Shown here: piece after piece, positions 1-34,328 of the stretch
Layout: each line of letters opens with the position of its first letter
Numbering within the stretch: position 1 is the stretch's first letter
From: Acidobacteriota bacterium
GTDB taxonomy: Bacteria > Acidobacteriota > UBA6911
DNA: 34,328 nt
Direction of reading: 5' to 3'
Assembly (NCBI GenBank): GCA_031271905.1
Contig: JAISUT010000013.1
Coordinates: forward strand, 1-34,328
Notes under the pieces: generated by a model
What the model saw: the letters and a program-made list of their open reading frames with translations, nothing else
What the model was told of the DNA's origin: nothing
Database searches by the model: none
Program-made: the position numbers and the translations under genes

Positions 1-1
1 G

Positions 2-304
2 GAGTATTACACGGTGGTGCGTGAGATGCCCTCGGGCAAGGGCTTCGCCGACCTGGTGTTCCTGCCGCGCCCCTTCCACGCGGAGAAGCCCGCGATGGTC
101 GTCGAGCTCAAGCGCGACAGGGACGCGGCGGGCGCGATAGCGCAGATACGCCGCAAGGAGTACCCCGCCGCGCTCAAGGACCACCTGGGCGGCGGCGCGA
201 GTGGCGCAAGTGGCGCGGGCGCTTCGGGCGGTCTGCTGCTGGTCGGCGTGTCGTATGACAAGGACACCCGCAAGCACACATGCCTCATCGAAACGCTCGG
301 ATAG
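2..304 (+). CDS. PD-(D/E)XK nuclease domain, C-terminal fragment (AAA-ATPase-like/DUF1703 family)
   Basis: The frame is open from the window edge and ends at TAG 302-304, so only about 100 C-terminal residues are visible. They carry a PD-(D/E)XK nuclease signature: a GKGFADLVFLP strand with the metal-binding Asp, followed by MVVELKRDRDAAGAIAQI, which supplies the E-x-K pair and the helix with the conserved Gln. This is the pattern of the nuclease domain found at the end of the AAA-ATPase-like/DUF1703 proteins, which usually have an N-terminal ATPase domain of some 300 residues that would lie outside the window. A short Gly/Ala/Ser-rich insert (GGGASGASGAGASGG) sits between the nuclease core and the last strand and may be a slippage-prone low-complexity stretch. 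The cellular role of this family is not well established. The family call is good; the function is inferred only as nuclease-like. Confidence 0.75.
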   Translation, partial: EYYTVVREMPSGKGFADLVFLPRPFHAEKPAMVVELKRDRDAAGAIAQIRRKEYPAALKDHLGGGASGASGAGASGGLLLVGVSYDKDTRKHTCLIETLG

Positions 305-574
305 CCCGCCACGTTGCGCCTGCCTACGCCCAATCCGGCTGGCCAAAGCGGTTCCTGTCTATTGCCCGCGCCACCAGCAAAAAACGCTTTCGCCATACGG
401 AATCTTGGAATAGAATCCGAGGCTTCCCGTCGGCGCGCGGAGGGTGCCCCGAGGCGAGAAAAGGCGGGGCGAGGCGACATCGCGGCACAATCGCGACAAG
501 GATGCGGGCGGGTTTGCGGATTCCAAACTGGCGCATGGGAGTTCAACCCATGGCTGGTGCGTGAGGGGGGGCGG

Positions 575-1234
575 GTGAGGCGCGTCGGAGGAGTGTTGCT
601 GTCGATGATGTTGCTGGCGTCCGCCAGCGCGTGGGCGGAGGAGTCGCCGGCGGTTTCGGCGACGGACGCCGCCTCCCCCGCGCCTTTGACGCCGTTGACG
701 GTGGGCGGGAAGCTGCGCCACTACCTGGATTCCACCGCCGGCCCGGGGTCGCTCGCCCTCACCGCCTTCGTCGCAGGCTACCACCAGGCCACCGACGCGG
801 TGCCGGAGTGGGGGCAGGGGATGGAGGGGTATGGCAAACGGTACGCATCCTCGCTCGGGCACAAGGCGGTCGGGCACGCGGCGCGTTTCGGGATGCAGGC
901 GCTCCTCGGCGAAGACCCCCGCTACCTTTTCGCGCCCCCGCAGGAGGCGGTGCGCCCCCGCGTCTGGCACGCCGCCAAGCAGACATTCCTCGCCAACAAG
1001 GACGGCGGCGGCGTGCGGCCGAACTACTCCTACTTCACCAGCGTGGCGGTGGGAACCTACGTCTCGCGCCAGTGGCGGCCCGAGGGCGACCGCGACGCGC
1101 TGGAATGCCTCCAGTCCGCCGCAGTCTCGGTCGGCGTCCACACCGCGAAGAACGTGTTCAAGGAATTCTGGCCTGACATCCAGAGGAAGCTCTTGAAAGG
1201 ACGGCTCCCCGGCGGCGCCTCGACGAATCGCTGA
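575..1234 (+). CDS. secreted hypothetical protein of an acidobacterial family
   Basis: A protein of about 219 residues starting at GTG 575. The start is chosen because the purine-rich GAGGGGGG stretch at 563-570 lies just upstream and because this start gives a compact signal peptide (MRRVGGVLLSMMLLASASAWA, cleavage after AWA). ATG 605 is an alternative. The mature part has a repeated Gly/Ala/Tyr character, with motifs such as VPEWGQGMEGYGKRYASS and LLGEDPRYLF. This resembles an uncharacterised secreted family I associate with Acidobacteriota, in which a 'PEWGQG..GYG.R.AS' block is followed by 'EDPRY'. Amphipathic segments suggest an envelope-associated protein, but no catalytic residues are recognisable. 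The gene precedes marC by 71 bp and may share a transcript. Function unknown. Confidence 0.7.
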   Translation: MRRVGGVLLSMMLLASASAWAEESPAVSATDAASPAPLTPLTVGGKLRHYLDSTAGPGSLALTAFVAGYHQATDAVPEWGQGMEGYGKRYASSLGHKAVGHAARFGMQALLGEDPRYLFAPPQEAVRPRVWHAAKQTFLANKDGGGVRPNYSYFTSVAVGTYVSRQWRPEGDRDALECLQSAAVSVGVHTAKNVFKEFWPDIQRKLLKGRLPGGASTNR

Positions 1235-1269
1235 GTTGCGTTATCATTTAAGCAAGGCGGCGATGACAA

Positions 1270-1290
1270 GGCGGCGGCCGGCACGCCGCC
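1270..1290 (+). other. hairpin in the marC leader
   Basis: A perfect 7-bp stem, GGCGGCG / CGCCGCC, with a 7-nt loop lies directly before the ribosome-binding site GAGGGGAGGGG of the MarC gene. It could modulate translation initiation or be a weak GC-rich terminator of the upstream gene. There is no U-tract. Confidence 0.35.
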
Positions 1291-1305
1291 GAGGGGAGGG
1301 GTGTC

Positions 1306-1905
1306 ATGGAGCTGGGCTTCATCCAGACGGCGAGCGCGTTCATCGTGCTCTTCGCCATCATCGACATCCTCGGCTCGATACCGGTCATCTTGAACCTCCA
1401 GCGGAAGTCCGGAAAGCTCCACGCGCTCAAGACGAGCGTCGTCTCGCTGGCGATCCTGGTGCTGTTCCTGTTCGGCGGCGAGTATGTCCTGCACCTGTTC
1501 GGCGTCGACATCGAGTCGTTCGCCGTGGCGGGGGCGCTGGTCATCTTCATGTACGCCGTCGAGATGATCTTGGACGTGGAGATATTCCGCAACAAGGGGC
1601 CTGCGGGCGCGTCGTCCATCGTGCCGCTGGCGTTCCCGCTCATCGCCGGGCCCGGCTCGTTCACCACGCTCCTGTCGTTGCGCGCCGAGTATGCGCTGGA
1701 GAACATCTTGGCGGCGCTGGTGCTGAACATGGCGATCGTCTACGCCGTCCTGAAGGGGCTGGAGAGGATCGAGAAGACGCTGGGCGAGGGTGCCATCTAC
1801 ATCATGCGGAAGTTCTTCGGCATCATCCTGCTGGCGATCGCGGTGAAGCTGTTCACCACCAACGTCGGCTCGATGATGGCGGGCTTCTTCGACTGCGGCG
1901 AATGA
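1306..1905 (+). CDS. MarC family integral membrane protein (UPF0056)
   Basis: A 199-residue polytopic inner-membrane protein with about six hydrophobic segments, the normal length for MarC/YhcE proteins. Family hallmarks are visible: the N-terminal FIVLFAIIDILGSIPVI helix, the FxNKGPAGASS loop, and the PLAFPLIAGPGSFTTLLSL segment, the strongly conserved 'P.a.PllaGPG.itt' motif. MarC was once linked to multiple antibiotic resistance, but that role was later disputed, so the transported substrate is unknown. The ATG is preceded by a strong Shine-Dalgarno sequence (GGGGAGGGG, about 5 nt away). The upstream gene lies 71 bp away. Downstream is a terminator hairpin at 2008-2028 and the convergent AddB-like gene. 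Confidence 0.93.
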   Translation: MELGFIQTASAFIVLFAIIDILGSIPVILNLQRKSGKLHALKTSVVSLAILVLFLFGGEYVLHLFGVDIESFAVAGALVIFMYAVEMILDVEIFRNKGPAGASSIVPLAFPLIAGPGSFTTLLSLRAEYALENILAALVLNMAIVYAVLKGLERIEKTLGEGAIYIMRKFFGIILLAIAVKLFTTNVGSMMAGFFDCGE

Positions 1906-1960
1906 GCCTCCCGCCGTTTGACGCAGAGCGCAACCTTTACAGGGTCGGTGCCCTCCCCGT

Positions 1961-1990
1961 CCCAGGGCGGGCGAGGCTTCGCGTCCGCCA
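1961..1990 (+). repeat. intergenic repeat segment shared with 8512-8542 (copy 1)
   Basis: CCCAGGGCGGGC is identical to 8512-8523. Both copies continue with GCTTCGCG and TCC(A/G)CC. CCAGGG at 1962-1967 can pair with CCCTGG at 1992-1997. Each copy is followed by a GGGGCTTT hairpin. Probably a dispersed GC-rich intergenic element. Confidence 0.5.
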
Positions 1991-2007
1991 ACCCTGGCTC
2001 TGTTCCG

Positions 2008-2028
2008 AAGCCCCTGCCGGGGCTTTTG
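2008..2028 (+). terminator. intrinsic terminator after marC
   Basis: The hairpin AAGCCCC-TGCC-GGGGCTT is followed by further T residues (GGGGCTTTTG), 103 bp after the marC stop and between convergent genes. The T-run is short (four), so efficiency is uncertain, but position and orientation fit transcription from the left. Confidence 0.6.
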
Positions 2029-2069
2029 CAACTGCGGACCTGTGCATTCATCGCCAAGATGGGGCATGT

Positions 2070-2091
2070 GGCGCATGAGAAGAAATGCGCC
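2070..2091. other. hairpin between convergent genes
   Basis: A perfect stem GGCGCAT / ATGCGCC with the 8-nt loop GAGAAGAA. It lies just beyond the AddB-like gene's stop when read on the minus strand. No U-tract is present. It may help end or protect the 3' end of the AddAB transcript. Confidence 0.35.
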
Positions 2092-2165
2092 GGCGGGCGA
2101 GGTGCGCCTGTGGGCGAACGCGGCTGCGTCGCCCGAGGCGAGGGGCGGCCTGCGCGCGTCAAGCG

Positions 2166-5100
2166 TCAATCCTCGGGCGAACGGTCGCAGACGCCGGCGT
2201 AGTCGCAGTATCGGCAATTGTCGTCTTTCTCGCACTGGCGGAACGGCACCGCCTCGTTGAACAGGTCGCCGAGTTTCGACCGGAACTGCTCGGCGAAGGG
2301 CTCCTCGTAGTCGCGGAAATCCTTGATCTCCTCCCCGCCTAGCTTCAGGGCGGGGGAGTAGCCGTCGTCATCGGCGGCGAGCGCGAATAGCAGCGCGGGC
2401 GCGACCGGGGCGTGCGTCTCCCTGCCCAGGATCAATGAGTAGAGGAAGGTCTGGAACTGGTAGCCGGCTTTCTTCTTCCGGTCTTCCTGGAAAACGTCCT
2501 CGATGGTCTTCCCGTAATCGCCCTCTCTCGGCACTTTCCCGGTCTTGTAATCGACCACGCGCACCAAGCCGTCTTTCCGGTCTATCCGGTCGATGATCCC
2601 GCCGACCCTCACCCTCGTCCCGTCGCCCAGCTCCACGTCGAAATAATGCTCCTCCTCCAAACCAAGGATGTCGAACGGGGCGCGGCGCCGGTCATACGTC
2701 AAGGCGTTGCGCACCATGCGTTCGACGACCTGGAAATAAATGTTCTGCTCGCCGTCGTACTCCCCCCTGGCGGTCGGGGTCTTGAAGTACTCCTCGACGA
2801 AGGCGTCCTCTATCAGCCGTTTCGTCGCCGGGGCGATGGCGTCCACCTCGCCTGACGCGCCTGGAACGAGATGGCCTGCGAAAAAATCCGGCGTGACCGC
2901 CAGCGGCGCGTCTTTGCGGGTGCCGCCCTCGCCGTGGGGCTTGCCGTAGACCTTCTCCATCGCCTTGTGGAAGATGTTGCCCAGATAGGCGCCGTTCAAG
3001 GAGGAGTCCAGCCCTTCGGGCACTCGCAGCCCCGCCACGTATTTGAAGTAGAACCGCAGGGGGCACTCGATGAAATCGTTGAATGCCGAGGGGGACAGGG
3101 CGTGCGGCTTGCCATGCCCGCCGGGCTTGCCGTCATACATCCCCCTCAACGCATCCAGCATGGCGGCGGTCTTCGCCACGGAAAGCGCCCGCCGCCCCGG
3201 CGCGAGGGGTGGTGCGCCTTTGAGCGTGAAGGTCTGGCTCCCCCCTCGGCGGGACGGCGCCCCCTCCCATTGGAGCTGCATCAGGTAGCGGCTCTTCTCC
3301 CCCTTGCCCATCCCGCTTCTCCCCGCGCTGTACGCCAGCGCGACGTTTTCCGCGCGTTGGAGGAGCCGGTGGAAGTTGTAGGCGTTTTGCGCGTCTTGGT
3401 CGTCTATGGACGGCATGCCGAAAGCCTTGCGCAACAGCGGGGGGATGAAGGACGCCTCCGGCTCGACGGCGGGGAGGACGCCCTCGTTGGCGGAAAGCAC
3501 CAGCAGGTTCTTGAAATCCATGTTCCGGGTGTCGGACATGGCCATGACCTGCAACCCCTTGGCGGGTTCGCCCGCATAGGAGATCTTCACCGAGAGCAGC
3601 AGCCTCTTGAGCAGCTTGAGCGCCGACTCGTTTTTCAACACGCTCTGCGCGATGACCTCCAGGCCGTTCAGCATCTTGTAGGCTTCCGACAGCGCGGCGA
3701 TTTCCAGATGCCCTTCGACCTGCCTGCCCTCGGCTATCTTCTCGACGACCTCGCGCAAATACCTGACCAATTCGGGCGGCGTCCCGGCGACGCGGAAAAG
3801 CGTCGCGTCGGTCAAGACCGCAGTCGCCACTGCGTCCGCCCCCCCGTCCACGATCGGCAGCACGGCGCCGGGATCGACGAACAGCCGTTTGGTCTTTTGT
3901 ATGAGGGCGATGTCGCGGCTGGCGCCGGCGTACACGCACCGGGTGAACCGGTTTTTCAGCACCGGCAGCAGGTAGTCGAGGCCGAAAGCGCCGTCGCGCA
4001 CCCCCTTGACCTGCAACTCCGCCAGTTGCGTGAGGTAGCCGGCGATCGGCGCCTGCATCAACGTGTACAGGATCGCGATGTTGGGCTTGACGCCCTCCGG
4101 CAACTGGCTCAACACCGGCGGCAGGAGTTTCACGTCGCACAGCACGATGGCGGAGGCGGCGTCCTCGAAAGCGGCGTCGGACGCACGGGACACGCCGGAC
4201 GCCGGGGCGCCGCCCCCCCTGCGGACGACGTCCTCCACCCAACGGGCGACGTACCCCGTTTGCGAGACGGGGTTGGCGGCCTCCAGGAAAACGATCTCCT
4301 TCGCCCGGGCGAAATGGTCGCGGTCGCCGTCCGGCAATGCGTCGGGGAACTCTTGCAGGTGCCTTCTCAGGTACTTCCCCGCCTCGGCCTCCAGGTAACG
4401 CTTGTCGTAGTCCCAGTAAAAGAGCGCCCGGTCTTTCAAGTGGGAGAACAGGCGCGCCTCGGCGCGGGAGAGGTGGTTGAAGCCGACGAAGGCGTATCGG
4501 CGGGCGGGGAACAGGCCGTCGGCCTGCGCGGCATCTGCGCCCCCGGCGACCTCTGAGGCCTCCGGCCGGGGGCGTGGGGCGGGCATCCGTTCGACCACAT
4601 CCCGCAGCAGCATCCCTTCGTAGGCGACGCCCCCCCGGCGCAAGTTCTCCTTGAACCGGGCGTAGACCTCCGCCAAGACGTTCCAGATGTCGAAGAAGGC
4701 GCTTTGCAGGCGCGACTTCTCCTCGATGTCGAAATTCAAGAACCGCCGGACGACGGCCTTCTGCCCCTCGTCCAGGAACGACCAGTCCTCCAGCCGCTTC
4801 AAATCGGCGACGCCCGCATAGAGCTTCTCTGCGGCGACCAGGTCCTTGTCGATGTCGTCGAAATCATGCAGCAAGACCTCCCCGAAATAATAGAATTCGT
4901 CGAAAGCCTCCGCCGTCGCCATCCCGCGGCTGTCGCGCACGGATCTGTAGGCGTCGTACAGCCCCCACACCATGCCGATGCGCTGGACTTCGCCGTCATA
5001 GATGCGCAACGGGCTCGCCAGCTCGCACAACTGCACGATGTTGGCGTACTGCGGCGCCCAGAGGGGGCGCCCCCCGGACAGATCCGAGAAATATTTGTTC

Positions 5101-5219
5101 ATGAACAGCTTGGTGCGCCTGGAGGGGGTGACGACGGTCGTTTGCGACAGGTCGCCGTCCGCGCCGGACTTCTCGTAGAGGTCGCGGGCGACTTCGTATA
5201 GGAACGTGTCATTGGCCAC
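2166..5219 (-). CDS. AddB-like PD-(D/E)XK nuclease subunit of an AddAB-type helicase-nuclease
   Basis: A 1017-residue protein of the kind encoded beside AddA-like helicases for double-strand-break end processing. The N-terminal half is helicase-like but has no Walker A motif (TTVVTPSRRTKLFMNKYF replaces it), as in Bacteroidetes-type AddB relatives. MAMSDTRNMDFKNLLVLSA is the conserved mid-protein block. The C-terminal nuclease has SAFNDFIECPLRFYFKY, GNIFHKAME and GGIIDRIDRK, then VDYKTGK at about residue 890 as the catalytic core. An AddB-type Fe-S staple is visible: Cys719 plus Cys1002-x2-Cys1005-x5-Cys1011, matching the C-x2-C-x5-C spacing of characterised AddB. The start is GTG 5219, supported by AGGAGG at 5226-5231 with a 6-nt spacer. 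The gene overlaps the upstream helicase gene by 11 bp, so the two are probably translationally coupled. Chi recognition cannot be judged from sequence. Confidence 0.9.
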   Translation of the reverse strand: MANDTFLYEVARDLYEKSGADGDLSQTTVVTPSRRTKLFMNKYFSDLSGGRPLWAPQYANIVQLCELASPLRIYDGEVQRIGMVWGLYDAYRSVRDSRGMATAEAFDEFYYFGEVLLHDFDDIDKDLVAAEKLYAGVADLKRLEDWSFLDEGQKAVVRRFLNFDIEEKSRLQSAFFDIWNVLAEVYARFKENLRRGGVAYEGMLLRDVVERMPAPRPRPEASEVAGGADAAQADGLFPARRYAFVGFNHLSRAEARLFSHLKDRALFYWDYDKRYLEAEAGKYLRRHLQEFPDALPDGDRDHFARAKEIVFLEAANPVSQTGYVARWVEDVVRRGGGAPASGVSRASDAAFEDAASAIVLCDVKLLPPVLSQLPEGVKPNIAILYTLMQAPIAGYLTQLAELQVKGVRDGAFGLDYLLPVLKNRFTRCVYAGASRDIALIQKTKRLFVDPGAVLPIVDGGADAVATAVLTDATLFRVAGTPPELVRYLREVVEKIAEGRQVEGHLEIAALSEAYKMLNGLEVIAQSVLKNESALKLLKRLLLSVKISYAGEPAKGLQVMAMSDTRNMDFKNLLVLSANEGVLPAVEPEASFIPPLLRKAFGMPSIDDQDAQNAYNFHRLLQRAENVALAYSAGRSGMGKGEKSRYLMQLQWEGAPSRRGGSQTFTLKGAPPLAPGRRALSVAKTAAMLDALRGMYDGKPGGHGKPHALSPSAFNDFIECPLRFYFKYVAGLRVPEGLDSSLNGAYLGNIFHKAMEKVYGKPHGEGGTRKDAPLAVTPDFFAGHLVPGASGEVDAIAPATKRLIEDAFVEEYFKTPTARGEYDGEQNIYFQVVERMVRNALTYDRRRAPFDILGLEEEHYFDVELGDGTRVRVGGIIDRIDRKDGLVRVVDYKTGKVPREGDYGKTIEDVFQEDRKKKAGYQFQTFLYSLILGRETHAPVAPALLFALAADDDGYSPALKLGGEEIKDFRDYEEPFAEQFRSKLGDLFNEAVPFRQCEKDDNCRYCDYAGVCDRSPED

Positions 5220-8200
5220 GGCGCACCTCCTGGATCCTGTCCGCCTCGCCCGGCGCGTCCGCGAGGTACCAGACGTACCCTTTGATCGTGTTGTACATGC
5301 CCATCTTGCCGAGGAGTTCCATGTATTTCCCGACCTGCCTGGCGTGCGCCCCCTCCTCCTTGCCGGTCTTGTAGTCCAGGACGACGACGTTGCCCTCCCC
5401 GTCCACCAGCACGCGGTCGGGGCGGTTCTCCCTGCCGTCTTCCATGATGATCGCCGCCTCGGTGAAGACCTTGTACTTGTCCGAGAACCAGTCCCGCCTC
5501 CCGCTGCCCGCGATGTGCCGCAGGACGGCTTCGGCGTAGGGGCGCCGTTCCGCTTCGCCCAGCTCCCCGGCGGCGAAAGCCTTTCCGACGGAGGCCGCCA
5601 CCGCCTGTTCGATGTCTTCGGCGCCGGCGATGTTGGCGAAGATCCTATGGACGAGGTTGCCCTCCTTGATGCCTCTCATCGCGTCCTCGCCGCCGCCGCT
5701 CGCGAATATCCGCGCCTCGGCGGAGGGGTATATGGCGGTGGCGGCCTTGGTCGGGTTGAACGCCACCTCGATCTCGCGCCGCTCCTCGGCGGGCGCCTCG
5801 TCGTGCCTCTCGATGTAGCCTGTTGCGTAAGGGGCCGTTTTCATTTTCATGTGCGCGCGTATCAAATCTTGGATGTTGAGCGATGTGCTGTCCTTGCCCG
5901 GCTCCTTCGCCAAGACCAGCAGGTTCTTCTCCGCCCGCGTCAACGCCACGTAAAGCAGGTTCAGGTTGTCCATCTTCAGGTTGTCGGTCTCCTCGGCGTA
6001 TTCCGGGGCGAACAGCGAGCACTCCATCTGGGAGTTGTATTCCAACGGCAGGAGGGTGAAATCGAACGGATGTCGCTTCTGGGCGGCCTCGCACCAGACC
6101 ACTTGCTGCTTGAACGCCCCCGATTTCTCCGCCATCGGCCAGTCCGCGAACGGGACGATCACCGTGTGGAACTGCAACCCCTTGGATTGGTGGATGCTCA
6201 TCGCCAGGATGCCGTCGCGGACGCCTTTCACGGGCAGGGGCAGGGTTTCTTTCGAGAGCTTTTCGTCCCAATGCTCCAGGAAACGCCCGATGTCCGGCGT
6301 GTTCCGCGACAGGTAGTCGGTGAGCTTGTCCATGAAGGCGAGCACGTCTTCGCCCGCCCGCAGGTCCGCGCCCCCGTCGGCGGGGGCGAAGAACTTCCGG
6401 CACAGCTCCTCGACCCATTCGGGCAGCGACCGCGTCTTGCGCGCCTCGATGTCGGCGAGGACGCCGTCGATCGCCCCCCTCGACAGCTCCGCCGGGTCGC
6501 CGTTTTTCCAGCCCAGGTACAGCTCCGCCGCCAGCGCGGGGTTCCTCGGCTCGTTGACGAGGCGCAGGGCGGCGACGAGCAGGCGCACCGCCTTGGAGCC
6601 GCCCAGGCGGTAGGCGCTCTCCGAGATGATTTTGACGCTTTCCCCGGCGTCGGGGTATCTCTCCGCGAACACCTTGGGCAGCTCGTCGGCGATTTGGCGG
6701 ATCTGCTTGTTCTTCCGGCACAGGATGCAGATGTCGCCCTGCCGGACGCCGCCGTCCAAAAGGAGTTTTATTTTCTCGGCCAGCCGCCCGACGACGACCT
6801 CGGAGTACCGCTTGACTGTGTTGCGCCCATCCTTTTCCGCTTCGACGAAATCGACCGAGACGTAGCCTTGGCATTCTCTCCGTTGCTTTTGCCGGACATC
6901 CACATACGCCTTGGCGAACGGCTGGCGCGCGTCTTTCTGCAAGTCGTTCGCCGATCCCTCGAACAGGGCGTTGTTGAACTCCACGATCTCCCTGGCGCTG
7001 CGGTAGTTGGCGTCGAGCGACCGGCATCCGGCGCGGTCGCCGAGTTCGTTTTCGATGTCGTTCAGGATGCGCCAGTCGCCGTTGCGCCAGCGGTAGATCG
7101 ACTGCTTGACGTCGCCCACGAGCATCCCGAAGCTGTTGGTGGCGAGGATTTCGGAGATCAACACCTTGAAGTTCTTCCATTGCAGCTCGGACGTGTCTTG
7201 GAATTCGTCGATGACCACGTGGCGTATCTGCGCGCCTATCTTCTCGAAGACGAAGGAGGAGTCGTCCTTGCCGACCAGCCCGCCCAGGAGCTGGTTGGTG
7301 TTGGCGAGGACGAACCGGTTCTGCTCCTTGTCGTGGGCTTCGATCTTGTCGGCGACGTGCTTCAGCAGCTCCAACTGGTAGACGAACTTCATCAGTTGCT
7401 TCGCGGAATTGCGCAGGGGCAGGTTGTCCCTGCGGTATTTTTCCGTGTCGAGGAACAGCGCCAGATAATCGTCCCCGTGCGTTCCGCCGGAGAGTGTTTC
7501 ATAGACTTGGCGCATCGTTGCGGTGAGCAGTTTTTCTTCGCAGTATTCGCCATCCGACAATTTTTTGAAGAACCCGCCGATGTCCTTCGAGACGTCCTTG
7601 ATGACGGTTCGCGCCTTCTGCCGGATGGGCATCGGGCAGGGGAAATGATCCATCAGGTCGAACGCCTCGACCCTGCCCCTGATTCCAGACTCGAAGCCCT
7701 TGATGATTCTGACGCATTCGTCCCTGGCGTTCGCCACCTTGTCCGGCTGGTCGGTGAATTCCTGGTTGAGGGCGCGGGCTTTCTTCTGGAAAGTCTCGTT
7801 GAAGATGAACCGGCTGAAGCTCTGCAAATCGCGTTCGACGGACCATTTGTCGTCTTCGAGCTTATGGTTCACGAAGCGGGCGAGCTTTCCCAGCACCTCG
7901 CTCCCGGCGGTCGCCTCGCTGATGACGGCCTTCACCGCGTCCCGGACGGGCAGCGCGGTGTCCAGCTCGATGTCGAAGCGCGACCCGACGCCCAGCTCCC
8001 GCGCCAGGTTGCGCACGACGGACTGGAAGAAGCTGTCGATGGTGGTGACATGGAAATTGCTGTAGTCGTGCAAGATGGCGTGGAAGGCCTGCGCCGCCCG
8101 ACGTCGTATCTTGCCATCGTCGTTTCTCAGGCCGTCGGGCAACCCCTCCCTCAGGCCGGCCAGGAAGTCTTTGTCGTCGTCGGCGGCGAGCTGGCGCAAG

Positions 8201-8385
8201 TAGCCGAGGATCCGCTCCTTCATCTCGCCGGCGGCGTCGTTGGTGAAGGTCACCGCCAAGATGTGCCGGTGCGCCGTCCGGGGATCGCCGACCAGCAATC
8301 GCTTGATGTACTCCCGCGCCAGCGTGTAGGTTTTCCCGCTCCCCGCCGACGCGCGGTAGACGGTGAAGTTCCTGTCCTCGCCCAT
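5209..8385 (-). CDS. AddA-like UvrD-family helicase with C-terminal PD-(D/E)XK nuclease
   Basis: About 1058 residues from ATG 8385. This start is preferred over one 13 codons upstream because GGGGAGA lies just before it. Superfamily 1A helicase motifs are intact: Walker A ASAGSGKT (residues 12-19), Walker B VVIDEFQDTSE (about 390), motif III LVGDVKQSIYRWRNGD, motif V MSIHQSKGLQF and motif VI LYVALTRAEKNLLVL. The C-terminus has a RecB/AddA-type nuclease: GNLVHRIFA, then RPDRVLVDGEGNVVVLDYKTGK near residue 1004, then Q..KYMELL. Together with the AddB-like partner it should resect DNA ends to load RecA in recombinational repair (known for AddAB, inferred here). It is the first gene of a two-gene operon. 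A -10-like TAAAAT (8436-8441, minus strand) is a candidate promoter. Confidence 0.93.
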   Translation of the reverse strand: MGEDRNFTVYRASAGSGKTYTLAREYIKRLLVGDPRTAHRHILAVTFTNDAAGEMKERILGYLRQLAADDDKDFLAGLREGLPDGLRNDDGKIRRRAAQAFHAILHDYSNFHVTTIDSFFQSVVRNLARELGVGSRFDIELDTALPVRDAVKAVISEATAGSEVLGKLARFVNHKLEDDKWSVERDLQSFSRFIFNETFQKKARALNQEFTDQPDKVANARDECVRIIKGFESGIRGRVEAFDLMDHFPCPMPIRQKARTVIKDVSKDIGGFFKKLSDGEYCEEKLLTATMRQVYETLSGGTHGDDYLALFLDTEKYRRDNLPLRNSAKQLMKFVYQLELLKHVADKIEAHDKEQNRFVLANTNQLLGGLVGKDDSSFVFEKIGAQIRHVVIDEFQDTSELQWKNFKVLISEILATNSFGMLVGDVKQSIYRWRNGDWRILNDIENELGDRAGCRSLDANYRSAREIVEFNNALFEGSANDLQKDARQPFAKAYVDVRQKQRRECQGYVSVDFVEAEKDGRNTVKRYSEVVVGRLAEKIKLLLDGGVRQGDICILCRKNKQIRQIADELPKVFAERYPDAGESVKIISESAYRLGGSKAVRLLVAALRLVNEPRNPALAAELYLGWKNGDPAELSRGAIDGVLADIEARKTRSLPEWVEELCRKFFAPADGGADLRAGEDVLAFMDKLTDYLSRNTPDIGRFLEHWDEKLSKETLPLPVKGVRDGILAMSIHQSKGLQFHTVIVPFADWPMAEKSGAFKQQVVWCEAAQKRHPFDFTLLPLEYNSQMECSLFAPEYAEETDNLKMDNLNLLYVALTRAEKNLLVLAKEPGKDSTSLNIQDLIRAHMKMKTAPYATGYIERHDEAPAEERREIEVAFNPTKAATAIYPSAEARIFASGGGEDAMRGIKEGNLVHRIFANIAGAEDIEQAVAASVGKAFAAGELGEAERRPYAEAVLRHIAGSGRRDWFSDKYKVFTEAAIIMEDGRENRPDRVLVDGEGNVVVLDYKTGKEEGAHARQVGKYMELLGKMGMYNTIKGYVWYLADAPGEADRIQEVRRGQ

Positions 8386-8435
8386 AATGTTTCTCCCCGC
8401 CCCTGGTGTCCATGCCAAATCCAAAAGCCGATGGC

Positions 8436-8441
8436 ATTTTA
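8436..8441 (-). promoter_or_regulatory. candidate -10 element for the AddAB-like operon
   Basis: Read on the minus strand this is TGTAAAAT, 51 bp before the AddA start, and nearly matches the -10 consensus. No convincing -35 hexamer is visible 16-18 bp upstream. Confidence 0.4.
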
Positions 8442-8511
8442 CAGCAAAAACGCCCCCGTCATGCGAAAGCTTGAAATAGAATCGCGGGCCGGGGATCTAT
8501 TTGACCGTTCA

Positions 8512-8542
8512 CCCAGGGCGGGCCGCGCTTCGCGCGTCCACC
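8512..8542 (+). repeat. intergenic repeat segment shared with 1961-1990 (copy 2)
   Basis: It starts with CCCAGGGCGGGC, then GCTTCGCG and TCCACC, as in the copy after marC. It is followed about 35 bp later by a GGGGCTTTGCCCC hairpin, parallel to the hairpin that follows copy 1. Confidence 0.5.
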
Positions 8543-8660
8543 CCCGGGCTTCGATACGCAACCGCTTCACGGTTGTGGCGGGGCTTTGCCCCGCACCCCG
8601 TCATTAGCGCGAGGTCGCACGGGCGCAGAGACGCGGGGGCGGGGCGGAGGCACGCGCGGA

Positions 8661-8688
8661 TTGACAAGGGGCGGAGGACGGATAAACT
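8661..8688 (+). promoter_or_regulatory. sigma-70-type promoter, TTGACA-N16-TAAACT
   Basis: A consensus -35 TTGACA (8661-8666), a 16-bp spacer and TAAACT (8683-8688) point toward the secreted rhodanese gene. The leader would be about 240 nt and would contain repeat copy 1. This is the best -35 match seen in this region. Confidence 0.6.
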
Positions 8689-8800
8689 AATCAGGTGCGT
8701 GAAACGTCCGGCCCCGTCCGGGCGTCTATTGTTCGTGCGGAGGGCCGGAGAGGCGCCGGGTGCCGGCACCGCCGCAGGGGATGTGTTTGGGGAGATTTCA

Positions 8801-8920
8801 GGGAGCCCCTACGAACCTCTCAGACAAGGCGTCGCCGCAGGTCGAAAAGCGGAGCTTGCCGAGGCAAACAGGCATTTCGACCAAGGCGCGACGCCGCGTC
8901 CGGGGTTTTTAGAGGTTCCC
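8801..8920 (+). repeat. dispersed palindromic repeat, copy R1 (120 bp)
   Basis: It starts GGGAGCCCC and ends CCGGGGTTTTTAGAGGTTCCC-like, so the ends are inverted repeats of each other. The internal AGGTCGAAAA and TTTCGACC form a second inverted pair around a variable centre, and CAAGGCG occurs twice as a direct repeat. It lies 16 bp before the rhodanese start codon. Related copies are at 9382-9490, 18675-18795 and 28631-28695. Confidence 0.85.
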
Positions 8921-8936
8921 TTCAAAGAGAGGGAAC

Positions 8937-9380
8937 ATGAAGAGACTATTTTTCATCGCGTTGCTCATGGCGTCGCCTTTGGCGTTGTCGGCGGTCGCCT
9001 TCGCCGGGGAAGACGTCGCGTTTCCAGAGATCCCGCGCATCAGCGTGGAGGAGCTCAAGCAGAAGATCGACGCCGGCGACACCGATTTCGTGGTGCTGGA
9101 CGTGCGCGACGGCTCGAGCTACGCCGCCGGACACATCAAGGGCGCGGTCAACATCTACTACGACGCCACGGGCGACCCGATGAACCGCCAGATGATGCTC
9201 ATAGCGCTGCCGATGGACAAGCTGGTCGTCACCTACTGCGACTGCACCGACGACGCCAGCTCCGGCACCATCGCCGACGAGCTGCTCGTCCTCGGCTACG
9301 AGCCGGACAAGGTGAAGGTCTTGAGCGGCGGCTCCTTGAAATGGGTGGAAGTGAAATACCCCATGGTTCCCTCCGAATAA
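8937..9380 (+). CDS. secreted single-domain rhodanese-like protein
   Basis: 147 residues, with a clear signal peptide (MKRLFFIALLMASPLALSAVAFA) that predicts export to the periplasm. The mature part is one rhodanese domain: ISVEELKQKID, then FVVLDVRDGSSYAAGHIKGAVNI, the conserved 'D.R....Y..GHI.GA.N' block. The active-site loop TYCDCTDDASSG puts the probable catalytic Cys at residue 101, with a second Cys at 103. Rhodaneses transfer sulfane sulfur to thiol acceptors; the in vivo substrate here is unknown. GAGAGGG lies just before the ATG and immediately follows repeat R1. Repeat R2 begins right after the stop codon, so the gene is bracketed by two repeat copies. A second secreted rhodanese is encoded at 33227-34123. 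Confidence 0.9.
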   Translation: MKRLFFIALLMASPLALSAVAFAGEDVAFPEIPRISVEELKQKIDAGDTDFVVLDVRDGSSYAAGHIKGAVNIYYDATGDPMNRQMMLIALPMDKLVVTYCDCTDDASSGTIADELLVLGYEPDKVKVLSGGSLKWVEVKYPMVPSE

Positions 9381-9381
9381 A

Positions 9382-9490
9382 GGGATCCTCTAAAAACCTC
9401 GCGGACGCAGGTCGAAAAGCGGGTTTACCGGGGCAAATGGGCATTCTCGACCAAGGCGCAACGCAGCGTCCGGGTTTTTCAGAGGCTCCC
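9382..9490 (+). repeat. dispersed palindromic repeat, copy R2 (109 bp)
   Basis: It begins GGGATCCTCTAAAAACCTCGC and ends GTTTTTCAGAGGCTCCC. Compared with R3 it lacks about 10-12 bp near the left end, including the first CAAGGCG. It starts 2 bp after the rhodanese stop and ends 2 bp before the Mpg ATG, and so fills the whole intergenic space. Confidence 0.85.
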
Positions 9491-9492
9491 AC

Positions 9493-10134
9493 ATGACGAA
9501 CGGCCGCAGTCCCGACCCCCGGTTGCGTTTCGACCCGGAGGCGCTCCGGTTGGAGGATTTCCCCCGGAGCTTCTTCCGGCGGGACACCGCCGCCGTCGCG
9601 CGCGGCATCTTGGGGAGCTGGATAGCCCGGCGGCACGAAGGCGCCTGGTACGGCGCGCGCATCGTCGAGACGGAGGCGTACCTGGGCGTAGGCGACCCCG
9701 CCGCGCACTCCTGGAGGGGACGGCGAACCCCGAGGGTCGAGCCGATGTACATGGACGGCGGCCACCTCTACGTCTTCCTGGTCTACGGGGTGCACCACTG
9801 CGCCAACGTCGTGACGCGCGCGGCGGGGGTTCCCGAGGCGGTGCTGTTGCGCGGCGCCGAAGGGCCGCCGGGCGCGCCCGCCAAGTTGCTTCGCGGGCCT
9901 GGGAGGCTGTGCGCGGCGCTGGGCGTCACCACCGCGTCGAGCGGGGCGGATCTCCTCTCCGGCGGCTGCATCCGGCTGTTCCGGGCGCGGCGCGGCGGCG
10001 GGCGCGTGGAGGCGGGCGTCTCCCGCCGCATCGGCGTCGATTACGCCGGGGACGCCGCCTCCTGGCCGCTCCGCTTCTTCGACAAAGGCTCCCCCGCCGT
10101 CTCCGGCCCGGCCGGCTTGAACCGGGCGGTCTAG
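9493..10134 (+). CDS. 3-methyladenine DNA glycosylase (AAG/Mpg family)
   Basis: 213 residues, a normal length for bacterial alkyladenine glycosylases, which excise alkylated purines to start base-excision repair. The N-terminal RSFFRRDTAAVARGILGSWI is the family's opening block. GARIVETEAYLGVGDPAAHS contains the catalytic Glu (the 'VETEAY' motif) and the nearby Tyr and His that line the pocket. RRTPRVEPMYMDGGHLYVFLVYGVHHCANVV follows the human AAG pattern closely. A Gly/Pro-rich C-terminal part completes the fold. The only plausible ribosome-binding site is AGAGG, which belongs to the right end of repeat R2, so the repeat abuts the start codon. The gene may be cotranscribed with the rhodanese gene upstream. 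Confidence 0.94.
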   Translation: MTNGRSPDPRLRFDPEALRLEDFPRSFFRRDTAAVARGILGSWIARRHEGAWYGARIVETEAYLGVGDPAAHSWRGRRTPRVEPMYMDGGHLYVFLVYGVHHCANVVTRAAGVPEAVLLRGAEGPPGAPAKLLRGPGRLCAALGVTTASSGADLLSGGCIRLFRARRGGGRVEAGVSRRIGVDYAGDAASWPLRFFDKGSPAVSGPAGLNRAV

Positions 10135-10164
10135 CTGTTGGCGCGCCAAGGAGGGGTGCCGCGC

Positions 10165-10194
10165 CGCGTCCCGGGCTTTTGAACCCGGGGCGCG
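10165..10194 (+). terminator. strong GC hairpin after the Mpg gene (possible terminator)
   Basis: Stem CGCGTCCCGGG / CCCGGGGCGCG (11 bp, one G-U pair) with loop CTTTTGAA, 31 bp after the mpg stop and 15 bp before the next ATG. No U-tract follows, so it could be a non-canonical terminator or a structure in the leader of the VWA gene. Confidence 0.4.
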
Positions 10195-10209
10195 CGTCCG
10201 GCATCTGAG

Positions 10210-11292
10210 ATGTCCGTCATGGGACTTGATCGGTTCGATGGATTGGCCCGGTTCGGCAGGCTCGCCCGCCCCTTGGCGAAAACCGGGGCTTGCGGCGCGC
10301 TCCTGCTCTGCCTCTGCGCCTCGCCCTGCCTCCGCATACCGCCCCGCCTGGCGGCGCAAGCGGCGCAACCCGACGCCGCACCTGCGGAACCGCCCGCCGC
10401 GACCGCCACCATCCGCGTCAAGGTGGACATGGTGTCCCTGCCGGTCGCCGTGACCACGCGCGACGGCGAACATGTCAAGGACTTGGGGCGCGAGGATTTC
10501 GAGCTTCTCGAAAACGGCGTCCCGCAGCAGGTCGCGGGCTTCGACGACGCCGCCCGCCCCGTCTCGGTCGCGCTCATGCTGGACACGAGCGGCAGCACCG
10601 AGCGGCAGTTGTCGCGCATCCGCGCCGACGCCGTCCGCTTCATCCGCCTGCTGGGCGAGGACGACTCCCTCGCCGCGCTCTCCTTCGCCGACGAGGTCGT
10701 GCTCTGGGCGCCGTTCGACATCTACCGCCGGAAGGACGAGGACGCCTTCAAGAGGATCAAGCCGGGAGGCGGGAGCGCGGTCTACGAAGCCGTCTGGCTC
10801 GCGCTCGAGCAGGTGCTCAAGCTCGAATACGGCCGCAAGGCGCTGGTGTTGCTGAGCGACGGCGTGGACACCCGCAGCAGCACCGTCACGCGCCGCGAGA
10901 CGTTGGAGCTGGCGAAAAGGGGGGACGCCACGGTCTACTGCGTCTATTTCGACACCGGCAAGGACGGACGGCGGGGGCGCGGCGGGGGCGCGACGATGCC
11001 AGCCCCCCGCCTGCCCTTCCCCCGCCCCGGCGAGAAGCGCCCGGAATACGCCGCCGGGAGGGAATACCTCATGGACTTGGCGGCGGGCAGCGGCGGCCTT
11101 TTCATCGACGCCTCGAAAAACAAAGACCTCGGCGCCGCCTTCGCCAAAGTCCTCGACGGGCTGCGTTGCCAATACAGCCTCGGCTACTACCCCAAGGAGT
11201 TGCGCCACGACGGGAAGTTCCGCGAAGTCACCGTCAAGGTGAAGCGCCCCGGCCTCGTCGTCCGCGCCAAGCCGGGCTTCTACGACGACTGA
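10210..11292 (+). CDS. secreted VWA-domain protein (VWFA-related acidobacterial domain type)
   Basis: 360 residues with a long N-terminal export signal (hydrophobic ACGALLLCLCASPCLRI at about 29-45). The pre-VWA block TIRVKVDMVSLPVAVTTRDG, then LGREDFELLENGVPQQVAGF, is the signature that precedes VWA domains in Acidobacteriota proteins of the TIGR03436 type. The VWA domain follows with an intact MIDAS metal site, ALMLDTSGSTERQ (D-x-S-x-S), and VLLSDGVDTRS later. The C-terminus (YSLGYYPKELRHDGKFREVTVKVKRPGLVVRAKPGFY) is also typical. A Gly/Arg-rich insert (about residues 254-270) is variable. The role is unknown, probably metal-dependent adhesion or protein contact in the envelope. No good Shine-Dalgarno sequence precedes the ATG, so the exact start is uncertain. 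A paralogue lies at 12675-13661. Confidence 0.88.
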   Translation: MSVMGLDRFDGLARFGRLARPLAKTGACGALLLCLCASPCLRIPPRLAAQAAQPDAAPAEPPAATATIRVKVDMVSLPVAVTTRDGEHVKDLGREDFELLENGVPQQVAGFDDAARPVSVALMLDTSGSTERQLSRIRADAVRFIRLLGEDDSLAALSFADEVVLWAPFDIYRRKDEDAFKRIKPGGGSAVYEAVWLALEQVLKLEYGRKALVLLSDGVDTRSSTVTRRETLELAKRGDATVYCVYFDTGKDGRRGRGGGATMPAPRLPFPRPGEKRPEYAAGREYLMDLAAGSGGLFIDASKNKDLGAAFAKVLDGLRCQYSLGYYPKELRHDGKFREVTVKVKRPGLVVRAKPGFYDD

Positions 11293-11437
11293 CCCGGCGG
11301 ACGCCGCGAAGCGACCGGGGAATATTTCCCCGCCCGTCCCTTTCAGGACAGGGAAAATTTCCCCGCCCTGCCGATCCGCACCGACGCACAATCCGTGCAA
11401 CAAATTGAAAACAATGCCCTTACTATAAATTCAATGA

Positions 11438-11452
11438 TGGCACGGCAATTGC
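11438..11452 (+). promoter_or_regulatory. sigma-54 (RpoN) -24/-12 promoter upstream of the OmpA-type gene
   Basis: TGGCACG-GCAA-TTGC matches the sigma-54 consensus TGGCACG-N4-TTGC exactly, with GG and GC separated by the required 10 bases. It lies in an unusually AT-rich intergenic patch and would give a leader of about 98 nt. No enhancer-binding activator is encoded in the window. Confidence 0.75.
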
Positions 11453-11561
11453 GTATACAAGGAATTTGGATAGCGGCGACACCCGGCGCGGAGAAGCCCC
11501 GGTGCCCCGCGCATCCGCAAACTGGCTGAAACGCAGCGACTCGGAAACCGAAGGGGGAATT

Positions 11562-12626
11562 ATGAGAAAGACTTACCGCAACTCATCTCTGGCGCTCGTC
11601 GCGCTCATGTTGGCGCTCGCCTCGCAGGCGTTCGCGCAGGTCGGCGTATTGCAGGTGCCCGCCGGGCAGAAGATGAACCTCGAAGGGGTCGTCATAGACA
11701 AGGTCGGGGAGACCATGACGGTGCGCACGCCCGGCAACGCCACCTACCAGGTGTTCGTCAACGAAGGCACGACGATAAAAGAAAAGAAAAGCAATCCCTT
11801 CCGAGGTGCGAAGCAGTACACCCAGGCAGACCTGGTCCCCGGGTTGCAGGTGGAGGTGAAGGGGCTGGGGATGAATTCCGGGCTGCTCGCCGCCAGGGAG
11901 ATACACTTCAGGGACGACGACCACATCATCGCGCAGGCGATGGACACCCGCGTGGTCCCGGTCGAGAAGAACCTGCAAGACACCCAGGTCCGGCTGGGCG
12001 AGACGGAGCGGAACGCGGAACGCCTCTCCGGCCAGATCCAAGAGCTCACAGCCATAACCAACATCGTCAGGGACGACGCCAAGGCGGCGCAGGAGACGGC
12101 GGACTCGGCGGTCGCCATGGCGACGACCGCGCAAGGGACCGCCGACACAGCCAGACGCGGCGTGCGGGCGGCCAACGAGCGCATCACAATGCTGGACGAG
12201 TTTGACGTCAAGACCGCCACGACCATCTACTTCAAGTCGGGCAGCTCCGCGCTGGCGCGGGAATATCAGGACAGCCTCGGCTCGTTCGCAGACCAGATCC
12301 AGTCCGAGCGCGGCTACCTCATCGAGGTGGCGGGCTTCGCCTCCGCCGACGGCGACGCCGCATCCAACCGCCGGTTGAGCCAGCGGAGGGCGGAGGCGGT
12401 CATCCAGTACCTGGCGGAGAACTTCATGATCCCGATGCGGCGCTTCGTCACCCCGATGGGATACGGCGCCAGCCAGCCGGTCGGCGACAACCGCACCCGC
12501 GCGGGCCGCGAGGAGAACCGGCGCGTCGAAGTCCGCCTGCTGGTCAGCAAGGGCTTGACCAGCGCGCCGGACGAGGTCGCCTATGACGAGTATGGCGGCG
12601 GGACGCAGACCAGCCAAGCGTGGTAG
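11562..12626 (+). CDS. OmpA-family outer-membrane/peptidoglycan-binding protein with N-terminal OB-like domain
   Basis: 354 residues from ATG 11562, preceded by AAGGGGG; in-frame starts further upstream lack such a site. The signal peptide is MRKTYRNSSLALVALMLALASQAFA. Residues of about 30-125 form a beta-rich domain beginning MNLEGVVIDKVGETMTVRT, resembling DUF5666/OB-like modules. A helical, Gln/Ala/Thr-rich segment of about 140-220 (coiled-coil-like, QAMDTRVVPVEKNLQDTQ onward) follows, as a stalk. The C-terminal OmpA domain has TTIYFKSGSSALA, then IEVAGFASADGDAASNRRLSQRRAEAV and the NRRVEVRL ending. OmpA-C domains bind peptidoglycan diaminopimelate through conserved Asp/Arg residues (known), so this probably links outer membrane or periplasmic material to the wall. 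A sigma-54-like promoter precedes it. The downstream VWA gene begins 48 bp after its stop. Confidence 0.9.
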   Translation: MRKTYRNSSLALVALMLALASQAFAQVGVLQVPAGQKMNLEGVVIDKVGETMTVRTPGNATYQVFVNEGTTIKEKKSNPFRGAKQYTQADLVPGLQVEVKGLGMNSGLLAAREIHFRDDDHIIAQAMDTRVVPVEKNLQDTQVRLGETERNAERLSGQIQELTAITNIVRDDAKAAQETADSAVAMATTAQGTADTARRGVRAANERITMLDEFDVKTATTIYFKSGSSALAREYQDSLGSFADQIQSERGYLIEVAGFASADGDAASNRRLSQRRAEAVIQYLAENFMIPMRRFVTPMGYGASQPVGDNRTRAGREENRRVEVRLLVSKGLTSAPDEVAYDEYGGGTQTSQAW

Positions 12627-12674
12627 TTCTTTAATATCTACACAGCCTGCGGGTTCACGCCGATGAGGGACAGC

Positions 12675-13661
12675 ATGAGAGTCGCATGGATTCGCAGGCT
12701 GGCTGTGTTCTTCTGGTTGACGGCAGGATGCCTGTCCGCGCCTTTCACGCCGACGGCGGCGGCGCAGACGTTCCAAATCGCGGCGGACGTAGACAACCCC
12801 GAGCCGCTTTTCAGCCGCAACGTCATCCGCGTCAACACCAACCTCATCTCGGTGCCGGTCGCGGTCACGAACGCCGTCGGGCAAGGGGTTTTAGACCTCG
12901 GCATCGAGGACTTCCGCCTCACCGAGGACGGACGCGACGCGGAGATCTCCCGGCTCGCCGACTCCAGCCGCTCAAACCTGAACATGGCGCTGCTCTTCGA
13001 CCTTTCCGGCAGCGTCACCCCCAACTTCGAGTTCGAGCGGCAGGCGGCGATCGAGTTCCTGAAAACGATCTGGAAGCCGGGGGACTCGGTTTGCATCATC
13101 CCCTTCGACGCCGCCCCGGACGTCCGGCTCAAACATGGCGACAACCTCCAAGAGGCGATGTACGAGCTGCGCCAGTTGCATCCGACGCAGAAGACCACCG
13201 CGTTTTTCGACGCCGTCGCGCTCGCGTCGCAACTCCTGCAACAGTCGGCGACCGAGGAGACCCGGCAGGCGATAGTCGTCATCTCCGACGGCGCGGACAA
13301 CAACAGCAAGGCGGACATGGCCGCCGCCCTCGCGGAGATGCAGCGCCGCGACACGGTGTTCTACGCCATCAACCCGAGCGGCGCCTCGGTCCGCCTCAAC
13401 CGCCTCAACGTCCAAGGGCAGGAGAACCTGACGGCGCTGGCGGACGCCACCGGCGGGTCGGTGTTCGTCTCCGACCAGGCGGGCGACCTCGCGGGCATCT
13501 TCGGCAAGATCGCCCAAGAGCTGCGGGCGCAATACCTGCTGCACTACTACTCGCTCAGCTCCCGCATGGACGGGCGCTACCACCCGATCACGGTCTCCCT
13601 GCCGGAAAAGCCCGGCTTGCGCGTGCGGGCGCGCCCAGGGTTCCTCGCCTCCCCGAAATGA
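12675..13661 (+). CDS. second secreted VWA-domain protein (VWFA-related acidobacterial domain type)
   Basis: 328 residues from ATG 12675, chosen over ATG 12663 because GAGGGA lies at the correct distance before it. Signal peptide: MRVAWIRRLAVFFWLTAGCLS and onward to AAAQ. The pre-VWA block VIRVNTNLISVPVAVTNAVG and LGIEDFRLTEDGRDAEISRL matches the paralogue at 10210-11292. The MIDAS motif is ALLFDLSGSVTPN, with VVISDGADNNSKADM supplying the later metal-site residues. The C-terminal QYLLHYYSLSSRMDGRYHPITVSLPEKPGLRVRARPGFL closely parallels the paralogue's ending. The two VWA genes flank the OmpA-type gene, and this one is probably cotranscribed with it. Function is unknown; secretion and an intact metal site suggest an envelope binding role. 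Confidence 0.88.
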   Translation: MRVAWIRRLAVFFWLTAGCLSAPFTPTAAAQTFQIAADVDNPEPLFSRNVIRVNTNLISVPVAVTNAVGQGVLDLGIEDFRLTEDGRDAEISRLADSSRSNLNMALLFDLSGSVTPNFEFERQAAIEFLKTIWKPGDSVCIIPFDAAPDVRLKHGDNLQEAMYELRQLHPTQKTTAFFDAVALASQLLQQSATEETRQAIVVISDGADNNSKADMAAALAEMQRRDTVFYAINPSGASVRLNRLNVQGQENLTALADATGGSVFVSDQAGDLAGIFGKIAQELRAQYLLHYYSLSSRMDGRYHPITVSLPEKPGLRVRARPGFLASPK

Positions 13662-13713
13662 CGCCGAACCCCCGCGTCGGGGCCGCCGCATCCGGGCTTT
13701 CACGCCGGAAACG

Positions 13714-13722
13714 TGCTACCAT
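13714..13722 (+). promoter_or_regulatory. extended -10 promoter, TGCTACCAT, possibly leaderless
   Basis: TG-n-TACCAT ends about 10 bp before the ATG at 13732, so transcription would start at or within a few bases of the start codon. No Shine-Dalgarno sequence is present there, which fits a leaderless message. Confidence 0.4.
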
Positions 13723-13731
13723 GTCGCGGTG

Positions 13732-14502
13732 ATGGATAAAAGGCGGTTCAAGACGGCGTTCATCTTGGGGGCGGGGTTGGGGACGCGCCTGCGCCCGCTG
13801 ACCGAGGACTGCCCCAAGCCGTTGCTGGAGGCGGGCGGTCGCCCCGTCGTCACCTACGCGATGGATCGGCTCATCGAGGCGGGGGTCGAGCGCTTCATCG
13901 TCAACACGCACCACCGCCCCGAGGTCTACGGGGAGAAGTTCCCCGACCGCCGCTGGCGCGGGCGCGAAATCGTCTTCCGCCACGAGCCGGAGCTGCTGGA
14001 CACCGCCGGCGGCTTGAAGAACGTCGAGGATCTGCTCGACGGGGACGAGGCCGTCATCTGCCACAACGGCGACGTCTACGCCGACTTCCCGCTCGCGGGG
14101 CTGGTCGCCTCCCACGAACGGCACCGCCCCGAGGCGACGCTGGCGTTGCGCAGCCGCGGCCCGCTCCTGAACGTCAGCGTGACCGGGGGTGACGACGGCG
14201 ACGGGGGCTGCGAGGTCTGCGACCTGCGCGGCGCCCTCGGCACCCCCGGCGCGCGCGACTGCCTCTTCACCGGCATCTACGCCATGGAGACATCCCTGCT
14301 CCGGCGCATCGAGGCGGGCAAGCCGGAGTCGATCGTCACCATCTTCCTGCAAAGCATCGCCGGACGGCGGGGTTCGATCAGGGGGAAGGTCGTCGATGAC
14401 GGCGTGTGGCTCGACATCGGCACCATCGACGCCTACGAGGGGCTGGCCAGATCCCTGCGGGCGCAAGCGCGGCGGAGGACGCCGACCCGGGAGGCCGAGT
14501 GA
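13732..14502 (+). CDS. murU: sugar-phosphate nucleotidyltransferase, candidate MurU (MurNAc-1-P uridylyltransferase)
   Basis: 256 residues with the NTP-transferase N-terminal signature AFILGAGLGTRLRPLTEDCPKPLL (nucleotide-binding GxGxRxxPLT...PKP). EIVFRHEPELLDTAGGLKN and VICHNGDVYADF (metal-binding Asp) follow, with DDGVWLDIGTIDAY near the end. The length and the coupling to a downstream kinase match the AmgK-MurU pair that recycles peptidoglycan MurNAc to UDP-MurNAc in Pseudomonas. Other sugar-1-phosphate nucleotidyltransferases (e.g. mannose-1-P guanylyltransferase) look similar, so the substrate is inferred from context. The stop codon overlaps the kinase start (GTGA). ATG 13732 is preferred over GTG 13729. 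It cytosolically activates the kinase product. Confidence 0.8.
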   Translation: MDKRRFKTAFILGAGLGTRLRPLTEDCPKPLLEAGGRPVVTYAMDRLIEAGVERFIVNTHHRPEVYGEKFPDRRWRGREIVFRHEPELLDTAGGLKNVEDLLDGDEAVICHNGDVYADFPLAGLVASHERHRPEATLALRSRGPLLNVSVTGGDDGDGGCEVCDLRGALGTPGARDCLFTGIYAMETSLLRRIEAGKPESIVTIFLQSIAGRRGSIRGKVVDDGVWLDIGTIDAYEGLARSLRAQARRRTPTREAE

Positions 14503-15506
14503 AATCGCCGGAAGAGTTGGCGGCGTTCGTGCGGGAGGCGCTGGGGCTCGCCCCCGGGGACGCCTTGGAGCTGCGCCCCTTGGCGGGGCGCGGCTCGGAT
14601 CGGGCGTATTACCGCGCACGGTACGACGTGGGTTCGCATGGCGGCTCGGCCATACTCACGCACTACGGCGCGGCGCGGGTTGAAAACTCCTATTACGCCG
14701 GGATCGCGGCGTTCCTCGCAGGCGTCGGCGTCCCCGTCCCCTCGGTCATCCGCCACCGGGACGAGGGGGGCGAAGGGATGGTCTTGCAGGAGGACTTGGG
14801 GGAGACCGACCTGTGGGCGTTGCGCGACGCGCCCTGGGAGGTGCGCGGGGCGCTGTACCGCAAGACGCTGGAGGCGGTCCACCGGCTGCACTCGCACCCC
14901 GAGCGGGATTTCCCCAAAGGGCGGGTGCGGCTGATGGAGGAGTTCAGCCCCGCCTACTACCGCTGGGAGCGGGACTACTTCAAAACCAATTTCCTAGGGG
15001 TCTTGCGCGGCGTCGGGCTGGAGGATGGCGAAGGCCGCGAGCTGGAGAGCGAACTCGATGCGCTCGCCGGCAGGCTGCTCGCGGGGCGGCGCCGCCTCGT
15101 CCACCGCGACCTGCAATCGCAAAACGTCATGCTGCGCCAAGGGGCCGGGGGCGTCGAGCCCGTGCTGATCGACTTCCAAGGGATGCGCTTCGGCAACCGC
15201 TTCTACGACCTGGCCTCGCTCCTGTGCGACCCCTACGTCGCATTCTCCGACGGGCAGCGGCTGGAGCTGCTGGAGCACGCCTACGCCTTGGACGGCGAGG
15301 GCATGGACTGGGGGCGCTTCCAGACCTCCTTCTGGGAGGCGGCGGCGCAGCGGCTGATGCAGGCGCTGGGCGCCTACGGGATGCTGGGGGTCGTCAAAGG
15401 CCTGACCGGATACTTGCGACACGTCGCGCCGGCGCTCGGCAACCTGCGGCTGGCGACGCGCAACGCGGGTTCGCTGCCGAGGCTGCAAGCGGTCGCCGAG
15501 CGCTGA
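14499..15506 (+). CDS. amgK: APH-family sugar kinase, candidate AmgK (anomeric MurNAc/GlcNAc kinase)
   Basis: 335 residues starting at GTG 14499, overlapping the previous stop codon by 4 bp, so it is translationally coupled. The aminoglycoside-phosphotransferase fold is clear. An N-terminal lobe has LRPLAGRGSDRAYYRARY, followed by MVLQEDLGETDLW as hinge region. The catalytic loop is RRLVHRDLQSQNVMLRQ (H-R-D-x-x-x-x-N), then VLIDFQGMRFGNRFYDLASLL supplies the Mg-binding Asp. AmgK proteins phosphorylate the anomeric position of MurNAc and GlcNAc (known), feeding MurU. The substrate here is inferred from the pairing with a nucleotidyltransferase. The gene is convergent with the TonB-C gene, with a 40-bp gap. 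Confidence 0.8.
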   Translation: MKSPEELAAFVREALGLAPGDALELRPLAGRGSDRAYYRARYDVGSHGGSAILTHYGAARVENSYYAGIAAFLAGVGVPVPSVIRHRDEGGEGMVLQEDLGETDLWALRDAPWEVRGALYRKTLEAVHRLHSHPERDFPKGRVRLMEEFSPAYYRWERDYFKTNFLGVLRGVGLEDGEGRELESELDALAGRLLAGRRRLVHRDLQSQNVMLRQGAGGVEPVLIDFQGMRFGNRFYDLASLLCDPYVAFSDGQRLELLEHAYALDGEGMDWGRFQTSFWEAAAQRLMQALGAYGMLGVVKGLTGYLRHVAPALGNLRLATRNAGSLPRLQAVAER

Positions 15507-15546
15507 CCCGCCCGCCGACGGCGCGGCGCCCGCGTCAAACGGCGGC

Positions 15547-16422
15547 TCAGTCCTTGTCCGGGTCGGGGAACTCGACCTCTATCGGTATCTGCGCCTCGTG
15601 CACCTCCCCGTTCTTGGTCGCGGGCAGGAACACCCAACTGTTGCGCACCCCCTCCATCGCCCGCTCGTCCAGCCCCTTGCCCAGGCCCTTGGACACGCGC
15701 AGGTCGCGCAACGCGCCGTTCTTGGTGATGATGCCGGTCAGCCGCACCTTGCCGTAGGTGCGCGCCTTGCGCGCCGCCGGCGTCGGCTCGATGGCGGGGC
15801 GCTCCAGGATTTTCGGGGGGTTCACGCCGTCGGCGGTCAGCAACCCCTCCCAATCCCGCTCCCATTCCGGGCTCCCGTCGGTGACCTCGACGGAACCGAC
15901 GTCCTGCAGGTTGGCGGACGCGAACGCCGCCGCAGGGTCGAGCGCGTCCAGGTCGATGTTCTGGACCTTGCGCGCCAGTTGCTCGAAGGCGTTCTCGCCC
16001 ATCCCCTGCAGGAAGAAGCGCCGCGCGCCGATGCGGACGCTCAGCTCCTGCACCGCGTCCTGCTCGTGAAAGGCGCCGACGACCTTCAGCCCGGCGAAGG
16101 AGCGCCCCTTGACCAGCGACGAGGCGGTGTAGCGCTGCATCTCCCCGCGCGGATCCTTGTGCTCCAGCTCGAAGACCTGCCCGACGTAGAAGCGCCCGGA
16201 GGCGCCGCGATAGATGAATTCCTGCGGCTGCACCACGATGACGTAGTCGGAGAAGTTGATGACGTTGACCACGAAGGCGTGCGCCCCCGCCGGCTCCGCC
16301 GTGATGACGTAGTTCTGGCTCGCGTAGGCGAACGCATCGCCTGCGGCGCGGGCGGGGCGCGCCGCAAGGAGCGCCAGCGCCAACAGCCCGGACATCGCGA
16401 CCGACACGTTTTTTCGACTCAT
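15547..16422 (-). CDS. secreted TonB-C-domain protein (energy-transducer-like)
   Basis: 291 residues with a cleavable signal peptide (MSRKNVSVAMSGLLALALLAARPARA) rather than the N-terminal membrane anchor of a classical TonB. A beta-rich central region of unknown fold follows. From about residue 210 there is a TonB C-terminal domain: KVRLTGIITKNGALRDLRVSKGLGKGLDERAMEGVRNSWVFLPATKNGEVHEAQIPIEVEF. This is the 'vr.vkgLg.GLDe.A...v..W.F.Pa..nG..v' pattern common in Acidobacteriota. Because it is secreted and lacks a Pro-rich stalk, a classical energy-transducing role is doubtful; a binding role is an alternative. A strong GGGGAGGGG site precedes the ATG, only 25 bp after the stop of the phosphomannomutase gene, so they form an operon. 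Confidence 0.82.
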   Translation of the reverse strand: MSRKNVSVAMSGLLALALLAARPARAAGDAFAYASQNYVITAEPAGAHAFVVNVINFSDYVIVVQPQEFIYRGASGRFYVGQVFELEHKDPRGEMQRYTASSLVKGRSFAGLKVVGAFHEQDAVQELSVRIGARRFFLQGMGENAFEQLARKVQNIDLDALDPAAAFASANLQDVGSVEVTDGSPEWERDWEGLLTADGVNPPKILERPAIEPTPAARKARTYGKVRLTGIITKNGALRDLRVSKGLGKGLDERAMEGVRNSWVFLPATKNGEVHEAQIPIEVEFPDPDKD

Positions 16423-16447
16423 CGCTCCATCCCCTCCCCCCGCGCCG

Positions 16448-17800
16448 TTACAGCGCGGCCTTGATCTCGGCGGCCTTCCCCTCCACCAGCGACTTGATCT
16501 CGTCCAAGTGGGCCTCGGTGTCGGCCTCGAAGCGCATCACCAGCACGTCCTGCGTGTTGGACGCCCGCACCAGACCCCAGCCGTGCGGGAACAGCACCCG
16601 CGCGCCGTCCACGTCGATGACCTTGTAGTCCTTGCGGAAATGATCCTTGACCTTCTCCACCACGGCGAACTTCTTGTCGTCGTCGCATTGCAGGCGTATC
16701 TCCGGCGTCACGAAGGTCGTCGGGAAGGTGGAGAGGATCGCGCCCAAGGGCTCGGGGGAGGTCGCCACCAGCTCCAGGATGCGGCAGGCGGCGTAGATCG
16801 CGTCGTCGTAGCCGAGGTAGCGGTCGGCGAAGAACATGTGCCCGCTCATCTCGCCCGCCAGCTCCGCCTTCTCCTCCTTCATCTTCGCCTTGATGAGCGA
16901 GTGGCCGGTCTTCCACATGACCGCGCGCCCGCCGTGCCTCTCGATGTCGTCGTAGAGGTTCATGGAGCATTTGACCTCCGAGATGAACGTCGCCCCCGGC
17001 TTGCGCTTGAGGATTTCGCGCGCGTAGATCGCCAGCAGGATGTCGCCCCAGATGATGCGTCCGTCGTCGGCGACGACGCCGATGCGGTCGGCGTCCCCGT
17101 CGAAGGCGATGCCCAGCTCCAGGCCGCCGTCCGTCACCGCCTTGCGCAGGTCTTCCAGGTTCGCCACGATGGTCGGGTCGGGATGGTGGTTCGGGAACCT
17201 GCCGTCCATGTCGCAGTAAAGGGGCGTCACCTCGCAGCCCAGCGCCTCGGCCAGGTAGGGCGCGACCAGCGAGGCGGTGCCGTTGCCGGCGTCGAGCGCG
17301 ACGCGAACCTTGCGCGGCAGCTTGACCAGGCCCAAAAGATATTTCTTGTACGGCGTCAGCACGTCGGCGGAGGCGACGCCGCCCGCGCCTTTTTCGAAAT
17401 CGCCCTTCTCGATCAGGCCGGCGATCTCCTGTATCTGCGCGCCATAGACGGAGCCGTGCCCCAAGCAGGTCTTGAACCCGTTGTATTCGGCAGGGTTGTG
17501 GCTCCCCGTGATCATCACCCCGCCCTCGCTCTTGAGTTCGAAGATCGAGTAGTAGAGCACCGGCGTCGGGACGCAGCCGACGTCGGTCACCGCCATGCCG
17601 GTGGAGGCGAGCCCCTTGAGGATGGCGTCGCGGAAAGGCCCGGAGCTGGGGCGGCAGTCGCGGCCCAGCGTCATGCGGGAGCAGCCGTGGCGCAAGAGCC
17701 ACGTGCCTATCCCCTTCCCCAACAGCTCCACCGTCTCGGAGGTGAGGTCTTCGCCCGCTATCCCCCGGATGTCGTACTCCCTGAAAATCTCCCGTCGCAT
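16448..17800 (-). CDS. phosphomannomutase/phosphoglucomutase (PMM/PGM, AlgC/ManB type)
   Basis: 450 residues, the normal length for alpha-D-phosphohexomutases. GGGAGGAG directly precedes ATG 17800, which decides the start. MRREIFREYDIRGIAGEDL is the family's N-terminus. MITGSHNPAEYNGFK holds the phosphoserine (Ser100). FDGDADRIGVV (Asp234, Asp236, Asp238) is the metal site. GHMFFADRYLGYDDAIYA is the sugar-binding loop region, and VLFPHGWGLVRASNTQ is the phosphate-binding C-terminal signature. It interconverts mannose or glucose 1- and 6-phosphates for nucleotide-sugar supply to polysaccharide, lipopolysaccharide or glycan synthesis. It lies between a response-regulator gene (106 bp upstream) and the TonB-C gene. 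Which hexose is preferred cannot be told from sequence. Confidence 0.95.
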   Translation of the reverse strand: MRREIFREYDIRGIAGEDLTSETVELLGKGIGTWLLRHGCSRMTLGRDCRPSSGPFRDAILKGLASTGMAVTDVGCVPTPVLYYSIFELKSEGGVMITGSHNPAEYNGFKTCLGHGSVYGAQIQEIAGLIEKGDFEKGAGGVASADVLTPYKKYLLGLVKLPRKVRVALDAGNGTASLVAPYLAEALGCEVTPLYCDMDGRFPNHHPDPTIVANLEDLRKAVTDGGLELGIAFDGDADRIGVVADDGRIIWGDILLAIYAREILKRKPGATFISEVKCSMNLYDDIERHGGRAVMWKTGHSLIKAKMKEEKAELAGEMSGHMFFADRYLGYDDAIYAACRILELVATSPEPLGAILSTFPTTFVTPEIRLQCDDDKKFAVVEKVKDHFRKDYKVIDVDGARVLFPHGWGLVRASNTQDVLVMRFEADTEAHLDEIKSLVEGKAAEIKAAL

Positions 17801-17906
17801 AGACTCCTCCCTTAACCGCCCGGCGCGCCGCCCGCCGGCGGCACAGATCCCCAATATGGCCAAGTCGTGCCGGCGGCGGCCGGGCGCAGGCGGCCGGGAA
17901 CCGCCG

Positions 17907-18524
17907 TCAAATCGCCAACAACCGATAGCATTCGTCCCGGAAATCGACAAGGTTGAGCGGCTTGGTGAAAAACACGTCGGCACCGGCGCGCAGGATGCGC
18001 TCCCTCACCTCCGGCTCCAAGTTGCCGCTGATGCCGACGATGATGAGGTCTTGCAAATCCGGAGACGCCTTGAGCCGCCGGCAGACCTCGAACCCGTTCA
18101 TCCCCGGCATCATGATGTCCAGGATGACCATGTCGGGACGCACCCGCCCGATCGCCAGGAGCGCGTCGATGCCGTTGCGCGCCTGGATGACGTCGATGCC
18201 CTCCCGCTCCGTCCGCAACGCCCCTTCGATGACGATGCGCACGTCCTCCTCATCATCCACGATCAGGATCGTGGGGGGGGTGGCGCGGGAGGCTGGCGCG
18301 GCGCCGGACGGCGAGCCGGCCTCCTCCACCTCGAACCCGGGGGGTATCGGCATCCCGAACTCCCGCAAAAAAACCAGCAGGTCGTCATGACGCACCCGGC
18401 GGTGTCCTCCGGGGGTTTGAAAAGCCTTGAGACGATTGGATTTCACCCAGTTCTGGACGGTGGTCGGGTTCACGCCGCAGATCTTGCTTATTTCAAACGT
18501 GGTATAGAAATCGCGTTTCTGCAT
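17907..18524 (-). CDS. response regulator with N-terminal MerR/BldC-like helix-turn-helix
   Basis: 205 residues from ATG 18524. Residues of about 5-55 form a MerR/BldC-like DNA-binding domain: FYTTFEISKICGVNPTTVQNWVKSNRLKAFQTPGGHRRVRHDD, the standard 'T..eva...gvs..Tv..W...G.l.a..tpGGHRR' pattern. A Pro/Ala-rich linker follows, then a receiver domain: PTILIVDDEEDVR with the acidic pair, phospho-acceptor Asp136 in MVILDIMMPGMNGFEVCRR, the Ser/Thr position in IIVGIS, and the conserved Lys in FFTKPLN. This order (HTH before REC) is unusual but seen in delta-proteobacteria and Acidobacteriota. The cognate kinase may be the hybrid kinase upstream, but no direct evidence links them. Tandem 10-bp repeats upstream may be its operator. 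Confidence 0.88.
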   Translation of the reverse strand: MQKRDFYTTFEISKICGVNPTTVQNWVKSNRLKAFQTPGGHRRVRHDDLLVFLREFGMPIPPGFEVEEAGSPSGAAPASRATPPTILIVDDEEDVRIVIEGALRTEREGIDVIQARNGIDALLAIGRVRPDMVILDIMMPGMNGFEVCRRLKASPDLQDLIIVGISGNLEPEVRERILRAGADVFFTKPLNLVDFRDECYRLLAI

Positions 18525-18530
18525 ATTTTT

Positions 18531-18560
18531 CAATACCGACTTGATGCCGCTTGATACCGA
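18531..18560 (-). repeat. three phased direct repeats of A-T-(A/G)-CCG before the response-regulator gene
   Basis: ATACCG, ATGCCG and ATACCG recur at 18533, 18544 and 18554, about one helical turn apart. Two of them form exact 10-bp tandem units, CTTGATGCCG and CTTGATACCG. They lie 7-35 bp upstream of the start codon, where a regulator could bind. Confidence 0.55.
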
Positions 18561-18640
18561 AATCTTCGAACCGAATCGCCGAAAAACAGGTGAATTGTGA
18601 ATTGCCCACAATCTATGAAATCCATTGCTAATTATGGTCG

Positions 18641-18667
18641 AAAAAAAACTCAGGTCAAGCCTGAGTT
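18641..18667 (-). terminator. Rho-independent terminator of the kinase-M16-phosphatase operon
   Basis: A perfect 8-bp stem AACTCAGG / CCTGAGTT with a 5-nt loop. Read on the minus strand it is followed by a run of eight T residues. It lies after the PP2C gene in transcription direction and before the response-regulator gene, insulating the two units. Confidence 0.88.
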
Positions 18668-18674
18668 GCACTTC

Positions 18675-18795
18675 GGAGAGCCTCTAAAAACCTCGCAGGC
18701 AAGGCGTCGCCGCAGGTCGAAAAGCGGAATTTACTGGGCGGATGGGCATTTTCGACCAAGGCGCAACGCAGCGTCCGGGGTTTTCAGGGGTTCCC
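18675..18795 (+). repeat. dispersed palindromic repeat, copy R3 (121 bp)
   Basis: The fullest copy. The left end GAGCCTCTAAAAACCTCGC mirrors the right end CCGGGGTTTTCAGGGGTTCCC. Internal AGGTCGAAAA and ATTTTCGACC form a second inverted pair, and CAAGGCG occurs twice. CTTCGGAGA lies at both borders (18671-18679 and 18795-18803), a possible target duplication. Confidence 0.85.
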
Positions 18796-18918
18796 TTCGG
18801 AGATCTCCCGGAGCGGGCTTGCCGGGGGGGGCGCATGTCCACATCCCCCCTCGCCTTTTCCATTTCTTTGCAGAAAAAGCCGGCAAAACAGGGGGTGGGC
18901 GGTTTGGCATAGGGGGCT

Positions 18919-18940
18919 GCGGAGCCTTCCGTCGCTCCGC
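18919..18940 (-). other. GC-rich hairpin after the PP2C gene
   Basis: Stem GCGGAGC / GCTCCGC (7 bp, 8-nt loop) starts 17 bp past the phosphatase stop on the minus strand. There is no U-tract. It may stabilise the 3' end or act as a weak terminator before the stronger one at 18641-18667. Confidence 0.4.
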
Positions 18941-18957
18941 GCCCGCCCCCGGCCCGG

Positions 18958-21150
18958 TCAGACCACCCGCATGATGATCAGCGTGATGTCGTCGGTCTGC
19001 TCCCCGCCGAAGCGCCACGCCATGACGCTTTCGATGATGCGCTCTTTCAACTCCCCGGCGGAGAGGTCGCGGTGGGCGGCGACCAGCTCGATCAACCGCC
19101 CTTCGCCGAACTCCTCGCCTTCCATGTTCGCGCATTCCGACAACCCGTCGGTGTAGGCGACCACGAGGTCGCCCGGCGCCAGTTGGACGGTCTCCTGCAC
19201 GTAACCGGCCTCGGGGAAGATGCCCACCACGGTGCCGCCAGCCTCCAAGCGGCGGCATCCGCCCCCGTGGAAATGCAGGGGCGGGTTGTGCCCCGCGTTG
19301 CAGTAGGCGAGCGTCCCCTGCGCGCCGTCGTAGTGGGCGTAGAAGAAGGTGGCGAAGCGGTTCTCGCCCGTATATGCGTAGAGCTGGCGGTTCACCCGCG
19401 CGACGATGCCCGCCACGTCCCGCTCCCCCGCAGCGTCCCCGATCGCGACCGAGGCGTCGTGCAGGTGCATGACGTTGCTGTGCAGCGTCGCCTGGAGGCT
19501 CGCCATCAGCAGCGCGGCGGAGATCCCCTTGCCGCTGATGTCGCCGACGGCGACCCCGAGGTCCTCGTCGCCCAACGGGAGGAAGTCGTAATAGTCGCCG
19601 CTGACCATGCGGGCGGGCAGGCACAGCCCGTCGATCTCCAGGTGCGGCACCGTCGGCGCCCGGTCGGGGAAAAGGCGCTCCTGCACCTCGCGGGCGATCT
19701 CGATCTCCCGTTCCAGGCGCTCACGCTCGACCCGCTCCCGCACCAGTTGCTGCACATACTCCGTCATCTTGTTGAACGACGCCGCCAGCGCCCCCAACTG
19801 GTCTTGCGACCGCACGACGATGCGGTGCCCGAGGTTCCCGCGCCCGACCAGTTGCGTCCCGACGTCCAGGTTGTCCACCGCCACGGTGACCGACCTCGTC
19901 AGGAGGATGCCGAGCACGATCGACGCGACCTCGGCGAGGATGAAGACCGCCACGATGACCGCCAGGACGAGGAACACCCAGTGGATGGCGGCGCTGTCCG
20001 AGTTGCGCAGGCTGCGCAACAGTTGCGGGAAGGACACCTCCACCATCAAGGTGTCCGCCTCCGCAGGCGACATCTCCTCGCCGTCCTCCCAGGAGACGGG
20101 GTAGAGCGGTATCGACCACATCCAAGGCACGCGGGGAGGCTGGGGGGGCAGGGAATCCCCGGGCGCGCCGAACATGCCGGAGGACGACGCATCCGGCCCG
20201 TCCAACTCGAAGGACGAGGCGAGCACGTCCTCCCACCGGATGTCCGTCAGGGGGAAGACGACCCCCATGCCGGAGTGCCCCGACTGCCGCGTGAGCAACA
20301 CGTCCTGGCCGAGCGCCGCCTTCAACCGCCCCATGATGAAACCGTCGAACGGCACCGTCACCTCGAGGCTGAAACCGAGGTCGGACGGGAACGCCTCGGG
20401 CACGAAGCTGCGCAACAAGAGGCGCGGGGCGGCGCCCCCGTCGCCCCCCCCTTCCAGCACCAACCCGCTCCAGTCCGTCGCCGCCCCTTCCCGGCTTTGG
20501 AGCCATGCGGGCACCTGGTAGTCCCCGAGCGGCATGGAGACGGAATGCCGGCTGACGTAGGAGACGGCGTCGCCCGTGGCCAACCGCTCGCAGCGCAACG
20601 TGATCGACGCGTTGGGATAGGCACCGAGGATGTAGCGGGCCTCGGAGTCCACCGCCTTGCGGAGCCGTTCGGGCGAGATGCCGGGCTCGTCCAGGATCAT
20701 CTGCTGCAACCCTTCGCGCAACGAGAGGCCGAACGTGTGCACCCGCGCGGTGTGGATGCCGATCTGCTTGAAGATGAGGTAGTAGCTGAACTGGTAGTAG
20801 ACCAGCACCGCAGAGACGTAGAAGATCCCGGCGATGAGGACGAGCGGGATGGCGCCGACGAAGACGTAGACGAGGATGAGCCTGCGGCGGATCTTCCAGA
20901 GGAACCCCGTCTTCACCAGCCGGTAGAGCCAGTGGAGGAGGCAGCCTGCGGGTATGGCGAGGATCAGGGCGAACAGGCCGCGCCCCACCCCCCCCCAAGG
21001 CGAACCCTGGGGGTGGATGCGGAATATCCTGTCGGAGAACGACAGGGCGGTCACGCCCCACAGGACGGCGACGGCCAGGGCGCACCGCCCCGCGCGCGAA
21101 CGCGGCAACGCCTTGGCCATCCATCTGGGAACCCACTCGCCTTTTTCCAT
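18958..21150 (-). CDS. membrane HAMP-PP2C (SpoIIE/RsbU-type) Ser/Thr phosphatase
   Basis: 730 residues. Three hydrophobic segments near the N-terminus (about 17-110, ending RRLILVYVFVGAIPLVLIAGIFYVSAVLVYY) are followed by an extracytoplasmic sensor region of some 260 residues. Another membrane helix (IHWVFLVLAVIVAVFILAEVASIVLGILL) leads into a HAMP domain. After a linker with REVQERLFP, the phosphatase domain has LCLPARMVSGDYYDFL, VGDISGKGISAALLMA, CNAGHNPPL, VAYTDGLSE and GGEQTDDITLIIM, which keeps the metal-coordinating aspartates. RsbU-type phosphatases dephosphorylate anti-sigma antagonists in partner switching (known); no such partner is visible here. It is the last gene of a probable three-gene minus-strand operon, closed by the terminator at 18641-18667. 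The start is ATG 21150 with GGAAG upstream. Confidence 0.93.
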   Translation of the reverse strand: MEKGEWVPRWMAKALPRSRAGRCALAVAVLWGVTALSFSDRIFRIHPQGSPWGGVGRGLFALILAIPAGCLLHWLYRLVKTGFLWKIRRRLILVYVFVGAIPLVLIAGIFYVSAVLVYYQFSYYLIFKQIGIHTARVHTFGLSLREGLQQMILDEPGISPERLRKAVDSEARYILGAYPNASITLRCERLATGDAVSYVSRHSVSMPLGDYQVPAWLQSREGAATDWSGLVLEGGGDGGAAPRLLLRSFVPEAFPSDLGFSLEVTVPFDGFIMGRLKAALGQDVLLTRQSGHSGMGVVFPLTDIRWEDVLASSFELDGPDASSSGMFGAPGDSLPPQPPRVPWMWSIPLYPVSWEDGEEMSPAEADTLMVEVSFPQLLRSLRNSDSAAIHWVFLVLAVIVAVFILAEVASIVLGILLTRSVTVAVDNLDVGTQLVGRGNLGHRIVVRSQDQLGALAASFNKMTEYVQQLVRERVERERLEREIEIAREVQERLFPDRAPTVPHLEIDGLCLPARMVSGDYYDFLPLGDEDLGVAVGDISGKGISAALLMASLQATLHSNVMHLHDASVAIGDAAGERDVAGIVARVNRQLYAYTGENRFATFFYAHYDGAQGTLAYCNAGHNPPLHFHGGGCRRLEAGGTVVGIFPEAGYVQETVQLAPGDLVVAYTDGLSECANMEGEEFGEGRLIELVAAHRDLSAGELKERIIESVMAWRFGGEQTDDITLIIMRVV

Positions 21151-21193
21151 CAAACTTCCAATCGTCCGGGGACAACTGCCCTATGCCCAGCCG

Positions 21194-21212
21194 GCAACCG
21201 CAAGGCGGTTGC
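21194..21212. other. hairpin between the M16-like and PP2C genes
   Basis: A perfect stem GCAACCGC / GCGGTTGC with a 3-nt loop in the 74-bp gap. It has no U-tract on the transcribed strand, so an mRNA processing or partial attenuation role is more likely than termination. Confidence 0.4.
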
Positions 21213-21224
21213 GAAAACGGCGGT

Positions 21225-24062
21225 TCATCTTTCCGCCGAGACCACCGTGACCGCCTTGTCCATGTCCAAGACCGCCCGCGCCACCCCCCTGAGAACGTCC
21301 TCGCCCACCTCCTCGAATTCACGGGAAGGATCCAGGTACCCGTCCAGGCTCCCGCCCGCGAGCAGGCGCTCCGTCAGGGTTTCGATCTGCGCCCAGCCGG
21401 TCTGGTTCCGGATGGCGTGGACGCCCGCCGCCGCAGCCTTCGCGGCCTGGAAATCGGCATACGGCAAAGGCTGCGAGCCGAGCCGCCCGACCTCCTCGCG
21501 GATGGCCGACAGCGCCTGCATCTCCCGTCCGGCGCGCACCTTGGCGGAGAGGACGATGCCGCCGCCGCCCAAACGCGGCCGGTATCCGCATGTTATACGG
21601 AAGATGGCGTCGTCCCGCTCCAGAATCTCCTCGGCGAAGCGCCCGTCCTCGCCCAGGTAGTTTTCCAACACGCGCGCCGCGCCCATGTCCGCATCCCCCG
21701 CAGGAGGCGCCTGGAACCCCAGCAAGACCGCCGGGCGCCGGACGCCGACCCCGCCGCCCCCTGCCGTCGCGGCCGTTGCGGCGACGGGCTTCGGCGCGGG
21801 GGCGGCCGTCCCGTCCTTCATGCGCGAGCCGCTGAACTCCCCGACGAAAAACGAGGCGGGCGCCGTCCCCTGCACGTCTCCGACGATCACCACGAAGGGC
21901 TTCACGTTCCGCACCTTCTCACCGTACCACCCCCGCACCGCCTCGATGGAGACGCCGTCCAGGCTCGCGACGGTCGCTTCGCCGTAGGTACCGCCGACCA
22001 GCCGCCGGAACAGCGACTCCTCGGCCATCCCCTCCGCCACGCCCCCGGCGGCGGCCAACGCCTCCACGCCCGCAGCCCGGGCGCGATGCCGCCGCCGCAG
22101 CTTCTCGAACTCCGCGCCTGCGGCGGCGGCATCCCGCCCGGACGCGCCCCCCGTCGCGTCGAAGCCGGGGCTTTTGAGCGCCTTCTTCAACCGTTCGAAG
22201 CCCGCCGCGAGATGGCGGGAGGGCACGGTGAGCCGGAAGCCGAAGTAATCGTCGGCGAGCACCGGCGTCAGACTGCCGCCGTAAAGCTCCAACCGCCGCG
22301 CCTCGTCCGCGCCCTGGAGCATCGACTCCAGCATGAGCCGCGTGACGCCGGCGTTTTCCGCCCCCTCCTGCGCCAGCCCTCCCGGGAAGAACAGCCCCAT
22401 CTCGACGAGCGGCGAGGTGTGGTCCTCCCGTATGTATATCTCCGGCCCGCGCAGGATGGACGCGGCCTGGAAGGGGTGGCGCATCTCGTCGGCGCGGAAC
22501 GCGGGGGGCGCCGCAGGGATCTGGACGCCGGACGCATCCTCGGCGGCCCGCCGCGCCGCGCCCCCTTCCGCCGCAGCCCGTATCGCCGTTTGCGACGGCA
22601 GCGCCCGGGGCGCGGGCGCGCCGCCACCCGCCGTGAGCGGGAGCTGCTCCACCAGCACGGCGCCGTCCGGCGCCAGGTATCTGCCCGCCACCCGCCGCAC
22701 ATCCGCCGCCGCGACCTTCCTGATTTCGCCGAGGCGGCGATCCGACCGCTTCCAGTCGCCTTGGAACTCGTCACGGGCCAGTTCCCCGCCCCGCCCCCCC
22801 ACCGTCGCCAGGCGCTCCCACCAAGCGCGTTCCAGCCAGGCGACGGCGCGCCCCAGCTCCGCCTCCGACGGGCCGTCCCTGCCCAGGAGGTGCAGCTCCG
22901 CCCACAGCCCGAGCTCGGCGGCGTCCCTGCCGCCCGCGTCCGGCGACGCGGCTTCGAGCTCGACGACGAGCATCTCCGCTCCAGACGCCGCGTCAAACCG
23001 CGCGTGCGCCCCCGACGCCAGCCCCTTGCCGTCGCGCAGGCGGGCGTTGAGGATGGAAGCCTCGCCCATGCCCAGGATCGCGGCGGCGACCTCCAGGGCG
23101 GCCTTGTCCGCCGCCGTCGCGCGCGGCGCGGGGAATCCGAAGGAAAGGCGCGGCAGGGGGACCGCGGCCCCCAGCGTGCGGCGGCGCCCCTCCCCCTGCG
23201 CCCCCGCCAGGGGCGGAAGCGGCGGCGACGGCGCGGGGACGCCGCCCCCACCGCCCGCCGCCGCGCCGTAAAGGCGATGGATCTCGCCCAGCACGTCGCC
23301 TGCGACGACATCCCCGGTCACGACCAGGGTCAGCGCCGCAGGGACGTAGCGGGCGCCGTGGAACTTGGCGACCTGCCCGGGCGTGACGCCCCCCGGCGCC
23401 ACCCGCCGCCGCCAGCGCGGGCCGAACGCCAATGCGGCGAGCTCCCCTTGCGCCTCGGCGGCGGGGTCGGCGAGTTCGTCCCGCAACCCGTCCACCGCCG
23501 CGTCGATGTCACGGCGCAGGCGCACCCCGCCTTCGCTCCCTTCCGCCGCGTCGAACGGCGCCAACAGCACCTCGCGCTGCAAACGCAACGCCTGCCGCCA
23601 ACGCGACGAGGGGACGGTGAGCTCCACCAGGGAGCGCCGCGCCTCCACGCGGACGCGCAACGCGCCTCCCAGCGCCTGCGCCCGCCGCCGCGCCGTCCCG
23701 CCGGGGGAGCCGCGCCCCACGTCCAAGCGCGCCGCCGCCGTCACGGCGGAAAGCCCCGGCGCGTCTTCCGGGTCGTCCAAAAAGCCGCCGGGGACGTACG
23801 CCTGCAAGGATGCCAGCGGCTGCGCCCCGTGTTCGCAGACCAGCGCCGTCAGACCGTCGCGGAACACGACCCTGGTCCGGCGCAGGTGCTCCCCATACGA
23901 TTTGGCGTCCTGCATGTACGGGGGCGGCGCCGGCGGCGGGGTGCGCCACGACGGGGTGCGGGCTTGCGCGAACCCCGAGGCGGGCGCGAGGGCGCACGCC
24001 AACCACGCCGACACGGCGGCAAGGACGGGGACTCTGGCCGGGAATCGTTTCTCTTCGAGCAT
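21225..24062 (-). CDS. secreted M16-family (insulinase/pitrilysin-like) protein lacking the zinc motif
   Basis: 945 residues, with an N-terminal hydrophobic export segment (VPVLAAVSAWLACALAPASGFA). The duplicated M16 fold is recognisable: FRDGLTALVCEHGAQPLASLQAYVPGGFLDDP at about 65-95 and PGQVAKFHGARYVPAALTLVVTGDV near 235. A second half begins at about residue 530 (GPEIYIREDHTSPLVEMGLFFPGGLAQEG), with the non-catalytic-domain pattern VRGWYGEKVRNVKPFVVIVGDV. The HxxEH zinc motif expected after 'GG..ddP...pGL' is replaced by GLSAVTAAARL, and the second half has GVTRLMLES. Active M16 enzymes need this motif (known), so this is probably a non-catalytic subunit or binding protein. It lies between a hybrid histidine kinase gene and a PP2C gene. 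No catalytic partner is in the window. Confidence 0.85.
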   Translation of the reverse strand: MLEEKRFPARVPVLAAVSAWLACALAPASGFAQARTPSWRTPPPAPPPYMQDAKSYGEHLRRTRVVFRDGLTALVCEHGAQPLASLQAYVPGGFLDDPEDAPGLSAVTAAARLDVGRGSPGGTARRRAQALGGALRVRVEARRSLVELTVPSSRWRQALRLQREVLLAPFDAAEGSEGGVRLRRDIDAAVDGLRDELADPAAEAQGELAALAFGPRWRRRVAPGGVTPGQVAKFHGARYVPAALTLVVTGDVVAGDVLGEIHRLYGAAAGGGGGVPAPSPPLPPLAGAQGEGRRRTLGAAVPLPRLSFGFPAPRATAADKAALEVAAAILGMGEASILNARLRDGKGLASGAHARFDAASGAEMLVVELEAASPDAGGRDAAELGLWAELHLLGRDGPSEAELGRAVAWLERAWWERLATVGGRGGELARDEFQGDWKRSDRRLGEIRKVAAADVRRVAGRYLAPDGAVLVEQLPLTAGGGAPAPRALPSQTAIRAAAEGGAARRAAEDASGVQIPAAPPAFRADEMRHPFQAASILRGPEIYIREDHTSPLVEMGLFFPGGLAQEGAENAGVTRLMLESMLQGADEARRLELYGGSLTPVLADDYFGFRLTVPSRHLAAGFERLKKALKSPGFDATGGASGRDAAAAGAEFEKLRRRHRARAAGVEALAAAGGVAEGMAEESLFRRLVGGTYGEATVASLDGVSIEAVRGWYGEKVRNVKPFVVIVGDVQGTAPASFFVGEFSGSRMKDGTAAPAPKPVAATAATAGGGGVGVRRPAVLLGFQAPPAGDADMGAARVLENYLGEDGRFAEEILERDDAIFRITCGYRPRLGGGGIVLSAKVRAGREMQALSAIREEVGRLGSQPLPYADFQAAKAAAAGVHAIRNQTGWAQIETLTERLLAGGSLDGYLDPSREFEEVGEDVLRGVARAVLDMDKAVTVVSAER

Positions 24063-24209
24063 CGCCGAGGCTCCGATAACGCCAGGAGCAGTTCCTGGAC
24101 ACGCGACCAGCTTACTGCACTCCGGCGGCGATACGCAACCGGTTTAGCGGTCGGCGAAGCGATCCGGCGCGGCGACCGCCCCCCTCCCCGCCGCCATCCG
24201 CCGGCCCGC

Positions 24210-26678
24210 TCACGCGCCGCCGGACAGCCTCTCCGCGAGCAACCGCCGTATCCCGTCGATGTCGATGGGCTTCGCCAGATGGCCGTCCATCCCCGCCGCC
24301 AGCGCCTTCTCCGCGTCCTCGCGGTAGGCGTTGGCGGTCAGGGCGATGATCGGCACCGTCGCGGCGTCCCGCCGTCGCAACAGCCGCACCCGGCGGGTCG
24401 CCTCGTAGCCGTCCATCTCCGGCATCTGGATGTCCATGAAGACCAGGTCGTAGAACCCCTCGGGCGAGTCCGCGAACATCTTGAGCGCCTCGACGCCGCT
24501 CGACGCCTCGTCGATGGCGACGCGCGTGTCCTGCAACAGCTCCCGCATGATCATCCGGTTGATCTCCATGTCCTCGACCAGGAGTATCCGCTTGCCGGAA
24601 AAGTCCGGCACCCGCGCCTCGGCGCCCTTAGGCGGCGGGCCATCGTCCCCGTCCGGTTTGCAGAGGGCGCGCAGCGCGTTGCGCACGGTGACGGTCAGCG
24701 CCGGCTTGGCGAGGAAGTTGCGGACGCCGACATCCTCGGCCGCGGGCCTGACCCTGTCCCATTGCAGGGAGGTGGCAGCCAGGACGACCGTGTCGCGCGA
24801 CACCTCGGGGGCGAAGCCCCGGACGATCTCGACGCCGCTCTCCGGGCCGTAGTCCACGACGATGACGTCGTAGGGCATGCCGTCCTTGGCGGCGGAGGAC
24901 GCCAACCGCCCGCCCAACCAACCGGTCTCGGCGACCTCGACCGCGCACCCCAGCCGCTTGAAGATGCCCCGGAACTGCCGCTCCGACTCGACGTCCGCGC
25001 CCACCAGCAGCACCCGCAGCCCCGGGAACTCCGGCGGGGCGGCGCCCTCGGCCGGGTCGCAGCCCAGATCCACCTCGAAGACGAACGTCGAGCCGCGCCC
25101 CGGCGCCGAGACCACGTCTATCCGCCCGTGCATCAGCTCGATGATCTTCTTGGAGATCGCCAGCCCCAGCCCCGTCCCGCCGTAGCGGTTGGCGATGCCC
25201 GCATCCCCCTGGCTGAAGGCTTCGAAGAGCCGCTTCAACTGCTCGTCGGTCATCCCGATGCCGGAGTCCGCCACGGTGAAGCGCAGGCGGCACTGCGCGC
25301 CCACGCGCTCCAGCTCCTCCGCCACGATGCGTATGGCGCCACCCTCCGGGGTGAACTTCACGGCGTTGTTCAAGAGGTTGATCAGCACCTGGGAGAGCCG
25401 CATCTCGTCGCCGACGTACATGCGCTCGATGCCCTCCCCGGTCACGAGGCGCACGTTCAGGCCCTTGCGATCCACCTGCTCGCCGAGGATGTCGCAGACC
25501 TTGAGCAACGCATTGCCCATGTCGAACGGGGCGTCGTCCAGCTCCAGCTTGCCGACCTCGATCTTGGACATGTCCAGCACGTCGTTGATGATGTTCAGCA
25601 GGTGGTTGGCGGAGGTCTCGATGCGCGAGAGGCAGAAGCGCATCTTGTTCAGGTCGTCCGTCCCCTCGGCGATGCGCCCCATGCCGATGATCGCGTTCAT
25701 GGGCGTGCGTATCTCGTGGCTCATGCGGGACAGGAACTCGCTTTTCACCTGCGCCGCGCGCAGGGCGTCCTCCCTGGCGCCCACCAGCGACTCGTTCATC
25801 TCCTTCATGAGCATGACCGAGGCGATCAGGATGCCGCCGGCGGTCATCACCGACATCGCCTCCTCGGGGTAGGACTCCTTCTCGTAGCCGCCGATGGCGA
25901 GCATGCCCCAGAACTTGCCATGGACCGAGAGCGGGATGGCGGCGAACGAGGATATCTGCCGCGAGAAGATGCCCGCCCAGGAGGTCAACGGCACCACGGA
26001 GACGTAGCGTCCGGCGGCGAGCGCCTCCATCCACTCCCGGGGCCACTCGTCCCGGATCATCTGCGGGACGCCGTCCAGCATCTCCGGCCAATGGAACATC
26101 CGCGTACACCTGCGCCCCTGGACCTTCCACAGCGACACCACCGCCCCCCCGAAGGTCTCGCAGGCGTCGCGCAGCGAGCGGACGATCGCCTCGGCGTACC
26201 CGGAGTCGCCGATGGTGAGCAGGTTGCGCCCGATCTTCTGGATGAGCCGGATGTAGGTCGCGTTGCGCCGGTAGAGCGACTCCAGCGAACGCCAGCGCTC
26301 GTCGAGCTGCTGCACCATGGAGTTGAAGGCGTCGGAGAAGTCGCCCATGAAATCGACGCGCTGGCGGTAGTCGCCCTGCGCCACCTGCTTGGTCTGCCAG
26401 GTCAAATGGCTCAGGGAGGCGTGCAGCGACTTGAGCGGCGCCGCCAGCTCGTTCTGGCGCGAGGGGAGCTGCACGCTCAGCACCCCCTTGGAGAGGGACT
26501 TGGCGAAGGCGGCGGTCTCGGCGGCGCATTCGCCGAAGAACTGCAACCCCTTGCCGAAGCGGTGCAACTCCGGCGGGAGCTGTTGCAGGTTCAACGCGGC
26601 GTTCTCGGGCGCGTATAAGATGTTGCGCAGATAATTGAAGAGATAGTCGTCCAGCCTCTGGAGGTCGTTCCCGTCCAT
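24210..26678 (-). CDS. hybrid histidine kinase with GAF-like sensor and two receiver domains
   Basis: 822 residues from ATG 26678, with GGAAG just upstream. No membrane helices are evident, so it is probably cytoplasmic. Residues 1-135 form a helical domain (LPPELHRFGKGLQFFGECAAETAAFAKSLSKG, then LTWQTKQVAQGDYRQRVDFMGDFSDAFNSM) seen in many signalling proteins. A GAF-like region follows (about 150-290). The HisKA domain has FLSRMSHEIRTPMNAIIGMG with phospho-acceptor His321. HATPase motifs include INLLNNAVKFTP, VADSGIGM and GTGLGLAIS. A first receiver (about 560-680) has a degenerate acidic pocket (VLLVGADVES) but keeps VIVVDYG and FLAKP. The final receiver is canonical: ILLVEDMEINR, Asp749 in LVFMDIQMPEMDGYEA, and LAKPID. 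It is the first gene of the operon with the M16-like and PP2C genes. Confidence 0.95.
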   Translation of the reverse strand: MDGNDLQRLDDYLFNYLRNILYAPENAALNLQQLPPELHRFGKGLQFFGECAAETAAFAKSLSKGVLSVQLPSRQNELAAPLKSLHASLSHLTWQTKQVAQGDYRQRVDFMGDFSDAFNSMVQQLDERWRSLESLYRRNATYIRLIQKIGRNLLTIGDSGYAEAIVRSLRDACETFGGAVVSLWKVQGRRCTRMFHWPEMLDGVPQMIRDEWPREWMEALAAGRYVSVVPLTSWAGIFSRQISSFAAIPLSVHGKFWGMLAIGGYEKESYPEEAMSVMTAGGILIASVMLMKEMNESLVGAREDALRAAQVKSEFLSRMSHEIRTPMNAIIGMGRIAEGTDDLNKMRFCLSRIETSANHLLNIINDVLDMSKIEVGKLELDDAPFDMGNALLKVCDILGEQVDRKGLNVRLVTGEGIERMYVGDEMRLSQVLINLLNNAVKFTPEGGAIRIVAEELERVGAQCRLRFTVADSGIGMTDEQLKRLFEAFSQGDAGIANRYGGTGLGLAISKKIIELMHGRIDVVSAPGRGSTFVFEVDLGCDPAEGAAPPEFPGLRVLLVGADVESERQFRGIFKRLGCAVEVAETGWLGGRLASSAAKDGMPYDVIVVDYGPESGVEIVRGFAPEVSRDTVVLAATSLQWDRVRPAAEDVGVRNFLAKPALTVTVRNALRALCKPDGDDGPPPKGAEARVPDFSGKRILLVEDMEINRMIMRELLQDTRVAIDEASSGVEALKMFADSPEGFYDLVFMDIQMPEMDGYEATRRVRLLRRRDAATVPIIALTANAYREDAEKALAAGMDGHLAKPIDIDGIRRLLAERLSGGA

Positions 26679-26767
26679 AAAACACTTCCGTTCCGACCCA
26701 TGGGGCGCGCACGGCGATGGAACGCCGCAACTCCCCATAGGCGCGAGATTTGAGAAATAACGGGACG

Positions 26768-26773
26768 ATTATA
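26768..26773 (-). promoter_or_regulatory. consensus -10 (TATAAT) for the histidine-kinase operon
   Basis: Read on the minus strand this is GTGTATAAT, a perfect -10 hexamer about 90 bp before the kinase ATG. No good -35 is visible. It is divergent from the ctpA promoter at 26906-26914. Confidence 0.6.
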
Positions 26774-26905
26774 CACTAAAGGCTTCGTATGCGCACCCGA
26801 AAGGGTTCGGTTCGGGCGGGAAGGGTTCGCGCCCTCCGGGTCGCCGCAAAGCCTTTTCCCGGAAAAAGCCTTTTGACGCAAACCATAGGCAAAACCGTTT
26901 CGCCA

Positions 26906-26914
26906 TGCTATATT
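26906..26914 (+). promoter_or_regulatory. extended -10 promoter of the CtpA-type gene, TGCTATATT
   Basis: TG-n-TATATT, 40 bp before ATG 26955, would start transcription near 26921. It is preceded by GCAAAACCGTTTCGCCAT (26889-26906), a segment resembling 377-396. TTGACG at 26873 is too far away to be its -35. Confidence 0.6.
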
Positions 26915-26954
26915 TCCCAAGTTGCGCATGTTCCGTGAATGGAGCCAACCGCCT

Positions 26955-28616
26955 ATGAAGCATAGATATGCCGTTGTCCTGATTTTGATCGTGCTCTTGT
27001 CCTCCCTCGCGGGCGGCATCTTGGGCGGCAGTTCCGCCGCAAAAACGGCCGCCTCCGGCGCGACCTCCCCCAACGAGTTCCTCGCCAACTACACCGAGGC
27101 GCTGGACGTGATCCAGAGAAGCTACGTGGACGACGTCGGCTCGGACAAGCTGGTCTACAGCTCCATCAAGGGGATGCTGCGGATGCTCGACCCGCACTCG
27201 AGCTTCCTTGACCCGAAGGATTACGCCAAGTTGCGCGAAGACCAGCGCAGCCGCTACTACGGCCTCGGCATCCGGGTGCGCCCGCTTTTGCGGGACACGG
27301 GGCGGCATGTGATCGTGGAGCCGCCATCGTTCGGCACCCCCGCGCAAAAGAAGGGGTTGCGGGCCGGGGACGTCATCACCCGCATCGAGGGCGAGCCGAT
27401 CGACGACTGGACTTCCGACGACGTGGTCGCCCACCTCAAGGGGCCGCGCGGGACCGTCGTCAACATCACCATCGAGCGGCCGGGGGTCGCCGAGCCTTTG
27501 GAGATCGCCATCGAGCGGGACGAGATCCCGCTGGTGACCGTCCCCTACGCCTTCCTGGTGCGCCCCGGCGTCGGCTACGTCAAGATCGACCGCTTCGCCG
27601 AATCGACATCCGAGGAGCTGCGGCAGGCGTTGGACGAGATGGGGGCGCTCACCGGGCTGATCCTCGATTTGCGCGACAACCCCGGCGGCCTGTTGAACCA
27701 GGCGATAGCGGTCTCCGACTTCTTCCTGCCCCGCGGGGCGCTGATCGTCTCCACCAAGGGGCGCGCCGAGGGCTCCGCCCGCACCTATGAGGCGCCGGAC
27801 GACGAGAAGATCGACGTGCCGCTGGTGGTGCTGATCAACAAGCACAGCGCCAGCGCCTCGGAGATCGTCTCCGGAGCGCTCCAAGACCACGACCGGGCGT
27901 TGATCGTCGGCGAGACCAGCTTCGGCAAGGGGCTGGTGCAGTCGGTCTACACGATGGCGAACGACACCGGCATGGCGCTCACGACGGCGAAATACTACAC
28001 GCCGAGCGGCAGGCTCATCCAGCGCGACTACTCCAATTCCAATTTCGAGTATTACTACCTGGACGCCGGCGACGCCGACCCGCAACCCGACAAGGAGCGG
28101 GAGGTCAGGTACACCGACAACAAGCGGACGGTGTACGGCGGGGGGGGCATCACCCCGGACGTCGTCGAGGCGGCGAGGGAGCTGAACCGGTTCGAGTCGC
28201 TGCTGGCGTCCAAGGACGTGTTCTTCCAGTACGCGCGGCGGCTGACCTCGGGCGAGGTCCCGGGGGCGCAGGAATTCAAACTCCCCGCAGGCGCGGGCGA
28301 GGGGCACCAGTCGGCGCGCGGCAAGGACGCGAAGCCGCTCCCCGAGTTCCAGGTCACCGAGGCGGTGCTCGCCGACTTTCGTCAATTCCTATCGGGTAGA
28401 AATATCGAATTTACCGATGAAGATTTGTCAAAAAATGTCGATTTTATAAAACGTCGCATCCGCAAGGAGGTGTTCACGTCGTATTTCGGCATCCAGGAGG
28501 GGTTCAGAATCGACGTGGAGGGGGACAACCAGGTGCAGAAAGCGCTCAAGGAGCTGCCCGGGGCGAAAGAGTTGATGCTCACGGGGCAATTCCTGGCCCC
28601 CGCGCCGATCAAGTGA
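26955..28616 (+). CDS. ctpA: carboxy-terminal processing protease (S41 family, CtpA-type)
   Basis: 553 residues from ATG 26955, with GGAG upstream. The N-terminal hydrophobic segment (YAVVLILIVLLSSLAGGILGG) directs export or anchors the protein in the inner membrane. YSSIKGMLRMLDPHSSFLDPKDY is the Ctp N-terminal helix block. The PDZ domain (about 105-190) has GLRAGDVITRIEGEPIDDW. The S41 domain has GYVKIDRFAESTSEELRQAL and LTGLILDLRDNPGGLLNQA. The catalytic Ser lies in NKHSASASEIVSGAL and the catalytic Lys in TSFGKGLVQ. The C-terminal helical part includes an AT-rich codon island (28376-28455). CtpA enzymes cleave C-terminal residues of periplasmic proteins and, in some bacteria, trim peptidoglycan hydrolases (known). 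Its neighbour encodes a lytic transglycosylase, so a functional link is plausible but unproven. Repeat R4 follows the gene. Confidence 0.94.
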   Translation: MKHRYAVVLILIVLLSSLAGGILGGSSAAKTAASGATSPNEFLANYTEALDVIQRSYVDDVGSDKLVYSSIKGMLRMLDPHSSFLDPKDYAKLREDQRSRYYGLGIRVRPLLRDTGRHVIVEPPSFGTPAQKKGLRAGDVITRIEGEPIDDWTSDDVVAHLKGPRGTVVNITIERPGVAEPLEIAIERDEIPLVTVPYAFLVRPGVGYVKIDRFAESTSEELRQALDEMGALTGLILDLRDNPGGLLNQAIAVSDFFLPRGALIVSTKGRAEGSARTYEAPDDEKIDVPLVVLINKHSASASEIVSGALQDHDRALIVGETSFGKGLVQSVYTMANDTGMALTTAKYYTPSGRLIQRDYSNSNFEYYYLDAGDADPQPDKEREVRYTDNKRTVYGGGGITPDVVEAARELNRFESLLASKDVFFQYARRLTSGEVPGAQEFKLPAGAGEGHQSARGKDAKPLPEFQVTEAVLADFRQFLSGRNIEFTDEDLSKNVDFIKRRIRKEVFTSYFGIQEGFRIDVEGDNQVQKALKELPGAKELMLTGQFLAPAPIK

Positions 28617-28630
28617 TCATCGGATTTGAA

Positions 28631-28695
28631 GGGAACCTCTAAATAAACCTCGCCGGCAAGGCGCAACGCGGCATCCGGGTTTTTTAGAGGCTCCC
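28631..28695 (+). repeat. dispersed palindromic repeat, short copy R4 (65 bp)
   Basis: It begins GGGAACCTCTAAATAAACC and ends GGTTTTTTAGAGGCTCCC, so its ends are close inverted repeats. A single CAAGGCG replaces the two copies and the roughly 60-bp core seen in R1 and R3. It lies 14 bp after the ctpA stop, where its hairpin could also act as a terminator. Confidence 0.85.
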
Positions 28696-28710
28696 CGAGG
28701 ATTGAACGAC

Positions 28711-28776
28711 CGCCTTTGAAAGCCGCAGGCACCCGAAAAGCGGGGTGCGCCGCGGCGCCCGGGGCTTTCGAAGGCG
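28711..28776 (+). promoter_or_regulatory. structured leader before the lytic transglycosylase gene
   Basis: CGCCTTTGAAAGCC (28711-28724) pairs with GGCTTTCGAAGGCG (28763-28776), a 14-bp stem with one mismatch. Inside it, GCACCC / GGGTGC forms a hairpin (28729-28748) and GCGCCGCGGCGC is self-complementary. The structure ends 18 nt before the ATG, close to the GTGGAG ribosome-binding site. It resembles an attenuator or RNA switch; no known riboswitch class is recognised. Confidence 0.55.
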
Positions 28777-28794
28777 CACCGAAGACGTGGAGAA

Positions 28795-30390
28795 ATGTTG
28801 AGATTAGCCCGACACCTGTGGCCGGCGGCCTTTCTGGCCTGCCTCGTCCTGCCGGCGAAGCCGTCGTTTGCGCAGAATTACGTCGCGGCGGCCATGACCG
28901 CCTCGATTCCCGGCCCCAAGGTCGAAGCCTCCCCCGAAGTATCCAGCGCGATGTCCGACCTGATGACGTCGTCGCGCGCGAAGTTCCTCGAGGGGTATGC
29001 GCTCATCCAGGAAGGCAAGTCGGACGAGGCGCGGGCGGCGTTCGACGCCGCCATGGACATGCTCTCCGCCTCCAACTGGGACCTTTCGCAGAACGCCCCC
29101 CTGAACACCTTCTTTTGGGATTTGGCAAAGCAGATCAAAGACGTCGAAGCCACCTACCTCTACGCCCCCGACGAATTGGATGAATTGCAGGACGGGGCGG
29201 GCTTGCAGGACGGCGGCTACGGCGGCGGGGGGTACGACGACGACGGGGAGCAGGTGGTGGAGCTGTTGAGCGACGAGGAGTTGTCGAGCCTCGGGCTGAC
29301 GGTGCGCGACGACCCGCTCTTGAAGCAGGCGCTCACCGACGCCTATTGGACGCAGTTCGACTTCCCCATCAGCGTCAACGACACGGTGGCGACCTACCTG
29401 GACTACCTCCTGACCCGCGGGCGCAAGTTTTTCGAGGACGGCCTGGTGCGCTCGGGGCGCTACCGCCCCATGATGGAGCAGGTGTTCCGCGAGGAGGAGA
29501 TCCCCCTGGACTTGATCAGCCTGGCGCATGTGGAGAGCGCATTCAAGCCCCAGGCGCTCTCCAAGGCCAGGGCGAAGGGGATATGGCAGTTCGTCCAAGG
29601 GACGGCGCAACGGTACGGCCTGAAGGTGACGCGGGACATCGACGAGCGCTCCGACCCGGAGAAATCCACCCGGGCGGCGGCGAGGTACCTGAAAGACCTG
29701 TACGCCCTGTTCGGCGACTGGAACCTGGTCTTGGCGGCATACAACTGGGGCGAGGGGAACGTCCAGCGGCTCATGACCAACACCGGCATGAGCGACTTCT
29801 GGCAGCTCTCGCGCCTGAGCGCAAAAAACAGGCGGTTGCCGGATCAGACCAAAAAGCACGTGCCGCTCATACAGGCGAGCGCCATCCTGACGCGCAACCC
29901 GGCGAAGTACGGCTTCCTGACCGCCCCCGACCCCCAGATGGCGTACGCCACCGTCCACGTCTCCAAGCCGGTCGATTTGCGGACGGTCGCCAAAGCCCTG
30001 GGCACCACGTTCGACGAGCTGAAGCAGTTGAACCCGGCGCTCCGGGGCAACCGCACCCCGGCGAACTACCCCGATTTCGCGCTCAGGGTGCCGATCGACA
30101 GCAACCCCGACCTGTACGAGCTGATCGAGACGTTGCCGACGGCGCGCACCCATGGGGCGACCGAGGTCGCGGCAGACGGGCGGCACAAGGTCATACGCGG
30201 CGACACGCTCTATTCCCTCGCCCGCCGCTACGGCGTCTCCGTCAACGACATCCGCAAGGCGAACGGGCTGTCCGCCAACAACATCATCAAGATCGGCATG
30301 ACGCTCGACATCCCCGACTCCGACGGCTCGGCGGCGAAGTCCCCTGCGAGGGCGAAGAAGCAGTCCTCGAAAAAATCGAAGTCCCGCTGA
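28795..30390 (+). CDS. lytic transglycosylase with LysM domains (MltD-like)
   Basis: 531 residues with the export signal MLRLARHLWPAAFLACLVLPAKPSFA. A helical region (about 40-125) is followed by an acidic, Gly-rich linker (about 130-165). The catalytic SLT domain (about 225-350) has LISLAHVESAFKPQALS with the catalytic Glu, then KGIWQFVQGTAQRYGL and VLAAYNWGEGNV, all typical of family 1 transglycosylases. A degenerate LysM-like segment (about 390-440: VDLRTVAKALGTTFDELKQLNP) is followed by a clear C-terminal LysM (HKVIRGDTLYSLARRYGVSVNDIRKANGL). A basic tail ends the protein. It should cleave peptidoglycan glycan strands to 1,6-anhydro products in the periplasm. This fits the nearby CtpA-type protease and the MurU/AmgK-like pair. 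It is preceded by a strongly structured leader. Confidence 0.93.
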   Translation: MLRLARHLWPAAFLACLVLPAKPSFAQNYVAAAMTASIPGPKVEASPEVSSAMSDLMTSSRAKFLEGYALIQEGKSDEARAAFDAAMDMLSASNWDLSQNAPLNTFFWDLAKQIKDVEATYLYAPDELDELQDGAGLQDGGYGGGGYDDDGEQVVELLSDEELSSLGLTVRDDPLLKQALTDAYWTQFDFPISVNDTVATYLDYLLTRGRKFFEDGLVRSGRYRPMMEQVFREEEIPLDLISLAHVESAFKPQALSKARAKGIWQFVQGTAQRYGLKVTRDIDERSDPEKSTRAAARYLKDLYALFGDWNLVLAAYNWGEGNVQRLMTNTGMSDFWQLSRLSAKNRRLPDQTKKHVPLIQASAILTRNPAKYGFLTAPDPQMAYATVHVSKPVDLRTVAKALGTTFDELKQLNPALRGNRTPANYPDFALRVPIDSNPDLYELIETLPTARTHGATEVAADGRHKVIRGDTLYSLARRYGVSVNDIRKANGLSANNIIKIGMTLDIPDSDGSAAKSPARAKKQSSKKSKSR

Positions 30391-30474
30391 CCCCGTCCGA
30401 ATCCGTCCCCCCCTCGTGATTCGCCTGCAAACGCCGAGTGCCGGACGCAGCGGATGCGCCAGACGCGCCCGGCC

Positions 30475-30494
30475 ACGCCGGCAACGACCGGCGT
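30475..30494 (+). other. hairpin downstream of the lytic transglycosylase gene
   Basis: Stem ACGCCGG / CCGGCGT with a 6-nt loop, about 85 bp after the stop. No U-tract follows, so it is only a possible non-canonical terminator. Confidence 0.35.
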
Positions 30495-30505
30495 CGGTGC
30501 CCCCC

Positions 30506-30545
30506 GGCCGCAAATCCCGGGCCGCAAATCCCGGCCGCAAATCCC
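30506..30545 (+). repeat. three copies of GGCCGCAAATCCC beside the NhaC promoter
   Basis: Identical 13-bp units at 30506-30518, 30520-30532 and 30533-30545 (spacing 14 and 13 bp). The last unit ends one base before the -35 hexamer TTGACA, so it could be an activator site array or an expansion-prone tract. Confidence 0.85.
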
Positions 30546-30546
30546 A

Positions 30547-30575
30547 TTGACATCGCCGGCACCGTCCATTACAAG
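30547..30575 (+). promoter_or_regulatory. sigma-70-type promoter of the NhaC gene, TTGACA-N17-TACAAG
   Basis: A perfect -35 (30547-30552) with the optimal 17-bp spacer and a 4/6 -10 match (30570-30575), 33 bp before the ATG. The tandem repeats just upstream suggest regulation. Confidence 0.6.
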
Positions 30576-30607
30576 TTACTGCGTTTACCGAGGACGGTTG
30601 CCTGACC

Positions 30608-31912
30608 ATGAACGAAGACGTCGCCAAGCACGAGCCGAACGGGTGGGCGTTGCTCCCCCTGGGCGTGTTTTTCGCCCTGTACATCCTGACCTTCGCATTG
30701 ACGGGCGACCTCGGCAAGATGCCGGTGTCGGTCGCCTTCCTGCTGACCTCCGTGGCGGCGCTCCTCGGGGCGAAGGGGACGGTCTCCCGCCGCGTCGGCG
30801 TTTTCTGCAAAGGGGCCGCCAACGAGACCATCCTCTTGATGGTGGCGATCTTCATCCTGGCGGGGGCGTTCGCGGGGAGCGCCAAGTCGATGGGCGCGGT
30901 GGACGCGACGGTGGGGGCGGTGCTGCACCTGTTGCCGCGCACGATGATCCCCGCCAGCATCTTCATCGCCGCCTGCTTCGTGTCGATGTCGATGGGCACC
31001 TCCTGCGGCACCATCGCAGCCCTGACCCCCGTCGCGGTGGGCATCGCGCCGCAGATCGGCATGGGCCTGCCCGCGATGGTCGGCGCCGTGGTGGGGGGCG
31101 CGATGTTCGGCGACAACCTCTCGTTCATCTCCGACACGACCATAGCGGCGACCCGCACGCAGGACGTGCGGATGATGGACAAGTTCATCGTGAACCTGCG
31201 CATCGTGCTGCCCGCCGCCGTCTTGGCGACGGCGATCTACGTCGTCCAAGGGTACGGCCTGAGCGGCGAGGCCGCCGCCGGGGAGACGGCGTGGGCGAAG
31301 CTCATACCGTATCTGGCGGTGCTGGGGACGGCGCTGGCGGGGGTGAACGTGATGATCGTCCTGCTGCTGGGCATCCTGCTGTCGGGCGTCGTCGGGCTGG
31401 GCGGCGGCGGCTTCACCGCATGGGACTGGGCGCAGGCGGCGGGCGACGGCATCGTCAAGGACATGGGGGAGCTGATCATCGTCTCGTTCATGGCGGGCGG
31501 TCTGTTCGAGGTCATCCGCGAGCGCGGCGGCATCGACTGGCTGGTCGAGAGGCTGACCCGCAACATCCGCTCCCGCAAGGCGGCGGAGGGGAGCATGGCG
31601 GCGCTGGTCTCGTTCACCAACCTCTGCACCGCGAACAACACCATCGCCCTGATCATCGTGGGGCCGATCGCGCGCAAGATCGGCGAGTCGTTCCGCATCG
31701 ACGGACGCCGGACGGCGAGCCTGCTCGACACCTTCTCCTGCTTCGTCCAAGGGCTGCTCCCCTACGGCGCGCAACTGCTGATCGCCGCCGGGTTGGCGGA
31801 GGGCGTCAGCCCGGTCGAGATCGTCCCCCGCCTGTACTACCCGTTCCTCATCGGCGCCACCTCCATCCTCGCCATCGCCTTGCAACGCCCGCGCAAGTAC
31901 ACGGCCGGCTGA
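30608..31912 (+). CDS. NhaC-family Na+/H+ antiporter
   Basis: 434 residues with around ten to twelve hydrophobic segments, so a polytopic inner-membrane transporter. The NhaC family signature is clear: SMSMGTSCGTIAALTPVAVGIA, then GAVVGGAMFGDNLSFISDTTIAATRTQDV, the highly conserved 'GDnlSPiSDTTilaat' block. LVSFTNLCTANNTIALIIVGPIA and SLLDTFSCFVQGLLPYGAQLLIAAGLA follow. Members exchange Na+ for H+ or related ion/metabolite pairs (e.g. malate/lactate); the exact substrate cannot be assigned. The ATG is preceded by a sigma-70-like promoter and the 13-bp repeat array. The gene stands alone between the lytic transglycosylase and BshA genes. Confidence 0.9.
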   Translation: MNEDVAKHEPNGWALLPLGVFFALYILTFALTGDLGKMPVSVAFLLTSVAALLGAKGTVSRRVGVFCKGAANETILLMVAIFILAGAFAGSAKSMGAVDATVGAVLHLLPRTMIPASIFIAACFVSMSMGTSCGTIAALTPVAVGIAPQIGMGLPAMVGAVVGGAMFGDNLSFISDTTIAATRTQDVRMMDKFIVNLRIVLPAAVLATAIYVVQGYGLSGEAAAGETAWAKLIPYLAVLGTALAGVNVMIVLLLGILLSGVVGLGGGGFTAWDWAQAAGDGIVKDMGELIIVSFMAGGLFEVIRERGGIDWLVERLTRNIRSRKAAEGSMAALVSFTNLCTANNTIALIIVGPIARKIGESFRIDGRRTASLLDTFSCFVQGLLPYGAQLLIAAGLAEGVSPVEIVPRLYYPFLIGATSILAIALQRPRKYTAG

Positions 31913-31965
31913 TCCCGTGGCGGATTCCCGCGAATTCCCGCAAGGCGGGGCGGGGCGGCGTAGGG

Positions 31966-31971
31966 TAGAAT
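31966..31971 (+). promoter_or_regulatory. -10-like TAGAAT before the BshA gene
   Basis: GGGTAGAAT, whose expected start near 31978 lies downstream of the in-frame ATG at 31970. This supports GTG 32033 as the real start. No clear -35. Confidence 0.5.
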
Positions 31972-32032
31972 GTGGGTGCCGCGCGACGGAGCCGCCGCCG
32001 CGCGCAATCGGAGGACGGCGGAGGATGGCGAC

Positions 32033-33151
32033 GTGAAGATAGGCATCACCTGTTATCCGACCTACGGGGGGAGCGGCATCGTGGCGACGGAGCTGGGGCG
32101 GGAGCTGGCCGACCGCGGCCACGAGATCCACTTCATCAGCAACGCCCTGCCGATGCGCCTGGACGTGGCGCAGCCGCACATCCACTTCCACGAGGTGGAG
32201 GCGGCGAGCTACCCCCTGTTCGACCAGGCGCCCTATACGCTGGCGCTGGCGGTGAAGATGGCGGAGGTCGCCGAGCTGCACCGGCTGGACCTCCTGCACT
32301 GCCATTACGCCATCCCTCATTCGGTGAGCGCGTTTTTGGCCAAGTCGATGCTGGCGCCGCGCCGCCTGCCGGTGGTGACCACGCTCCACGGCACGGACAT
32401 CACCCTGGTGGGGGCGGAGCGCTCCTATCTGCCGGTCACGCGCTTCTCCATCGAACAGTCGGACGGGGTCACCGCCGTCTCGCGGCATCTGAAGGACGCG
32501 ACGCGCGACGTCATCGGCGTGCGTCGGGAGATCGAGGTCATATACAATTTCGTGAACTGCGAGAAATACCGCGCGTCGGCGAATTCCGGGCTCAGGGGCA
32601 GGTTCTCGCCCGGCGGCGAGCCCATCCTGATCCACATCTCCAACTTCCGCCCCGTGAAGCGGCCGGTGGACGTGGTGGAGATCTTCGCGAAGGTGCGCGC
32701 CGAAATCCCCGCCGCGCTCCTGATGGTCGGGGATGGCCCGGAGCGGGGGCGCGCGGAGCGGCGCGTCCGCGACAAGGGCTTGGAGGGGCGCGTCCACTTC
32801 CTCGGCAAGCAGGACGGCATCGAGCAGTGGCTCGGCATATCCGACCTGTTGCTGCTGCCGAGCGAGATGGAGTCGTTCGGGCTGGTCGCCCTGGAAGCGA
32901 TGGCGTGCGAGGTGCCGGTGGTGGCGTCGCGCGTGGGCGGCGTGCCGGAAGTGGTCGCCGACGGCGAGGACGGGCACCTCGCCGAGGCGGGCGACATCGA
33001 CGGCATGGCCGGCGCGGCGTTGCGCATCCTCAAGTCGCCGGGGGTGCGCGCGGAGATGGGGCGGCGCGGGCGGGAGAAGGCGCGCACGCGCTTCGGCGCC
33101 GCCGCCGCCGTCACCGCCTACGAGGCGCATTACCGTCGCGTGCTGGGATGA
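32033..33151 (+). CDS. bshA: N-acetyl-alpha-D-glucosaminyl L-malate synthase (GT4 family, BshA)
   Basis: 372 residues from GTG 32033, with GGAGG about 8 nt upstream; the usual BshA length is about 375-380. BshA joins UDP-GlcNAc and L-malate in the first step of bacillithiol synthesis, a cytosolic redox thiol (known). The N-terminus KIGITCYPTYGGSGIVATELGRELADRGHEIHFI is the BshA hallmark. LLHCHYAIPHSVSA and VVTTLHGTDITLVG are also conserved. The GT4 C-terminal half has NFRPVKRPVDVVEIFAKV, VGDGPERGRAE, and LLLPSEMESFGLVALEAMACEVPVVASRVGGVPEVV with the E-x7-E nucleotide-sugar motif. No other bacillithiol genes (bshB, bshC) are in the window. Secreted rhodanese 33227 follows 75 bp later, so thiol/sulfur functions are adjacent, though co-transcription is not proven. 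Confidence 0.94.
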   Translation: MKIGITCYPTYGGSGIVATELGRELADRGHEIHFISNALPMRLDVAQPHIHFHEVEAASYPLFDQAPYTLALAVKMAEVAELHRLDLLHCHYAIPHSVSAFLAKSMLAPRRLPVVTTLHGTDITLVGAERSYLPVTRFSIEQSDGVTAVSRHLKDATRDVIGVRREIEVIYNFVNCEKYRASANSGLRGRFSPGGEPILIHISNFRPVKRPVDVVEIFAKVRAEIPAALLMVGDGPERGRAERRVRDKGLEGRVHFLGKQDGIEQWLGISDLLLLPSEMESFGLVALEAMACEVPVVASRVGGVPEVVADGEDGHLAEAGDIDGMAGAALRILKSPGVRAEMGRRGREKARTRFGAAAAVTAYEAHYRRVLG

Positions 33152-33182
33152 CCGGCGGGGGCGGCTGCGTCCCGGGAACCTT

Positions 33183-33209
33183 CTGTATTTGCAACCCTGT
33201 ATTCGCAAC
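33183..33209 (+). repeat. 14-bp-phased direct repeat before the second rhodanese gene
   Basis: CTGTATTTGCAAC (33183-33195) and CTGTATTCGCAAC (33197-33209) differ at one base. They sit directly before the AAGGAGAG ribosome-binding site of the next gene and could be an operator or small duplication. Confidence 0.7.
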
Positions 33210-33226
33210 TAAGGAGAGAGGATGCC

Positions 33227-34123
33227 ATGACCGCTTGCAAATCAACCGGACTCGCCTTCGCGCTGTTCGCCCTTGGCGCCGCCCTCTGCCCCGCCGCGAC
33301 GGCGCGGGACATCGAGCCGGTCGTCTCGACCGAATGGCTAGAGCAGAACCTGGGGCGAGCCGACCTGACGGTTTTGGACGTGCGCGCGCCGGAACGGTAC
33401 GCCAAGGGGCACGTCCCTGGGGCGGTGAACGTCCCGACCGGCCTCTGGGCGCCCTCCGGGGAGGGCTTCACGCTGGAGCTCCCGTCGGACGCGACGCTCC
33501 AAGAGCTGCTGGGGAAGGCGGGTGTCACCGCCGCGCGCCCCGTCGTCGTCGTCAACCACACCGAATCCGACTTCGCGCGCTCGGACGCGACGCGCGTCGC
33601 CTGGACGCTGCTCGTGGCCGGCGTGCGCTCCGTCGCGGTGCTGGACGGCGGCAGCACCAAGTGGGAGCGCGAGAAGAGACCTTCGTCCACCGAGGCGGCG
33701 CAGCCGCAGCCCGTGACTTACGACGGCAAGATATCCCGCTCTTCGGTCGCCACCAAGGCGCAGGTGCTGCGCCGCTCGAAGAAGTCCATCCTGCTCGACA
33801 CCCGGACGACGGAGGACTACTTCGGAGTCACCGACCCCAAGGGGCACATCAAGGGCGCCAAGAGCCTGCCCATACCGTGGCAGTACACGCGCGGCGGCTC
33901 GCTCGCCGCCGTCCCGACCCTGCGGGCGATGGTCGAGGGGGTGACGGGCAAGGACAGGTCGCGCGAAGTCATCGTCTACTGCGGCGTCGGCGGCTTCGCC
34001 TCGGCGGAGTGGTACATCATGACGGAGATTTTGGGCTACAAGGATGTGAAGGTCTACGACGGCTCGTGGGAGGAGTGGGCGAAGGATCCCGCAGCCCCCG
34101 TCGCCGCCTATGTCTGGGAGTGA
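33227..34123 (+). CDS. secreted two-domain sulfurtransferase (rhodanese)
   Basis: 298 residues with the signal peptide MTACKSTGLAFALFALGAALCPAATA. AAGGAGAG precedes the ATG. The first rhodanese domain (about 30-145) has TVLDVRAPERYAKGHVPGAVNVP, but its active-loop position reads VVVVNHTESD without a cysteine, as in other tandem rhodaneses where the N-terminal domain is inactive. The second domain (about 165-298) has ILLDTRTTEDYFGVTD..GHIKGAKSLP and the catalytic loop VYCGVGGFAS with Cys252. Thiosulfate or mercaptopyruvate sulfurtransferase activity is expected from the family; the substrate is unknown. This is the second exported rhodanese in the window after the one at 8937-9380, with a different architecture. 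Confidence 0.92.
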   Translation: MTACKSTGLAFALFALGAALCPAATARDIEPVVSTEWLEQNLGRADLTVLDVRAPERYAKGHVPGAVNVPTGLWAPSGEGFTLELPSDATLQELLGKAGVTAARPVVVVNHTESDFARSDATRVAWTLLVAGVRSVAVLDGGSTKWEREKRPSSTEAAQPQPVTYDGKISRSSVATKAQVLRRSKKSILLDTRTTEDYFGVTDPKGHIKGAKSLPIPWQYTRGGSLAAVPTLRAMVEGVTGKDRSREVIVYCGVGGFASAEWYIMTEILGYKDVKVYDGSWEEWAKDPAAPVAAYVWE

Positions 34124-34175
34124 GGCGAAGGCCCGCCCCCTAAAGAAAGCCCTGCGCAAACCGGGGCGTCCGTTG

Positions 34176-34181
34176 TAAAAT
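34176..34181 (+). promoter_or_regulatory. -10-like TAAAAT before the truncated right-end gene
   Basis: TTGTAAAAT, about 65 bp before ATG 34246. It resembles the minus-strand TGTAAAAT before the AddA gene. No strong -35 is visible. Confidence 0.45.
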
Positions 34182-34245
34182 CAATCTCGTACTTGATCGA
34201 CGGACCGGCGGGGATCGGGACGGGGGCTTTGGCGGGGCGGTGGGC

Positions 34246-34328
34246 ATGGCCGACGGGACGCGCGCGAAGGCGAGGGATGCGGGTTGGACGGACTGGCACG
34301 CGGCGTTCTTCGACGCCATACGCGCCGA
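34246..34328 (+). CDS. start of a gene cut off by the window end (possible PD-(D/E)XK/Rpn-like family)
   Basis: Only 27 codons are visible from ATG 34246, and no stop occurs before the window edge. The encoded N-terminus contains TDWHAAFFDAIRA. It recalls the opening of a widespread uncharacterised nuclease-like family whose N-termini read 'DWHeaFFeAIq.El', but this is too short for a firm call. An in-frame GTG at 34240 is an alternative start. Confidence 0.45.
   Translation, partial: MADGTRAKARDAGWTDWHAAFFDAIRA

Follow-up and report, generated by a model that had tools for sequence, protein, structure and literature searches.

The DNA studied here, called the window below, is a stretch of 34,328 nucleotides on contig C41 of an Acidobacteriota genome of 3.4 Mb that is 99.8% complete. 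On its forward strand, at 11562–12626, lies an ompA-like gene encoding a protein of 354 aa, and the named close relatives of this gene are from Acidobacteria MAGs. The product has a C-terminal OmpA peptidoglycan-binding domain (PF00691, E = 5.4e-19, 68.8 bits against a cut-off of 27.2), with PF18914 and PF11839 remaining below their cut-offs. This domain is preceded by a signal peptide recognized by eye, a DUF5666-like segment and an alanine-zipper-like coiled coil, and Pfam detects no barrel family in the protein that would correspond to the N-terminal 8-strand barrel of E. coli OmpA. In view of this domain composition, the protein is described as OmpA-like and not as a copy of E. coli OmpA.

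After a gap of 36 bp the ompA-like gene is followed at 12663–13661 (+) by a gene for a VWA-domain protein (TIGR03436, acidobact_VWFA, E = 4.7e-48). The sequence-only reading had spoken of an OmpA-VWA pair, and the VWA gene indeed adjoins ompA in all 10 genomes of the genus that were searched; it is probably the second gene of an operon. A nucleotidyltransferase gene (PF00483) at 13729–14502 (+), which follows ompA-vwa in most same-genus genomes, is a possible third. The window also contains a paralogue of the downstream VWA gene immediately upstream, at 10210–11292. Orthologues of this upstream gene lie several kb from ompA in relatives, and its placement beside ompA therefore looks local.

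The sigma-54 promoter and its upstream palindromes

In the intergenic region between the stop of the upstream VWA gene at 11292 and the ompA-like ATG at 11562, a window scan located TGGCACGGCAATTGC at 11438–11452 (+), which matches the -24/-12 elements of sigma-54 promoters exactly in both sequence and spacing (TGGCACG-GCAA-TTGC). It is the single perfect TGGCACGN4TTGC match in the window, where a dinucleotide model predicts 0.024. When up to two mismatches are allowed the window has 12 matches against 13.4 expected, which is chance level, and only the perfect match is thus informative. The AT-rich patch described earlier is present as well, with 65–70% AT in the 40–50 bp preceding the site. 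Provided that the C at 11452 represents position -12, transcription would start near 11464 (+). A ribosome-binding site, agggggaa, is found at 11552–11559 (+). The best IHF-like match near the promoter is the weak sequence TTTCAATTTGTTG on the minus strand at 11398–11410, with one mismatch to WATCAANNNNTTR; we regard it as doubtful, and such sites are inconsistently kept in relatives. A riboswitch or structured RNA in the leader was rejected, as no Rfam match in the window reached the gathering level and only noise was seen around the site.

The sequence-only reading had proposed looking for rpoN and enhancer-binding proteins (EBPs) elsewhere in the genome, with a lack of rpoN counting against its claim. 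The genome contains one copy of rpoN (PF04552, Sigma54_DBD, E = 8.5e-56) and 14 strong matches to EBPs. Perfect TGGCACGN4TTGC sites occur 12 times genome-wide, compared with 1 occurrence of the reversed pattern and ∼2.6 expected from a dinucleotide model based on a genome sample, and the motif is therefore enriched. The more relaxed pattern TGGCAYN5TTGC gives 23 matches against 4 for its control. Other perfect sites precede amtB, flagellar rod genes (flgF/G), a pilin gene, an EBP gene and genes for exported proteins (names assigned by eye from sequence), and these include classic sigma-54 targets.

OmpA-like orthologues were found in all 10 genus genomes searched and in some genomes of the family and class; a wider scan of contigs added few further close orthologues. 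In each of the 10 genus genomes a -24/-12 element scoring 21 or 22 out of 22 in a weighted match lies upstream of the orthologue. Outside the genus the element also precedes ompA in G012 and G014 (family) and in G024, G027 and G037 (class). Judged by its sequence and conservation, the sigma-54 promoter upstream of the OmpA-like gene is genuine, as the earlier claim of RpoN-type sequence and spacing had held.

Not mentioned in that earlier claim is a palindrome of the type CxGGGAAWWWTTCCCxG (consensus CAGGGAAAWTTTCCCTG), which is located ∼90 bp upstream of the promoter. The window has two copies, a distal one, CGGGGAATATTTCCCCG, at 11316–11332 and a proximal one, CAGGGAAAATTTCCCCG, at 11349–11365, with centers at about -140 and -107 from the predicted start. 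They are 33 bp apart, or about three helical turns, and as candidate activator sites 1 and 2 they provide two putative sites with conserved spacing at an enhancer distance. In all 10 genus genomes the 17-bp palindrome starts 87–95 bp before the T of the -24 element, with the copy in G003 being degenerate; G002 also has two palindromes, 24 bp apart. A gapped alignment of the ten upstream regions, which come from related species so that their conservation is not fully independent, has as its only strongly conserved patches the palindrome, the -24/-12 element and, third, the ribosome-binding site with the ATG. Ungapped conservation anchored at -24 underrates the palindrome, as its spacing varies by a few bases. 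Both elements are absent from some ompA paralogues or second copies and from the distant orthologues L047, L048, L051, L053, L060 and L061.

The only two occurrences of the palindrome core GGGAANNNTTCCC in the whole 3.4-Mb genome are those in this region, compared with 0 for its reversed control; with one mismatch allowed, the genome count is near background. In the 400 bp preceding the other TGGCAYN5TTGC sites of this genome no palindrome of similar quality is present, and the regulon here may therefore comprise only the ompA-vwa operon. We also searched other genomes with a composite pattern consisting of the palindrome, 66–96 bp and TGGCAYN5TTGC, using the reversed pattern as control. This resulted in 19 matches in 38 genomes of the class and 25 matches in 396 genomes of the phylum, with no control match in either set. 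The class matches are mostly before ompA, and others precede genes for an MscS-type channel, small secreted proteins, a glycine-zipper protein, a Crp-type regulator and Hsp20 (identified by eye). Outside the class, L241 and L242 (G065 and G100) have the palindrome–promoter pair with 79 bp spacing before an Hsp20-type gene. In L170 and L175 (G004 and G005) the pair, here with a spacing of 108 bp, precedes a Crp-type regulator gene, which hints that some species have a regulatory cascade.

The candidate activator and its kinase

To identify an activator, the genome's own 14 EBPs were used as queries against regions of up to 20 kb surrounding the target promoters in relatives. Only one of them is encoded immediately beside a relative's target promoter. 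This is an NtrC-type response regulator at G000:C36:22872–24245 (locus L013), referred to here as the C36 regulator, which has receiver (PF00072), AAA+ (PF00158) and Fis-type HTH (PF02954) domains over their cut-offs and a GSFTGA variant of the GAFTGA-type loop. For none of the named NCBIfam equivalogs among the matches listed does its score reach the cut-off. Adjoining it is the gene for a membrane histidine kinase with HAMP, HisKA and HATPase domains, and a HAMP histidine kinase follows the regulator in at least 17 genomes. In the genome studied here, the regulator and kinase are followed by a gene for a TPR/YfiO-like protein.

The regulator is present in all 10 genus genomes. Its orthologue adjoins the target promoter in divergent orientation in G008, G031 and G024 (ompA) and in G018 (mscS-like), and the same arrangement occurs outside the class in L244 (59% identity) and L245 (56% identity), both found by the DNA pattern alone. 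Furthermore, 10 of 19 regulator orthologues are preceded by a palindrome no more than 300 bp from their own start, compared with a mean of 0.18 and a maximum of 2 in 1000 shuffles. In the six divergent pairs the regulator's palindrome and that of its neighbor are partly the same site, and the two lines of evidence overlap to that extent. In G014, G027 and G037, which are incomplete genomes in which 27 candidates per genome were scored, ompA has both elements and no regulator match reached E ≤ 1e-110.

The sequence-only reading had attributed the promoter to control by an EBP and had noted that no activator is encoded in the window. The first claim is supported by the near-constant spacing of the palindrome from a promoter kept throughout the genus and by an EBP gene that travels with the palindrome; the second agrees with the location of the candidate on contig C36. 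From these genomic associations the activator is most likely the C36 NtrC-type response regulator. The chief gap in the argument concerns the genome studied here, where the regulator is encoded at a site unlinked to ompA and the 1.5 kb preceding its gene contain no palindrome.

One further EBP, L012, was considered as the activator and rejected. It has one degenerate palindrome located 541 bp above its own sigma-54 site, which is the wrong distance, and its HTH resembles, we presume, those of flagellar regulators.

A proposed switch for the ompA-vwa operon

We propose that the sigma-54 promoter, the two palindromes and the C36 kinase and NtrC-family regulator together switch the ompA-like/vwa operon, a reading that we consider very probable. 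By analogy with the NtrC family, the membrane kinase on C36 would sense an envelope condition and phosphorylate the adjoining response regulator, oligomers of which would then bind the palindromes at 11316–11332 and 11349–11365. The AT-rich DNA between the palindromes and the promoter would loop, allowing the regulator ATPase to remodel the closed complex of sigma-54 polymerase at 11438–11452 and transcription to begin at the predicted start.

OmpA-like genes are usually transcribed from ordinary sigma-70-type promoters, and one alternative is that ompA is expressed in this way with the -24/-12 match having arisen by chance. The chance-level number of loose matches in the window is in keeping with such an origin. 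This is contrasted by a perfect match that the window should contain far less than once and that is nevertheless kept in ten species, by the promoter–palindrome link with its 0 control matches, and by a search of 11290–12700 in which no sigma-70-like promoter was found; a chance match is scarcely credible. The palindrome could instead be bound by an unrelated repressor or activator, with the sigma-54 promoter being driven by an EBP bound elsewhere or acting from solution. An AT-rich palindrome of such length would suit several regulator families. Its distance to the -24/-12 element is nevertheless near-fixed across genomes and across different target genes, and it recurs upstream of genes belonging to a single EBP family, which makes an unrelated site quite improbable.

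Somewhat less remote, though still unlikely, is that a different member of the 14 EBPs (for instance an NtrX-like or PrsR-like protein) is the activator and that the C36 regulator is a mere neighbor in some genomes. The number of EBPs available and the gap noted above leave room for this. In favor of the C36 regulator are its six divergent adjacencies and the palindromes upstream of 10 of 19 orthologues, and among the other 13 EBP genes none has a comparably good and well-placed palindrome, the best being that of L012.

Known systems and further sigma-54 sites

The arrangement resembles that of NtrC at glnA and of ZraR in having a perfect -24/-12 element, paired palindromic enhancers ∼100–140 bp before the start, and an AAA+/Fis-type HTH response regulator with a partner kinase. 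It differs from them in the CAGGGAAAWTTTCCCTG palindrome and in the ompA-like/vwa main target, neither of which was found described. Similarity is also seen to the E. coli GlrK-QseG-GlrR system, where a HAMP kinase and a sigma-54 response regulator are co-encoded and the theme is again the envelope; the C36 regulator is 38% identical to GlrR and the kinase 24% identical to GlrK over 449 aa. The two systems differ in gene order, in targets and in the palindrome. The TPR/YfiO-like protein exhibits no similarity to QseG (no alignment, best E = 0.81), and the regulator scores 331.6 bits against the GlrR family, for which the cut-off is 763. Membership in this system was rejected on the lack of a QseG-type lipoprotein and on the score below the GlrR cut-off.

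Control of PEP-CTERM genes by PrsK/PrsR and RpoN (PMC9850573, PMC1569441) provides another case of RpoN and a response regulator acting over exported proteins in environmental bacteria. The C36 regulator scores below the PEP_resp_reg cut-off. A separate EBP in this genome, L003, is presumably PrsR-like. Sigma-54 control had earlier been described as seldom assigned to OmpA-like genes. This claim of rarity is somewhat overstated, given an earlier proposal that sigma-54 generally controls the exterior of bacteria (PMC3162934). The present circuit shares with that proposal the theme of sigma-54 acting over envelope and exported products, and differs in that the text of the proposal mentions neither OmpA nor Acidobacteria.

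The freely accessible article text that was searched contained nothing relevant on an Acidobacteriota sigma-54/OmpA circuit and no description of the palindrome, regulator or target. A GGGAAA/TTTCCC motif is likewise absent from the text of papers on Desulfovibrio EBPs, whose motifs sit in their figures and supplements. The parts are thus of a known kind, namely sigma-54 envelope control and NtrC-type regulators with enhancers, and it is the circuit that appears undescribed. Going further, we tentatively suggest, as a possibility slightly short of even, an Acidobacteriota-specific sigma-54 envelope-response system made up of the kinase, the NtrC-type regulator and the palindromic enhancer, with the OmpA-like/vwa operon as its core target. 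Elsewhere it might recruit the mscS-like gene, small secreted proteins, the Crp-type regulator and hsp20, and in this phylum it might correspond to the envelope stress responses Cpx, Rcs or sigma-E. Few studies have addressed regulation in Acidobacteriota, and here a kinase, a candidate activator, a DNA site and a main target form one testable unit. As the arrangement suggests, expression of a peptidoglycan-anchoring envelope protein need not be constitutive, and such a protein can be the on/off product of a strictly activator-dependent promoter.

Several other perfect sites in this genome have distinctive surroundings. Two of them are divergent and ∼430 bp apart (L021 and L022, G000:C7:48340–48785), one preceding a porin-like gene and the other the gene for EBP L015. 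This EBP has NTLTGA in place of the GAFTGA loop, and another, L011, has GAFTDA. At two further sites, L025 (G000:C26:21822–21836) and L030 (G000:C49:1199–1213), the -12 TTGC runs directly into a repeat, (CT)n and (AAGC)n respectively, ahead of genes for lipoprotein-like secreted proteins, and slippage of these repeats could turn the promoters on or off.
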